58,823 nucleotides of DNA, taken from the NCBI GenBank assembly GCA_021813585.1, contig JAKAJV010000096.1, positions 1 to 58,823 of the forward strand. Direction: 5' to 3'. The stretch's first letter is position 1. Each line of letters opens with the position of its first letter. The stretch comes from Bacteroidota bacterium. Its GTDB lineage: Bacteria; Bacteroidota; Ignavibacteria; Ignavibacteriales; Ignavibacteriaceae. The notes under the pieces were generated by a model. That model ran no database searches. It worked only from the letters and a program-made list of their open reading frames with translations, and was not told the origin of the DNA. This document shows, one piece after another, positions 1-58,823 of the stretch. The translations under genes and the position numbers were made by a program.

Positions 1-1
1 G

Positions 2-133
2 CTGGCTTTAATTGAAATACCCCTGCTTATCCTAAGGGCACTGCTGGAAGAAAAGCTTCTCGAGAAAAATTTTAAAGACGCATTCTCCGCCTATAAAAAG
101 AAGAGCGGATTTATGTTTCCTTTTATCGGATAG
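2..133 (+). CDS. C-terminal fragment of an isoprenylcysteine carboxyl methyltransferase-like (ICMT/PEMT) membrane protein
   Basis: The open frame enters from the left edge and stops at TAG 131-133, leaving 43 residues. The fragment reads ...EIPLLILRALLEEKLLEKNF followed by a Tyr-Lys-rich segment and ends FPFIG. The pattern R-x-L-L-E-E-K-x-L, then F-x-x-A-(Y/F)-x-x-Y-x-K, then a closing (I/F)PF is the conserved C-terminus of the ICMT/phospholipid methyltransferase-like family, in which the charged segment follows the last membrane helix and carries part of the SAM site. Substrate cannot be judged from the tail. The amidase gene starts 21 bases downstream, so the two may be co-transcribed. Confidence 0.6.
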   Translation: MALIEIPLLILRALLEEKLLEKNFKDAFSAYKKKSGFMFPFIG

Positions 134-154
134 ATAATGCCGTAGCGTTTATAA

Positions 155-1711
155 ATGAATTTTAAAGTTGTCTTACTAATTTTCGTATTTATATCGGTCT
201 CTGCCGTAGCTCAGAATATTGATGAGCTGGCCGTAGTAAGAGACGGAGTAACAAAGTATGTGCCGGTGTACGATCGCGAGGGTACGGTTTACGCCGCCGT
301 TAAGCCGCTGGCCGACGCTCTGTCTGCAAATTATTTTTTTGATCCCGCCGCCGAAAAGATAGAAATATACTTTCCATCGTTCAACCTTTATATTACTGCG
401 AAGAATCCGTTTATTATACTTAAATCGAAGACCGGCGGAAGGGACCGCATTTATCAGCTGCCTACTTCAACATATCTTATCAACGACGGTTTGTTCATTC
501 CGCTTAAGTATTGCCTGGATATTTTAAAAGAAGCTTCCGGGTTGAATATGATGCTTACCTCCCCCGCTGTTTTAACAATAAGCGGAAAGGAAGCATTGCA
601 GGAAAGGCGCGAAGAGAATGTAATCCAGGGTTCCGGTCCGGAACATGATTTCGATATTTCAGGGCTTTCAATTAACGAGAAAGCTAACGGGACTCTGGTT
701 AGAGTTGTTTCCAGGAAGAGGATTTATTCATACGGCAGCAATTTTAAAAACGGTATATTAACCATCATACTAAGAAGAGTACAAGCAGATGTAAGCAAAA
801 TAGATATGCAGAACGGCGAGGGCCTTATAAAATGGGTACGGGCGCGGAACCTGAAAAACGATACCGAGCTTCAGTTTAATCTGAGGAAGGAATATACCTC
901 CAGCGAAGTTTTGAATGTGGACAACAGTAACGATATCCTGATAGCCTTGTACAGCAAATCCTTCGTGAATAATGTTAATAAGAACAAGGAAAAAGCCAAG
1001 TGGGACTTTAACGTAATTGTTATCGATCCCGGGCACGGCGGTAAAGATACAGGTACAATTGGCGTTGACGGCATAGAGGAAAAGAATATTAACCTTGCCA
1101 TAGGATTAAAGCTGGGGAAAGACTTGCAGGAACAGATGAAAGATGTGAAAGTTGTTTATACCAGAAAGACCGACAAGTTTGTTGAACTATACCGGCGCGG
1201 ACAAATTGCAAACGAGGCGGGCGGAAATCTGTTTATCTCAATCCACTGTAATGCAACTCCTAAAAAGCCAAGCGACGCAAACGGCTTTGAGGTTTATTTG
1301 CTTAGGCCCGGCAGAACCAAAGAGGCAATTTCAATTGCCGAGCGCGAGAACAGCGTTATTAAATATGAAGACAACCCGGCGCGTTATAAAAAACTAACCG
1401 ATGAAAATTTTATCCTGGTTAGCATGGCACAGTCTGCGTATATGAGATATTCTGAAAAATTTGCCGACCTGCTGGATAAAGAGTTCAGCAAAGATATTTC
1501 TATTGCGCCTAGGGGAGTTAAGCAGGCGGGGTTCTATGTTCTGGTGGGCGCATCAATGCCCAGTGTTTTAATTGAAACCGGGTTTCTGTCTAACCCGCGG
1601 GACGCTCATTATTTGAACAGCAAAACCGGGCAGGCTAAAATTGCAGAGGCCATTGTGCAGGCTATTAAACAATTTAGAAGTATTTACGAGAAGAATATTG
1701 AAGCTGAATGA
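155..1711 (+). CDS. Secreted N-acetylmuramoyl-L-alanine amidase (Amidase_3) with N-terminal accessory domains
   Basis: A 518-residue zinc amidase that would cleave the amide bond between MurNAc and the stem peptide of peptidoglycan in the periplasm, typically for daughter-cell separation. Residues 1-19 are a signal peptide ending VSAVAQ. Residues about 25-145 resemble the copper-amine-oxidase N-terminal-like domain found in amidases, and about 165-270 an AMIN-like beta domain that targets septal wall. The catalytic domain covers about 286-510: DPGHGGKDTG (His294), a Glu at 308/309, SIHCNA (His364) and VLIETGFLSN (Glu474) supply the zinc ligands and catalytic Glu. No regulatory helix blocking the site is obvious. 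The gene follows the methyltransferase fragment by 21 bases and is followed by an intrinsic terminator. It is longer than minimal AmiC because of the stalk domains. Confidence 0.9.
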   Translation: MNFKVVLLIFVFISVSAVAQNIDELAVVRDGVTKYVPVYDREGTVYAAVKPLADALSANYFFDPAAEKIEIYFPSFNLYITAKNPFIILKSKTGGRDRIYQLPTSTYLINDGLFIPLKYCLDILKEASGLNMMLTSPAVLTISGKEALQERREENVIQGSGPEHDFDISGLSINEKANGTLVRVVSRKRIYSYGSNFKNGILTIILRRVQADVSKIDMQNGEGLIKWVRARNLKNDTELQFNLRKEYTSSEVLNVDNSNDILIALYSKSFVNNVNKNKEKAKWDFNVIVIDPGHGGKDTGTIGVDGIEEKNINLAIGLKLGKDLQEQMKDVKVVYTRKTDKFVELYRRGQIANEAGGNLFISIHCNATPKKPSDANGFEVYLLRPGRTKEAISIAERENSVIKYEDNPARYKKLTDENFILVSMAQSAYMRYSEKFADLLDKEFSKDISIAPRGVKQAGFYVLVGASMPSVLIETGFLSNPRDAHYLNSKTGQAKIAEAIVQAIKQFRSIYEKNIEAE

Positions 1712-1865
1712 TTCGTAATTATCACTAGCCATAAAGTTTGCCGTTCGGCACACCAATAAAGCCATCCGTGTATTAAAGTCGTTTAAAACTTGACATAAGG
1801 CATTTGACATATTAAGTTTGGAAACCCAAAATACAAATGTAGTTTCCTTGGTGTATTGAATTGAC

Positions 1866-1894
1866 AAAAAAAGCAGATTTAAGCTGCTTTTTTT
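1866..1894 (+). terminator. Intrinsic terminator between the amidase gene and the tetR-efflux operon
   Basis: An A-tract, a short AGCAG/CTGCT stem with a 7-base loop (72-76 pairing with 84-88 of this block) and a run of seven T. The A-tract can extend the stem, so it could work on both strands. It lies between the amidase stop and the tetR start. Confidence 0.6.
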
Positions 1895-1949
1895 AGCCGG
1901 ATAAGGAAACTCTAAATACCTAAATAGTTTTTAAGGTGGAAAGGTCAGA

Positions 1950-2609
1950 ATGATGCTAGAGGAAAACGAAATAAAGGAAAGAATTTTAGCGTCTGCCGAG
2001 GAAATGTTTCTCAAGCACGGCTTTGCTAAGGTAACAATGGATGAAATTGCTTCCAGCCTTGGAATGAGCAAGAAAACGCTTTATAAATTCTTTTCGGGTA
2101 AAGAAAATCTTGTTAAGGAATTGATAATTAATAGGCAGTGTGAATCGGAAAATTATATAAACGGGATATGGATGAATGCGGAACTGGATTTTGTAGGCAA
2201 GCTGAAAAAAATGATGGACTACCTCGGCGCGCAGTCGTCAAAATTAAGAAGCCCGTTATTCGATGACCTGAGAAAAAGCATGCCGGAAGTGTGGATGGAA
2301 ACCCACGTTCTAAAGAAAATAAAAAGCTTTCAAAAAGCTGCCGACGTATTAAAGCTCGGCATACAGGATAAAATCTTTAGAAATGACATGGGGATGGATA
2401 TAGTGATGTTGATGTTTACTAGCGCCGTAGAATCTTTAATGAATCCCGAAACGCTGTCTCAAATACCCTATACCGGGAGTCAGGTAATTGAAACAATATT
2501 CAAAGTAATTTTTGAAGGCATATTAACAGAGGAAGGAAGAGCAAAGTATGTGTCGTATCAACCTGAAGAAAAAAAATTAGAGGAGAAAATATCGAATGAA
2601 AAATTATAG
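1950..2609 (+). CDS. TetR-family transcriptional regulator of the efflux operon
   Basis: A 219-residue one-component regulator. The N-terminal helix-turn-helix (about residues 10-55) has the TetR signature: T-M-D-E-I-A-S-S-L-G-M-S, then K-K-T-L-Y-K-F-F, followed by K-E-N-L. The remaining helical part is the ligand-binding and dimerisation domain and is not assignable to a ligand. It is the first gene of the TolC/adaptor/RND operon and its end overlaps the TolC start by 14 bases, so it is co-transcribed and translationally coupled; local autoregulation by a pump substrate is the usual arrangement. A second in-frame ATG follows the first directly (1953); a purine-rich AAGGTGGAAAGG stretch lies just upstream. 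Confidence 0.9.
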   Translation: MMLEENEIKERILASAEEMFLKHGFAKVTMDEIASSLGMSKKTLYKFFSGKENLVKELIINRQCESENYINGIWMNAELDFVGKLKKMMDYLGAQSSKLRSPLFDDLRKSMPEVWMETHVLKKIKSFQKAADVLKLGIQDKIFRNDMGMDIVMLMFTSAVESLMNPETLSQIPYTGSQVIETIFKVIFEGILTEEGRAKYVSYQPEEKKLEEKISNEKL

Positions 2610-3936
2610 AATTTATTGCGCCGTTATAATATTAATTACTCTTATATCCGGCACAAAGCTGTTAGCGCAGGAACAGAGGACATTAACGTTGGAACAAAGC
2701 CTGCAGATCGGTTTGCAGAACAGCAGGCAGCTTCACGCATCGCTTATGAAGACGAAGCTTGCAGAAGCGCAGGCAAAGGAAGTAGGAGCCTCCCGGTTTG
2801 CATCGCTTAACTTCGGCGCTACTTATACAAGGTTAAGCAGCGTACCGCCGTTCGAGATCTCTTTCCCGCCGCTTATTCCGAAACCGATAACAATATCACC
2901 TACTGTTCTGGATAATTATAATTTAAAATTGTCGCTTCAGCAGCCGTTGTTTACCGGCTTTAAGCTGCAAAGCAGCTACGATGCGGCAAAGCTTAATGCT
3001 GCGGCTTCGAATATGGATTACTCGCAGGCAGAGCAGGACTTGTTCCTTAATATTAAGAATGCCTACTGGAGCCTGTTCAAGGTACTGCAGATGCAAAATG
3101 TTATTGAAGATGAAATTCATACTGTTAAGGCTCATCTTGAAGATGTGCAGAATTTTTATAAACAGGGCCTGGCCACAAAAAATGACGTTCTTAAAATCCA
3201 GGTGCAGCTTTCGCAGGCTGAGCTTCAGAAGATTGATGCAAACAATAATGTGAAGCTTGCAATGCTTAGTCTTAACAATGTGCTGGGTCTGCCGCTTGAT
3301 ACTAAGATTACACTGGCCGATTCGGTCTCGATGAATGACCTTACCACCGAGAATAAAAGCGTGGATGAGCTTGTTAACGAAGCGATGAAAAACCGGCCGG
3401 AGCTTAAGGCGATGAATCTTAGGATTGATGCTTCATCGATGCAGATTACAGCTGCAAAGGGCGATTGGTTCCCGCAGCTTTTTGTGGCCGGAGAGTACGA
3501 CTACTCAAAGCCGAATCAGAGGCTTGTCCCTACTCAGGACAAATTTTACGGAACCTGGAATGTAAGCGTCGGTGTAACCTACGATCTATGGAACTGGGGT
3601 GCTACTGTAGACAGGACCGAACAGGCAGAAGCAAACTATGAGCAGGCAAAGGACAATTCCAAGCTTCTTAAGGATGCAGTTACGCTGGATGTAAACCAAA
3701 GCTATTTGAACCTGGAGAAATCGCGCCAGAAGGTTACGGTTTCCAAAGAGAATGTAAAACAGGCCGAAGAGAACTACAGGATTACCGACGAGCGGTTTAA
3801 ACAAGGTTTAACACTTAACTCAGAACTGCTAGATGCGGAAGTTGCGTTAACACAGGCCAAAACAGATTATGTTCAATCGTTAGTAGACTATGAACTATCC
3901 GTTGCTAAAATGGACAGGGCATTGGGAATTAAATAA
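2596..3936 (+). CDS. TolC-family outer-membrane efflux protein
   Basis: 446 residues with a signal peptide (about 1-24, ending LLAQ). Two outer-membrane-efflux repeats follow, rich in alpha-helical heptads, with the usual L-T-L-E-Q-S-L opening and the repeat starts near residues 25 and 235. The second half ends with the family motif pattern in which long helices run Y-x-(Q/L)-A-x-x-x-Y. It would form the trimeric channel through the outer membrane for the RND pump encoded downstream. It overlaps the tetR end by 14 bases, and the adaptor gene follows after 23 bases. Confidence 0.93.
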   Translation: MKNYRIYCAVIILITLISGTKLLAQEQRTLTLEQSLQIGLQNSRQLHASLMKTKLAEAQAKEVGASRFASLNFGATYTRLSSVPPFEISFPPLIPKPITISPTVLDNYNLKLSLQQPLFTGFKLQSSYDAAKLNAAASNMDYSQAEQDLFLNIKNAYWSLFKVLQMQNVIEDEIHTVKAHLEDVQNFYKQGLATKNDVLKIQVQLSQAELQKIDANNNVKLAMLSLNNVLGLPLDTKITLADSVSMNDLTTENKSVDELVNEAMKNRPELKAMNLRIDASSMQITAAKGDWFPQLFVAGEYDYSKPNQRLVPTQDKFYGTWNVSVGVTYDLWNWGATVDRTEQAEANYEQAKDNSKLLKDAVTLDVNQSYLNLEKSRQKVTVSKENVKQAEENYRITDERFKQGLTLNSELLDAEVALTQAKTDYVQSLVDYELSVAKMDRALGIK

Positions 3937-3959
3937 TTTAAAATTCAAAGGGAATTAAA

Positions 3960-5009
3960 ATGAAGAAAGCTAGAATATTTATAATCTTAATTGTAACCTT
4001 TGCTGCTATAGTTGCAATATTACTCCACAACAGATCGCAGATTAAAGCGGCGGAAAATGTTGTAAAAATAAACTCGTACCCGGTTAACGTGGATACTGTA
4101 GCCGATAAGTATTTAACAAGAAATCTTAACCTGGTAGGAACCATACAGGCCAATAACGACGTACCTATTATTGCAGAGGCGCAAGGCAAGGTTACAAATG
4201 TTTATGCCCGCGTGGGCGACTATAAGCAGGCGGGCTCTACATTAATCCAACTGGATAATGTGCTGGAACAGGCGGCTTTTAAAACTGCCGAGGTAAATTA
4301 CGACAAGACACAGAAAGATTATGCAAGATATCAATCGCTGTATAAAGAAAAGTCGGCTACCGATGCCCAGTTGGAATCGGCCAAGCTTGCAATGCAGTCC
4401 GCCGATGCACAGTATATTGTAGCCAAGCGCAATTTTGAAAACACTAAAATTACTACTCCCATATCGGGCATAGTAACATCGCGCAATGTTGACTTCGGCG
4501 ATTACGTCTCCAATCATGCGCTAGTTGCGGAAGTGGTTGATATTGCGACGCTAAAAGTAATGGCTAATGTTGCCGAGCTTGATGTTTTTAATATGAAGCC
4601 CGGAGACAAGGTGAATATAACCACCGATGTGTATCCCGGTGTTACATTCGAGGGAAGGATAAAGACAATTTCCGATAAGGGAGATGCGGCGCATACCTAT
4701 CCGGTTGAAGTGGATTTGAGCAACAGTAAAGAGCATCCGTTAAAGGCCGGAATGTTTGCGCATATTATCTTCACTTCCGTTTCTAAAAACAAATCTCTTG
4801 TAATTCCCCGCGATGCACTACTTGGCAGCGTTAAGGACGCGCAGGTTTTTGTTGTTAATGACGGTGTTGCAAAACTGCGGAGCCTGGTTGTCGGCAGCTC
4901 TTCAAACAATTATCTGGAAGTTCTTTCCGGCTTAAAGCAAGGCGATATAGTTGTTGTGAACGGCCAGAATAACTTAAAAGAGAATTACAAAGTGCAGATA
5001 CTTAAGTAA
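3960..5009 (+). CDS. RND efflux periplasmic adaptor (membrane fusion protein, HlyD/AcrA type)
   Basis: 349 residues. An N-terminal hydrophobic helix (about 4-21) without a lipobox cysteine suggests membrane anchoring by an uncleaved helix. The lipoyl-like/barrel-sandwich halves are visible around PIIAEAQGKVTNVYARVGD and ITTPISGIVTSRNVDFGDYV, separated by a short coiled-coil hairpin (about 105-160), followed by a beta-barrel and membrane-proximal domain. The adaptor bridges the inner-membrane transporter and the TolC-like channel. It lies 23 bases after the TolC gene and 53 bases before the permease. Confidence 0.93.
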   Translation: MKKARIFIILIVTFAAIVAILLHNRSQIKAAENVVKINSYPVNVDTVADKYLTRNLNLVGTIQANNDVPIIAEAQGKVTNVYARVGDYKQAGSTLIQLDNVLEQAAFKTAEVNYDKTQKDYARYQSLYKEKSATDAQLESAKLAMQSADAQYIVAKRNFENTKITTPISGIVTSRNVDFGDYVSNHALVAEVVDIATLKVMANVAELDVFNMKPGDKVNITTDVYPGVTFEGRIKTISDKGDAAHTYPVEVDLSNSKEHPLKAGMFAHIIFTSVSKNKSLVIPRDALLGSVKDAQVFVVNDGVAKLRSLVVGSSSNNYLEVLSGLKQGDIVVVNGQNNLKENYKVQILK

Positions 5010-5062
5010 TTCTTCTTTAACAATCAGAAGATAAAACGGAAAATTATATTAGGAGATTTTAA

Positions 5063-8000
5063 ATGACTATTACGGAACTTTCAATTAAACGGCCGTCGCT
5101 GGTTATAGTGGTATTTTCAGCGCTGGTATTGCTGGGCATATACAGCTATACCCAGCTTAACTACGAGCTGCTGCCCAAGATAACTCCCCCTGTAATTACA
5201 ATTACTACTGTTTATCCCGGTGCATCGCCCAATGAAGTAGAGACCTCGGTAACAAAGCCTATTGAAGATGCTATTTCAACATTAGACCAAATAGACAATG
5301 TAAGCTCAACTTCGGGCGAAGGGATCTCATTTGTTATTATCCAGCTGCAGCAGTCGGCGGATGTAGATATCTCGCTGGAGAACGCTCAAAGAAAAATAAA
5401 CCAGATAATAAATACGCTTCCTACTGAAACCAAGACGCCGGTACTTTCCAAATTTGCTCTTGACGAACTGCCGGTATTAAGGATGGGCGTTACAAGCAAT
5501 ATGCCCGCCAAAGAATTCTACCAGTTCGTAGTTGATAGGATACAGCCTAGGCTTTCCAAGATAGCGGGCGTAGGCCAAATTACACTTGTCGGCGGTGAAG
5601 AAAGAGAAATAAAAGTAAACCTTGACGAGGATAAGATTCGTGCTTACGGTCTGTCCGTCCTTCAGGTAGTTCAGGCGGTTCAATCATCGAATATTGACTT
5701 CCCGGCAGGCAATATTAAAAGCCAAACCAACCAGTTTGTAGTGCGGCTTGCAGGTAAGTTCTCGTCGCTAAGCTCGCTTAGGAACTTGGTTGTTGCGCAC
5801 CTGCCGAACGGCAGCAATATTAGGCTTAGCGATATAGCGGAAGTTGAAGACGGAGTAAAGGACCCCGAAAGCATAAGCAGGATTAACGGGGTAACTTCAA
5901 TAGGAATGCTTGTACAAAAGCAGACGGATGCCAACTCGGTTGACGTAAGCCGTCTTGTTAAGCTGGAAATGAATAAAATAGAGAAGGACTACAAGGCTTA
6001 TAATGTTAAATTCAATATAGCGCAGGATGAATCCAGGTTTACTATCGACGCAGCAAACGGCGTTAAGTTCGACCTGGCCCTGGCGGTAGTGCTGGTTGCA
6101 ATAGTTATGCTATTTTTCCTGCACAGCATCAGAAATTCGTTTATTGTTATGATGGCAATACCTTGCTCGCTTATATCAACCTTTACGGTAATGCTGCTGT
6201 TCGGCTACACGTTAAACCTGATGACCTTGCTTGGATTATCGCTTGTAGTAGGATTCCTTGTGGATGACTCCATCGTCGTTCTAGAAAATATTTACCATCA
6301 TCTGGAAAAAGGAGAAGACAGAAAATCTGCAGCAGTAAAAGGAAGGAACGAGATAGGATTTGCAGCTCTGGCAATTACTATGGTAGACGTGGTAATTTAT
6401 GTTCCACTAGCGCTTACCGGCGGCTTAATCGGAAACATCTTAAAGGAATTTGCGGTAGTAGTTGTTATTTCCACTCTGCTCAGCTTGTTTGTCTCCTTTA
6501 CTGTAACACCTCTGCTTGCCTCAAGAATAGGTAAGCTTGAGAAGCTGGCCGGCAGGACGATTATAGGAAAATTCGCCATCTGGTTTGAGAAAGGGTTCCG
6601 CTCATTAACGGACAGCTATATCAGCATACTTAAGTGGTCGCTTGTAAATAAGTGGAAGGTGATAGTTATAGCCCTGGTATTGTTTATTGCCTCGCTGGCT
6701 CTGGTTCCTGCGGGTTTTATCGGCGCGGAATTTATGACGCAAACCGACCAGGGAGAGATTGCGGTTATACTGGAAATGCCGCTGGGCTATACTCTGGAGA
6801 ATACAAACTTTGCAACACAAAAGGTTGAGAATTATATAAAGAATTTACCCGAAGTAAAAAATTTATTTGTTACGGTCGGCGCTTCAAACGAAGGACTGGT
6901 CGGGCAGTATTCCAACAACGTTTCGGAACTGGACGTAACTCTGGTGCCTAAGGATGAAAGAAGCAAATCGACAGACCGGATAGGTAATGAAATTAAGGAA
7001 ATGGTTAACAGCATTCCGGGAGTAAAGGTGCGTATAAACCCGATAGGAATATTCGGTACTGCAAACCAAACGCCTATCCAGCTTATTGTAAGCGGGCCCA
7101 ACAGGGACGATGTTCAGAAAGCTGCGGAGATAGTTGAAGGCGTTGTTAAAAAAATTCCCGGCACCGCAGATGTAAGGCTTTCATCGGAAGACGGAAACCC
7201 TGAAACGCGCGTGGATATTGACAGGCAGAAGCTGGCCGATTACAATCTTTCGATTGCGGACGTAGGCTCGGCTCTCAACGTGGCGCTGCAAGGCAACGAT
7301 GATTCTAAGTTTAGAGACGGCGACGACGACTACGATATAAAGATCTCTCTAGATAAATTCGACAGGTCTAAAATTTCGGATATTAAAGATTTAACTTTCG
7401 TAAACAAATACGGCCAGTCAATCCAGCTTCAGCAGTTTGCTAGCGTTTACCAAACTACCGGCCCGACAAAATTAATGCGCAACAATAGGATACCTGCCGT
7501 AACTGTTTATTCTCAGGTTGCAGGCAGGCCTTCCGGAAGCATCGGGCAGGATATTAAGAATGCACTGGCCAAGACAGCTTTGCCCAAAGCAGTGGATATA
7601 GCGTATTGGGGAGATTTGAAAAACCAGTCCGATTCATTCGGAAGCCTGGGTGTAGCTCTGCTGGCTGCTATAATCTTCGTTTACATGGTAATGGTTGCAT
7701 TGTACGATTCGTTCTCCGATCCGTTCGTAATTTTGTTTTCCATTCCGATGGCGATGATAGGCGCCCTGCTGGCTCTGGCATTGACGATGAAATCGTTAAA
7801 TATATTTTCCATACTCGGTATAATAATGCTTATCGGTCTTGTAGGTAAAAATGCAATACTGCTGGTGGACAGGGCAAACCAGCGCAAGAGAGAAGGCGAG
7901 TCTACGTTCAATGCATTGATTGACGCAGGCAGAGACAGAATAAGACCGATCATGATGACGACCTCGGCAATGATTTTCGGTATGCTTCCAATAGCAACCT

Positions 8001-8203
8001 CACTGGATGCGGGCTCGGAATGGAAATCGGGACTTGCATGGGCGATTATAGGGGGCTTAATAAGCTCAATGTTCTTAACTCTTATTCTTGTGCCGGTAAT
8101 ATATATGAAAGTTGAAACCTGGCGCGTAACTTTTCCCGCTTTCATTCGCAGACTGTTCGGTAAGAAAAAAACTGAAGAACAGTTGGGATTTGAAGGGAAA
8201 TAA
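5063..8203 (+). CDS. RND-superfamily efflux permease (AcrB/HAE1 type)
   Basis: A full-length 1046-residue proton-driven transporter. It opens MTITELSIKRPSLVIVVFSA with the first membrane helix, has two large periplasmic loops (after TM1 and TM7) and 12 predicted membrane helices. The TM4 proton-relay pair is visible as two adjacent aspartates in GFLVDDSIVVLEN, and the second half repeats the layout with LIGLVGKNAILLVD. Opening PGASPNEVE and the GSIGQDI region fit the drug-exporter branch (HAE1) rather than the metal-exporting CusA branch. Substrate is not deducible. RBS AGGAG is 7 bases before the ATG. Last gene of the tetR-tolC-adaptor-permease operon, followed by a strong hairpin. Confidence 0.95.
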   Translation: MTITELSIKRPSLVIVVFSALVLLGIYSYTQLNYELLPKITPPVITITTVYPGASPNEVETSVTKPIEDAISTLDQIDNVSSTSGEGISFVIIQLQQSADVDISLENAQRKINQIINTLPTETKTPVLSKFALDELPVLRMGVTSNMPAKEFYQFVVDRIQPRLSKIAGVGQITLVGGEEREIKVNLDEDKIRAYGLSVLQVVQAVQSSNIDFPAGNIKSQTNQFVVRLAGKFSSLSSLRNLVVAHLPNGSNIRLSDIAEVEDGVKDPESISRINGVTSIGMLVQKQTDANSVDVSRLVKLEMNKIEKDYKAYNVKFNIAQDESRFTIDAANGVKFDLALAVVLVAIVMLFFLHSIRNSFIVMMAIPCSLISTFTVMLLFGYTLNLMTLLGLSLVVGFLVDDSIVVLENIYHHLEKGEDRKSAAVKGRNEIGFAALAITMVDVVIYVPLALTGGLIGNILKEFAVVVVISTLLSLFVSFTVTPLLASRIGKLEKLAGRTIIGKFAIWFEKGFRSLTDSYISILKWSLVNKWKVIVIALVLFIASLALVPAGFIGAEFMTQTDQGEIAVILEMPLGYTLENTNFATQKVENYIKNLPEVKNLFVTVGASNEGLVGQYSNNVSELDVTLVPKDERSKSTDRIGNEIKEMVNSIPGVKVRINPIGIFGTANQTPIQLIVSGPNRDDVQKAAEIVEGVVKKIPGTADVRLSSEDGNPETRVDIDRQKLADYNLSIADVGSALNVALQGNDDSKFRDGDDDYDIKISLDKFDRSKISDIKDLTFVNKYGQSIQLQQFASVYQTTGPTKLMRNNRIPAVTVYSQVAGRPSGSIGQDIKNALAKTALPKAVDIAYWGDLKNQSDSFGSLGVALLAAIIFVYMVMVALYDSFSDPFVILFSIPMAMIGALLALALTMKSLNIFSILGIIMLIGLVGKNAILLVDRANQRKREGESTFNALIDAGRDRIRPIMMTTSAMIFGMLPIATSLDAGSEWKSGLAWAIIGGLISSMFLTLILVPVIYMKVETWRVTFPAFIRRLFGKKKTEEQLGFEGK

Positions 8204-8241
8204 TTTTTGGGCCTGAGCTAGGCACTATAAAAATTCCTGAT

Positions 8242-8291
8242 AAGCTTAGAGTAACAACGCGGCTGCAGCTGCGTAAAACTCTAAGCTTTTT
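8242..8291 (+). terminator. Long hairpin terminator of the efflux operon
   Basis: A perfect 11-base stem (AAGCTTAGAGT at 8242-8252 with ACTCTAAGCTT at 8278-8288) enclosing a second self-complementary element (ACGC...GCGT around an inner GGCTGCAGCT), followed by a T run. The rest of the 413-base gap up to the Rieske gene holds one more inverted repeat and no supportable gene. Confidence 0.7.
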
Positions 8292-8457
8292 TCTATAAGC
8301 AGCCGGCAGTAAGGCTGCTGTCTCGTCATAAACAAAATCTTCAATAGAAAAAATAATCTTCATCCTATAGCCGGCAATTTCTGTGTTCAGCATCATTATG
8401 CTTAAATAACGACCTTGATACTGCGGCGCTTAAAAAATATGTTTGATCCTAAATTTT

Positions 8458-8540
8458 AATCAAGGCCCCGAACATTACAATTGAAAATAGATGACCGTGT
8501 TATTGCTTTCCCAAGATGCTGATGATTCGGGGCTTTGATT
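8458..8540. repeat. 15-base inverted repeat with 53-base loop upstream of the Rieske gene
   Basis: AATCAAGGCCCCGAA (8458-8472) pairs with TTCGGGGCTTTGATT (8526-8540) with a single G:T wobble. The spacer is 53 bases. It could be a small mobile repeat or a structured leader/terminator; no T-run terminator lies inside, but TTGTTTGTATTTTTT follows the right arm, so rho-independent termination is possible. Confidence 0.5.
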
Positions 8541-8616
8541 GTTTGTATTTTTTGATGCGGACAAAAAATAATTAAAACATCATAATCATTTTTTATAACA
8601 AGCGGAGTTAGAATTA

Positions 8617-9093
8617 ATGAAAATATCAAGAAGGGAGTTCTTTACAAAGACTATTCAGGGGGCGGCAATAATTGCAGTACCGGCTGTTCTCGGATCGGTC
8701 CTGGAAAGCTGCAGCCAGTCCAACCCGGCAATGCCGTCTTCTGCAGCCGGATTGGCGACAATAAATGTAACACCGAATAACAACACGATAGCTCTGGATA
8801 TAAATTCTTCGTCGCCTTTGGCAAACGTCGGCAGTGCGGCGCTTGTACAGTTTTCAAGCGGCTCATTACTCGTAGACAGGCCCGGGAAGAGCACCTTCAA
8901 CGCGCTGTCTTCAGTATGCACGCACCAGGGCTGTATAATAAGCAACTACGACGCGCCCAGCCAGCAGTTTATTTGCCCCTGTCACGGCTCAAGGTTCTCC
9001 AACAGCGGACAGGTAACGCAGGGACCGGCAGGAGCCCCGCTAACTCAATACCAATCCCAGTTTATAAACAACCAGCTAATAATAAAAATTTGA
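8617..9093 (+). CDS. Tat-exported Rieske [2Fe-2S] protein
   Basis: 158 residues. The N-terminus SRREFF followed by a hydrophobic stretch is a twin-arginine signal; LESC at about 29-32 could be a weak lipobox or simply the region near cleavage. The Rieske centre is complete: C101-T-H103-Q-G-C106 and C120-P-C122-H123-G-S, giving two Cys and two His cluster ligands plus the disulfide pair Cys106/Cys122, as in bc1/b6f Rieske proteins and arsenite-oxidase small subunits. No cytochrome b or partner gene lies beside it, so it is an orphan periplasmic electron carrier whose partner cannot be named. The central region is short and Asn/Ser-rich. The start follows GCGGAGTTAGAATTA. Confidence 0.9.
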   Translation: MKISRREFFTKTIQGAAIIAVPAVLGSVLESCSQSNPAMPSSAAGLATINVTPNNNTIALDINSSSPLANVGSAALVQFSSGSLLVDRPGKSTFNALSSVCTHQGCIISNYDAPSQQFICPCHGSRFSNSGQVTQGPAGAPLTQYQSQFINNQLIIKI

Positions 9094-9290
9094 ACCGGAT
9101 CGGTTAAAAGATTTGCAGGTCACCGGAAGATTTATTTGAAACCGGGCGCACGTCTGTTATTAAATTAAAATTTTATATTCGCCGTTAACTTCTGCACGAG
9201 CGGTTTTTATTTGGAGAAATCAGACCGGCTTCAGACAGAATCAATTCAACTAAAAATTTTTAAGTACCTGCATTAAGATACGGAGGATTT

Positions 9291-10007
9291 ATGAGCGGCG
9301 TGGTAATCGAAGATATTTCATTGAATGTTTCCGACGGCACTACTATGGCGGCATTTGTAGCTCGTCCTAAGGAAATTGCCGGCTTCGCTGCTATAATGGT
9401 TTTCCAGGAAGCCTACGGAGTTAATTCTTACATAAGGGATGTTGCCGAAAGGTTTGCCGCCTTTGGTTATATTGCAATTGCACCGGAGCTTTTTCACCGC
9501 ACTGCGCCAGGCTTTGAAGGAAGCTACGAAAATTTCGATGGAACTAGAAAACACATACAAGCTTTAACCAATGAAGGATTAACAGCAGACATTAACGCCG
9601 CGTATGACTGGATAAAAAATAATGCCCGGACGGCTCAGGATAGAATTGCTTCAATCGGCTTTTGCATGGGTGGCAGAGTTTCATTTCTGGCGAACACCGC
9701 TGTAAAACTTAAGGCGGCAGTCTCGTTCTACGGAGGCGGAATTCCCGCTATATTGGACAGGGTTAACGATTCGTTCGCTCCCCAATTAATGTTTTGGGGC
9801 GGATTGGACAAGCACATAGGCGAGGATCAGATATCTAAGGTAACAGGCTTGCTGAAAGAAAAAAATAAAAAATATGTCAGCGTTGTTTTCTCGGATGCCG
9901 AACACGGTTTTTTCTGCGATGCGCGGTCCAGCTATAATCCCGGTGCATCAAAACAGGCCTGGGCGCTTACGCTTGAATTTTTAAATTTGTACGTAGGTCA
10001 TAAATAA
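9291..10007 (+). CDS. Dienelactone hydrolase family protein
   Basis: A 238-residue alpha/beta hydrolase of the DLH family. The nucleophile elbow is G-F-C125-M-G-G (cysteine nucleophile), with Asp173 in WGGLDKHIG and His205 in AEHGFFCD completing the triad; Glu40 in FQEAYG occupies the position that activates the cysteine in classical DLH. The family hydrolyses dienelactones or other small esters in the cytoplasm; there is no aromatic-degradation operon nearby, so the true substrate is unknown. RBS CGGAGG lies 6 bases upstream. An aldo/keto reductase begins 18 bases downstream, so the two probably form an operon. Confidence 0.9.
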   Translation: MSGVVIEDISLNVSDGTTMAAFVARPKEIAGFAAIMVFQEAYGVNSYIRDVAERFAAFGYIAIAPELFHRTAPGFEGSYENFDGTRKHIQALTNEGLTADINAAYDWIKNNARTAQDRIASIGFCMGGRVSFLANTAVKLKAAVSFYGGGIPAILDRVNDSFAPQLMFWGGLDKHIGEDQISKVTGLLKEKNKKYVSVVFSDAEHGFFCDARSSYNPGASKQAWALTLEFLNLYVGHK

Positions 10008-10025
10008 GTTAGGGAAGGAGTTTTT

Positions 10026-11009
<984 letters not shown>

Positions 11010-11050
11010 TCCCGGTTTATCTTAAATGTTTTTTAATTATTGTGTCGTTT

Positions 11051-12016
11051 ATGCAGATAGTAATCACCCATAGCGCAGAAGATACGGATAGGAAAATTTA
11101 TTCGGAAATTTTTAACGGCGGAGCGGGCTTAACATATTTGCATGATCTGCCGGCCGGTAGACATCCGGCAGCAGTTAAGGAAGCCGGGATATTGTTATGC
11201 TGGAATCCTCCCCGCGAATTAGCTTCAGTGAACAACGATTCATTTAGGAATTTGAAATTTGTTCAGCTTGTTTCCGCCGGCTACGATCATCTTAACTTTG
11301 ATATTTTTCCTAGTGAGTGCGTTATAGCTGCGAACCAGGGCGCTTACGCCCGCGCAATGGCAGAGCATGCGGTTGCTATGATGCTTGCACTGGAGAAAAG
11401 GCTCTTGATAAATCATAAGAAATTATCTGCCGGAGAATTCGACCAGAAGACAAACAGCGGCACGCTGAGAGGAAAGGTCTGCGGCGTAATCGGCTTTGGC
11501 AGCATAGGCAAAGAAACATCCAGGCTGTTAAAAAGCTTCGGCGTAAAAATATTTGCCGTAAACACCACCGGTACTACCGGAGAAGATGTTGATTTTACAG
11601 GAACGCTGGATGATCTGCCGTTCGTACTGAAAAGCTCTGATATAATTTTAATTTCCATTCCGCTGAACGGCAGGACTAGGAATTTATTCGGGGAAAAGGA
11701 ATTCGGATTGATGAAGCATGACGCCCTTCTAATAAATGTAGCAAGGGGCGCTATAATAAATGAAAGGGAACTGTACCTCCACCTTAAGTTGCATCCTAAC
11801 TTTAGAGCTGGAATAGATGCCTGGTGGATTGAGCCGTTTTCAAGTGGCGAATTTAAAATCGAATACCCGTTCTTTGATCTGCCTAATGTTCTGGGTTCGC
11901 CTCATAACTCTGCAATAATACCCGGAGCGCTGGAAGAAGGGAAGAGGCGTGCCGCAGAAAATGTTTTGAATTATTTAAATGGAAAAGCTGTTAAAGGAAT
12001 AATCCGCCGCGGATAA
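11051..12016 (+). CDS. D-isomer-specific 2-hydroxyacid dehydrogenase
   Basis: An NAD-dependent oxidoreductase of the D-2-hydroxyacid dehydrogenase family. The Rossmann motif is GVIGFGSIGKETSRLL; the catalytic Arg-Glu-His set appears as INVARGA, DAWWIEP and GSPHNS (residues 235, 264 and 288 when counted from a GTG at 11042). Two starts are possible: GTG at 11042 (MSF-MQIV...) or ATG at 11051; neither has a clear RBS, and ATG is chosen because it gives the usual short N-terminus. The lid region is more divergent than in glyoxylate or phosphoglycerate dehydrogenases, so the substrate is open. It follows the aldo/keto reductase by about 40 bases and may belong to that transcript. Confidence 0.87.
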   Translation: MQIVITHSAEDTDRKIYSEIFNGGAGLTYLHDLPAGRHPAAVKEAGILLCWNPPRELASVNNDSFRNLKFVQLVSAGYDHLNFDIFPSECVIAANQGAYARAMAEHAVAMMLALEKRLLINHKKLSAGEFDQKTNSGTLRGKVCGVIGFGSIGKETSRLLKSFGVKIFAVNTTGTTGEDVDFTGTLDDLPFVLKSSDIILISIPLNGRTRNLFGEKEFGLMKHDALLINVARGAIINERELYLHLKLHPNFRAGIDAWWIEPFSSGEFKIEYPFFDLPNVLGSPHNSAIIPGALEEGKRRAAENVLNYLNGKAVKGIIRRG

Positions 12017-12105
12017 AAGATTTTTTTATCCATTACATTTTTCATTATTTTTTATTCGTCGGAAATTATTTGTTATGGTTAATCTCTATTTAAAAGGAGA
12101 GGTAA

Positions 12106-12972
12106 ATGAAACAGTTAAGAAATATTTTTGTTCTGCTAATTGCCGCAGCTTTGTCTTGCGGCTTTTATTTTAATCAGTCAAATCACGATAAAAAGAACGG
12201 GAAATTACCAAAAGGTAAATGGCTTCTTCTAAAAGCGGAAGACATATCCGCAAACATGAAGAACTTAAATCATTATAAAAATTTTGGTAAATACGCAAAG
12301 GGGTATAACCTGGAAGTCCTAAGGGCAATTGATTCCGTGCAGGCGCATGCAATGGACGGTGGAGGTTATTTTATCGGAAAGGATTCCGTTCCGACCGAAT
12401 CGCCGATAGGCTACGATCTGAAATTGTTCGGACACTCGCTGATCAATCCGCCGAGGACAACCAGCTACTGCAGCGGGTCTTCTTATTCTGCTTTTATTAC
12501 CGCACTGGATTTTATTTTACCCGGCGGGGCAAAAAAAATTTCCAAGCAAAGGATGGAAGCGATGAGAATGCAGGAACCGGACGGCGGAAGAAGAGAGGAT
12601 TGGATTAAGTATTGGGGCATATGGAATGCCGACGGATTTGGAAGCGAATATGCCTTGGTGCAGTACGGCAAGATGGGAAGGGTTGTAAAACCGGAAGATG
12701 CCAGGCCCGGCGACTTTATGAATATTTCCTGGAAAACCAGCATCGGGCATTCGGTTGTTTTTCTCGGATGGTACATCGATAATGACGGCACTAAGAATAT
12801 TGTCTATTGGTCTAGCCAAAAAGCAACTAACGGTATGAGCGATCAGATTGTACCTATAAGCAGAATAAAGGAAGTTAAGATTGTTAGATTAACCAAACCG
12901 CAGAATCTATTTAAATTCGATATAAGTAATAAAGTTGATAAGAATATTCCGGGCGATCCGATAAATTTATAA
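12106..12972 (+). CDS. Secreted protein of unknown function, possible papain-like (NlpC/P60 or CHAP-like) hydrolase
   Basis: 288 residues with an N-terminal export signal (about 1-18; the Cys at AALSC is a weak lipobox). I do not recognise a named family. Two blocks look like those of a papain-like fold: TTSYCSGSSYSAFITALDF, with a Cys followed by a helix, and RPGDFMNISW...GHSVVFLGW, in which a His follows a conserved PGD turn as in NlpC/P60 and CHAP domains. That would suggest cleavage of peptides or amides in the envelope, but this is inference from two motifs. Strong RBS AAAAGGAGAGG precedes the ATG. It appears monocistronic. Confidence 0.75.
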   Translation: MKQLRNIFVLLIAAALSCGFYFNQSNHDKKNGKLPKGKWLLLKAEDISANMKNLNHYKNFGKYAKGYNLEVLRAIDSVQAHAMDGGGYFIGKDSVPTESPIGYDLKLFGHSLINPPRTTSYCSGSSYSAFITALDFILPGGAKKISKQRMEAMRMQEPDGGRREDWIKYWGIWNADGFGSEYALVQYGKMGRVVKPEDARPGDFMNISWKTSIGHSVVFLGWYIDNDGTKNIVYWSSQKATNGMSDQIVPISRIKEVKIVRLTKPQNLFKFDISNKVDKNIPGDPINL

Positions 12973-13094
12973 ACCGAATTACACTGCCGCCGGAATAAAT
13001 GAGTTATGGTGTAATTGATTTCGTATAATTACGCCGGCGATCTATAATTCCGCGGGCGGCACTGACTGACTTAGCAAAATATAAGGAGTAAATA

Positions 13095-14066
13095 ATGGAA
13101 TACACATTTCTTGGAAGAACAGGACTAAGAGTGAGCAGACTATGTCTCGGCACAATGAACTTCGGCCCGTATACAAGCGAGACCGACAGCTTTAAGATAA
13201 TGGATAACGCACTTGATCTGGGAATAAATTTCTTCGACACGGCGAATGTTTACGGCGCCGAAATAGGTGTCGGCACAACAGAGTCTATTATAGGCAAATG
13301 GTTTGAGAATGGGAAAAAGCGCAACAGCATAGTACTTGCGACGAAGGTTTACGGGAAGATGGGGGACGGCGTTAACGACTCAAAGCTATCGGCTTATCAT
13401 ATACGCAAAGCCTGCGAAGACAGCTTAAGAAGACTAAAGACTGACCACATAGATTTATACCAGATGCACCACATCGACCGCAGCACTCCTTGGGAAGAAA
13501 TTTGGCAGGCAATGGAACAGCTCGCTAACGAAGGAAAAATTATTTACGCGGGCAGCAGCAACTTTGCCGCGTGGAATATTGTGGAAGCAAATTACACTGC
13601 AAGGCAAAGGAACTTTATGGGACTGGTTTCCGAGCAGAGCATATACAGCTTAAGGAACAGGCACATTGAGCTGGAAGTTCTCCCCGCATGTAAAGCGATG
13701 GGAGTCGGGATGATTCCCTGGAGTCCGATGGGCGGAGGAATTTTATGCGGGGTTCTCGGGAACATTAAAGACGGTCAAAGAAGAAGCCGGGAGCCGCTTC
13801 AAAAGTCGGTTGAAAAATTAAGACCTCAATTGGAGAGGTATGAAAATTTGTGTAATGAAATAAGCATAAAGCCGGCGGACGTTGCACTTGCATGGGTCTT
13901 GAATAATCCGGTTGTTACTGCGCCTATTATTGGTCCCAGAACGCTGGAACAGCTTGAACAGAATGCAAAGGCATCCGAAATTAAATTAACCGAAGAAGTT
14001 CTGAAGAAGCTGGATGAAATTTGGCCGGGCCCGGGCAACCAGGCACCGGAAGCTTATGCGTGGTAA
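13095..14066 (+). CDS. Aldo/keto reductase (second, YghZ/oxidoreductase-like)
   Basis: 323 residues. The tetrad is Asp48/Tyr53 in DTANVYG, Lys84 in LATKVYG and His125 in YQMHHIDR. PIIGPRTLEQ near the C-terminus is the phosphate/NADP-binding turn. Compared with the enzyme at 10026-11009 it belongs to a different subgroup (MNFGPYTSE opening, typical of AKR11/12-like reductases), so the pair are not a recent duplication. RBS AAGGAG lies 8 bases before the ATG. It is followed by a strong terminator and appears monocistronic. Confidence 0.92.
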   Translation: MEYTFLGRTGLRVSRLCLGTMNFGPYTSETDSFKIMDNALDLGINFFDTANVYGAEIGVGTTESIIGKWFENGKKRNSIVLATKVYGKMGDGVNDSKLSAYHIRKACEDSLRRLKTDHIDLYQMHHIDRSTPWEEIWQAMEQLANEGKIIYAGSSNFAAWNIVEANYTARQRNFMGLVSEQSIYSLRNRHIELEVLPACKAMGVGMIPWSPMGGGILCGVLGNIKDGQRRSREPLQKSVEKLRPQLERYENLCNEISIKPADVALAWVLNNPVVTAPIIGPRTLEQLEQNAKASEIKLTEEVLKKLDEIWPGPGNQAPEAYAW

Positions 14067-14090
14067 GACTAACCTATTTTATGATTTATT

Positions 14091-14117
14091 AAGCCGGTAT
14101 GCGTACCGGCTTTTTTA
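14091..14117 (+). terminator. Intrinsic terminator after the second aldo/keto reductase
   Basis: AAGCCGGTA and TACCGGCTT form a perfect 9-base stem with a TGCG-type loop, followed by TTTTTT. It lies 25 bases behind the stop codon. Confidence 0.9.
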
Positions 14118-14279
14118 TTGAATATAACAAATCGCCTGGTGTGGTGCCAAGTTTTTTTTTAGCCTTAAAATATTTTGATTATTAAAAGATAAAATATCAA
14201 TTTTGTCATGGCAAAATGCCGAAGAAATTTTTTTAACCGAAAAAGAGAAATTCAATTAAATAACTGCTTAAAGGGAAAA

Positions 14280-16331
14280 ATGGATATGAGGAATTTTAAA
14301 CCGGTTGCTTTGTTCTTAATGGTCTTCTTATTTACTGCCTCTTTGCTTTATCCGCAGGGAAAAGTTGACGAGCTGGATTTAATGCCCGTTCCCGCAAAGA
14401 CCACATTGATGCAGGGGAAGTATAGACTTGATACTGCATTTTCAATTTCAGTTTTAGGGAATCCAAATAAAAGAATTTACGGTGCGGCTACAGGAATGCT
14501 AAGGCATCTTTCCGGCCGGACGGGATTTTTCTTCCATCAGGGCTTTGTTACCGATACAAATAAAAGCGATACTGCACAGTTTGTAATCGACTGCAAACGG
14601 CCTGGCAAGCTTGGCCTGCATGAGGAGGAGTCGTACACTCTTTTGGTAACGCCTAAGAAGGTAGAGCTTAATGCAGAGACCGATCTGGGTGCAATCCACG
14701 GGCTGATGACGTTTATCCAGCTGCTTAAAGTTGATGAGCGCGGCTACTATTTTCCTGCACTAAAAATTGTCGATTATCCGCGCTTCCCCTGGAGAGGTTT
14801 AATGATTGATGTGAGCCGCCATTTTATGCCGGTGGATGTAATAAAAAGAAATCTTAATGCAATGGCTTTTTTGAAGATGAACGTTCTCCATCTTCATTTA
14901 AGCGATGACCAGGGCTTTAGAGTTGAGAGCAAAATATTTCCGGAGCTGACAAAGCTCGGCTCAGACGGTGAGTACTTTACGCAGGACCAGATTAAGGATA
15001 TTATTGCTTATGCGGATGCGCGTGGGATAAGAGTTATACCGGAGTTCGATGTGCCCGGGCATTCGACGAGCTGGTTCGTTTCGCATCCCGAGCTGGCAAG
15101 TGCGCCGGGGCCGTACAAGATAGAAAGAAACTGGGGCGTGTTTAACCCGGTATTCAATCCTACTATTGATGCTACTTATGAATTCCTGGATAAATTTTTC
15201 GGCGAGATGGCCAAATTGTTCCCGGATGAATATTTTCATATAGGCGGCGATGAGAACAACGGAAAAGACTGGAGCGCAAATAAATCAATCCAGGCATTTA
15301 TGAAGGAACACAATATTGCAACAACCGCCGATCTTCAAACTTACTTTAACAAACGCATTCTTAAAATTTTAACAAAGCATCATAAAAGAATGATCGGCTG
15401 GGATGAAATACTGCAGCCTGGAATGCCGAATAATATTGTAATACAATCCTGGCGCGGGCAAGAGGCGTTGTTCGCTGCCGCCAGGGAAGGCTACATGGGA
15501 ATTTTATCGAACGGTTATTACATCGATCTCATGCAGCCCGCATCGTATCATTATTTAAACGATCCCATTCCGCCGGATTCTGTTCTGCCGGACAGCGTTA
15601 AGAAAAATATTTTGGGCGGCGAAGCTACGCAGTGGGCGGAATTGGTAACTCCGGAAAATGTTGATTCGAGAATTTGGCCGAGGACTGCCGCAATTGCGGA
15701 AAGATTCTGGTCTCCGGATTCGGTTCGCAATGTTGATGATATGTACCGAAGACTGAGCATAATTAACTATGAGCTTGAAGATTACGGCTTAACTCAAATT
15801 AAAAATTACGGCATGATGCTGAGAAGACTGACAGACGACCATGATATTACAGCATTGAAAAATTTTGTAAATGTTGTTGAGCCTGTAAAATTTTATCACC
15901 GCCATTCGCAGGGAGTTCATTATACTTCGTACTCGCCGTATACCCGCGTGGTTGATGCCGCAAGGCCGGAATCGGATATCGACAGGCATTTCGGAAAATA
16001 TGTAGACGAGTTTTTAAAAGGCGGCAAGGAATTTAAAGAGAGCGTTGTCTTCTGGCTTAAACTCTGGAGGGATAATTATCCCGAACTTGAAAAGACAATA
16101 AAGGTTTCTCCAATCTTAAAAGAGATTGAGCCTATGTCTGCAAATCTTAAAAATATCTCCGAAGCCGGACTGGAGGCAGTAAATCTTATTTCGGAAAATA
16201 AAGCTGCAGATAAAGGCTGGACCGATCAAAAATTGCAATTGATTGAAGCAGCTAAAAAACCGTACGGCCAGGTTGAACTGGAAATGGTACCGGCAATTGA
16301 GAAGCTTATAAAGGCAGTAAAGATTGAATGA
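14280..16331 (+). CDS. Secreted beta-N-acetylhexosaminidase (glycoside hydrolase family 20)
   Basis: 683 residues from the chosen start. The reading frame is open from ATG 14208, but the 24 extra residues are charged and precede what is clearly a signal peptide, and AAGGGAAAAATG places an RBS directly before ATG 14280 (a second ATG lies at 14286). Domain order: signal peptide, GH20b alpha/beta domain (about 30-150), then the GH20 catalytic barrel. Catalytic-domain markers are FPWRGLMIDVSRHFMP, LHLSDDQGFR and the Asp-Glu pair in HIGGDENNGKDW, which positions the substrate 2-acetamido group for anchimeric catalysis. The C-terminal 170 residues are helical and unassigned. It would release GlcNAc or GalNAc from chitin oligomers, peptidoglycan fragments or glycans in the periplasm or outside. 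Confidence 0.93.
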   Translation: MDMRNFKPVALFLMVFLFTASLLYPQGKVDELDLMPVPAKTTLMQGKYRLDTAFSISVLGNPNKRIYGAATGMLRHLSGRTGFFFHQGFVTDTNKSDTAQFVIDCKRPGKLGLHEEESYTLLVTPKKVELNAETDLGAIHGLMTFIQLLKVDERGYYFPALKIVDYPRFPWRGLMIDVSRHFMPVDVIKRNLNAMAFLKMNVLHLHLSDDQGFRVESKIFPELTKLGSDGEYFTQDQIKDIIAYADARGIRVIPEFDVPGHSTSWFVSHPELASAPGPYKIERNWGVFNPVFNPTIDATYEFLDKFFGEMAKLFPDEYFHIGGDENNGKDWSANKSIQAFMKEHNIATTADLQTYFNKRILKILTKHHKRMIGWDEILQPGMPNNIVIQSWRGQEALFAAAREGYMGILSNGYYIDLMQPASYHYLNDPIPPDSVLPDSVKKNILGGEATQWAELVTPENVDSRIWPRTAAIAERFWSPDSVRNVDDMYRRLSIINYELEDYGLTQIKNYGMMLRRLTDDHDITALKNFVNVVEPVKFYHRHSQGVHYTSYSPYTRVVDAARPESDIDRHFGKYVDEFLKGGKEFKESVVFWLKLWRDNYPELEKTIKVSPILKEIEPMSANLKNISEAGLEAVNLISENKAADKGWTDQKLQLIEAAKKPYGQVELEMVPAIEKLIKAVKIE

Positions 16332-16357
16332 CCGGCATCTGTCTACCGACAGGTAGA

Positions 16358-16379
16358 GGCAGGCCGCAATGGAAGATGG
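16358..16379. repeat. Dispersed repeat fragment, identical in reverse orientation at 38078-38099
   Basis: A 22-base block beginning GGCAGGCCGCAATGG is found exactly, inverted, at 38078-38099. It is preceded by the palindromic CTACCGACAGGTAG and followed by a short tandem of 7-base units (GGGAGAC, GGGAGAC, GGAAGAC). This looks like a decayed dispersed noncoding repeat; part of the same motif (GCCTGCCTG..CCGGTAGA) recurs near 52520. Confidence 0.6.
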
Positions 16380-16508
16380 AAAACGGGAGACGGGAGACGG
16401 AAGACTAATTCAAAATATATTGACACAAAAAATCCCGAAGGGATCACAATGTGACAAAAATTTAACCGGCAATACTACAGAGGTACACCTTTTTATGAGG
16501 GAATTGTT

Positions 16509-17105
16509 ATGAAGAAAAAATCCGAAAGGTTAATTATAGACAGGACTAAATTAGGATTTCACCCGCTCGATAAATCGAGGTGGAAGGATTTTGAAAAGCT
16601 GTTTGGGGAAAGAGGCGCTTGCGGCGGCTGCTGGTGCATGTCCTGGCGGCTTAAACGCGCCGAGTTTCAAAAGCAGGCAGGCGAAGGCAACAAGAAGGCA
16701 ATGAAGAAATTAGTAAACGAAAATGAGACTATCGGTATCATTGCTTATTACGGTGAGGAGCCGATCGGCTGGTGTGCAGTTGCACCGCGTGAAAAACATA
16801 TAAGGTTAGAAAACTCAAAAGTTCTTAAAAGAATTGACGACAAACCGGCTTGGTCTATAACTTGTTTCTTTATCGATAAAAAATTTAGAAGGCAAGGAAT
16901 CTCAATCGAGCTAATAAAGGAGGCAATAAAATTTTGCAGATCAAAAGGCGTAAGAACAATAGAGGCATATCCGACGGTTCCATACAGCGATAGCATACCC
17001 GCAGCGTTTGCCTGGACGGGAATACCATCTGCGTTTGAGAAAGCCGGGTTTATAGAAGTTGAAAGAAGGTCTAGAACGAGACCTATGATGAGATTTAATT
17101 TGTAA
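16509..17105 (+). CDS. GNAT-family N-acetyltransferase
   Basis: 198 residues. The acetyl-CoA-binding block is visible around CFFIDKKFRRQGISIELIKE, matching the R/Q-x-x-G-x-(G/A/S) pyrophosphate loop in relaxed form, with a preceding beta strand SITCFF. A cysteine-rich N-terminal stretch GACGGCWCMSWR is characteristic of a subgroup of uncharacterised GNAT proteins, not of ribosomal or aminoglycoside acetyltransferases. The substrate is unknown. A five-codon reading frame (ATG at 16495) ends in ATGA overlapping the start, with GAGGGA acting as RBS; this may be chance or minor translational coupling. It stands alone between repeat-rich gaps. Confidence 0.8.
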   Translation: MKKKSERLIIDRTKLGFHPLDKSRWKDFEKLFGERGACGGCWCMSWRLKRAEFQKQAGEGNKKAMKKLVNENETIGIIAYYGEEPIGWCAVAPREKHIRLENSKVLKRIDDKPAWSITCFFIDKKFRRQGISIELIKEAIKFCRSKGVRTIEAYPTVPYSDSIPAAFAWTGIPSAFEKAGFIEVERRSRTRPMMRFNL

Positions 17106-17109
17106 AAAT

Positions 17110-17147
17110 AAAAGCCCATCCCAACCCTTCCCAGGGGAAGGGCTTTT
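17110..17147. repeat. Palindromic repeat/terminator related to the element beside the CRISPR array
   Basis: AAAAGCCC (17110-17117) pairs with GGGCTTTT (17140-17147) around an inner CCCTTCCC/GGGAAGGG hairpin, and can terminate transcription of the GNAT gene. The block AGCCCATCCC..CCCTTCCC..GGAAGGG is closely similar to both ends of the element at 58129-58357, so it belongs to a dispersed family. Confidence 0.55.
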
Positions 17148-17247
17148 ACACTCGGTCGAGGTATTCAATCCTCGACCTTCGTTATAAAATTGTAACCCGC
17201 GACGCAAGCGTCGGGGAATTAGAGATTAAAAACATATACTATATAAC

Positions 17248-17312
17248 GTCCCTAAGGGACTTGAAAGTTCAGGCTAATTTTATTCTGTAAATATTTTGTC
17301 CCCGCCTGGACA
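17248..17312. repeat. Paired-palindrome repeat, copy 1
   Basis: GTCCCTAAGGGAC (17248-17260) and TGTCCCCGCCTGGACA (17297-17312) are two palindromes separated by about 36 bases that include TAAATATTT just before the second. The same arrangement (palindrome, spacer, TAAATATATT, palindrome) occurs at 20421-20486. Confidence 0.6.
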
Positions 17313-17641
17313 AGTAATACTATTAAATATTCGTATAAGAGTCCATATTAGGGACTAAATATTTCTAGAGAAATCCGACCCACAAGGATTCAAAGTTCCG
17401 AAGGAACGAAATAGAAAAGGATATTTTCAAAAGATATGATAGAGGTTGGGTAACCAGAATTATTATTTTTACGAGAAAGTTATTTTTATTACTTTATCTA
17501 AAGCGAATTTTCCTTCTTTCGTTGGCGGGGTGTTTTTCTGTTTTCCTTAAACTGATAAGTCCGACATAAGACTGGTAGATTTAGTTAGTTCCGTTTTTAC
17601 CGTTGTAAAGGGATTAAAATGGGTAATAAAAGGAGTAACTA

Positions 17642-18790
17642 ATGGAAAAAAAATCCGGTTCATTTAGCTCGCAATTTAACGCTCTCAGTAGGCAGGTTGA
17701 AAAATTATGCTCTCACGATTCAAGTAATAAAGAAGAATTCTTAAAACAAAGCGAAGAATTATTCAGGAAAGTATTCAATTCAATACCTGGGCTAGCGACT
17801 CTATGGCAAAAAAATAGCAGAAATAAAATCATTCTTCTAATGGCTAATGAAGGCAGCTATATTGAGTCGAAAGGCAAAATAGCAGAGCTTATAGGAATGG
17901 AGGTTAACGAATTTTTTCCCGACGATCTGGAGCCCGTGCAGTATATAACCGGCGCAATGAATACCGGCGAGCAGTACCATGTAGTGATGAAATCTAAATT
18001 GCAGACAACAGGAAAAACAAAATGGTTTTATCAGGATTATGTAAGGGTAACTAAAAATCTTGTTCTTAATGTTTCACAGGATGTAACCGAAAGAGAGTGC
18101 GCAAGGGAGGAACTTCAAAAATATAAAGAAGAATTGCATCACCTGATTCAGCACAGGGAAACAGTACGTGAAGAAGAAAGAGCCGAAATCGCAAGAGCAA
18201 TTCACGACGACCTGGGGCAATCCTTAACGGCTCTTAAAATAGACCTTTCGATTTTGAGGAATGAATTCGTTCCTTCCAATCGTTCAATACATGAAAAAAT
18301 TGATGCCATGTCCGCAATGATAGATTCGACTATTAGAAAAATTCAGAGTTTAGGCTTAGAGCTTAGACCGGGAATACTGGACGACCTGGGTCTGGCGGCT
18401 GCAGTAGAATGGCTTACAGAAGAGATACAAAAAAGAACCAATATTACTTTTAAGCTTAATATATACCCGGAGGAAATTTCTCTTGATGAAAATCTATCGG
18501 TTAACATCTTTAGAATGATTCAGGAAGCATTGACAAATGTAGTAAGGCATTCAATGGCTACTAGAGTTAATATCAGCCTGGAATCAACCGGGCAAGAAGT
18601 GCGAATTCAAATTAAGGATAACGGTATAGGAATTGCCGAGGATAAAATACGCAATCTGAATTCGCTCGGCTTGATAGGCATCCGTGAGCGCGCAAGATTC
18701 TGGAACGGAACAGTTAACATTACCGGAGAAAAAAATAAAGGCACGGAAGTTTTAATAAAATTGAAAATAAACCGGGAGAAAACTTTATGA
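17642..18790 (+). CDS. Soluble NarL-type sensor histidine kinase (PAS - HisKA_3 - HATPase)
   Basis: 382 residues, no membrane segment. Residues about 35-150 form a PAS-like sensor ending in the typical ..VTERE.. linker. The dimerisation/phosphoacceptor part is HisKA_3: ERAEIARAIHDDLGQSLTAL with phosphoaccepting His188. The catalytic domain shows the N box near residues 295-305 (EALTNVVRHS) and a G1 box IKDNGIGI, plus GLIGIRERA typical of NarX/DegS-like kinases. It would phosphorylate the receiver encoded immediately downstream, whose ATG overlaps its stop (ATGA). Sensing is cytoplasmic and the ligand is unknown. Confidence 0.92.
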   Translation: MEKKSGSFSSQFNALSRQVEKLCSHDSSNKEEFLKQSEELFRKVFNSIPGLATLWQKNSRNKIILLMANEGSYIESKGKIAELIGMEVNEFFPDDLEPVQYITGAMNTGEQYHVVMKSKLQTTGKTKWFYQDYVRVTKNLVLNVSQDVTERECAREELQKYKEELHHLIQHRETVREEERAEIARAIHDDLGQSLTALKIDLSILRNEFVPSNRSIHEKIDAMSAMIDSTIRKIQSLGLELRPGILDDLGLAAAVEWLTEEIQKRTNITFKLNIYPEEISLDENLSVNIFRMIQEALTNVVRHSMATRVNISLESTGQEVRIQIKDNGIGIAEDKIRNLNSLGLIGIRERARFWNGTVNITGEKNKGTEVLIKLKINREKTL

Positions 18791-19416
18791 GGATATTGAT
18801 TGCAGACGACCATGCAATTATAAGAGAAGGGCTGAAACAAATAATAGCCGGTATAAATGAAGAAGTAATAGTGGATGAAGCGGGGAGCGGAATTGAAGTA
18901 TTAAAAAAAGCGCGTGAATTTTTTTATGATATACTGGTGCTGGATATTTCCCTGCCCGACATAAACGGACTGGAAATATTAAAGATATTGAAATCGGAAA
19001 AACCGGACCTGCATGTGCTTATGCTTTCCATTCACCCGGAAGAGCTGTATGCATTGCGTGTAATTAAAGCAGGCGCTTCCGGCTACCTTACAAAGTCTAG
19101 TGCTCCGGAAGAGCTTTTTAGAGCAATTAAAAAAATTTCTTCGGGCGGCAGATATATTACCGAATCGCTGGGCGAGCGACTGGCAGAAGAGCTTGAACAC
19201 AAATCCCCCGATCTTCCGCATGAAGCCTTGTCCGACCGCGAATACGAGATTATGTGCATGATTGCCGCAGGAAAAAGCACCGATGAAATTGCCGCCGTGC
19301 TTTATATAAGCGCCAGTACGGTAAGAACCTATAGAGCAAGAATCTTAGAAAAAATGAACATGGCCGATAATTCCCAACTTATTTTATATTGCATTAAAAA
19401 TAAGCTTGTAGAATAA
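18787..19416 (+). CDS. NarL/FixJ-type response regulator (receiver - LuxR HTH)
   Basis: 209 residues. The receiver domain (1-120) has the acidic pocket ADD near residues 6-8, phosphoacceptor Asp53 in LVLDISLPD and the conserved Lys in YLTKS. The LuxR-type helix-turn-helix covers about 143-205 (LSDREYEIMCMIAAGKSTDE followed by STVRTYRARILEKM). It is the cognate partner of the kinase at 17642-18790: the ORFs overlap by four bases. Targets cannot be seen. The gene is followed by 150 bases of AT-rich spacer. Confidence 0.95.
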   Translation: MRILIADDHAIIREGLKQIIAGINEEVIVDEAGSGIEVLKKAREFFYDILVLDISLPDINGLEILKILKSEKPDLHVLMLSIHPEELYALRVIKAGASGYLTKSSAPEELFRAIKKISSGGRYITESLGERLAEELEHKSPDLPHEALSDREYEIMCMIAAGKSTDEIAAVLYISASTVRTYRARILEKMNMADNSQLILYCIKNKLVE

Positions 19417-19598
19417 AGATAGGAAACATTACATAGCCTCAGCCAATCCTTTTCCCTTATTAACCGCTACAAAAAAATCATTAAAATGATTACGTACTTA
19501 TCATCATTATTCCTACCGGTAATATTCTGTTTAATGCTTAAGTTAACCCCCAAAAATAATTACCCGACGTTTTGATCAATATAAAAAAATATAATAAA

Positions 19599-20030
19599 AT
19601 GACAGATACCGGAAGCAGAGAAGAAAAGGATGTAATTAAAATATTATTGGTGGACGATATTGAAATAATAAGGGAGAGAATAAAGACATTACTAAAGCAG
19701 ATACCGGCAACGCTTAGTTTAATAGAAGCCGGGGATGCAAACGAGGCTGTTCTGCAATTGATAAGCGTAAAGCCCGACGCGGTAATACTAGATATACGAA
19801 TGCCCGGCAGAAACGGGCTGGAACTGCTTAAAGAAATAAAGAAAGTCTGTCCGTCAGCAAGGACAATAATTCTAACAAATTACCCGTACCCGCAGTACCG
19901 TAAAAAATGCTTCGAGCTGGGCGCCGACTATTTCCTGTCAAAGTCAACCGAGTTCGAAAACCTGCTGTCAATCATTATGCAAATCCATATAGACTCTTTG
20001 AACATTAGGGAAGATAAAAATGAATGCTGA
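19599..20030 (+). CDS. Stand-alone receiver-domain protein
   Basis: 143 residues from ATG 19599; the frame is also open from a TTG at 19572 that would add nine unconvincing residues (MINIKKYNK). The receiver is complete, with VDD acidic residues, Asp65 in AVILDIRMPG and Lys in FLSKSTEF. There is no output domain, so it acts through phosphotransfer, protein contact or as a phosphate sink. It resembles the receivers of LuxR-type regulators, so it may be an ancestral regulator that lost its DNA-binding domain. Its end overlaps the next small ORF by 11 bases. Confidence 0.85.
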   Translation: MTDTGSREEKDVIKILLVDDIEIIRERIKTLLKQIPATLSLIEAGDANEAVLQLISVKPDAVILDIRMPGRNGLELLKEIKKVCPSARTIILTNYPYPQYRKKCFELGADYFLSKSTEFENLLSIIMQIHIDSLNIREDKNEC

Positions 20031-20346
20031 ATTTATAAAACCAAGTACTTCGTATAAGCGTAAAATGTATGCTGCGCTGTTTACTATTTTTTTAATAGCC
20101 CTTACCGGCGGAACGGTTTTCCAGCTTATTAAAATCTCATTGTTCCCTTCAATCGATCTGAGGATTTCAAATATGATAACCGTTGTATTCGGTACCCTTG
20201 TATCCGTAATTGTTAGAGATTATCCTTTAACAATAAAAAGCAAAGCCGGCCGCTTAACAGATGTTTTGTTTAATATGTCTGTTTATAAGAATGAAGCCGG
20301 AGAAGTTGGGAAGGGTGCTGTATTTAGCTTTACATTACCTTGGTAG
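20020..20346 (+). pseudogene. Probable remnant of a membrane histidine kinase
   Basis: A 108-residue open frame. The N-terminal part has two hydrophobic segments (about 18-37 and 46-62), and the C-terminus reads EVGKGAVFSFTLPW, which is the usual last strand of a HATPase_c domain (compare GSVFTVKFP and GSAFTFTIP at the ends of neighbouring kinases). Everything between, including the His box and ATP site, is missing. I read it as an internally deleted kinase; it could instead be a short functional membrane peptide. It overlaps the receiver gene by 11 bases, so the original gene may have been its kinase partner. Confidence 0.55.
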
Positions 20347-20420
20347 TATCTAAAGTTTTATGAAGAAAAGGGATATGAAATGAAAATACGAAAAGAGAGG
20401 ATGGATTAAAATTTTATAGT

Positions 20421-20486
20421 GTCCCTAAAGGGACTCTGGTGTATCTTCCGGGAATAATCTATAAATATATTGTCCCTTGCGGGACA
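20421..20486. repeat. Paired-palindrome repeat, copy 2
   Basis: GTCCCTAAAGGGAC (20421-20434) and TGTCCCTTGCGGGACA (20471-20486), spaced like the copy at 17248-17312 and sharing TAAATAT.TTGTCCC before the second palindrome. Confidence 0.6.
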
Positions 20487-20594
20487 AAGAATTAAATAAA
20501 TATGGAAACAAAAATATTGAGTAGAGGGGCAGAAAAGTTCTGATAATAAAAAATATTCTAACTTCTTATTTAATAAGATGGTAAACATTAATTA

Positions 20595-20739
20595 ACTCAT
20601 GTTACGCAAAATTATAAAGCTTGAGTGTCATACCCGCGAAAGCGGGTATCCAAGATGCGAAAATATGATAAAAAATGGATTCCCACTTTCGTGGGAATGA
20701 CAATGCGGACATCAAAATATATTCCTGCGTAACATGAGT
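20595..20739. mobile_element. MITE-like element with 14-base terminal inverted repeats
   Basis: Perfect terminal inverted repeats ACTCATGTTACGCA (20595-20608) and TGCGTAACATGAGT (20726-20739), flanked on both sides by AATTA (20590-20594 and 20740-20744), a possible 5-base target duplication (weak evidence because the surroundings are AT-rich). Inside lie two hairpins, ATACCCGC-GAAA-GCGGGTAT and ATTCCCAC-TTTC-GTGGGAAT, which are also arms of a 27-base imperfect inverted repeat (20626-20652 with 20676-20702). At 145 bp with no ORF it fits a non-autonomous element. Confidence 0.7.
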
Positions 20740-20789
20740 AATTAAATAAAAAATTTTTAACAATGCCATTACCTTAAACAGGAGAATTT

Positions 20790-23700
20790 ATGAAAACCGA
20801 TTTGAATATCTTATTGATTGAGGATTCCGAGACCGATGCATTTTTAATAATGCGCGAGCTGAGTAAAATAGGAAAAGAATCATTATTCGAGCGCGTTGAT
20901 AATGCTGTTGATCTTAATAAAGCACTTGAAAAAAAGGAATGGGATTTAATTATTTCAGATTATTCAATGCCCGGCTTCGACGGAATTACTGCGGCAAAAA
21001 TGATAAGAGAAAAAGATGTAGACTTACCAGTAATAATTGTCTCCGGCACCATTGGCGAGGACGTAGCGGTAGAAGCTATGAAATACGGCGCTACTGATTA
21101 TATAATGAAAAATAATTTAAGAAGATTGAACACTGCAGTAATACGCGAGCTTAGAGATTATGAGGTTAAAAAAGAAGCTAAACTGGCAAAGAAAAAGCTT
21201 AGAGAAAGCGAAGAGATGTATAAAACGCTTGTTGAAACTTCCCCGGATGCGGTTTTATTAATTATGCCGGGCGGTAAAATAGTATATGCAAATTATCAAG
21301 CCGTCTTGTTAACAGCTTATCCTAGCCTTAATGATATTGTTGGAAGAAATATCTCCGACTTCATTTTACCGGAAGATATACCGGTAGCGTTTAATAATAT
21401 TAAAAGAGTAGTTGAGTATCAAAAACTAGAGAATAAGGAGTATAGGATTCAACAAAAAACAGGAAATATAAAATATGTTGAAGTTAATGTTTCGTTATTA
21501 ACAGATGGAAATAGCGAGCCATCGAAGGTTCTAATAATTGCCAGAGATATTACCGAGAGAAGAGCCTCCGAAGACGCATTAAAATTATTTAGAACGCTAA
21601 TTGAACAATCCAACGATACTATAGAAGTTATTGAGCCGAGAACACTTCAATTTTTGGATATGAATGCAAAATCATATCAAACGCTTGGCTACACTCGCGA
21701 AGAAATGCTTTCTTTAACGGTAGGAGATATAGACCCGCAGCTAAGTTCCCCTGAATTAAAAGAGGTTGGAGAGGAATTACAAAAAAAGGGATATGCAATT
21801 TTTGAAAGTATTCATAAAAAGAAAGACGGTACTACGTTTCCGGTTGAAGTAAATATAAGGCTGGTACATGTTGAAGACGATTACGTAGTTGCGATATCCA
21901 GAGACATAACCGAACGAAAGCAGGCTGAAGATAAAATAAAAAAATTAAACAGGGTATATGCAGTTATAAGCGGAATTAATAAATCTATTTTAAGATCGAA
22001 ACGACGTGAGGAATTATTTAACGAAGCGTGTAGAATAGGGACAGAAATAGGAAATTATACCTTGGTTTGGATTGGCATAATTGACAGAGACTTAAAACAG
22101 GTAAAGCCTGTTGCCTGCAACGGTCCGGCAGTAAGATATCTTGAAGGAATAAATAGTTCGATTGATGCCGTGCCGGAAGGCATAGGGCTTACAGGGAGGG
22201 CGGTTAGAGAAGGTAGATATGTTATAAATAATGAAATTTCGTGCGATGAAAAAATGGAGCCTTGGATTTCAAAAATTAAACAGTTTAATCTTCTTTCCGG
22301 TGCAAGTTTCCCCTTGCGTAATAACGGCGAAATAATAGGTGCAATAACTTTTTATTCGACCGAAAGCTCTGTGTTTGATGAAAGCGAAGTTAACTTGCTT
22401 AATGAGTTATCTTCGGATTTATCTTATGCAATCAGCTTTATGCACCAGGAACAGCTCAAGCTGCAGGCAGAAGAGGCATTAAAAGAAAAAGAGAGACATT
22501 TAAGACAGATATTGGAAAATGTGGACGCTGTATTTTATATGCTTTCCCCAAATACCGGAGAAGCTATATACATAAATTCGGCCTACGAAAGAATCTGGGA
22601 AAGGTCTCTGGCTAAAGTCTTGAAAAATCCCAACGAATGGCGGGAAGCAGTTCATCCTGCTGATCGTAAATTAGCTGAAGAATTATTTAATCAGCAGAGC
22701 GGTGAAACAGAATATAGGATTGTACTTCCAAACGGAGATGTTAAATGGATATGGGACAGAATGTTCCCAGTATATGATGATAAAGATAATATAATTTACG
22801 TTTGCGGCATGGCCGCAGATATTACGGAAAGGAAAGTAACAGTTGAAAAAATTAAATTCCTGGCTCATGCATTAGAAAGCATTAATGAATGTATTACAAT
22901 TACAGATCTGGCAGACAATTTAAAATTTGTCAATTCGGCATTCTGCAGAACCTATAAATATTCGTACGATGAATTAATAGGGAAAAATATAAGCATTATC
23001 CGGTCAAGCAATAACCCTGTAGAAATAATTAGCGACATTATGCCTAAAACTTTGGAAGGCGGTTGGACCGGCGAACTTATAAACAAAAGAAAAAGCGGGG
23101 AGGAGTTTCCAGTACATTTATCCACCTCTTTAGTTTGTGATGAAAAGGAGAATATTATTGGCCTGCTAGGAGTTTCTACAGATATAACTGAGCGTAAAAA
23201 AGTTGAAGAAAAGATTATTTATTCCGAACTTCAGTTTCGTTCCGTTTGGGAAAATTCTGCAGACGGCATGCGTCTTACTAATGAAGACGGAATTATAATC
23301 TTAGTAAACAATGTTTTTAGTAAACAAGTTGGTCTTATAAAAGAAGAGCTGGAAGGAAATCCAATTAGTATTATTTATGAAGGGAATAAGCATAATCACA
23401 TAGTCAGTCAACATAAAAAAAGATTCCAGAGCCGTTCTGTTGAAACGCATATTGAAAAAAAAATGCGTCTATGGAACGGAAAGGAAGTCTGGTTTGAAAT
23501 AACTAATTCTTTTTTAGAGTTTAAAGCTGCGCCTACGTTATTGCTGGGAATATTTAGAGATATTACTGAGCGAAAGAAGATTGAGGAGAAAATTATGGAT
23601 TCGGAAATACAATTCCGCTCTGTATGGGAAAATTCATTTGATGGTATGCGGCTGTGTAATGAAAACGGCAAAATAATAAAAGTAAACGAAGCGTTCTGCA

Positions 23701-25145
23701 ATATGATGAAAAAGAAAAAGGAAGAAATAGAAGGCGAACCTTATGATTGTATTTACTTAGATAGAGAAGAAATGCATTTAGAAAAATTCAAGCATAATTT
23801 CGCAACACGTTCTGTTGGCTCCAAACTTGAAACCGAAATTAACTTATGGAATAACTCAAATATTTGGGTAGAGCTATCTAATTCATTTATAGATATTAAA
23901 GACAATCCGCCAATGTTGTTAAGTATATTTAGAGATATAACCAAAAGGAAGGATTATGAATCCGGCCTATTAAATGCTAAGAACAAGGCTGAAGAGATGA
24001 ACCGCATGAAAACCAACTTCCTTAACAATATGAGCCATGAAATGCGGACACCGCTGGTAGCTATCCTCGGCTACTCACAGTTTTTATTAAGCGAAATTAA
24101 AAACCCCGACCTGAGGGATATGTTAAACGGGATTACCAGCGGCGGACAAAGACTTCTTGAAACAATAAATTCTATTCTGGATCTGTCGAGAATAGAAACT
24201 AAAAAGCTCGATTTAAATTTTGCCGAGATAGATTTGTATAAGGCAACATGTGAAGTGATAGAGGGGATGAATGAGCTGGCAGAGAAAAAAAATCTATACT
24301 TAAAATTAGCAAAGAACGCAGGTAACGTAATTTGCCTGCTGGATTCCAAAGCATTTGCTAAGATTGTAGAAAATCTTGTAGGAAACGCGATTAAATATAC
24401 TAAAAGCGGAGGAGTAGCTGTTGAGATAGACCGGGAAATTTCGAAGAAAGGAAACACAGCCGTACTCCGGGTAATCGATACGGGCATAGGCATTCCAAAG
24501 GAAAGCGTGAAAATAATTTTCGATGAATTCAGACAGGTAAGCGAAGGATTAAGCCGCAGGTTCGAAGGAAGCGGCATTGGTTTAACTATAACAAAAAAGT
24601 ACGTTGAGCTTATGGGCGGAACAATAACAGTTGAAAGCCAACTTGATAAGGGATCTAAATTTACTGTTGCGTTTAATGAAATTACCCCGGCACCGAAAAA
24701 GCGTAAAGACAAAATGAAGAATGACGAGACCGAACCTCTAACACGGAATGAAAGACATACCGGTATTTTATCAAAGCGAAATAAAATCCTGGTAGTTGAA
24801 GACGATATTTATTCCAGAGATGTAGTAAGGCTTTGCTTAAAAGACTTATACGAAATTGACTTTGCTGAGAAAGGCGAAAAGGCAGTGCAAATGACGGAAA
24901 ACAAAGCCTATGATGCAATCTTAATGGATATAAATCTGGGCATTGGGATGAGCGGGATAGAAGCTGCCAAACAAATAAGAAAAATTAAAGGATACAAGGA
25001 TATACCGATAATTGCCGTTACGGCTTATGCAATGGAAGGGGACAGGGAAAAATTTTTAAGCAACGGGTGCTCTCATTATTTATCAAAGCCGTACAATAAA
25101 AAGGCTATGGTAAAATTATTGAATGAAGCGCTGCCTGCGGTATAA
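20790..25145 (+). CDS. Hybrid sensor histidine kinase: REC-PAS-PAS-GAF-4xPAS-HisKA-HATPase-REC
   Basis: 1451 residues with no membrane segment, so a cytoplasmic multi-input kinase. Approximate domains: receiver 5-120 (Asp57); PAS 138-258 and 262-378; GAF 386-552; PAS 568-682, 688-803, 812-926 and 938-1052; HisKA 1072-1137 with His1083 in NMSHEMRTP; HATPase 1185-1297 (VIDTGIGIP, GSGIGLTITKKY); C-terminal receiver 1331-1448 (Asp1380 in ILMDINLG). Each PAS ends with the D-I-T-E-R linker. The last two PAS domains are a recent internal duplication (QFRSVWENS.DGMRL in both). A leading receiver suggests it is itself the target of another kinase. The kinase core and final receiver closely match the proteins at 27861-31316 and 31326-31763. 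RBS AGGAGA. Confidence 0.95.
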   Translation: MKTDLNILLIEDSETDAFLIMRELSKIGKESLFERVDNAVDLNKALEKKEWDLIISDYSMPGFDGITAAKMIREKDVDLPVIIVSGTIGEDVAVEAMKYGATDYIMKNNLRRLNTAVIRELRDYEVKKEAKLAKKKLRESEEMYKTLVETSPDAVLLIMPGGKIVYANYQAVLLTAYPSLNDIVGRNISDFILPEDIPVAFNNIKRVVEYQKLENKEYRIQQKTGNIKYVEVNVSLLTDGNSEPSKVLIIARDITERRASEDALKLFRTLIEQSNDTIEVIEPRTLQFLDMNAKSYQTLGYTREEMLSLTVGDIDPQLSSPELKEVGEELQKKGYAIFESIHKKKDGTTFPVEVNIRLVHVEDDYVVAISRDITERKQAEDKIKKLNRVYAVISGINKSILRSKRREELFNEACRIGTEIGNYTLVWIGIIDRDLKQVKPVACNGPAVRYLEGINSSIDAVPEGIGLTGRAVREGRYVINNEISCDEKMEPWISKIKQFNLLSGASFPLRNNGEIIGAITFYSTESSVFDESEVNLLNELSSDLSYAISFMHQEQLKLQAEEALKEKERHLRQILENVDAVFYMLSPNTGEAIYINSAYERIWERSLAKVLKNPNEWREAVHPADRKLAEELFNQQSGETEYRIVLPNGDVKWIWDRMFPVYDDKDNIIYVCGMAADITERKVTVEKIKFLAHALESINECITITDLADNLKFVNSAFCRTYKYSYDELIGKNISIIRSSNNPVEIISDIMPKTLEGGWTGELINKRKSGEEFPVHLSTSLVCDEKENIIGLLGVSTDITERKKVEEKIIYSELQFRSVWENSADGMRLTNEDGIIILVNNVFSKQVGLIKEELEGNPISIIYEGNKHNHIVSQHKKRFQSRSVETHIEKKMRLWNGKEVWFEITNSFLEFKAAPTLLLGIFRDITERKKIEEKIMDSEIQFRSVWENSFDGMRLCNENGKIIKVNEAFCNMMKKKKEEIEGEPYDCIYLDREEMHLEKFKHNFATRSVGSKLETEINLWNNSNIWVELSNSFIDIKDNPPMLLSIFRDITKRKDYESGLLNAKNKAEEMNRMKTNFLNNMSHEMRTPLVAILGYSQFLLSEIKNPDLRDMLNGITSGGQRLLETINSILDLSRIETKKLDLNFAEIDLYKATCEVIEGMNELAEKKNLYLKLAKNAGNVICLLDSKAFAKIVENLVGNAIKYTKSGGVAVEIDREISKKGNTAVLRVIDTGIGIPKESVKIIFDEFRQVSEGLSRRFEGSGIGLTITKKYVELMGGTITVESQLDKGSKFTVAFNEITPAPKKRKDKMKNDETEPLTRNERHTGILSKRNKILVVEDDIYSRDVVRLCLKDLYEIDFAEKGEKAVQMTENKAYDAILMDINLGIGMSGIEAAKQIRKIKGYKDIPIIAVTAYAMEGDREKFLSNGCSHYLSKPYNKKAMVKLLNEALPAV

Positions 25146-25165
25146 ACGTATTGCATTATTTAAAT

Positions 25166-27640
25166 ATGAAGATATCAACAAAATTATTACTAGCCAATAT
25201 AATTTACACCCTGCTTGTCGTATTACTATGTGCCGGTACGATAGTTACTTTCACTTTGTTAAATCAATCGATAAAAGTAACTGCCCTAGGCTATGTTAAA
25301 ACGGTAAAGACACTTGAGGAACTAAAATACAGCGGGTTAAGAATAGTCTCATCAACCGTGAAATTTGTATTGCTTATAAACGAGGAAACCGGAGGAGCGG
25401 AGTCTGAAAATCAAAAGAAGATTGAACAGAAACTAGTTGACGAAGGGATAAAAAGATGTTATGTACAGATGGGTAAATACTATAGTTTAATTAAGGAGTA
25501 TTTTCCGCAAGACAGCAGCCGTTATGCAAAAGTTAAAGCGGATCTTTTCCGACTAATAAATTCAAGCAGAGAGATTATTGAAGCTAAAAAGGCAGAGGCG
25601 GGTAAATCCGAAATAATAAGTAAAAAAGAAATCTTTGAAAGATATGAAAGCGAATTCCTAACATCGGTTGAGAATGCGCTGCTTAAAAAAGAACTTGAGC
25701 TTAAAGAAAATCAGGCAGGTATAGAAGAATCGTTAAGGAAAAGCAGGAACATAATTATTTACGCTGTGTTTCTGTCTTTTATAGTTATTTCCCTTATACA
25801 CTTCCTTTTAATGAAGTCAATTTCCGCTCCGATAAAAAAATTAAAGAATGCAACTTTAAAGATAAGGGAGGGGATTTATGATTCGAGTATCGAAGCGGGC
25901 TCAAATGATGAGATAGGCGAACTCTCACGCTCATTCAATCTGATGGCCGGAAAGATGAGAGAAACGTTTGAAAATTTGAGTATAGAGATTAAAGAGCGTT
26001 TACTTGCAGAAGAGAAATTAAAAAAATCGGAAATAAAGTTCCGCAGAATTGTTGAAGGCACCAAAGCCATCCTATTTAGTACAAATAGCCGGGGCAGGTT
26101 TACTTACCTTAACGATGCGGCATGCAGTATGCTGGGGATGAGTGCGGAGGATTTAATCGGGAAATTTTATTTAAGATTTGTATATCCGGAAAACCGGGCT
26201 TCAATTCATACGCTGTTAAAAGAGCAGCTTGTTAATCCTACACCGAATGTCAGCCTGGATGTTCATATCATATCAAACACTGGGAATGAATGCTGGCTGA
26301 ATTTAATGATAAACCCGATTTATGAAAAAGGGAATGTTGTGGGGTTAAGCAGTGTAGCGCTGGATATTACCGAAAGAAAAAGGATGGAGGTGATATTAAA
26401 GAAGAATGCCGACCGGCTAAGAATGCTGAATGATATAGGAAGTAAAATTGCCGGTACACTGGAGCTTAATATGATAATGGACAGTGCAGTTAAACTGGTG
26501 CATCAGAATTTTAGGTACAACCACGTCTCGCTTTTAACATACGAAAGCAACGGCGATTATGTGATACTAAAGGCTATTGCAGGCGCATTTGTAAACATGT
26601 TCCGGCGCGATGTAAAAATATACCTGGAAAAAGGTATGATTATTTGGGCGGCCCAAACGGGCAATATTGCAGTTGCAAACGACGTAAGCTTAGACCCCCA
26701 TTATGTTAATGTTTATCCCGATATGATCAACACTCGTTCGGAACTATGCGTCCCGCTTAAGATAGGTATAAGAGTATTCGGCATCTTAGATATACAGTCC
26801 CCGGAATTAAACGCATTCTCGGAAGACGATATAAATGTGCTTGTCACTCTTGCAGATCAAATTGCGCTAGCTATAAATAATTCTCTGTTGTACGAGGCTG
26901 CCCAGCAAGAAATATTTAAGAGGAAAAAAGCCGAAGAGAAATTGAAGCAGATTATTACCAGCAAGGATAAATTATTTTCGGTTGTTGCACACGATTTAAA
27001 AAGCCCGTTCCTCGGACTGCTGGGATATTCGGATTATCTGTACGATGAGTTTGACAATTTGGGTATAGATGAAATTAAGGAATATACCGGCAAGTGCAGG
27101 CTGATTGTAAAAAACCTTTACCGGCTGATTGAAAATTTATTAGAATGGGTAAGGTTACAGACAGGCAGATCGCCTTTCAATCCAAAAGAGATTCTGCTGG
27201 TCAACAGCATAAAGTTTGTATCGGATTTATTGTTTGAGAATGCGAACAGTAAAAAAATCAAAATACTCAACAACATAAATCCTGCACTGGTTGTTAAAGC
27301 GGATGAAAAAATGTTAAATTCAATTCTAGAAAACTTAATTTCTAACAGTATAAAGTTTACTAATCCGGGCGGAGAGGTTATCTTATCTTCAAAGGAAAGT
27401 AACGGCATGGCCGAAATTAAAGTCTCCGACAACGGAATAGGTATGAGTAGAAAGATTAGAGAACAGCTTTTTGATGTTAGCCTAACCCAAACTTCGGAAG
27501 GTACTTCCGGCGAAAAGGGAACGGGCTTGGGCTTGTTAATCTGTAAGGAAATGGCGGAAAGGCAATCCGGCAAAATTTGGGTAGAAAGCGAGGAGGGAAA
27601 AGGGAGCGCATTTACATTCACAATTCCGCTGGCAGTTTAA
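25166..27640 (+). CDS. Membrane sensor histidine kinase (TM - HAMP - PAS - GAF - HisKA - HATPase)
   Basis: 824 residues from ATG 25166; a TTG at 25151 would add MHYLN, but the hydrophobic N-terminus MKISTKLLLANII begins naturally at the ATG. TM1 is about 7-31, a helical periplasmic domain about 35-190, TM2 195-215, HAMP 215-268, PAS 288-402 (ends ALDITERKR), GAF 415-575, HisKA 599-665 with His609 in VVAHDLKSP, HATPase about 705-820 (VSDNGIGM, GTGLGLLICKEM). It starts 20 bases behind the hybrid kinase, so the two are co-transcribed. Its core is most like the kinase at 31819-33438. The periplasmic four-helix-like sensor gives no ligand clue. Confidence 0.92.
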   Translation: MKISTKLLLANIIYTLLVVLLCAGTIVTFTLLNQSIKVTALGYVKTVKTLEELKYSGLRIVSSTVKFVLLINEETGGAESENQKKIEQKLVDEGIKRCYVQMGKYYSLIKEYFPQDSSRYAKVKADLFRLINSSREIIEAKKAEAGKSEIISKKEIFERYESEFLTSVENALLKKELELKENQAGIEESLRKSRNIIIYAVFLSFIVISLIHFLLMKSISAPIKKLKNATLKIREGIYDSSIEAGSNDEIGELSRSFNLMAGKMRETFENLSIEIKERLLAEEKLKKSEIKFRRIVEGTKAILFSTNSRGRFTYLNDAACSMLGMSAEDLIGKFYLRFVYPENRASIHTLLKEQLVNPTPNVSLDVHIISNTGNECWLNLMINPIYEKGNVVGLSSVALDITERKRMEVILKKNADRLRMLNDIGSKIAGTLELNMIMDSAVKLVHQNFRYNHVSLLTYESNGDYVILKAIAGAFVNMFRRDVKIYLEKGMIIWAAQTGNIAVANDVSLDPHYVNVYPDMINTRSELCVPLKIGIRVFGILDIQSPELNAFSEDDINVLVTLADQIALAINNSLLYEAAQQEIFKRKKAEEKLKQIITSKDKLFSVVAHDLKSPFLGLLGYSDYLYDEFDNLGIDEIKEYTGKCRLIVKNLYRLIENLLEWVRLQTGRSPFNPKEILLVNSIKFVSDLLFENANSKKIKILNNINPALVVKADEKMLNSILENLISNSIKFTNPGGEVILSSKESNGMAEIKVSDNGIGMSRKIREQLFDVSLTQTSEGTSGEKGTGLGLLICKEMAERQSGKIWVESEEGKGSAFTFTIPLAV

Positions 27641-27860
27641 ATTTTTGGCTTATTCTAAGTTTCTTAGTAAATTCATATCGGTAATTCATTAAGATACTAT
27701 AAAAAATTATATTTCTTCTTCGATAATATTATAATTAAGCGGGGATATTAACTACTTATTGAGTTTTACGATTAAGTTGACTGACGTATATAAAAAGTAT
27801 GCGGATGGTTTCAAAAGAAGTAATGTGCTGTATTTTGTAAAGATATATTTCCTTTTATAA

Positions 27861-30800
27861 ATGATTAGAAGAATAAATTTCCCTAGGATATTTGCGCTTG
27901 CCGTATACACAATAATTTTTAACGTACTTTTACATGGTCAGAGCTTCTCAGTTAAGCATTATTCCATAAAAGACGGAATACCCGGCCCAGCAGTACTCGA
28001 TGCGGTTCAAGACAGCTCTGGTATAATGTGGTTCGCTTCAAGGAAAAGTGTTTTTAGTTACGACGGATACGAATGGAAGACGTTTAATCCCGGTGACGGA
28101 ATCCCTCAAACTCTTTATATAAAATTAAAACTAGACTCAAAAGGCATCATCTGGGCTTTGCCTGGTGCTGCCAATAAAAATATTGTTTATTACGACGGCT
28201 ATCGATGGCACAGCCTTCCCGTAGTTGAATCGGTGAATGCAATTCAAAATGTTTCGTTCGATGTTTTTTATGAAAACAATTCCCCGGTTATTGCAGTAGG
28301 AACTTACGGAGGAGGGCTGTTCCTTTATAGAAATAAAAAGTGGGAAATTGTAAACAAAGACGCCGGGCTGCCAAGCAACAGGGTTAACCAGGTAAAAAAA
28401 ATCGGCAGCAAGCTTTATATTATGACTATGAAGGGTATTGCCGTTTTAGGGGATTTAAAGTATGTTAAACCGATTTTAAATATCCGGGAGCTGCCGGGCA
28501 AAAAAATATTCTCCGCCTATTTCGGCGGTAAGGACGGCGATAATGCAAGCGATTCATTGTTCTGGCTTATGGGCGAAAACTGGATAGGCTACGTACAAAA
28601 CAAAAAATTTTATCTCCTTTCTAGTAAACTTAATCTGCCTTTTATAAGATCGGGCAGCGATACTTATTTTCTTACGGGCGGATTCCGGGATATAATCTTT
28701 TTCGGTAACGGCAGTGCTCTTCTTTATCTTAATAAAGATACCGGGGAGATAAAATCTTTCAACCAAAAATCGGAACAATTTAGCGGAGGGGCAACATCAG
28801 TTTTTGTTGACAGGGAAAAAGACGTTTGGATTACTACCATGCGCGGAATAGATAAGGTTAAAGCCTCGCCGTTTGTAAACTATAATAAAAATTCCGGACT
28901 GTTAGAGGACGAGGTAACGGCCATCGATTGGTTTAACGACGGGACTATGGTGCTGGGCCATAACGACGGATTTTCAATTGGAAACGGAAACAGTTTCTAT
29001 AAGCTAAAATTCCCCGCTTACTCCGTGGGCTTTTCTCCCATAACTCGCATACTCGATGTAGCAAAGGATAAAAACGGGAACATTTGGTTTGCAGCCGCAC
29101 AAAGAGGACTCGGTAAATTAACTCCTCAAAGAAAAATTGTCTGGATTGTTAAGCCGAGCGTAATTTCATACTACTCAGTTGCAATTGATAAAAACAACAG
29201 GATATGGGTTGCCAGCGATAACGGCTTATCATTTATACGGGACGATAAATTGATACCGTTCAAGTCAATTGATCTTACCGGCTACACAATGAGAAAGATT
29301 GCGGTTTTAAAAGATTCAGCACTTGCAATTTGCACCAGCAACGGCGGGCTTGTTTTGTGGAAGGACAAAAATGCCCGAATCTTCAAATCGGATAATTCCG
29401 AAGGTAATAGCGTCTACTCCGTTTTTGAAGACGAAAAAGGAAGAATATTTGCAGGATGCTTCAACGGGTTGTACATAGTAAGAGGCAACGAATTAATTAA
29501 ATACCTGGATAAGGATTTCAGTATAAGCAGGCCTGTTTATTTCATAAATGAAAGGAAGGGCATATACTGGTTTGGCTTGGATAACGGAGTAATAAAATAT
29601 TCTGCCAAAGGATACCATACTTATACGTATATAGATGGCCTTGCGGGCTATGAGACCAACAGAGCCGCCGGAAAGTTCGACAGCAAAGGAAGATTCTGGA
29701 TTGGAATGGACAACGGCCTTTCATGCTATATCTCAAGCTATAATTCTTACAATAATATTAAGCCGCTTGCAAAGATACTTTTTCTAACCGATTCATTCGG
29801 GAAACACTACAGCTTAAATAAAAAGCTGAACCTGAATTATGACCGGAACTCGGTTATTATAAACTATATCGGAATTTCCTTCTTAGACGATGGGAAAATA
29901 AATTATAAGGTAACTATTAAAAATTTATCCGGCGACTGGAGCGATAGTTATTATACGCTAGATAGGAACGCAAGGTTCTCAAATCTTAAGCCTGGCAGCT
30001 ATATTTTTTCATTAAGCGCAGAAAATGTTAACGGCGTATGGAGCAGCACTATTTACAGCGCTGTTTTCAAAATTGAAAACCCTTTCTATAGAACGTGGTG
30101 GTTTATCTTTCTTAATCTTATTGTCATCGGTCTTATTTTTTATTCTATACAGACATACTTCTCTCAAAGAAAATATTCTGCCAACCTGGAAAAAGAAGTT
30201 AAGCTGCGTACAGTTTCACTAGCCAGAAGCGAGAAAAAATACAAGATGCTTCTGGAAACAGCAGGCGATGCCATTATTATATCCGATGCTGCCGGTGGAA
30301 AAATTATAGATGTAAACTTAAGAACAATTGTGCTAACCGGAATACCGCACGATAAAATAATAGGCAGCAGCTTGTTCGATCTCCTTAAACCGGGAACCGG
30401 CGAAAGATATAACACACTTAGGGAAAATCAATCGCTCTCTATAGAGACAACTATAAAAAATAAAGACGGCAAAGAAATACCGGTGGAGTTAAGTGCCAGC
30501 ACTATTGAGTTTGAAGGCGAGGTAATAATACAAAGCATTATACGGGATATTACCGAGCGGAAAAATTTTGAAGCTGAGCTGATTAAGGCTAAAGATAAAG
30601 CCGAGGAAAGCAGCCGTGTTAAATCTTTCTTCCTTGCGCAAATGAGCCATGAGCTTAGAACACCCATGGTAGGCATATTGGGCTATGCTTCCCTGCTGGC
30701 AGAAAGGCTCGAGGACGAAGAACTGAAAAACTTTTCCGAGAGCATGATTAGGAGCGGAAGAAGGTTAATGGAAACGTTGAATTCAATCCTGGACCTGTCG

Positions 30801-31316
30801 AAAATAGAATCGGAAAATCTTGAATTGCAGCCTGAGGTTTTCTATTTGGACAAAGCTGCTGAGACATCGGTAAATCTCTTCAGTAAGGCAGCAGCCGAAA
30901 AACAATTGTTTTTAAAACTTGATGTTAAAGAAAATAATTTGCCGGTTGAATTGGACTTAAAGCTTTTTGAACAAATTCTTAATAACCTGGTAAACAACGC
31001 AGTTAAGTACACTAAACGCGGCGGCATTACCGTAGAGATTGACAAGGAAACAATCGATAACAAAGCCTGTGGAGTGGTTAGAGTTATCGATACCGGTATC
31101 GGTATTCCGGAAGAAAGCAAGAAGATAATTTTTGAACCGTTCCGGCAGGTAAGCGAAGGCATAAGCAGACAGTTTGAAGGCACAGGCCTGGGCTTAACTA
31201 TTACCAAGAAATACGTCGATGCGATGTCGGGAAGAATTTCACTTGAAAGTAAAATAGATGAGGGCTCCGTTTTTACTGTAAAATTTCCTTTAAAAATTGT
31301 AAATTTTATTAGTTGA
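27861..31316 (+). CDS. Two-component propeller sensor histidine kinase (signal peptide - beta-propeller - Y_Y_Y - TM - PAS - HisKA - HATPase)
   Basis: 1151 residues. A signal peptide (about 1-26) is followed by a periplasmic two-component-regulator propeller (about 30-640) with many repeats of the form D-x-x-G-x-I/L-W-x-A/G followed by G-L. A Y_Y_Y domain spans about 662-738, a TM helix 746-767, PAS 790-900 (ends IIRDITERK), HisKA with His930 in QMSHELRTP and HATPase about 1030-1145 (VIDTGIGIP, GTGLGLTITKKY). This is the layout of Bacteroidetes hybrid two-component systems for polysaccharide sensing, but without the fused receiver/AraC output; the receiver is the separate next gene, 10 bases on. 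No RBS is evident before the ATG. No carbohydrate-utilisation locus is adjacent. Confidence 0.93.
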   Translation: MIRRINFPRIFALAVYTIIFNVLLHGQSFSVKHYSIKDGIPGPAVLDAVQDSSGIMWFASRKSVFSYDGYEWKTFNPGDGIPQTLYIKLKLDSKGIIWALPGAANKNIVYYDGYRWHSLPVVESVNAIQNVSFDVFYENNSPVIAVGTYGGGLFLYRNKKWEIVNKDAGLPSNRVNQVKKIGSKLYIMTMKGIAVLGDLKYVKPILNIRELPGKKIFSAYFGGKDGDNASDSLFWLMGENWIGYVQNKKFYLLSSKLNLPFIRSGSDTYFLTGGFRDIIFFGNGSALLYLNKDTGEIKSFNQKSEQFSGGATSVFVDREKDVWITTMRGIDKVKASPFVNYNKNSGLLEDEVTAIDWFNDGTMVLGHNDGFSIGNGNSFYKLKFPAYSVGFSPITRILDVAKDKNGNIWFAAAQRGLGKLTPQRKIVWIVKPSVISYYSVAIDKNNRIWVASDNGLSFIRDDKLIPFKSIDLTGYTMRKIAVLKDSALAICTSNGGLVLWKDKNARIFKSDNSEGNSVYSVFEDEKGRIFAGCFNGLYIVRGNELIKYLDKDFSISRPVYFINERKGIYWFGLDNGVIKYSAKGYHTYTYIDGLAGYETNRAAGKFDSKGRFWIGMDNGLSCYISSYNSYNNIKPLAKILFLTDSFGKHYSLNKKLNLNYDRNSVIINYIGISFLDDGKINYKVTIKNLSGDWSDSYYTLDRNARFSNLKPGSYIFSLSAENVNGVWSSTIYSAVFKIENPFYRTWWFIFLNLIVIGLIFYSIQTYFSQRKYSANLEKEVKLRTVSLARSEKKYKMLLETAGDAIIISDAAGGKIIDVNLRTIVLTGIPHDKIIGSSLFDLLKPGTGERYNTLRENQSLSIETTIKNKDGKEIPVELSASTIEFEGEVIIQSIIRDITERKNFEAELIKAKDKAEESSRVKSFFLAQMSHELRTPMVGILGYASLLAERLEDEELKNFSESMIRSGRRLMETLNSILDLSKIESENLELQPEVFYLDKAAETSVNLFSKAAAEKQLFLKLDVKENNLPVELDLKLFEQILNNLVNNAVKYTKRGGITVEIDKETIDNKACGVVRVIDTGIGIPEESKKIIFEPFRQVSEGISRQFEGTGLGLTITKKYVDAMSGRISLESKIDEGSVFTVKFPLKIVNFIS

Positions 31317-31325
31317 GAGGATAAT

Positions 31326-31763
31326 ATGAAATCTGAATTGGAAAATAGCCATATATTGCAGAAAGCCGACAGCCTTATTTGCAGGCTGCTGTTGGTGGAA
31401 GATGATCCGGTTGCGCAGGATGTTACAAAATTGTTTTTAAAAAACACTTGCGAAGTTGAAATTGCTAAAGACGGATATGAAGCGTTACAAAAGGTAAACA
31501 GCTCTCGTTATGATGCTATTTTAATGGATATAAATCTCGGCTCAGGTATGAACGGTATAGAGTCGGTGAAAAAAATCCGGGAGGTAGCAGGCTATGAGAC
31601 AACTCCTATTGTTGCGCTAACTGCTTACGCAATGAAAGGCGATAAGGAAAATTTTCTGGCCGCAGGCTGCACTCACTATCTTTCGAAGCCGTTCGATAAA
31701 AAATCATTGATCGAATTAATTAAGCAAATATTTTTTGGAGATGATTTGCAGGAATTTGTATAA
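31326..31763 (+). CDS. Receiver-domain protein paired with the propeller kinase
   Basis: 145 residues, a single receiver domain: acidic pair VEDDP, phosphoacceptor Asp68 in AILMDINLGSGMNG, Thr/Ala switch LTAYA and Lys in YLSKPFDKK. It is strikingly like the fused C-terminal receiver of the hybrid kinase at 20790-25145 (both read ILMDINLG..M.GIE and HYLSKP.DKK/.NKK). This indicates that one is the split form of the other. It lies 10 bases after the propeller kinase (RBS GAGAGGATAAT). No output domain, so signalling continues by phosphorelay or protein contact. Confidence 0.93.
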   Translation: MKSELENSHILQKADSLICRLLLVEDDPVAQDVTKLFLKNTCEVEIAKDGYEALQKVNSSRYDAILMDINLGSGMNGIESVKKIREVAGYETTPIVALTAYAMKGDKENFLAAGCTHYLSKPFDKKSLIELIKQIFFGDDLQEFV

Positions 31764-31818
31764 GCAGTAAAATACTTTTAGGTATTGTTTATTCGGGGTA
31801 ATTAAGCGAGGGCATTGC

Positions 31819-33438
31819 ATGAAGATTAGTACCAGAATTATTGTTTTGGTTACCGGTATATATATTATTGCTTCTGTTATCGTAATTTTTTTTGTTAACT
31901 ACACTATGAGGCAGCAAGCGATAAACGATGCGGGTAAAAAGGCACAGATTTTACTGAATCATAATCTGGCTTTGCATACTTATTTTTCGCACAATCTCAA
32001 ACCAAACCTATTCAAGGCAACCGGGGATTTTATTTCGCCCGATTATTTTGATCCCGTGTGGATGTCTTCCACCTATGCAGTAAGACAGATAGACGGATAT
32101 TCAAAGCTCCTTTCATCGGAAGATTATTACTATAAAGAATGTGCTGTAAATGCTCGTACAAATGAAAATGAAGCGGACTGGTACGAGAGATTGTTTATCG
32201 ATCAATTGAATAAAGATTCTTTGTTGATTGAAAAATCGGATATAAGAGCCTTTAACAATAAACTGTTTTTTGTTTCAATGAGGCGGGGTGAAGTACTTGA
32301 AAAAAGCTGCATTCGCTGCCACAGCGATCCGTCATACTCACCCTGGGGCTTGCTGGAACAATACGGCAGCAATAAAGGCTTTAACAGGAATTTAGGCGAC
32401 GTAGTTTTGGCAGTCTCAATAAGAATTCCGCTGGAGACGGCTTATGCCAACGCCGATAGATTTTCTATTTCCCTTTCCGGTATACTTCTATTTGTTCTCC
32501 TATGCCTGTCGTTCATATATATCTGGTTAAACAAAAGGCTGTTGTTTACACCAATTGAAGCGATCCGCTCCAAGGCGGATGAAATTTCTACTGATGTAAC
32601 AAAAGTAGGCGAAAGAATCCCTTTAAGTTTTGGCAGGGAATTAAACCAGCTGGCTAAGGCATTTAATGAAATGTCCTTAAGCCTGCGCAGGAACAGCGAA
32701 GAGCTTGATGAAAGAGTGAGAGAGAGAACCAGGGAGCTGATTGAGCTTAATGCAAGCAAAGATAAATTGATTTTATTAATCGCGCACGACTTACGAAGCC
32801 CGTTCCAGCCGATGCTGGGAGCGGCGGAATTATTGTCCGAAAATATTGAGGGCCTAAGCCAGGAAGAATTACAGAAAATAGGAAAAGAGTTATACTGTAT
32901 GCTTCACAATCAATATCAGCTTCTGGATAATCTTCTTAAGTGGGCTATGTTTCAGACGGGAAGAATTAAAATCGTTCCGCAGCCGCTTGATATAAGAGAA
33001 GTTGCAGACAATGCAATTGGACTGCTTAGCAAAAATGCGATTAATAAAGGAATAATGCTTGTTAATAAAATTGATACGGGTATTAATGTTATAGCCGATG
33101 AGCAGATGCTGTCTTCCATATTTCAAAACTTAATTTCGAATGCGATAAAATTTTCTTTCTCGGGCAGTTCGGTCATCATCGATATAAAAGAAGATTCGGA
33201 ATTCGTCGAGGTCTCTGTCTCCGATGAAGGGATAGGGATGACTCCGGAAGATATACATAGTGTTTTTCAAATTGGGAAAAAATTTACTACCAACGGTACT
33301 GCTGATGAAAAAGGTACCGGACTAGGACTTCTTTTATGCAAGGAGTTTGTGGAAAAGCTCGGAGGCGAGTTAAACATTAAAAGCAAGCCCGGGGCCGGCA
33401 GTCGTTTCAGTTTAACGCTTAAAAAAGAACCGGCCTAA
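31819..33438 (+). CDS. Membrane histidine kinase with a Tll0287-like (DUF3365) c-haem-binding sensor
   Basis: 539 residues. TM1 (about 7-27) and TM2 (about 217-238) flank a periplasmic domain that matches the DUF3365/Tll0287-like family: an alpha-helical start (LLNHNLALHTYFSHNLKPNL), Y/F-rich middle and a haem-attachment motif C164-I-R-C-H168-S. This family binds a c-type haem and is thought to sense redox or gas ligands. HAMP about 240-290, HisKA with His323 in LIAHDLRSP and HATPase about 425-537 (VSDEGIGM, GTGLGLLLCKEF). Core similarity to the kinase at 25166-27640 is high. It ends the kinase island; 56 bases separate it from the receiver gene. Confidence 0.9.
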   Translation: MKISTRIIVLVTGIYIIASVIVIFFVNYTMRQQAINDAGKKAQILLNHNLALHTYFSHNLKPNLFKATGDFISPDYFDPVWMSSTYAVRQIDGYSKLLSSEDYYYKECAVNARTNENEADWYERLFIDQLNKDSLLIEKSDIRAFNNKLFFVSMRRGEVLEKSCIRCHSDPSYSPWGLLEQYGSNKGFNRNLGDVVLAVSIRIPLETAYANADRFSISLSGILLFVLLCLSFIYIWLNKRLLFTPIEAIRSKADEISTDVTKVGERIPLSFGRELNQLAKAFNEMSLSLRRNSEELDERVRERTRELIELNASKDKLILLIAHDLRSPFQPMLGAAELLSENIEGLSQEELQKIGKELYCMLHNQYQLLDNLLKWAMFQTGRIKIVPQPLDIREVADNAIGLLSKNAINKGIMLVNKIDTGINVIADEQMLSSIFQNLISNAIKFSFSGSSVIIDIKEDSEFVEVSVSDEGIGMTPEDIHSVFQIGKKFTTNGTADEKGTGLGLLLCKEFVEKLGGELNIKSKPGAGSRFSLTLKKEPA

Positions 33439-33591
33439 GCCGGGTTTTGCCGGCGCTTATTAATTATTCAGCCCTTGCTTAAGACCTTTATTTTTCCTCA
33501 GTCTTTGCCTAATTTTACACATCAAAAATTTTGATTTTGAGAGCTTAATAATTTCGCAATCTTTCATCAAATAAGAATTAGGAGAAATTAA

Positions 33592-34884
<1,293 letters not shown>

Positions 34885-34921
34885 ATAGTTTACGTAAAAA
34901 CAAAAACAATTATTCACAAAT

Positions 34922-34950
34922 AAGTCCGGCTCTCACAAGGAGCCGGATTT
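34922..34950 (+). terminator. Hairpin between eno and the glutamine synthetase gene
   Basis: TCCGGCTC and GAGCCGGA form an 8-base stem with a TCACAAG loop, extended by A/T pairs and followed by TTTAAATT. It fits an intrinsic eno terminator, but ends only 10 bases before the next ATG, so it may also affect translation of that gene. Confidence 0.7.
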
Positions 34951-34960
34951 AAATTAAAAT

Positions 34961-36343
34961 ATGCCGAATAACTACCTTCAAACATGCAACAATTTAATCA
35001 AGAAAAATAAAATCGAGACGATCGACCTGAAGTGCATCGATCTGACCGGCAGGCTTCACCATATATCGCTTCCGGTTTTTCCGGGAATTTTGGATAAGCT
35101 TCTTAAGAACGGTGTCGGCTTCGACGGCTCTAGCTACGGGTTTAGAAAAGTTGAGAACAGCGATATGATTTTGATGCCCGATTTAAGCACTGCCGTCGTA
35201 GATCCTTTCAGAGAGTCTCCAACTTTAAGCTTTTATTCTCATATTATTTTAACCGACGGCAAGCGCTCGCCTTTCTCCCAGGACGTCGGGTATCTTGCAA
35301 AAAAAGCAGAGACTTTATTAAAGCGGTCCACCGGAGCCGACAAATCGTGGTGGGGCCCCGAGTTTGAATTCTATATCTTTTCCAATGTAGAGTACGATAC
35401 GCGCACTTCTACTTCTTTTTATAAAGTTGAGCACGCCGAGGAGTTTTATAAAAAGGCTTACCACGCAGCAAACCCGTTCGATATATATGACGACTTTAGG
35501 GACGAAGCCTGCAAGCTGTTAAAACTGTTCGGCATCAATGTAAAATATCATCACCACGAAACAGGGGAAAGAGGCCAGCAGGAAATAGAGACTTACTTTA
35601 CAGACCTGCTTACAACTGCGGACAATATTGTCTCAACTAAATATGCGCTGTTTAACTTTGCACGGGAAAAAAATCTGTTCATTACATTTATGCCAAAGCC
35701 GATGTACCAGCAAGCCGGCAACGGTATGCATCTGCATCTTTACTTAACTAAAAACGGCAGGAATGTTTTTTACAAGAAAGGCGAGTACGGGAATATTAAT
35801 GAGCTGGGAAGATATTTTATAGGCGGCATGCTTAAACACGGCCCGGCGCTTTCTGCATTTACAAACCCTAGTACAAATTCCTACAAAAGGCTAGTCCCCG
35901 GTTTTGAAGCCCCCGTAGCTTTAACGTACGGCAGCGGCAACCGCGCTTCGGCTATTAGAATACCGAACTACGTAACCAACCCGCAGGAAACAAGATTCGA
36001 ATACCGCCCGCCAGACGCAACAGCTAATCCTTATTTGTGTTTGGTAGCTATCCTGCTTGCCGGGATAGACGGTGTTGTAAACAAGATCGATCCGATAAAA
36101 GAAGGCTACGGGCCTTACGATAAAAATTTTCTTGAAAGCGAGCCGGATGCAAATATAAATTTTCTGCCGAGGAATCTTGCCGAGGCTCTTGACGCACTGG
36201 CCCTTGATAACGCTTTCCTTAGAAGAGGAAATATCTTTTCCGATGAGCTGCTGGAACAGTGGGTGAAAATAAAACAGGAAGAAATAATGTCTATAGGTAC
36301 AATGCCGCACCCGTTCGAGTATAAAATGTATTTCAATTTATAA
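34961..36343 (+). CDS. glnA: Glutamine synthetase, type I
   Basis: 460 residues. It makes glutamine from glutamate, ammonia and ATP. Conserved blocks: GVGFDGSSYGF, the metal-binding WWGPEFEFYIF, HHHETGERGQQEIE, FMPKPMYQQAGNGMHLHL, PSTNSYKRLVPGFEAPVALT-type nucleotide loop and ETRFEYRPPDATANPYL. The usual adenylylated segment of the beta subtype (DLPPEE context) is absent; the corresponding part reads PRNLAEALDAL, so it is a GSI-alpha-like enzyme not controlled by GlnE. The start has no recognisable RBS, the hairpin of the eno terminator occupying that position. No nitrogen-regulatory genes (glnB, amtB) lie nearby. Confidence 0.93.
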   Translation: MPNNYLQTCNNLIKKNKIETIDLKCIDLTGRLHHISLPVFPGILDKLLKNGVGFDGSSYGFRKVENSDMILMPDLSTAVVDPFRESPTLSFYSHIILTDGKRSPFSQDVGYLAKKAETLLKRSTGADKSWWGPEFEFYIFSNVEYDTRTSTSFYKVEHAEEFYKKAYHAANPFDIYDDFRDEACKLLKLFGINVKYHHHETGERGQQEIETYFTDLLTTADNIVSTKYALFNFAREKNLFITFMPKPMYQQAGNGMHLHLYLTKNGRNVFYKKGEYGNINELGRYFIGGMLKHGPALSAFTNPSTNSYKRLVPGFEAPVALTYGSGNRASAIRIPNYVTNPQETRFEYRPPDATANPYLCLVAILLAGIDGVVNKIDPIKEGYGPYDKNFLESEPDANINFLPRNLAEALDALALDNAFLRRGNIFSDELLEQWVKIKQEEIMSIGTMPHPFEYKMYFNL

Positions 36344-36413
36344 GTACATATTTCGAAATAATTAATTCGACGGTTCTTTGTTCTACTTTTTGCGGGACTG
36401 CAATTGATAAAAG

Positions 36414-36444
36414 GGGATAATGCGAAAGTTGTCCGCATTATCCC
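36414..36444. terminator. Perfect 11-base hairpin between glutamine synthetase and a convergent membrane-protein gene
   Basis: GGGATAATGCG (36414-36424) pairs exactly with CGCATTATCCC (36434-36444) across a 9-base loop. It has no strong T run on either side, but its position between convergent genes fits a bidirectional terminator. Confidence 0.55.
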
Positions 36445-36497
36445 GTAATCAAAATTACTTAAGAAATAAATTGAAGGAATACATCTCGGCGCGCGTC

Positions 36498-36752
36498 TTA
36501 CCGGAAGCTGTGGTACATAGAGGCAAATAACGCCCCAAAGACCAATACCCACAACACTATGCCGATAACAGCCCAGAGCAAGCTGGCTTTTGCCCAATTA
36601 GCTTTGCTGGGGTTTGTGCTTGAGCCGAATGCCCAAACAAAGAGCATAATAATATTCACCAGAGGTATTACGCAAATCAGCATTGTAAGCATCCAGTCGC
36701 CGAATCTTACCGGCTCGTACTGCTTAACTACAGGTGCATTCAAGTCTTCCAT
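36498..36752 (-). CDS. Small two-helix membrane protein, uncharacterised
   Basis: 84 residues with two hydrophobic helices (about 22-43 and 59-79) separated by the loop GSSTNPSKANWAKAS. The pattern VRFGDWMLTMLICVIPLVNI then FVWAFGSSTNPSK is shared with small Bacteroidota/Chlorobi membrane proteins I recognise only as uncharacterised. RBS AGGAGA is 6 bases before the ATG, supporting a real gene. It is monocistronic on the minus strand and converges on glutamine synthetase. Confidence 0.8.
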   Translation of the reverse strand: MEDLNAPVVKQYEPVRFGDWMLTMLICVIPLVNIIMLFVWAFGSSTNPSKANWAKASLLWAVIGIVLWVLVFGALFASMYHSFR

Positions 36753-37017
36753 TTTATCTCCTGTTATTTGTGAAATAATTAAGTTGTTAAATGATGACGG
36801 AATTTAGAGCATAGATTATATTGCAAACGTGTGTGGTATAAAAATACTTTTATCATATTGTTTATAAGCTGCAGATGAAGCGTAGATCCCTAAACTAACT
36901 TCAATGTGATTGTAACTTAAAATTTAATTTAATTTTAGTCAATAATAATATTTAAAAATTAATTCTTAATTTTGGTCGTTTCAAACTTATACTTTACGCA
37001 ACAAATATTTTTTGCCT

Positions 37018-37908
37018 ATGCCTTATCTCGGAGAGCTCAGCGCTTTACTAACTTCGTTCTGCTGGTCGGGCTCATCGTTTGCTTTTTCCAGTGCAGCCAA
37101 CAGAATCGGGTCTGTTCAATTAAATATTAATAGGATGCTGCTGGCTGCTGTCTTCCTTTATCTGACAATTTCCTTTGCAGGCATCAAGTACAGCCTTTCT
37201 TATTACCAGATAGAATACCTTGTGCTCAGCGGGGCTATAGGACTGGTCTTCGGCGATACTTTTCTATTCAAATCTTACCAGCATATAGGTGCGAGGATAA
37301 GTATGCTGTTAATGGCAACCTCTCCGCTTATGAGCGCCCTGCTGGCGTATCTTTTTTTAAATGAAACTCTATCAATATGGGGGATTACAGGTATTGCCGT
37401 TACTATAGGAGGAGTTGCCTTAGTAATAATGGAAAAAAGCGAGATACCCTCTTCCGGTTATAAGATTAGCAAAATCGGAATCTTCTACGGGTTAATGGGG
37501 GCATTAGGCCAGGCGGTGGGATTAATTTTCGCAAAGTATGCCTTCAACACGGGAGTAATAAACGGCTTTGTTGCAACCTTTATCCGCATTCTCTCTGCCA
37601 TAATTATTATGCTGCCTATTATTATTTTTGCCCGCCGGTATAAAAATCCGTTTAAATTATTTTTAAATGATGCCAGGGCCTTTACTTCAATGGTAACCGG
37701 GACAATATTAGGGCCGTATCTTGGCATTACGCTCAGCTTAATCGCAATAGAAAATGCAAAGGTTGGTATTGCTGCTACTTTAATGTCTACCATGCCTATA
37801 ACAATGCTGCCGATTTCACGTTACATTTTTAAAGAGATTATAAATTGGCGTGCGATAATAGGCGCAGTATTGGCCGTAGCTGGTGTGGGAATTTTATTTT
37901 TAAAATAA
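37018..37908 (+). CDS. DMT-superfamily (EamA) transporter
   Basis: 296 residues from ATG 37018; the frame is also open from TTG 37012, adding two residues. Two EamA repeats (about 8-140 and 152-295) give ten predicted membrane helices with short loops. Markers are GLVFGDTFLFKSYQHIG and the mirrored GPYLGITLSLIAIENAKVG. Such proteins export or import small metabolites such as amino acids or their derivatives; the substrate is not predictable. It is monocistronic, flanked by repeat-rich gaps, and no clear RBS is seen. Confidence 0.9.
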   Translation: MPYLGELSALLTSFCWSGSSFAFSSAANRIGSVQLNINRMLLAAVFLYLTISFAGIKYSLSYYQIEYLVLSGAIGLVFGDTFLFKSYQHIGARISMLLMATSPLMSALLAYLFLNETLSIWGITGIAVTIGGVALVIMEKSEIPSSGYKISKIGIFYGLMGALGQAVGLIFAKYAFNTGVINGFVATFIRILSAIIIMLPIIIFARRYKNPFKLFLNDARAFTSMVTGTILGPYLGITLSLIAIENAKVGIAATLMSTMPITMLPISRYIFKEIINWRAIIGAVLAVAGVGILFLK

Positions 37909-38077
37909 GCTGCATAAGGGAAAAATAATTTTCCGCAGGTCCTGTTAAATTGGTTTATGGGAGTAAGAATGCAGGCTGGTCCGGAAGCCTATGGTATTGC
38001 CGCTTAAATCTTTGTCACCTCGGGATTTTTCATGTCAAGATATTTTAATGGTTAAACATGTTCCATCTTCCGTCTAC

Positions 38078-38099
38078 CATCTTCCATTGCGGCCTGCCT
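38078..38099. repeat. Dispersed repeat fragment (inverted copy of 16358-16379)
   Basis: Exact reverse complement of the 22-base block at 16358-16379. It is followed by TGCCGGTAGAGC, and directly adjoins the left end of the MITE-like element. Confidence 0.6.
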
Positions 38100-38106
38100 G
38101 CCGGTA

Positions 38107-38224
38107 GAGCGTGTTGCAGAACTCGAGTGCAGGCAGTCATGGTCCAAACCATGACTGAATTGTGAGTTTTTTATGTCACGGAATGGTCCGTGACATCCCA
38201 GTTTTACAGTTCTGCAACAGGCTC
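38107..38224. mobile_element. MITE-like element with three palindromes
   Basis: Terminal inverted repeats GAGCGTGTTGCAGAACT (38107-38123) and AGTTCTGCAACAGGCTC (38208-38224) match at 16 of 17 positions, with the inner 12 perfect. Inside are two strong hairpins: CAGTCATGGT-CCAA-ACCATGACTG (38133-38156) and TGTCACGGA-ATGG-TCCGTGACA (38174-38195). No ORF. The organisation is like that of the element at 20595-20739 but the sequences differ, so it is a second family. Confidence 0.6.
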
Positions 38225-38243
38225 GGTAGGCAAGCTTGCCGCG

Positions 38244-38783
38244 CTATGAATTATCCGTTTTATTTATTTCGGTTATTTCCTTCAGCGTCTGGTTATAAAT
38301 ATTGAATGCTCTATCGTCGAAGCAAACAAAAACAATTTTTTCAAAAGACTCGTCTACATTCAAAAATTCCATAGCCGTGTTCAGCGCGATGCCGCTTGCT
38401 CTTTCCAGCGGGAATCCGTACACTCCGGTACTAATAGCCGGGAAGGCGATCGATTTTAATTTGTTCTTTACCGCAAGCCGGATTGAGTTCTTATAGCAGT
38501 TTGCCAGCAGTTCATCCTCGTTGTAATTGCCTCCCCTCCAAACAGGGCCAACCGTGTGAATAATATACTTTGCCTTTAATCTAAAGCCGGGTGTAATCTT
38601 AGCATGGCCAGTAAGGCAGCCGCCGAGCGTTTTGCAGTACTCCAGAAGCTCCGGTCCGGCGGCACTGTGTATTGCACCGTCAACGCCGCCTCCGCCTAGC
38701 AGAGAGGTATTTGCAGCGTTGACGATTGCATCAACTTTTTGCTGGGTAATATCCCCGCGCAATATTCTGATTCGTTCCGACAA
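38244..38783 (-). CDS. Macrodomain protein (YmdB-like O-acetyl-ADP-ribose deacetylase)
   Basis: 179 residues. The macrodomain signature is clear: [36 protein letters not shown], the C-terminal [20 protein letters not shown] loop and IHTVGPVW. The family binds ADP-ribose and removes acetyl or ADP-ribosyl groups. The only available start is TTG at 38783 (no ATG in frame before the GGD block), giving the normal family N-terminus. No RBS is evident. It starts 41 bases after the membrane-anchored receiver/GcvH-like gene in the same orientation, so it may be the last gene of that transcript; whether it takes part in the redox system is unknown. Confidence 0.92.
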
Positions 38784-38824
38784 TTTTTTAATAATTAATT
38801 AACAAACTTACTTGTAATATAAAA

Positions 38825-39979
38825 TTATCTTTTAAAAAATTCATTAGTCATTTTGTCCCAATTTGTATCGTCGAATTTTTCGAATTCACCTACATACAGC
38901 TCGTCACCGGCGGCTGCAGCCGTGTCTTCATGAGTCGATTTTTTCTTCAGCTCGATAAATTTATCCAGCTCTGCCTGGTAAAAATTAACTGCCGCATTGC
39001 CTACGCTCAAATCCTTTAATACCTTGTCAAGGTCTTCGGCGTCTACTATGCAGAACCAGTTTGGTCCGTAAGGTGTAACATTAAGCGGCTCAAGGTTATT
39101 TTGAAGCACCGTGTTTATTCTTGTTACCTTTCCGGAGATAGGTGAATTAAAAGTAGCCGCTCTCTTTTTTTGTTTAATTGTGAACAAAGGCTGACCGGCG
39201 GATATTGTCATCCCCAGGTTCGGCAGCTCGATAGAATCTATCTTGCCGATTAATTTCCTGGCGAAATCATCAATCCCAATTTTAACCGCGCCGTCCTGTT
39301 CCATGCTTGCCCAGCAGTGGCCTTTCGAGATGAACACTCCGCCCGGGATTGCAAACTCATAAGTTCTAAAATGCTTCGACTCGGTTAAGTGAGTGATATG
39401 CACCTTCGGCTTTAGCTGCTTCTGAATCCTGTCCGTTCTTCTAATAAGAATTTTCTTGACAAAATCCAGCAGCTCGTCTTCGGTAAAAGGCTTTTGCACG
39501 TAATCCATTGCACCGAACTTCATACATTCAACCGCGGTTTCAACGGTTGCAAAGCCCGTAATAATTACAACATCAATATCCGGCCTTAAGTGCTTTACCG
39601 ATTTTGTAACTTCCACACCGTCCATTACCGGCATTTTAAGATCGGTAAATACAAAGTCGTAATGGTGCATCTGAATTAGGCCCAGGGCTTCTTTTCCGTT
39701 CTCAACGGTATCAACGCTGTATCCGTCCAATACAAGAATTTTTCTAAAGCTGTCAAGTATAACAGGCTCGTCGTCTACGCAAAGGATTTTAGCTTTCGGA
39801 TTTTCAACCTCTACGCGTTTTAAAGATTTTGCCTCACGTGAAAAATCCAGATTAAGGCTTACATTCAAAGCAGCCTCACGGTCTTTCCTCAATTGCTTTT
39901 CCTTAATGGATTTTCCGAAATATCTTATTAGAATATCCGCGATGACAAATAATATAACTGCTATAATAAGTAATGGCAT
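38825..39979 (-). CDS. Membrane-anchored response regulator fused to a GcvH-like domain
   Basis: 384 residues. A TM helix (about 3-20) is followed by a charged linker, a receiver domain (about 63-180; acidic VDDEP, phospho-Asp113 in VFTDLKMPV, Lys in YVQKPFTE) and a GcvH-like barrel-sandwich domain (about 213-315) with the H-protein landmarks H-C-W-A, VKIGIDDFARKLIGKIDSIE, LPNLG, SPISGKVTRIN and PYGPNWFCIV. By alignment to the usual S-P-x-S-G landmark, Lys272 falls where GcvH carries the lipoyl lysine, but the surrounding motif (E-S-V-K) is not conserved. Tail of about 70 residues is acidic and unassigned. RBS AAGGAG precedes the ATG. Family role is unknown; a signal-dependent partner-binding domain is an inference. 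Confidence 0.88.
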   Translation of the reverse strand: MPLLIIAVILFVIADILIRYFGKSIKEKQLRKDREAALNVSLNLDFSREAKSLKRVEVENPKAKILCVDDEPVILDSFRKILVLDGYSVDTVENGKEALGLIQMHHYDFVFTDLKMPVMDGVEVTKSVKHLRPDIDVVIITGFATVETAVECMKFGAMDYVQKPFTEDELLDFVKKILIRRTDRIQKQLKPKVHITHLTESKHFRTYEFAIPGGVFISKGHCWASMEQDGAVKIGIDDFARKLIGKIDSIELPNLGMTISAGQPLFTIKQKKRAATFNSPISGKVTRINTVLQNNLEPLNVTPYGPNWFCIVDAEDLDKVLKDLSVGNAAVNFYQAELDKFIELKKKSTHEDTAAAAGDELYVGEFEKFDDTNWDKMTNEFFKR

Positions 39980-40191
39980 TTTAAGTTCTCCTTTAGAATA
40001 ATTTTACACAGGCATTGCTGCCGATTTTATTTACCTGTTTATTTTTAATAACTCCTTAAGTCAACTCTTTCGATAGCGCATCGGAATTGTGGAGTAGTGG
40101 ATTAAAAATGTCAGTTCCAATATTCCATTATTTCACAACTCCAATGTTCCAAAGGATTGTTCAATATGAGTTATTATGTGCTTCTACCGTA

Positions 40192-40998
40192 TTACAGCCT
40201 GTCGGAACTGCAGGGCGTCAGCTGTTTCAGCTCATATTCGCTGTCCGATGGAATAACCCTGTAGAACCAGCCCTTAAAATACGGATCTTTCTCAACCAAG
40301 CTTGTTTCGCTTAAGAGCATCTCATTTTTCTCAATAATCCTTCCGCTTACCGGGCTTAGGACGGAATGATTTAATCCGTCTCTAGTCTTAAGCTGGATGC
40401 AAGAATTTCCTTGTATAATCTCGTCATCAATTTTTAATAAATCAATTTCAATTATTGGATCAATCGTCTTTAAGAATAGATCGGTTACGCCGATCAGTAT
40501 CGATCCCATATTTTCCGGCGATGCCCAGCTAGAATAACCCAGGCGGTAATACTTAGCCGGGCACGGCACATAAATAATGGACGCATCGTTGTTGCCGCTT
40601 GAGTATTTGGCAAGCGACTTCTGAATATCCAGGTACCTTAATCCTCTATAGACAGAATTCGTCAGCTCGTCTGCCGTGAACGGCTTGGGTATAAAATCAA
40701 TTGCGCCGTTATAGAGCGATCTTACAGCGTTCTCAACAGTTGAGAAGCCGGTAGTCATTATTACTGGAGACATGATGTTGTTTTTAACTACCTCATCCAG
40801 AAATTGGAACCCGTCGACTTCGGGCATCATTATGTCGCAGATAATTATTTTATAAACGTTCTTTTTTATTTTTAGGATAGCGTCGGCAGCGTTGATGGAA
40901 GAATCAACTTTTAGTCCTTCGGCCGCGCATATTTTTGAAACGGCGTCTACGATTACCTGTTCATCGTCAATAACCAGTATGTCGAATTGCTTGTTCAT
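40192..40998 (-). CDS. Response regulator fused to a GcvH-like domain lacking the lipoyl lysine
   Basis: 268 residues. Receiver domain 1-120: acidic IDDEQ, phospho-Asp55 in IIICDIMMPEVDG, Lys in FIPKPFTAD. The C-terminal part (about 150-250) follows the H-protein template: Y-S-S-W-A, ILIGVTDLFLKTID, LSPVSGRIIEKN and a closing Y-F-K-G-W-F-Y-R-V. The position seven residues before S-P is Gly, so no lipoyl attachment is expected. Its start overlaps the stop of the upstream haem-motif kinase (ATGA), so this is the cognate receiver. The 212-base gap to the next gene holds no gene. Confidence 0.88.
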   Translation of the reverse strand: MNKQFDILVIDDEQVIVDAVSKICAAEGLKVDSSINAADAILKIKKNVYKIIICDIMMPEVDGFQFLDEVVKNNIMSPVIMTTGFSTVENAVRSLYNGAIDFIPKPFTADELTNSVYRGLRYLDIQKSLAKYSSGNNDASIIYVPCPAKYYRLGYSSWASPENMGSILIGVTDLFLKTIDPIIEIDLLKIDDEIIQGNSCIQLKTRDGLNHSVLSPVSGRIIEKNEMLLSETSLVEKDPYFKGWFYRVIPSDSEYELKQLTPCSSDRL

Positions 40999-42863
40999 TT
41001 TATTTGCTGCATCGGCAGTCTAATTGTAAAAGATGTACCTTTGTCTAATTCGCTTTCAACATTAATTGTGCCGTTATGGTTGTCGATAATTCCCCAAATA
41101 ACTGCCAGTCCTAGTCCCGTTCCTTTTTGTCCTTTCGTGCTGTAAAATGGTTCAAAAATCTTGGGTAGGTCTTCTTTGGAAATACCGCAGCCTGTATCCG
41201 AAATTTTAACTTCTATATAATCCTTTTTTCCGCTCATGTCAACAGCGTCCCATTTCTGCCAGTCGCATCCTCTCTTTGTGCAGCCTTCGAACATGCCGTT
41301 TGATGTAACCTCGAAATAAAATACAGGCGAGCCGCACTTGGGGCATTTCTTCCCTTCCTCAATCAAAGAGATGCCGCATTGAGGGCATGCAAACTGCACT
41401 TCCTTTTTCTCATCAATTTCAATTCCGTACTGGTGGCGGCATTTGCCGTACATGGGGTCTAGGTTAATAAATCCTTCCTCGCCGTTCGAACGAGCTTTAA
41501 CCTTTATGGAAGGCATTCCGCCTATCTTAACCTCGTTGTCCATTAGATCGTGCCGCTTTGGGCATACTGCCTTTTTAACGTGGGTTATTCCGTAAGGCGA
41601 CAGGCTTAACAGGGAAGACGAAACAGTAATTGTACCGCCGTCTTTTCCTATTGCATCCGATGCGTTTACAATCAAGTTGATATACACCTGCTGTATCTGG
41701 TTAGCATCTACTGTTATGTCCGGCAGGTTCGGCTCGAGATTTTTAACAAGCTTTATATGGTTTAATGAAAGCTGGTTCTCAACAACGCTTATTGCATTGG
41801 CAAGTATTTCATTAATATTTGCCTGGTTCTTTTTCGGCACCGACTGCCTTGCAAAATCCAAAAGGCTTTTTACAATCTCGCGGCTCCTTTTGGTTTCGCG
41901 GACAATAACTTTCAAGTCCTCCTGCAGCTCCGGGTTGTCCTGAGTTCGCTTTAAGAGAAAGCTGCTGTAAGTAAGCACACCGGTCAAAGGATTATTTATT
42001 TCGTGGGCAACGCCTGCAGCCAGCCTTCCCAGCGAGGCCATTTTATCCGACTGGAATAGCTGCAGCCTGGCTTCGGAAAGTTTCTTTGTCATATTATTGA
42101 ATGAACGCGCCAGCACGCCCATATCGTCGTTTCGTATGTTCTGTATGGTATAGTTTAAATTGCCGGTACCTACCTGGTTGGTTGCATATAATAGTTCCTT
42201 AATAGGTTTGTCTACCCAGCGCTTAACAAAGAAGCCTATGAGCAGGCTTAAAACTATTATTGCGGTAATTGCAAAGATTACAATTTCCATCTCCCCGTTT
42301 TTAATTTGCTTGTCTACTTCTTCCAATGAAATTGTAACATCTAGAACGCCGAGCACTGTTTGGCTTTTTGAATGTGCATGGCAGTCAGCCTCGTAACACG
42401 ACTTCTCGTTGTATATCGGGCTAATTATTCCCATTACTCTGTTAGAGCCTGGCGAGGTTCTGAAAATTCTCGTCCTGTCTTTTATCGGAAGCCTTTCCAG
42501 CGGCTTATTGGCGGCGTGGCAGGCATAGCAGCTTTCCTCTTTTTTATCCACCATCTTTCCTATATCTTCTGCATGCGAAGAATAGATTATCGCACCCACT
42601 TTGTTCAGAACCCGTACATCGCGTATCCCCGGCTGCTGTCCTATTGTATTTATAATCTTATTTATTCTGTCCCTCTGGTTAAGAAGCATGTCGTATCTTG
42701 TGCTATGCTTTACCGTTTCACTCAATTGGTTGGCGCTTCTCTCCACCTCTGCAAGCAGACTGTTGCTGTGGGATTGGATATTGAAATAAGCAAATACTCC
42801 AATGGTAATAAGAGCAGTTAAACCCACAGCAACAATTAATTTGAAACCTATTTTCCTAAACAT
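40995..42863 (-). CDS. Haem-motif sensor histidine kinase with a zinc-ribbon insertion inside the HATPase domain
   Basis: 622 residues. TM1 about 8-27; periplasmic sensor about 30-190 with two haem-type motifs, C112-Y-A-C-H116 and the long form C156-Y-E-A-D-C-H162; TM2 about 193-212; HAMP about 213-265; HisKA with His287 in GVAHEINNP; HATPase N box near Asn400 (NLIVNASDAI), G1 box DTGCGISKEDL (about 556-566), and G2 GTGLGLAVIWG. Between N box and G1 box, about 420-548, sits an extra block of eight cysteines (434, 475, 493, 496, 507, 510, 528, 533), with paired CPQCG and KCPKCG as in a zinc ribbon. The periplasmic part resembles that of the kinase at 48261-49844; that one has no insertion. It overlaps its receiver by four bases. 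Confidence 0.9.
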   Translation of the reverse strand: MFRKIGFKLIVAVGLTALITIGVFAYFNIQSHSNSLLAEVERSANQLSETVKHSTRYDMLLNQRDRINKIINTIGQQPGIRDVRVLNKVGAIIYSSHAEDIGKMVDKKEESCYACHAANKPLERLPIKDRTRIFRTSPGSNRVMGIISPIYNEKSCYEADCHAHSKSQTVLGVLDVTISLEEVDKQIKNGEMEIVIFAITAIIVLSLLIGFFVKRWVDKPIKELLYATNQVGTGNLNYTIQNIRNDDMGVLARSFNNMTKKLSEARLQLFQSDKMASLGRLAAGVAHEINNPLTGVLTYSSFLLKRTQDNPELQEDLKVIVRETKRSREIVKSLLDFARQSVPKKNQANINEILANAISVVENQLSLNHIKLVKNLEPNLPDITVDANQIQQVYINLIVNASDAIGKDGGTITVSSSLLSLSPYGITHVKKAVCPKRHDLMDNEVKIGGMPSIKVKARSNGEEGFINLDPMYGKCRHQYGIEIDEKKEVQFACPQCGISLIEEGKKCPKCGSPVFYFEVTSNGMFEGCTKRGCDWQKWDAVDMSGKKDYIEVKISDTGCGISKEDLPKIFEPFYSTKGQKGTGLGLAVIWGIIDNHNGTINVESELDKGTSFTIRLPMQQIK

Positions 42864-42942
42864 TTCCTTATAGTCCTAAAGCCTAACCGTATCTTTAATT
42901 TATAAATAAAATCTAAATAATATTATCCATTCTTAAAAAAAA

Positions 42943-44127
42943 TTATTTTAAAGATTTAATTTTTTTAGACGGTATTTTGCCGACTGTCTTTCCCGGCCTG
43001 TCTTTGGGGAAGTTCTTGTCGTCATGACAGCTTGAGCAAACCGGCGGTTTTGAAAAATCTTTATTCTCATGGCAGTTCTCGCACTCCAGCGAAGAGTGGT
43101 TTTCATCCAGCTTTAAGCCCGCAGCCGAGTGATCGAATTTTCCCTGAATAAAATTATTATGGCAGCTCGTGCACGCCGGGTCAAGCTTTTCAAATTTTTT
43201 AACGCTGCCATGGCATTTTGAACATGATAGGTTTTCATGAAATTTATTCAGCGCCCAGCCTGTAGATGCTTCATGATTAAACGGGCCGGACGGTTTTTCC
43301 AAATGACAGGTACTGCACTTGTCATCCTGATGGCATGAGAAGCATGGCTTATGATGCTGCTGCTCGGGCTTATGCATTTTTATAGGCGCGCCGCTCAATG
43401 AAGTTACAATCATTGTCGCTTTTCCTTTATCGTGGCATTGGGAACAGTTCTGCTGCTTATGGCAGTCAACGCAGTTAGCACCAAACACTTTTACATGCTC
43501 ATCATGATAGAAGGTTACGTACTTGCCGCTTTTATATTTCGTCTCGAATATGAGCTTCTTCGGCTCTGCTATTTCAGGGTGTATTTTTCCAGTCATCTTT
43601 TTTATTGAAGAACTTATTGCTGCAGATTCGTTTGAGCCTTTCTCTGCATGGCAAGATGTACAATCAATCCTATGGCTCCATTCCCTATGGCAGTTAATAC
43701 ACTGCTGATGATAAGCTGCTTCCAGATCGGGTTTACTTATGTCGTCTCTCTGCCTTTTGGTTTCGTGGCAGTTTATGCACGGCTGTATTGGACCGATAGT
43801 ATTGAAGTGGTGACATGTCTGGCATCCGCCGGACATCTCGGACATTTGAGCGTGAGTACGGTGCGGAAAAACTACAGGCGCATATCGGTTTGACAGTTCT
43901 TTCATTACTTCTACTTCCGGGGACTGCGCGGGTGTCTGGTTTACAGTTGTCATTTCGGCTCTCGGGCAGGCGTTAAGACACGGATCTTTACTTGTAGGAA
44001 CATTGCATGAATGACACGTCTTGCAGGTTAAGCCTGTTAGCGGATGATTTTTACTTACTTTTGCCTGTCCGAATAACGTAGCATTTATTAAAACAAATAA
44101 CGAAATAAAAATAATTCTTCTAATCAT
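42943..44127 (-). CDS. Periplasmic multihaem c-type cytochrome (13 CxxCH motifs)
   Basis: 394 residues with a signal peptide (about 1-20, ending LFGQA). Thirteen CxxCH motifs are readable: CKTCH, CQTCH, CINCH (twice), CTSCH (twice), CVDCH, CSQCH, CFSCH, CSTCH, CSKCH, CENCH and CSSCH. Spacing is that of a cytochrome c3/class III-type chain, with many extra His as axial ligands. Its ATG overlaps the NrfD-type stop (ATGA), tying it to the membrane complex. It would carry electrons between that complex and periplasmic acceptors or donors. No catalytic signature of nitrite, sulfite or hydroxylamine reductase is seen. Strong RBS GGGGGAG. Confidence 0.93.
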   Translation of the reverse strand: MIRRIIFISLFVLINATLFGQAKVSKNHPLTGLTCKTCHSCNVPTSKDPCLNACPRAEMTTVNQTPAQSPEVEVMKELSNRYAPVVFPHRTHAQMSEMSGGCQTCHHFNTIGPIQPCINCHETKRQRDDISKPDLEAAYHQQCINCHREWSHRIDCTSCHAEKGSNESAAISSSIKKMTGKIHPEIAEPKKLIFETKYKSGKYVTFYHDEHVKVFGANCVDCHKQQNCSQCHDKGKATMIVTSLSGAPIKMHKPEQQHHKPCFSCHQDDKCSTCHLEKPSGPFNHEASTGWALNKFHENLSCSKCHGSVKKFEKLDPACTSCHNNFIQGKFDHSAAGLKLDENHSSLECENCHENKDFSKPPVCSSCHDDKNFPKDRPGKTVGKIPSKKIKSLK

Positions 44128-45368
44128 TTTTGGCTCCCCCTAATTGTAAATTTTGTTTGAATCATATATTGTTTATCTGGCAGACTGATTACCGGGAAAT
44201 TGATAACAATTAATCTGTAAGCCAAAATTAAAAGAGCAATAAAGCCTATTGTTACGGATAGCTCTCCGACTGAAGGATAATATGCCCCGTATGAATAAGG
44301 CGGATGATACGCGATTATAAAATTATTTATCCGGTTTAGCAGCACTCCGAATATTACCAGCGACGATGCTATAAATAGCAGGATCTTTGATTTAAGCACG
44401 GTCTCGGACAGGAACATCCTTAGCGGGATAATCGCACCGAATAGGACTTCGATTATAAACATTACACTCTGAACGTTAAATTGAAGTAAGTATACAAACG
44501 TACCCCGTATAACTATATCACCTATTTTGAATGCCAGGTAAATTCCCAGTATTGGCGGAACTATTCTTCCAAGTGAAGACAGTACTTCCATTTCCGGTTT
44601 TAAACCCAACGACTTTGATGCGATGAGCGATTCGAATATTACCATCGGAAATCCTACCGATATAGCCGATAAAAGAAAAAGCAATGGCAGTATAGGCGTC
44701 TGCCAGAGCGGGTGCATTTTAGGGCCGGCAATTATCATTAACGTACCTAATGAAGACTGGTGCAATGTAGAAAGTACCACACCAAGTATGATAAAGAAAA
44801 ACATTACCTTTGCCAAACCTTTATCCAGTATGCGCAGGAACTTATTTAGAGGCTTATTCAAGAAAGAGAAGAAGCTTTTTAGCCTGACATTCCCGATAAA
44901 CCTCTCAGTCACTATCGGAAGGAATTCAATATATAGAGTGGTAACGTACATAATTACGCATATGCCTACTTCGAACAAAGCGGAATTCCCGTTCCAAAAA
45001 ACAAGCGGGTGCCAGATGTAATACCACCTTCCTATATCTACAGAAACACCCAGCGCAACAAATGTATAACCCAGCATTGCGGTTAATAATGCAGGTCTAA
45101 TTATTGCGTGGTACTTTTCTCTATGCATTACATGGCCGAGTGCGGCTGTTGTAAATCCGCCGGCGGCTAGTGCAACGCCGGCTGCCACGTCAACGCCAAT
45201 CCAAATTCCCCACGGATACTGGTTATTTAAATTTGTTACCGCACCTATTCCGAATAGGAACCTGCCTGCTAAAAACACCAATCCGTTAAGCGCTATTAAC
45301 GATAAGACGATTACACCGGGAGTAAAATATTTCTTTTCAACCTGGAGCGGTTTCATTAAGTCTTCCAT
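44124..45368 (-). CDS. NrfD/HybB-type integral membrane quinone oxidoreductase subunit
   Basis: 414 residues with about ten predicted hydrophobic helices. The opening after the first helix (NNQYPWGIWIGVDVAAGVAL) and SVDIGRWYYIWHP are typical of the HybB branch of the NrfD/PsrC family, which exchanges electrons between quinone and a periplasmic FeS subunit without haem or other cofactor. With the Tat-exported four-cluster protein upstream and the multihaem cytochrome downstream it forms a HybA/HybB/cytochrome-like complex. No hydrogenase or molybdopterin catalytic subunit is encoded in the window, so the complex may be a quinone:cytochrome oxidoreductase. RBS AGGAGG, 7 bases before ATG. Confidence 0.93.
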   Translation of the reverse strand: MEDLMKPLQVEKKYFTPGVIVLSLIALNGLVFLAGRFLFGIGAVTNLNNQYPWGIWIGVDVAAGVALAAGGFTTAALGHVMHREKYHAIIRPALLTAMLGYTFVALGVSVDIGRWYYIWHPLVFWNGNSALFEVGICVIMYVTTLYIEFLPIVTERFIGNVRLKSFFSFLNKPLNKFLRILDKGLAKVMFFFIILGVVLSTLHQSSLGTLMIIAGPKMHPLWQTPILPLLFLLSAISVGFPMVIFESLIASKSLGLKPEMEVLSSLGRIVPPILGIYLAFKIGDIVIRGTFVYLLQFNVQSVMFIIEVLFGAIIPLRMFLSETVLKSKILLFIASSLVIFGVLLNRINNFIIAYHPPYSYGAYYPSVGELSVTIGFIALLILAYRLIVINFPVISLPDKQYMIQTKFTIRGSQK

Positions 45369-45378
45369 TTGTTTCCTC

Positions 45379-46272
45379 CTATTCGGCTTCTTTTCTTTTT
45401 TTAGTAATCCACATTATACCGCCCAGGATTGCATAAAAGAAAACCGGCGGAACAAAGTAAGCAAAAATTCCATGCTGTATCGATTCTGAAGTTCCGGGCA
45501 TCGGCTTATCTCCCGGATTAGGAAAGGCGATCTTGGCAAAGTCCTGGTTAGCAAGATACAGCCACGATGTTCCTCCTGCTTCATTCTCTCCGTAAATATG
45601 GTCGATGTATCGGTCGGGATTATGTTTAATTTTATCTCGCGCAATTTTTATCAGCTCCGATCTGGGTCCATAGGTAAGAGTTTCAACCGGACAAATCTCT
45701 ACACAAGCCGGCAGCTTTCCTATCTTGGTCCTTTCAAAGCAGAAATCGCATTTCATAATTTTAGGATTCAGTGCCTTGTCATATTGAAATGAGGGAACCT
45801 GGAAAGGACACGCAACCATGCAGTAACGGCAGCCGATGCATTTATCTGTATCCCAAATTACCGATCCGTTTTCTTCCTTTGACATAGCTCCGACGATGCA
45901 TGCGGATACACATGAAGGATGGTCGCAATGCATACACTGTACTTTAACATCCGTCGGTATATTTAAATTTTGAGGATTTGAAAATTCGTTAACTACTGTT
46001 AAAGCTCCCTCTGAAGGTCTGCGTAATTTTTTAAATGCCGTTCTATCCGAGTAACTTTCTTTAGGTTTTGTCGGAAGTTCGTGGGCAACTTTACACGCCC
46101 ATTCGCAGTTACGGCATCCTATACACACCGTTGTGTCAACCAGAACTCCCATTCTGTCTTCCGAAAGGATTTCTTTTGGTTTGGCCTTTGTTTTGTTTGT
46201 TGAGAGCCCTGCAATAGCGGTACTCAGGATCGCACTTGTTTTTAAGAAGTCTCTTCGATTTTGTTTTTGCAT
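45379..46272 (-). CDS. Tat-exported four-cluster [4Fe-4S] ferredoxin-like subunit (HybA/PsrB type)
   Basis: 297 residues from ATG 46272, which has RBS GGGGAC 7 bases ahead; the frame is open from a TTG 24 bases earlier, but that would place eight residues before the Tat signal. QNRRDFLKT plus a hydrophobic stretch is a twin-arginine signal. Sixteen cysteines form four clusters: CIGCRNCEWAC, CMHCDHPSCVSAC, CIGCRYCMVAC and CDFCFERTK..ACVEIC with paired CP motifs. A C-terminal membrane helix (about 268-288) anchors it, as in HybA. It delivers electrons between the NrfD-like subunit and a periplasmic partner, probably the multihaem protein. First gene of the minus-strand operon; NrfD follows after 10 bases. 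Confidence 0.93.
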   Translation of the reverse strand: MQKQNRRDFLKTSAILSTAIAGLSTNKTKAKPKEILSEDRMGVLVDTTVCIGCRNCEWACKVAHELPTKPKESYSDRTAFKKLRRPSEGALTVVNEFSNPQNLNIPTDVKVQCMHCDHPSCVSACIVGAMSKEENGSVIWDTDKCIGCRYCMVACPFQVPSFQYDKALNPKIMKCDFCFERTKIGKLPACVEICPVETLTYGPRSELIKIARDKIKHNPDRYIDHIYGENEAGGTSWLYLANQDFAKIAFPNPGDKPMPGTSESIQHGIFAYFVPPVFFYAILGGIMWITKKRKEAE

Positions 46273-46995
46273 TTTAGAGTCCCCATTAGTTTTCAAATTA
46301 TAAAGTCTATTAGAAAATTAAATTATTTGCCTTTAGCTATTATTGATAATATAAAACTATGCCAAGAATAGCTTTTTCCAAACCAAATTATTTCCCCATT
46401 GCTTAATCTTAAAATTTCTAATTTTAGATTAATTTTTTTCATCAAATTATTTCTAAGTACTTCTTGTTGTTTCTCACTAATGGAAAATAGTGTAAAATTT
46501 TTTTGCTGTATATGAGAAATAGTCTATTTATGAATGCTGGTATTTTAAACAAATTAAAATCTATCATGTGCAGTTGGAGCCCTATCTATCGATGCGATAT
46601 GCTTGTTAACGAATAACAGTTGTTAAAGGGCCAATAATTTGCACCGGCATTAACAATAGTCATATTTTTACTAAATTAAATTAATAGTAAGAATTACATT
46701 TCGTTTGTATACGGAATGTTTTAATTAAGATATTTTAAAAAATGGAAAACTTATTTTCTTCTTTTGGAATTAACATTAGCCTTGTTAGAATTAAATCTGA
46801 GTGAATTAAACATTTTAGTATATCCAGGAAGCTGATTAACTGCGGATTTATCAATCATCATTTACCTTTTGTACTCAAAGGAGAAAATAAATTTGCGGTT
46901 CCGTTGTTGCCGAGAAGAATTGATAGGCTCAAGCATTCTGGCTCGTAGTTTGTATGTAAAATATTTACAAGACTACAAATAAAAGGGGTAGTTAC
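46273..46995. other. 723-base gene-free divergent intergenic region of the redox locus
   Basis: Very AT-rich and without any open frame of more than about 30 codons with coding character. Both gene sets of the locus are transcribed away from it, so promoters and regulator sites of both operons must lie here. I see no long inverted repeat; short imperfect symmetry (TTAAC..GTTAA near 46605-46625) is not convincing. A small RNA is possible but not supported by any structure I can see. Confidence 0.5.
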
Positions 46996-47427
46996 ATGAA
47001 GGATTTTATATCGTGCTCAAAATATAGTGGTTCTTTCGAAACATATTTTTCTAGGGAACACATATGGATTCGAAAAAATATTTACGGGTTAGTTAAGCTC
47101 GGTGTTGATGACTATGCCGTTCATTCTCTATGTAACCCCGGGGTAAAATTATTAATTTCCGCAGTCTGTTATATAAGAAAGGGCGACAATCTTTTTGAGC
47201 TTGAAGGTAAAAGCGGAAGGCTGACGTTATACTCTCCGATTGATTGTAAGATTGAATTTAGTAATCCGGTTATTACATGGGAAATAATTGATGACCCGTA
47301 TAATGATGATTGGATTGCGCTCGTTTTATTCACCGGATATATCTATGAAAAAAATAATTTGTTTAACCGCGATGAATATACAAAATGGCTGGAGCGGCAG
47401 TATAATCAATCCAAAAGAGTTTTATAA
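46996..47427 (+). CDS. Small GcvH-like domain protein
   Basis: 143 residues. Landmarks of the glycine-cleavage H-protein fold are readable: H-I-W-I near 22-25, GLVKLGVDDYAVHSL, G-D-N-L-F-E-L-E, then Y-S-P-I-D-C-K-I and D-D-W-I-A-L-V. The nearest lysine (Lys72 in ELEGKSG) is eight rather than seven residues before S-P and lacks the E-S-V context, so lipoylation is doubtful. It ends on the base before the next gene begins. There are no gcvT or gcvP genes around, which argues against glycine cleavage. RBS AAAAGGGG is 8 bases ahead of the ATG. Function unknown. Confidence 0.82.
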   Translation: MKDFISCSKYSGSFETYFSREHIWIRKNIYGLVKLGVDDYAVHSLCNPGVKLLISAVCYIRKGDNLFELEGKSGRLTLYSPIDCKIEFSNPVITWEIIDDPYNDDWIALVLFTGYIYEKNNLFNRDEYTKWLERQYNQSKRVL

Positions 47428-48168
47428 ATGCCGGATATTAGAAATGACATAATAAAGAATTCTTACGACGGCTTGAATTGCATCTGGATGGCATCAGGCA
47501 GTATCGACTTCAGTTTATGCGAGAAGGACTATATTTGTGAAGATTGCCCTCTTGATAAAATTATGAGAAATTTATTTTCTGACGACGGAAGAGTGGGGAA
47601 TATAAATTTCAATTTATATGATTTAGAATTTCTGGATAGGATAATAAATAAGATAGAAAATTCTAGCTACGATTCCAGGTTAATCTATTTTAACAATAAC
47701 GTTGTGGTCAAGCATATTTTTTCGAATATATACTACCTTGGTCTAAATCCGATTTTTGTTAGTCTTCTGGATAATGTTACGGCAATAAGGGAGTATTTGA
47801 AGCGTGTTTACTTTTTAAAAGGCCAGAAGATTTTAGTAATTGACGGTGATTGGGGAAGCTTTACCGTAAGTACGCCTGTAAATTTCATGCTGCTGGATAA
47901 GTTAAACTGGAAGCTGGAAGATTTAATATCTAAAAACTGGCTCGCCTTAGTATTATTAAACCAGCAGGAAATAGATGACGGAAAACTATCTTGCTGTTTG
48001 TGGCAGAAGGGACAATTCAAAGCACTAAAGCTTCTTAACGATTATAAGAACTGCTGCCTAAAGATAAATTCAATCTCAGATAAATCGGCTGTTAAAATAA
48101 ATTCGCTGTTCCAGCTTATTGGTAAAGATGAATATCTGAAAATGTTAAACTGCTATTGCGACGAATGA
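47428..48168 (+). CDS. Cysteine-motif protein with degenerate GcvH-like domain
   Basis: 246 residues. The N-terminus carries LNCIWMASGSIDFSLC, then EKDYICEDCPLDK, with Cys18, Cys31, Cys37 and Cys40 in a conserved-looking pattern that could bind a metal or form a redox pair. Residues about 89-178 follow the H-protein template weakly (HIFSNIYYLGL, F-L-K-G-Q-K-I, S-T-P-V-N, N-W-L-A-L-V) and have no lysine at the lipoyl position. Its ATG directly follows the TAA of the preceding GcvH-like gene, so the two are coupled and may act as a pair. I do not know a characterised homologue. Confidence 0.78.
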   Translation: MPDIRNDIIKNSYDGLNCIWMASGSIDFSLCEKDYICEDCPLDKIMRNLFSDDGRVGNINFNLYDLEFLDRIINKIENSSYDSRLIYFNNNVVVKHIFSNIYYLGLNPIFVSLLDNVTAIREYLKRVYFLKGQKILVIDGDWGSFTVSTPVNFMLLDKLNWKLEDLISKNWLALVLLNQQEIDDGKLSCCLWQKGQFKALKLLNDYKNCCLKINSISDKSAVKINSLFQLIGKDEYLKMLNCYCDE

Positions 48169-48260
48169 GTTATTCTTTTTGTTCGCTGAATTAATGCAAG
48201 AAATTTTTAAGGGAAACATTATAAAATGCCGGCAATTTAAATAGCAACTAAGAATTTACA

Positions 48261-49844
48261 ATGACTATTAAATTATTAAATAAGTTAAGTACAAAGCTAA
48301 TACTTTCCATTTCTACCATTCTTATTATTATTCTGGCGGTATATACTTATATATCCGTAACGGGTCTTACAAACGGTTTAACCGAATCTAGCTATCAATA
48401 CGCGTACAACATAAGCGATATAGTTAAGAAATCTCTGCGCTATAGTATGCTGTTAAACAGGAGAGAGGATGTATACCAGATTATAAAGACAATAGGCACA
48501 GAAAAAGGCGTGGAAGGAATTAGGATTTATAACCGGCTTGGTACAATAATTTATTCCACAGATTCTTCCGAAGTGCAAAAGAAAGTGGAAATAACCGACG
48601 AGGTCTGCTTCGGCTGCCATAACCAGCAAACTGCTCTGGTAACACTCCCCGCAGAAAAAAAGATGAGGATATTTAAGAGCAACAGGAATAAGAATGTACT
48701 CGAAGTTATAAATCCCATACATAACGAGATCGACTGCTCAACGGCAGGCTGCCATGCTCATTCATCCAGAGTGGAAATTCTCGGCATGCTCGATGTTATG
48801 ATTTCCATGGAAAGTCTGGATGAAATTATCGCTGCAAATACCAGGACGATAATTACCAATTCATTAATCATCCTGCTTGTAATTTCATTCTTCTGCGGGT
48901 TGTTCATCAGCGTTCTAATTAACAGGCCCATTAGAAAGCTTACTATAGGAATAGAAGAAATCGGCAAGGGGAATTTGTCGTATAAAATCCCCATAAACTC
49001 TAAAGATGAATTCGGGCATGTAGCGCTCAGGTTTAATGAAATGTCGGTTAAGCTTGAAACTGCTTACAATGAAATAGAGGACTGGTCGGAAAACCTAAAC
49101 AAAAAGGTTCAGGAAAAATCGGAAGAATTGAAAAATATTTATGATCAGGTAATACAAATGGAAAAGCTGGCCTCGCTGGGCAAATTGTCCGCTACAGTTG
49201 CTCATGAGCTTAATAATCCTCTGGCGGGAATTCTTACTTACAGCAAGCTTATCCTGAAAAAATTAAAAGAGCAGCAGAAGAACAGCGAATTCGAAAATAT
49301 GATTGAGTACCTGAAGGTTATTTCCGAAGAGTCTTCCAGGTGCGGAAAAATAGTAAAGGATATGTTATTGTTTTCGCACAAGGGAGATAACATTTATCTT
49401 CAAAGCGATCTAAAGTCTATTATAGATAAGTGCTCTTCCATAATCGATTATCATTTGAAGGTTAACAATATAAATTTAATAAAAGAATTTAAGACTGAAA
49501 GGTCGGACCTGCTGTGCGACCCCCAGAAATTGCAGCAGGCTTTCATGTCTCTTTTAATAAATTCCATCGAAGCAATGCCCGATGGCGGAAACATAATTAT
49601 AGAGCTGAGCATGGAGAACGGAATTTACATTATCAGGATAATTGATGAAGGCACCGGTATAGCCGACAAAGATCTACCTCATATCTTCGAGCCTTTTTAT
49701 ACTACTAAAGAAGCATTTAAGGGAACCGGCCTGGGATTATCAATTGTATATGGTATTATTAGTCAGCACAGCGGCTTCGTCGAAGTCGAAAAGACTTCTC
49801 CAAAAGGGACAATATTTAAAATAACTTTGCCTCTAAAAGTATAA
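48261..49844 (+). CDS. Haem-motif sensor histidine kinase
   Basis: 527 residues. TM1 about 12-30; periplasmic domain about 33-195 with C116-F-G-C-H120 and the long motif C159-S-T-A-G-C-H165; TM2 about 198-220; HAMP about 221-273; coiled linker; HisKA with His315 in TVAHELNNPLAGI; HATPase about 405-525 with NSIEAMPDG, DEGTGI and GTGLGLSIVYG. The periplasmic half is clearly related to that of the kinase at 40995-42863 (LLNxR, GTIIYST, haem motif, AEKKMRIF, NPIHNEIDCS), but the ATPase is uninterrupted. It lies 18 bases before the NtrC-type regulator and phosphorylates it by inference. The sensor probably reads redox state or a haem ligand. Confidence 0.92.
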   Translation: MTIKLLNKLSTKLILSISTILIIILAVYTYISVTGLTNGLTESSYQYAYNISDIVKKSLRYSMLLNRREDVYQIIKTIGTEKGVEGIRIYNRLGTIIYSTDSSEVQKKVEITDEVCFGCHNQQTALVTLPAEKKMRIFKSNRNKNVLEVINPIHNEIDCSTAGCHAHSSRVEILGMLDVMISMESLDEIIAANTRTIITNSLIILLVISFFCGLFISVLINRPIRKLTIGIEEIGKGNLSYKIPINSKDEFGHVALRFNEMSVKLETAYNEIEDWSENLNKKVQEKSEELKNIYDQVIQMEKLASLGKLSATVAHELNNPLAGILTYSKLILKKLKEQQKNSEFENMIEYLKVISEESSRCGKIVKDMLLFSHKGDNIYLQSDLKSIIDKCSSIIDYHLKVNNINLIKEFKTERSDLLCDPQKLQQAFMSLLINSIEAMPDGGNIIIELSMENGIYIIRIIDEGTGIADKDLPHIFEPFYTTKEAFKGTGLGLSIVYGIISQHSGFVEVEKTSPKGTIFKITLPLKV

Positions 49845-49862
49845 AAATAATTGAGGGATGAA

Positions 49863-51215
49863 ATGAACAAAAAAGAAAAAATTTTAATAGTAGATGATGA
49901 AAAGATCGTAAGAGAATCTCTTCTTCATTGGTTTCTGGATGAAGGCTACATAGTGGACAGCGCAGAAGACGGGGAATCGGCTCTTAAAATTTTTAACAAT
50001 AACAACTATAATCTGGTACTCGTGGATTTAAAAATGCCGGGCATGAGCGGACTAGAAGTCCTAAAAAAAATACGGTCGGTCGATAAAGACACTATCGTAA
50101 TAATGATTACCGCCTTTGCATCTGTACCGACTGCCATTGCCGCACTAAAGGAAGGAGCTTATGACTATGTTACAAAACCGATTGACCCGGACGAGCTTGC
50201 ACATCTTGTTAAGAAAGCACTCGAACAGAGCGCACTTAGGATTGAGAACCGCCAGCTGAAAGAAAACCTGGATGAAATTGGCAGGCACTGCAACCTGATA
50301 GGTGAATCATTCCAAATGAAAAAAATATATGAAATGATAAAAACCGTTGCCGCAACTGATACTACGGTGATGATAAACGGAGACAACGGTACCGGTAAGG
50401 AAATAGTAGCAAAGGCTATCCATTCTCGCAGCGCTAGAAAATATTTCCCCTTCATTTCAATTAAATGCAGTTCTCTAACAGAGGAGATGCTGGAAAGCGA
50501 CCTGTTCGGTGAGGAAGCGGGCTCGCCAATCGGAAACACAATCCGGAAGAAAGGGAAGTTTGAACTGGTTAATGGCGGTACGCTTTATCTTGATGAGGTA
50601 AGCTCTATTTCCCTTAAACTGCAGGTGGAGATTTTAAACGTACTAGAGACAAAACAGTTTTGCCGCATAGGCGGAGATGAAATAAAAAAAACTAACTTCA
50701 GACTTATTGTAGCTAATAACGTAAGCCTAGACGGCCTAGTAAAAGCCGGCAGGTTTAGGGAAGACCTGAATTATAAGCTGAGTGTATTTGCAATTTCGAT
50801 TCCTCCGTTAAGAGAAAGGGGAGAAGACATTCTTCTCTTGGCAGCCTCGTTTGCAAAAAAGTTTTCGGATGCAATGAACAAGCCGGTAAAGGAGTTCAGC
50901 AAGGAGGCAGTAAATTTTATTTTGGGCTACGACTGGCCGGGCAACGTTCGCGAGCTGGAAAATGCAATTGAAAGAGCTATAGTAATAGGCAAGGGCGATT
51001 TTATTACTGTTGATGATCTGCCGTTCCATTTATCTGTTCCAGGCTTTGAGCCCGAAGACGGCAGGAAAAGTCTTTCGGCTATTGAAAAGAAGTACATACA
51101 TAAAGTGTTAAACGAGAACAACTGGAATATTTCCCGGAGCGCCGCAATTCTAGAGATAGACAGGGTTACACTTTATAATAAAATTAATAAATACAAATTG
51201 CGGAAGAATATTTAA
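49863..51215 (+). CDS. NtrC-type response regulator lacking the GAFTGA motif
   Basis: 450 residues from ATG 49863, which has RBS TTGAGGGATG just ahead; TTG 49851 would add four residues. Receiver 1-120: DDE 11-13, Asp55 in LVLVDLKMPG, Lys in YVTKPIDPD. AAA+ domain about 145-375: Walker A GDNGTGKE (173-180), Walker B LYLDE, arginine-finger segment FREDLNYKLSVF, PLRERGEDI. C-terminal Fis-type HTH about 405-447 (NISRSAAILEIDRVTLYNKI). In sigma-54 activators the loop after ESxLFG reads GAFTGA; here the sequence is GEEAGSPIGN (220-225 = GSPIGN). It therefore probably does not remodel sigma-54 polymerase, but acts as a sigma-70-type or other regulator. Last gene of the rightward operon. Confidence 0.92.
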   Translation: MNKKEKILIVDDEKIVRESLLHWFLDEGYIVDSAEDGESALKIFNNNNYNLVLVDLKMPGMSGLEVLKKIRSVDKDTIVIMITAFASVPTAIAALKEGAYDYVTKPIDPDELAHLVKKALEQSALRIENRQLKENLDEIGRHCNLIGESFQMKKIYEMIKTVAATDTTVMINGDNGTGKEIVAKAIHSRSARKYFPFISIKCSSLTEEMLESDLFGEEAGSPIGNTIRKKGKFELVNGGTLYLDEVSSISLKLQVEILNVLETKQFCRIGGDEIKKTNFRLIVANNVSLDGLVKAGRFREDLNYKLSVFAISIPPLRERGEDILLLAASFAKKFSDAMNKPVKEFSKEAVNFILGYDWPGNVRELENAIERAIVIGKGDFITVDDLPFHLSVPGFEPEDGRKSLSAIEKKYIHKVLNENNWNISRSAAILEIDRVTLYNKINKYKLRKNI

Positions 51216-51359
51216 CTCATAATTTGCGCAGAGTTATTATTTATCTACCTGCGGTTACAGCCGAGCCGGATTGGTTTGAATTCCAAACGAATTAAGGTTA
51301 TTTTTGTTGTGGGTTTTTTTGAATAAATTGATTTACCAATAAAATTATTTGGAGTAATA

Positions 51360-52409
51360 ATGTTAGAAAAAATTAAAGAACTTCTGGGAAAAGAAGCCGA
51401 CGAATTATTAAGTTATAAAGCTAAATTTCCAAAAGAGCAGTTGCATTTGCCCGGGCCGGATTTCGTCGATAGAATTTTTGCCCAAAGCGACAGAAACATA
51501 AACGTATTAAAAAATCTTCAGTGGATTTTTATGAGCGGGAGACTATCGGGCTCAGGCTACATGTCAATCCTTCCCGTAGACCAGGGAATTGAACACTCAG
51601 CAGGTGCATCATTTGCGCCGAACCCGGAATATTTTGACCCCGAAAATATAGTTAAGCTTGCAATTGAAGGCGGCTGCAATGCAGTTGCTTCCACTCTGGG
51701 CGTGCTCGGAATGACTTCCAGAAAATATGCGCACAAAATTCCTTTCATAGTTAAGCTAAACCACAACGAGCTGTTAACTTTTCCAAATAAGTTTGACCAG
51801 ATAATGTTTGCAAGTGTTGAACAAGCTTACGATATGGGCGCGGCCGCTGTTGGAGCCACAATCTATTTCGGCTCGCCGGAAAGCGACCGCCAGATTGTTG
51901 AAGTAAGCCAGGCCTTCCAGTACGCGCACGAAATGGGCCTCGCTACCATCCTCTGGTGCTATTTAAGGAATAACGAGTTCAAAACAAAGGAAAAAGACTA
52001 CCATGTAGCTTCGGATTTGACCGGGCAGGCAAACCACCTCGGCGTTACTATCGAAGCCGATATTATTAAGCAGAAATTACCAGAATGCAACGGCGGCTTC
52101 GAAGCTTTGAAGTTCGGTAAGACCAGCAAAAAGGTTTATTCCGATTTATCAAGCGATAACCCGATTGACCTAACCCGTTACCAGGTAATAAATAATTACA
52201 TGGGCAGAGCGGGATTGATTAACAGCGGCGGCGCTTCTGGCGCAAATGATTTTGCCGAAGCTGCAAAGACTGCAGTTATAAACAAAAGAGCCGGCGGAAT
52301 GGGATTAATTTCCGGAAGGAAAGCTTTCCAGCGCCCGATGGCAGACGGCGTTAAGCTTCTTAATACTATTCAGGATGTTTATCTTGAAAAGGAAGTTACT
52401 GTAGCTTAA
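51360..52409 (+). CDS. fbaB: Fructose-bisphosphate aldolase, class I (FbaB/DhnA type)
   Basis: 349 residues. It cleaves fructose-1,6-bisphosphate to DHAP and glyceraldehyde-3-phosphate with a Schiff-base lysine. The sequence is a near full-length match of the E. coli FbaB pattern as I recall it: [100 protein letters not shown] and [12 protein letters not shown]. This is the metal-independent type used in gluconeogenesis or glycolysis of anaerobes. RBS TTTGGAG is 7 bases ahead. Monocistronic, with a terminator behind. Confidence 0.96.
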
Positions 52410-52461
52410 GCTTCTGTATTGATTGTAAAAAATAAAAGATTGATTTCACTATTTTATGATT

Positions 52462-52490
52462 ACGCCCCTTATTATAAGGGGCGTTGTTAT
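52462..52490. terminator. Bidirectional terminator between fbaB and the convergent acetate kinase-like gene
   Basis: ACGCCCCTTAT and ATAAGGGGCGT form an 11-base stem around a single T (52462-52472 with 52474-52484), realistically a 9-base stem with a 5-base loop, followed by TGTTATTG. It lies between two convergent genes. Confidence 0.8.
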
Positions 52491-52542
52491 TGTGTGCCCG
52501 GCATTTCTCCTTTCAGAAGCCTGCCTGTCCGGTAGATAGAGT

Positions 52543-53613
52543 TCAATTTGAATTTTGAACAGTATAATAATCCGCAATAATTTCTTCAACTCTTTCATAA
52601 AAATAAAATACTTGCGGAGAAAACTCTTTTACCGGAATTCTTTTTAATTCTGAAATCAGCCAGCTTGCTAATTTTGGTGCCGCATCTATATACTTCCCGG
52701 AAAATGCAATCGCATCAAATCCGTCCATCGCAGCTAAAGCAGAACCGCAAGAAAGTAAGATTTTATATTTGAAAATCCGGGATGCTTTTTTATTATTCTC
52801 TTCATCTTCAAAAATATCGCTAATGGAAGTTCGTTTTCCTGCTATAGCAGATAATCCGCTTTTTTTAGTAATGATTTCATTTATCGTTTCTGCGCCAAGC
52901 TTTTTCTTTTCTTCAATCAGTATTATAATTCCCGGGTCCAGTTCTCCACATGTTGTATCGCCGGGAATGCCTTCTACCGGCGTTGCCCCGCTCGATATCA
53001 TTACCGGTTTACCGTTTATAATTGCCGCAACTTCCGGAACAGGGTCCAGACAAATAGAAATAATCTTTTTAGCACGCCTATTTTTATCCCTCATTTTTTC
53101 AATTACAGCTTTGTGAGTTAAGCCGTTGTAGCCAAATCTTCTAATTTCCATTTTCATTAAATTATTATCCAGCGCATACAACTGCTCTCGTGCGGGCAGC
53201 TCTGAAAAAAAAGCAGTTTCAAAGAATAATTTTATCTCCGTTGCAGGAGATATTCCGTTTATTACTTCAATTAATTTTATTACTGCAGAAATATCAAGTG
53301 GCGACAGCCGGATAAGCTTTTCCAATTTGCTCAGAGTAGAATTATCATAAACCGCAACATCCTTAAATAAATTTCCGCCATACAATACTCTTATAGCAGC
53401 AGAAGCCGGTTTGAAATTGTTTATCAAATGTATGATTTCATTTTTTGAGCTAACCGGACTTCTAAATCTTACTCTCCCGCTTGATAGTAGTTCATACTTT
53501 CTGTTTCCTTTCCCGGAAGGCATAGAAGCATCCGTTGAGCAATTAGGACAAATATTAAATACAAAATATTTTATAAAAAAATTCTCTGGGATAAAAACAA
53601 TTAAACTTTTCAT
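52543..53613 (-). CDS. Acetate kinase-like paralogue, probably catalytically dead
   Basis: 356 residues; clear family membership from FFETAFFSELP, IRRFGYNGLTH, ISSGATPVEGIPG, CGELDPGIIIL and GLSAIAGKRTSISDI, each aligned to an AckA block. However, key positions are changed: the N-terminal N-x-G-S-S-S-x-K block reads IPENFFIKY; the D of FDTAFH is E, the following His is Phe; GHGTSH His is Asn (GYNGLTH); CHLGNG is ICLDPV; the Arg of TRSGDxDP is Thr (TTCGELDP); FTGGIGEN is absent; and the C-terminal TNEE block is missing. It would bind neither acetate nor ATP normally. Positions correspond to Asn7, Asp148, His180 and Arg241 in Methanosarcina Ack numbering. It sits 3 bases behind true acetate kinase, with its own RBS GGAGCTAATAA. 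Confidence 0.85.
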   Translation of the reverse strand: MKSLIVFIPENFFIKYFVFNICPNCSTDASMPSGKGNRKYELLSSGRVRFRSPVSSKNEIIHLINNFKPASAAIRVLYGGNLFKDVAVYDNSTLSKLEKLIRLSPLDISAVIKLIEVINGISPATEIKLFFETAFFSELPAREQLYALDNNLMKMEIRRFGYNGLTHKAVIEKMRDKNRRAKKIISICLDPVPEVAAIINGKPVMISSGATPVEGIPGDTTCGELDPGIIILIEEKKKLGAETINEIITKKSGLSAIAGKRTSISDIFEDEENNKKASRIFKYKILLSCGSALAAMDGFDAIAFSGKYIDAAPKLASWLISELKRIPVKEFSPQVFYFYERVEEIIADYYTVQNSN

Positions 53614-53616
53614 TTA

Positions 53617-54837
53617 TTAGCTCCGGTAATCTTTCTCTGCAAGCAAAGACTCATGCCTAAGAAGCTGATACGCCCTTTTTGCAATTGACAATTCTTCATT
53701 TGTTTTAACGACTATAATACGGATTTTACTTTCAGGCGGCGAAACGTCGCACGGGTAGCTTTCAGCATGCCTGTTTTTCATTTCGTCTAATTTTATTCCG
53801 AAGAAGTCCATATCGCTGCAGACTAATTTACGTACTAGCGGAACGGTTTCTCCAATTGTATCTGTAAAAATTATTGCATCAACTCTTCCCAATAAGGCCA
53901 GATAAGAACCTAAATACTTTTTAATCCTCCATAAATAAATTTCAAAAGTAATCTCGGATTTTGCGTCGTTATCTTTTGCTCTAATTATATCTCTTATATC
54001 CGATGAAATGCCTGACAGGCCAAGCACGCCGCTTTTCTTATTTAATATTTTATTTACTTTTAAAAAATCTCCTTCTTCATAAGCAAGCATTTTTAATAAA
54101 ACCGCAGGGTCTAAATTCCCGCAGCGGGTGCTCATAACTAAGCCTTGGAGCGGCGAAAACCCCATTGAATTATCGATCGACTTCCCTTCTTTTATTGCAC
54201 ATAAGCTTGCGCCGCCGCTTCCTAAGTGGCAGCTTACAGCATTAAATTTTTCAACGGGAATATTTAAATAATCCGCTGCTTCTTCTGAAACAAATTGATG
54301 GCTGATTCCATGAAAACCGTATTTTCTTATGCCTAATTCTTCACAAAGCTTTTTAGGAAGAGCGTAGGTATAAGCATAATCCGGAATAGTTGAATGAAAT
54401 GAAGTATCAAGAATTATTGCCTGCGGCACTTCAGGACATTTTTCTTTGCATGCTTTAATAACTTCAATAATCGGAGGGTTGTGAATTGGTGCAAGCTCTT
54501 TTAAATCCTCTAAAAATGCGAAAGACGCCTCGTCCAATAATGCATCCTTTCCAATTTCTTTTGAGCCTTTAACCAGCCGGTGCGCAAAAATGTCCGGCTT
54601 TGCATAACCTCTCTCTTCAACAATTTTCATCACTTCAGAAAATGCCTCAAGGTGATTTTTTATACTCTCTACAAAAATTTCCTTGCCGCCGTCGGCCTCG
54701 TGAATTATTTGCGAAGGCTTCGCTGTCCTAGAAGCTATTCTTTGAACCTCGCCACCGAATAATTCTTTTTCAGAAGGCATGGAAATCATTTTATATTTCA
54801 AGGACGAACTTCCGCAATTAAAAACAAATATATTCAT
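53617..54837 (-). CDS. ackA: Acetate kinase
   Basis: 406 residues. It interconverts acetate + ATP and acetyl phosphate + ADP. Family blocks: FVFNCGSSSLKYK, FAHRLVKGSKEIG, LAPIHNPP, ILDTSFHSTIPDYAY, YGFHGISH, CHLGSGGASLCAI, MGFSPLQGLVMSTRCGNLDP, GLSGISSDIRD, IIFTDTIGETVPLVR and the C-terminal TNEELSIAK. Catalytic residues corresponding to Asn7, Arg91, Asp148, His180 and Arg241 are kept. The GGIGEN block reads DTIGET, a minor deviation. RBS AAAGGA is directly before the ATG. Second of three genes: M20 hydrolase, ackA, decayed paralogue. No phosphotransacetylase gene is present in the window. Confidence 0.95.
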   Translation of the reverse strand: MNIFVFNCGSSSLKYKMISMPSEKELFGGEVQRIASRTAKPSQIIHEADGGKEIFVESIKNHLEAFSEVMKIVEERGYAKPDIFAHRLVKGSKEIGKDALLDEASFAFLEDLKELAPIHNPPIIEVIKACKEKCPEVPQAIILDTSFHSTIPDYAYTYALPKKLCEELGIRKYGFHGISHQFVSEEAADYLNIPVEKFNAVSCHLGSGGASLCAIKEGKSIDNSMGFSPLQGLVMSTRCGNLDPAVLLKMLAYEEGDFLKVNKILNKKSGVLGLSGISSDIRDIIRAKDNDAKSEITFEIYLWRIKKYLGSYLALLGRVDAIIFTDTIGETVPLVRKLVCSDMDFFGIKLDEMKNRHAESYPCDVSPPESKIRIIVVKTNEELSIAKRAYQLLRHESLLAEKDYRS

Positions 54838-54864
54838 TCCTTTTTCATTTCCTTATTAATAAAA

Positions 54865-56097
54865 TTAAAAATCCAAATCGGATGTCCAGCCGAACACCGG
54901 AATTCCGACAAGATTATGAATTATAGAAGCAGTGCCTAAAATGCCTTCAACCATATTATCTATCTCTACATATTCGCCTGCTGTATGAACAACATTTTCG
55001 TCTCCGGGTCCGTAGCCGATTGTAGGAATATTAAATCTTTTTGTAAGAATGCTTCCTGCAGTTCCCATACCGATTCTAGGCAGCCGCCATTTTCCGGGAA
55101 CTGTTTTACACTTTGCAGATGATAAAGCCTGTCGCGCTCTATCCATCAAAGGGGAAAAGGGGCTTGTCTCCCAGGCATTGCTTAAATATCTAACTTGCAC
55201 GCTGTCTCCGTTTGCTAATTTTTGAATCTCTTCGCGAAGCTTTATGTCCAGGTTTATAGATTTTTTTTCTTTAACATTTTGAAGGGTAATATCCTTAATA
55301 TTTTCTATAAGAACGCCGGTGTCCTCATCTTTGTATAATCTTCTATTTAGGAGTATTCTTGCGTCCTGGTAATCGTTATAAAATTCCGGCTGGTGGACGC
55401 TCATAAAATCTTCGCTGCCGTTTATTTTATTTGCTTTGCCGGCATTGTGAAGATTTTGGTAGACCGCATTGGCCGCATTTTTTAGAAAGTTTGGATTTGG
55501 AGAATCCATACCGATTGTAAACCCTGCCCAGCCATCATGCCCATAAAACAGACCGAGGTCGGTAGGCTCGCCGAGTATTACGTAATCAACTTTAATTTTC
55601 ATATCGGCAAGAGTTTTGGAAATTAAATGCTGCACTCCTAAGCTCAATCCGTTTTCTTCAGAAACTGTGGCGGCAACAATTACGTTTCCTCTTAACGGGA
55701 TTAATGCACGGTGCAACAGCATATGAGCAGCATATATTTGAACAGCCAATCCGCTCTTACAATCAGAGCTTCCCACGCCGTAAATTCTCCCGTCTTTAAT
55801 TTTACCCGAATATGGCGAACCTTCCCAGCCGGGTGCATTTTCATCAGGCAGTACCGTATCGATGTGGCTGTTCAGCAGCAGAGTTGGTCCGTTTTCATAT
55901 CCGTAAAGAATGCCGAAGACATTGCCCAAATCATCTGTAATTACTTTGTCATATCCAAGCTCTTTCATTTTTTCCTCAACTAGCCTTGCAGCATACTTTT
56001 CATCGTAGCTAATACTTGGAGTGCGTACAAGCTCCGCAGTAAACGCCGAAGCTTTCTGCCTTAAATTCTCTGCATGTTCTTTTAATAACGTGTACAT
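54865..56097 (-). CDS. M20-family zinc hydrolase (YgeY/ArgE-like)
   Basis: 410 residues. The M20 peptidase/deacylase fold is supported by LLNSHIDTVLPDENAPGW, the aspartate bridging the metals in GVGSSDCKSGLAV, the general-base glutamates in VSEENG, and late ligands in GPGDENVVHTAGEYVE. Of the M20 members I know, it resembles YgeY, an uncharacterised hydrolase. The dimerisation/lid segment, which usually contains a His-x-Ser-x-Pro, reads FTIGMDSPNPNF, so the lid histidine is missing or displaced. It is the first gene of an operon with ackA, so products that yield acetyl phosphate are plausible, but the substrate is unknown. RBS AAGGAATAAACG. Confidence 0.85.
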   Translation of the reverse strand: MYTLLKEHAENLRQKASAFTAELVRTPSISYDEKYAARLVEEKMKELGYDKVITDDLGNVFGILYGYENGPTLLLNSHIDTVLPDENAPGWEGSPYSGKIKDGRIYGVGSSDCKSGLAVQIYAAHMLLHRALIPLRGNVIVAATVSEENGLSLGVQHLISKTLADMKIKVDYVILGEPTDLGLFYGHDGWAGFTIGMDSPNPNFLKNAANAVYQNLHNAGKANKINGSEDFMSVHQPEFYNDYQDARILLNRRLYKDEDTGVLIENIKDITLQNVKEKKSINLDIKLREEIQKLANGDSVQVRYLSNAWETSPFSPLMDRARQALSSAKCKTVPGKWRLPRIGMGTAGSILTKRFNIPTIGYGPGDENVVHTAGEYVEIDNMVEGILGTASIIHNLVGIPVFGWTSDLDF

Positions 56098-56299
56098 CGT
56101 TTATTCCTTTTTTAATTATTATTTGAAAATTTCTGTTTACTCATTAAGCTCTTGGAGTAATGGAGTATTGTCCGAAGGACTTCTCCGTAGGAATAATGGA
56201 GTAAGATAAATTTTATTCCATTCCTTAAAGCTTTTGAATAGCTGCAAGAATGTCTCAAAAGCTGTACCAGGTTAAAAACTTTAATAGTTATCTATTTTA

Positions 56300-56372
56300 C
56301 TGCAAATCTGCATTGGCTGTAAATTTACAGTTTTGTAATTTGCAATGTATGTTTTGCAAAATGCAGTGAATT
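56300..56372. promoter_or_regulatory. Likely operator region of the V4R activator/M20-ackA divergent pair
   Basis: Dense short symmetry: CTGTAAATTTACAG (perfect 14-base palindrome, 56317-56330), TTTTGCAAAA (perfect, 56352-56361) and several TTTGCAA/TGCAAAT half-sites (TGCAAATCTGCA, TTTGCAATG). Such repeated half-sites next to an enhancer-binding regulator suggest its own binding sites. No convincing sigma-54 promoter could be read on either strand. Confidence 0.4.
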
Positions 56373-57989
56373 ATGAAAGCCAAAGATTTAAGATTAGAAG
56401 AGATATTTAATTTTTCAGAAGGAACTTTAACGCTGAAAGGGCGCGAAGTTGTTATCCATAGCCTTCACGCATTCGCATTGTTCCGTAAAGACATAATCGG
56501 CTCAACAGAAATTGCACATGCGCGCAGTATACTTACCCGGTTCGGATACTTTCAGGGACAAGCCGATGCCTCTGTTTTAATAAATAATTTTAAATGGGAA
56601 AGTAAAACGGAATTGATTAAAGCCGGATGCAGGCTTCATTCTTTGGAAGGCATCGCTAAAGATATTGTGAACAAACTCGAATACGATGAGAATTCTGGTA
56701 AGTTTTACATGGAGCTTAGCTGGCACGATTCTAAAGAAGCTGAGGAACATCTTTTTACTTTGGGCAAATCAGCTAATCCGGTCTGCTGGATTTTGAGCGG
56801 CTATTTCAGCGGGTTTATTTCGCTGTCAATAAATAAGGATGTTTATTTCATTGAACAATCCTGCAAAGCCCAAGGCAACACTATTTGTAATGCCATCGGA
56901 AAAGATATTAAATCCTGGGGCGAAGAAATAAATCCATACATGGAATACTTCAAGGTCACCGATATAAAATCAAAAATAGATAAGCTTAACGGACAGCTGA
57001 AACGAAAAGCATATCTATTAAAAAAATATGAAAAAGAAATAGAAGCGCTTTTTACCGTAACAAATCCCACCTTCGTGGAGATACACAGCGAAGCTTATAA
57101 ACGTATTCTAAATATCGCCAACAAAGTTGCGCCCTTTGACTCTACGGTTTTAATTACCGGCGAAACTGGTGTCGGAAAAGAAGTGCTTGCTAAATATATT
57201 CATAAAATTTCTGCACGCACTCAAGGCAAATTTATTGGAATAAATTGCGGAGCTCTGCCAGAGACACTTCTTGAAAGCGAGCTTTTCGGCCATGCTGTAG
57301 GCGCGTTTACTGGCGCAGTAAAAGAAAGAATAGGATTGTTTGAAACTGCGAGTAAAGGAACAATCTTTCTTGATGAGATTGGCGAAGTTGGCTTAGCAAT
57401 GCAATTAAAAATTTTGCGCGTTTTACAGGAACATGAAATTCTGCGTATCGGAGAAAGTATTCCGCGCAAAGTTGATATAAGAATAATTGCAGCTACTAAC
57501 AAAGATTTGAAGCAGCTTATTAAAGAAGGAAAATTTAGAGAAGACCTTTATTACCGCTTGAGCGTAATGGAATTGAAAGTTCCTCCGCTACGCGAGCGCA
57601 AAGAAGATATATTGCCCCTGACGAGGTTTTTTGTCGACCAGCTTACAAAAAAATTAAAGGTACAAAATCTACATATAGATTCTTCATGCATTGAATATTT
57701 GCAGGAATACTCATGGCCCGGCAATGTTAGGGAATTACAAAATGTTATAGAGCGGGCAGCAATACTTTGCAGCGATGGTAAAATTTTGCCGCATCATCTT
57801 CCAAACACAATCATGAACAATTCAGACAAAACATTCGAATCGATTTTAAGGGAGAATGCAACTCTGGAACAAATTGAGCAGGCATACATCGAGCATATTT
57901 TAATCCAAACCGGTGGCAATAAATCCAAAGCTGCAGAAATTCTTGGAATAAATATTTCTACACTCTGGAGAAAAATGAAAAAGATGTAG
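56373..57989 (+). CDS. Sigma-54-dependent activator with XylR_N/V4R sensor domain
   Basis: 538 residues. The N-terminal part (about 1-185) has the layout of XylR/DmpR-like regulators: an activator-of-aromatic-catabolism domain followed by V4R, with CWILSGYFSGF, FIEQSCKAQGN and a second Cys in NTICNAIG, which in this family bind small aromatic ligands or metal. The AAA+ domain (about 235-475) has Walker A GETGVGKE (263-270), an intact GAFTGA (310-315, GHAVGAFTGAVKERIG), Walker B FLDEIGE, and PLRERKEDI. The Fis-type HTH (NKSKAAEILGINISTLWRKM) ends the protein. It is divergent from the M20-ackA operon and likely controls it. No RBS is obvious before ATG 56373. Confidence 0.93.
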   Translation: MKAKDLRLEEIFNFSEGTLTLKGREVVIHSLHAFALFRKDIIGSTEIAHARSILTRFGYFQGQADASVLINNFKWESKTELIKAGCRLHSLEGIAKDIVNKLEYDENSGKFYMELSWHDSKEAEEHLFTLGKSANPVCWILSGYFSGFISLSINKDVYFIEQSCKAQGNTICNAIGKDIKSWGEEINPYMEYFKVTDIKSKIDKLNGQLKRKAYLLKKYEKEIEALFTVTNPTFVEIHSEAYKRILNIANKVAPFDSTVLITGETGVGKEVLAKYIHKISARTQGKFIGINCGALPETLLESELFGHAVGAFTGAVKERIGLFETASKGTIFLDEIGEVGLAMQLKILRVLQEHEILRIGESIPRKVDIRIIAATNKDLKQLIKEGKFREDLYYRLSVMELKVPPLRERKEDILPLTRFFVDQLTKKLKVQNLHIDSSCIEYLQEYSWPGNVRELQNVIERAAILCSDGKILPHHLPNTIMNNSDKTFESILRENATLEQIEQAYIEHILIQTGGNKSKAAEILGINISTLWRKMKKM

Positions 57990-58093
57990 CAGGTTTGTTT
58001 TCTCAGATAATTATTTTCTTCCCCTTGTTTCCGGAAAAATCCAAATTCATGTGTCCGCACATCGCTTGCCGCGGCGAAGCGCAGCAAAGCCGG

Positions 58094-58123
58094 GTTTCAA
58101 TCCACGTACTCGTATGGAGCGAC
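58094..58123. repeat. Decayed solo CRISPR repeat
   Basis: GTTTCAATCCACG is exact to the array repeat; the next bases drift (TACTCGTATGGAGCGAC versus the array's CGCTCGCACGGAGCGCGAC), giving 30 bases with several substitutions and a two-base loss near the end. It lies 234 bases before the first array repeat, separated by an inserted element. Confidence 0.8.
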
Positions 58124-58128
58124 AAGCC

Positions 58129-58357
58129 TAGCCCCGTCCCCTTCCAAAGGAAGGGGCGTTATCAAACGACTAAGCTATGCTATCGTATCCGATTCTGAAT
58201 TACTGCTTTAAGATTTATATGCTGAACAATTATTACATAACCAAATACAGATAGAATAAATAATTTTAAAATCTTTTAGATTGAATAATGAATTTCGATT
58301 AGAATAATTATTAAGGGTTTGATTCTCCCTTTCCTTTGGGAAGGGCAGGGATGGGCT
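58129..58357. mobile_element. Repeat element inserted between the solo repeat and the CRISPR array
   Basis: Ends are imperfectly inverted: left 58129-58167 (TAGCCCCGTCCCCTTCC then AAAGGAAGGGGC...ATCAAAC) and right 58315-58357 (GTTTGATTCTCCC, CTTTGGGAAGGG, CAGGGATGGGCT) match as reverse complements over about 40 bases with small gaps. The middle is AT-rich without an ORF. A third relative is at 17110-17147. Its right end touches the first array repeat, whose first bases are altered. Confidence 0.5.
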
Positions 58358-58823
58358 GTCCCAATCCACGCGCTCGCACGGAGCGCGACCACATCAAAGC
58401 GCGCAGTCTATTATCAGCAAGCGGTTTCAATCCACGCGCTCGCACGGAGCGCGACCCATTCCAGTTATCTTAAGCTCTTCAACAAGCTTGTTTCAATCCA
58501 CGCGCTCGCACGGAGCGCGACCATCTTCAACAAATATTGCGGGCTTCTGAAGATGTTTCAATCCACGCGCTCGCACGGAGCGCGACAATCTGCTTCTGCG
58601 GAGATGAAGCAGCTTGATGTTTCAATCCACGCGCTCGCACGGAGCGCGACCTCCTTGCTGTAGCATAAACGCCTCTCTATTTGAATGTTTCAATCCACGC
58701 GCTCGCACGGAGCGCGACCTTTGATTATGTTAAGGATAACGGACAGCCTAAAGTTTCAATCCACGCGCTCGCACGGAGCGCGACTCCGGAGCGGCATTTA
58801 GACTAATAGCATGGTAGGAGATC
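58358..58823 (-). CRISPR. CRISPR array, type I-C-like repeat, leader-distal end; continues past the window
   Basis: Seven 32-base repeats start at 58358, 58424, 58490, 58555, 58619, 58687 and 58753, opening GTTTCAATCCACGCGCTCGC and closing GGAGCGCGAC. Spacers are 32 to 36 bases and all different. Read on the minus strand, the repeat begins GTCGCGCTCC, has a 6-base CGCGCT/AGCGCG stem and ends in ATTGAAAC, the type I-C handle pattern. The first repeat on the left is altered at its start (GTCCC for GTTTC), as expected of the leader-distal repeat, so transcription runs leftward from a leader beyond the right edge. After the last visible repeat 39 bases of the next spacer and flank are seen. No cas gene is in the window. 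Confidence 0.97.

Follow-up and report, generated by a model that had tools for sequence, protein, structure and literature searches.

An acetate kinase gene in the genome of an Ignavibacteriaceae bacterium is followed directly by a second gene of the same family whose product lacks catalytic residues while its reading frame stays open. What is such a protein retained for, and what kind of kinase is its neighbor? We name the upstream protein AckB and the downstream protein AckC; both names are coined in this analysis (Table 1). The stretch analyzed, here called the window, comprises 58,823 nucleotides. A first-pass annotation of it had pointed out a 3-base gap between the two genes, the 356 residues of the paralogue and an open frame with its own ribosome binding site. 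All this is borne out by the coordinates of the reading frames and by a GGAG motif 7 nt 5′ of the ATG of AckC, within the last codons of AckB. Both proteins match the Pfam family PF00871 (AckC 140 bits, AckB 379 bits, gathering cut-off 22). The TIGR00016 model for acetate/propionate kinases (cut-off 293.4 bits) accepts AckB with 386 bits and leaves AckC outside with 138 bits. The upstream gene had been annotated as ackA, and this assignment has to be revised. The genome (4.54 Mb, 142 contigs) contains three matches to PF00871, namely AckB, AckC and a standard ackA on a separate contig (G000:C14, 525 bits). Thus, AckB and AckC form an extra pair and are not a housekeeping gene plus its copy. 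AckB is 40% identical to the AckA of its own genome and represents a divergent type in which the PHOSPHATE2 and ADENOSINE loops are altered.

Table 1. Features of the acetokinase locus (positions in the window)
Feature	Position	Strand	Evidence
AckC, catalytically degenerate acetokinase paralogue, 356 aa	52543..53613	-	ORF; PF00871 140 bits; residue table; dN/dS
AckB, acetate kinase of the PPi-type clade, 406 aa (HLGSGGAS, FTDTIGET)	53617..54837	-	ORF; signatures; trees
M20 family (YgeY-like) hydrolase, 410 aa, first operon gene	54865..56097	-	PF01546 91 bits; kept in 8/8 full loci
Sigma-54-like promoter candidate CTGGTACAGCTTTTGAG, 89 bp after element TTGCAAAACATACATTGCAAATTAC	56254..56270	-	Spacing 87-90 bp in 8/8
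Conserved intergenic element TTGCAAAACATACATTGCAAATTAC, candidate upstream activator site	56335..56359	-	Alignment and pattern in 8/8 intergenic regions
XylR_N-V4R-sigma-54 activator, Fis-type HTH, 538 aa, divergent	56373..57989	+	Pfam; kept in 8/8 full loci

We searched for AckC in genomes of increasing distance. Among 59 relatives, 56 matched the AckC query. A genome of the same genus (G001) gave 507 bits at 66% identity, and the next match had 124 bits. In G001, AckC lies directly behind an AckB which is 82-83% identical to that of the window. An AckC profile run against 391 genomes of the class retrieved nine genomes with at least 290 bits, followed by a drop to 134 bits. These are the own genome, G001 and seven genomes of the genus g67, which belongs to another family. 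AckC is present in 7 of 20 genomes from the order of G163, all of them g67 (7 of the 13 genomes of this genus there). Of 395 genomes sampled from the phylum, only the own genome and G623 passed an E value of 1e-45. We rejected the match in G623 (158 bits) as an AckC, as it is a kinase of 407 residues with the motifs HLGNGSS and FTAGIGEN which groups with the canonical ones. The ninth genome, G173, carries a truncated copy. Relative to G169, a deletion of about 4.3 kb removed the M20 hydrolase gene and AckB, so that the activator gene is fused in its 3′ part with codon 84 of AckC across a 7-base overlap (L070:7872-9012); the remnant is open over 282 codons. G173 is a draft genome and its deletion could be an assembly error. 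This remnant is the sole AckC that we found without an AckB. Three scans of viral contigs yielded no relative.

The genome G075, which belongs to g67 and does not have the pair described so far, contains a second type. An AckB-like kinase (AckB′, motifs HLGTGGSS and FTDDIGLH) is overlapped by a degenerate paralogue of 362 residues (AckC′), and after AckC′ follows a divergent FolE2-like gene, a relative of GTP cyclohydrolase (L120:8056-8991; PF02649, 80 bits). G379, from another family, has AckB′ and AckC′ in the same order and then a FolE2-like frame (L137:4526-5020) recognized by eye. No M20 or activator neighbors were found within the fetched stretch of the type-2 loci. The two AckC′ are 41% identical to each other, and between that of G075 and AckC the identity is 30% over 209 residues. 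For AckB′ of G379 the best PDB match is the Entamoeba acetate kinase EhACK (4h0o) with 341 bits, versus 297 bits for the next. Within the genomes searched AckC′ is rare: it stands out in two of the 391 class genomes (816 and 291 bits, next 168), in one of the 395 genomes of the phylum sample (G075) and in one of 98 genomes from the order of G379 (G379 itself). A search of plasmids with AckB′ gave 380 records, all below 60% identity, with the best 10 of the 380 at 38-40%; where annotated, the matches listed are called acetate or acetate/propionate kinase.

Every full-length AckC or AckC′ that we found (10 of 10) is located directly behind an AckB or AckB′. In the reverse direction, AckB without AckC was sought directly in the 59 relatives and, through family matches, in the 20 genomes from the order of G163. 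All kinases with AckB-type loops seen there or fetched (eight AckB, two AckB′) have an AckC or AckC′ behind them. The class and phylum searches started from AckC and AckC′ queries, and hence the strictness of the pairing may be overstated.

The catalytic residues of AckB are largely in place. Asn7, Ser10, Ser12, Lys14, Arg91, His123, Asp148, His180, Arg241 and Glu384 are kept in all eight sequences. Family PF00871 is common to AckB and the canonical enzymes from Methanosarcina thermophila, Thermotoga maritima and the own genome, but the donor loops of AckB are altered throughout, with an inserted glycine in HLGSGGAS, N211S, G239S, A330D, G331T and Ser or Thr for N335 (8/8 each). Among characterized acetate kinases EhACK is described as the exception which uses Pi/PPi (PMC5517563). 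Both sequence signatures published for this type, a second glycine in PHOSPHATE2 and an aspartate (D330) beside a residue 331 other than glycine (T331), are found in all eight AckB. Metagenome entries aside, PMC5517563 gives four Entamoeba and four Anaerolineaceae sequences as the only putative acetate kinases with the second glycine and the aspartate. As of 2017 the bacterial relatives of EhACK comprised these four and some digester metagenomes, with donor specificity not known (PMC5517563). EhACK and the Anaerolineaceae set of PMC5517563 share with AckB the second glycine, the aspartate of the ADENOSINE loop, Ser239 and Ser or Thr at 211, whereas AckB alone has Thr at 331, and its assignment to the PPi type is made from sequence.

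Phylogenetic trees agree with these signatures. These trees contained fewer canonical and paralogue rows than our first, larger tree. When the AckC rows were omitted, the eight AckB, the two AckB′ and EhACK separated from 19 other acetokinases with support of 98/100, and EhACK was placed beside AckB′ in a clade of three rows (100/99). In this tree EhACK nests within the AckB′ rows, but it is a long branch and thus its exact place among them is unsure. The clade of AckB, AckB′ and EhACK persisted when the three signature stretches were removed (94/91), when the AckC rows were included (94/86) and when one AckC set was left out (74/64 or 92/80). It was present in the best tree every time and was starred only in the 98/100 tree. 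In the tree with the AckC rows, all AckB and AckC are set apart from the rest with 94/92. AckB is very probably kin of the Entamoeba PPi-acetate kinase, and we slightly favor the view that it uses Pi/PPi itself.

The strongest alternative, which we regard as possible but doubtful, is that AckB is an acyl kinase dependent on ATP or another NTP and acting on a special acid. In that case the altered loops would point to another choice of nucleotide, and AckC could be the partner of AckB all the same. AckB indeed matches the structures of ATP-type enzymes better than EhACK (334 vs 248 bits in a plain search, 387 vs 303 bits with a profile). Furthermore, its Thr331 corresponds neither to the Gln of the Entamoeba sequences nor to the Asp of the Anaerolineaceae set, and whether the latter are PPi-dependent, ATP-dependent or neither is left open in PMC5517563. 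Against this alternative stand the mutants Asn211Ser and Gly239Ser of the M. thermophila enzyme, which each lost ATP activity about 200-fold (from 883 to 4.4 and 4.6) with the donor class unchanged (PMC4390882). AckB carries both replacements together with the inserted glycine and the aspartate in 8/8, and it belongs to the clade of EhACK.

The type-1 pair is part of a conserved cassette. In the eight full loci the order is a divergent activator gene, the M20 hydrolase gene, AckB and AckC; the outer neighbors vary, with some common to close relatives. The distance between AckB and AckC is +3 in the window, +11 in G001 and -29 in four genomes; the remaining two have -4 and +4. In the M20 protein H78, D80, D112, E147, E177 and H371, which we take to be the metal ligands and catalytic residues of this family, are invariant in 8/8 and E148 is kept in 7/8 (Gly in G152). 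With 182 bits the protein stays below the cut-off of the model for the selenium-linked YgeY hydrolase (NF009555, 321 bits). The activator exceeds the cut-offs (in brackets) for XylR_N with 68 bits (23), V4R with 38 bits (31), the sigma-54 interaction domain with 229 bits (20) and HTH_8 with 59 bits (22). It thus has the domains XylR_N, V4R, Sigma54_activat and a Fis-type HTH in common with activators of the XylR/DmpR/MobR type, but here it stands beside a hydrolase-kinase operon, and it reaches 387 bits in the MobR model where the cut-off is 999 bits.

Between the divergent genes we observed a conserved element and, downstream of it, a sigma-54-like promoter candidate. Their spacing is constant in all eight regions although these span from 141 to 275 bp. 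The candidate promoter was picked with the alignment in view and is supported by the alignment and the spacing. Judged by consensus score alone, most of the sites are not significant: 249 of 300 shuffles of the window region are equally good and another site in the window ties with it; the share of such shuffles falls below 5% in only two of the eight regions (6 and 9 of 300).

Recent horizontal transfer of the cassette is unsupported. Between the own genome and G163 the identities are 60% for AckB, 65% for the M20 hydrolase and 69% for the activator, close to the 69% of the canonical AckA. These values would fit a cassette inherited from a distant common ancestor and since lost in places, or else one transferred long ago. 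A role as defense component is likewise unsupported, as none of three proteins submitted to PADLOC matched.

Beyond the activator gene, near the end of the contig, the window contains a CRISPR-like array (58349-58785). A 32-nt core, GTTTCAATCCACGCGCTCGCACGGAGCGCGAC, occurs seven times at a spacing of 64-68 bp, with the first copy imperfect. A degenerate copy of GTTTCAATCCACGCGCTCGCACGGAGCGCGAC lies at 58085, and the reading frame 58319-58663 is a translation of the array.

What is left of the active site in AckC? We compiled a residue table from an alignment of 47 rows, numbered according to the M. thermophila enzyme by way of the AckA of the own genome. It includes eight full-length AckC, and the truncated copy of G173 was excluded from this table and from the trees. 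All eight have lost N7 (Ile or Val), H208 (Cys), N211 (Pro or Ser), R241 (Thr), G331 (Arg or Lys), I332 (Tyr) and E384 (Leu or Val), and S12 is lost in seven. Of the residues that we looked for as marks of an active acetate kinase (Asn7, Arg241, Glu384 and Gly331), all four are thus missing in every row. R91, G95, G96 and P232 are retained in 8/8, L122 and H180 in 7/8, and V93 in a single sequence. D148 and F179 are replaced uniformly, by Glu and by Tyr, and position 123 is His in four sequences and Asp in the other four. Arg91 and Phe179 presumably line the acid site. The changes at V93, F179 and H123 mean that the acid pocket is altered as well. Val93, Leu122 and Pro232 are described as determinants of acetate binding (PMC4390882). 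Judged by these residues, AckC is a protein whose donor side is lost and whose acid side is partly retained and reshaped; compared with canonical AckA it is 33% identical over residues 72-316 and appears catalytically empty. Since the phosphate-side residues Asn7, His208, Asn211 and Arg241 are gone in 8/8 and several residues of the carboxylate pocket are left, binding of a free acid fits better than the binding of acetyl phosphate which had been envisaged earlier. The first-pass annotation had listed Asn7, Asp148, His180, Arg241 and the TNEE block as replaced. For the window copy this is correct (Ile, Glu, Asn and Thr, with the TNEE block gone), but His180 does not belong to the losses of AckC in general, as it is present in 7 of the 8 orthologues and Asn is found solely in the window copy.

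Other divergent acetokinase paralogues (L111-L116, L121 and L123) have Lys at the position of Arg91 in 6/8 and Glu at that of Asp148 in 6/8. One of them, L121 of G117, lies among genes which by eye resemble a microcompartment locus.

We suggest that AckB and AckC together form a two-subunit acyl kinase of the Pi/PPi type in which AckC is a non-catalytic partner that senses a carboxylate. AckB, as the catalytic chain, would convert an acyl phosphate and Pi into a short carboxylic acid and PPi, or the reverse. In the dimer that acetate kinases usually form, AckC would stand in for the second protomer, handling neither nucleotide nor phosphate, and with the retained part of its carboxylate pocket could tune AckB in response to the free acid, as the trypanosome prozyme does. 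The XylR-type activator might switch on the pair together with the M20 hydrolase, which could supply the acid from an amide. For this reading as a whole we consider the chances about even, and on balance we expect AckC to be a physical partner of AckB. The predicted structures do not add to this: the model of AckC, built from four alignment rows, is poor (pLDDT 59), and that of an AckB-AckC read-through fusion is too poor to inform on a complex (pLDDT 32, pTM 0.28). A membrane pyrophosphatase is encoded in the own genome (598 bits) and hence PPi could be put to use. No PPi-type phosphofructokinase was found there, the scores of 117, 75 and 61 bits being far below the cut-off of 588.

Pairs of an active enzyme and a dead paralogue are known for S-adenosylmethionine decarboxylase (AdoMetDC, with its prozyme) and deoxyhypusine synthase of trypanosomes (PMC5201418, PMC3663545). 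The enzymes are different ones, and according to these papers heteromer formation and activation have been measured in the trypanosome pairs, whereas AckB-AckC is known from sequence. The feature common to them, a dead paralogue co-maintained with an active enzyme, was found in 10 of 10 cases here. If our suggestion is true, it would represent bacterial prozyme-style control in acetate metabolism. We found no description of a dead acetate kinase paralogue in the open-licence full text of PMC (subscription papers and preprints lie outside it), and the word "paralog" does not occur in the main text of PMC5517563.

It is also conceivable, although unlikely, that AckC acts on its own as a carboxylate-binding homodimer, for example as a sensor for the activator or the hydrolase. 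The conserved R91, G95, G96 and P232 and a regulator within the cassette would suit such a role. The activator has however sensor domains of its own, XylR_N and V4R, and in type 2 the AckC-type protein again follows an AckB-type kinase, with a FolE2-like gene and without the M20 and activator neighbors in the fetched stretch. Still less probable to us is that AckC has become a new enzyme in which Glu148, Tyr179, Thr241, the basic residue 331 and Tyr332 make up an active site of another kind. In 8/8 each of the five is either invariant or a conservative replacement, and the gene is under strong constraint, but AckC′ does not have them, which leaves the pairing as the only trait common to both types. 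In the residue table AckC′ differs from AckC again at R91, H180, G331 and I332. AckC and AckC′ may have arisen from one duplication or from two. They group with 98/96 in the tree with the AckC rows, but long branches meet there. AU p values are 0.043 for AckC with the type-1 AckB, rising to 0.47 once AckC′ is left out, and 0.15 for AckC′ with AckB′ and EhACK when AckC is left out. The long AckC branches mean that the trees do not fix the number of duplications.

Selection on the pair was computed with NG86 and YN00. Seven AckC pairs were tried, of which four were saturated or nearly so. In the three pairs of lowest dS (L064, L065 and L066; dS 0.5-2.0) the dN/dS was 0.08-0.13 by NG86 and 0.09-0.18 by YN00, as expected for purifying selection. 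For AckB, NG86 gave 0.04-0.07 in the same three pairs; YN00 ran in two of them and yielded 0.05 and 0.09. The comparison of the window with G001 yields 0.07 for AckC, but at a saturated dS of 3.3. Thus, the constraint on AckC is roughly half that on AckB, and AckC evolves about twice as fast. The idea that AckC is a decaying pseudogene open by chance, for which one could cite this faster evolution, the loss of His180 in the window copy alone and the truncated copy in one genome, is hardly credible in view of eight open full-length orthologues with identities to the window copy as low as 42% and a dN/dS of 0.08-0.18, and a fresh pseudogene is ruled out by distribution and selection. The suggestion of a retained role in the first-pass annotation has therefore stood up: AckC is neither confined to the window nor under relaxed selection, the full tandem is present in eight genomes of two families, and AckC is almost certainly a retained functional gene.

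With AckB, the PPi-type group extends to another phylum and to two gene neighborhoods, with a dead paralogue directly behind the kinase each time. The pairing offers a testable handle on donor use, on control and on the origin of the amoebal enzyme. More speculatively, bacterial PPi-type acetate kinases might as a rule be two-subunit enzymes, in which a dead acid-sensing AckC governs how fast or in which direction PPi is formed by the catalytic AckB, and the Entamoeba enzyme might derive from an AckB′ after loss of its partner.

Elsewhere in the window, a small protein (46996-47427) and the C-terminal parts of two response regulators (40192-40998 and 38825-39979) resemble, by eye, lipoyl domains of the GcvH type. 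A membrane redox complex and histidine kinases that carry CxxCH motifs are encoded nearby.
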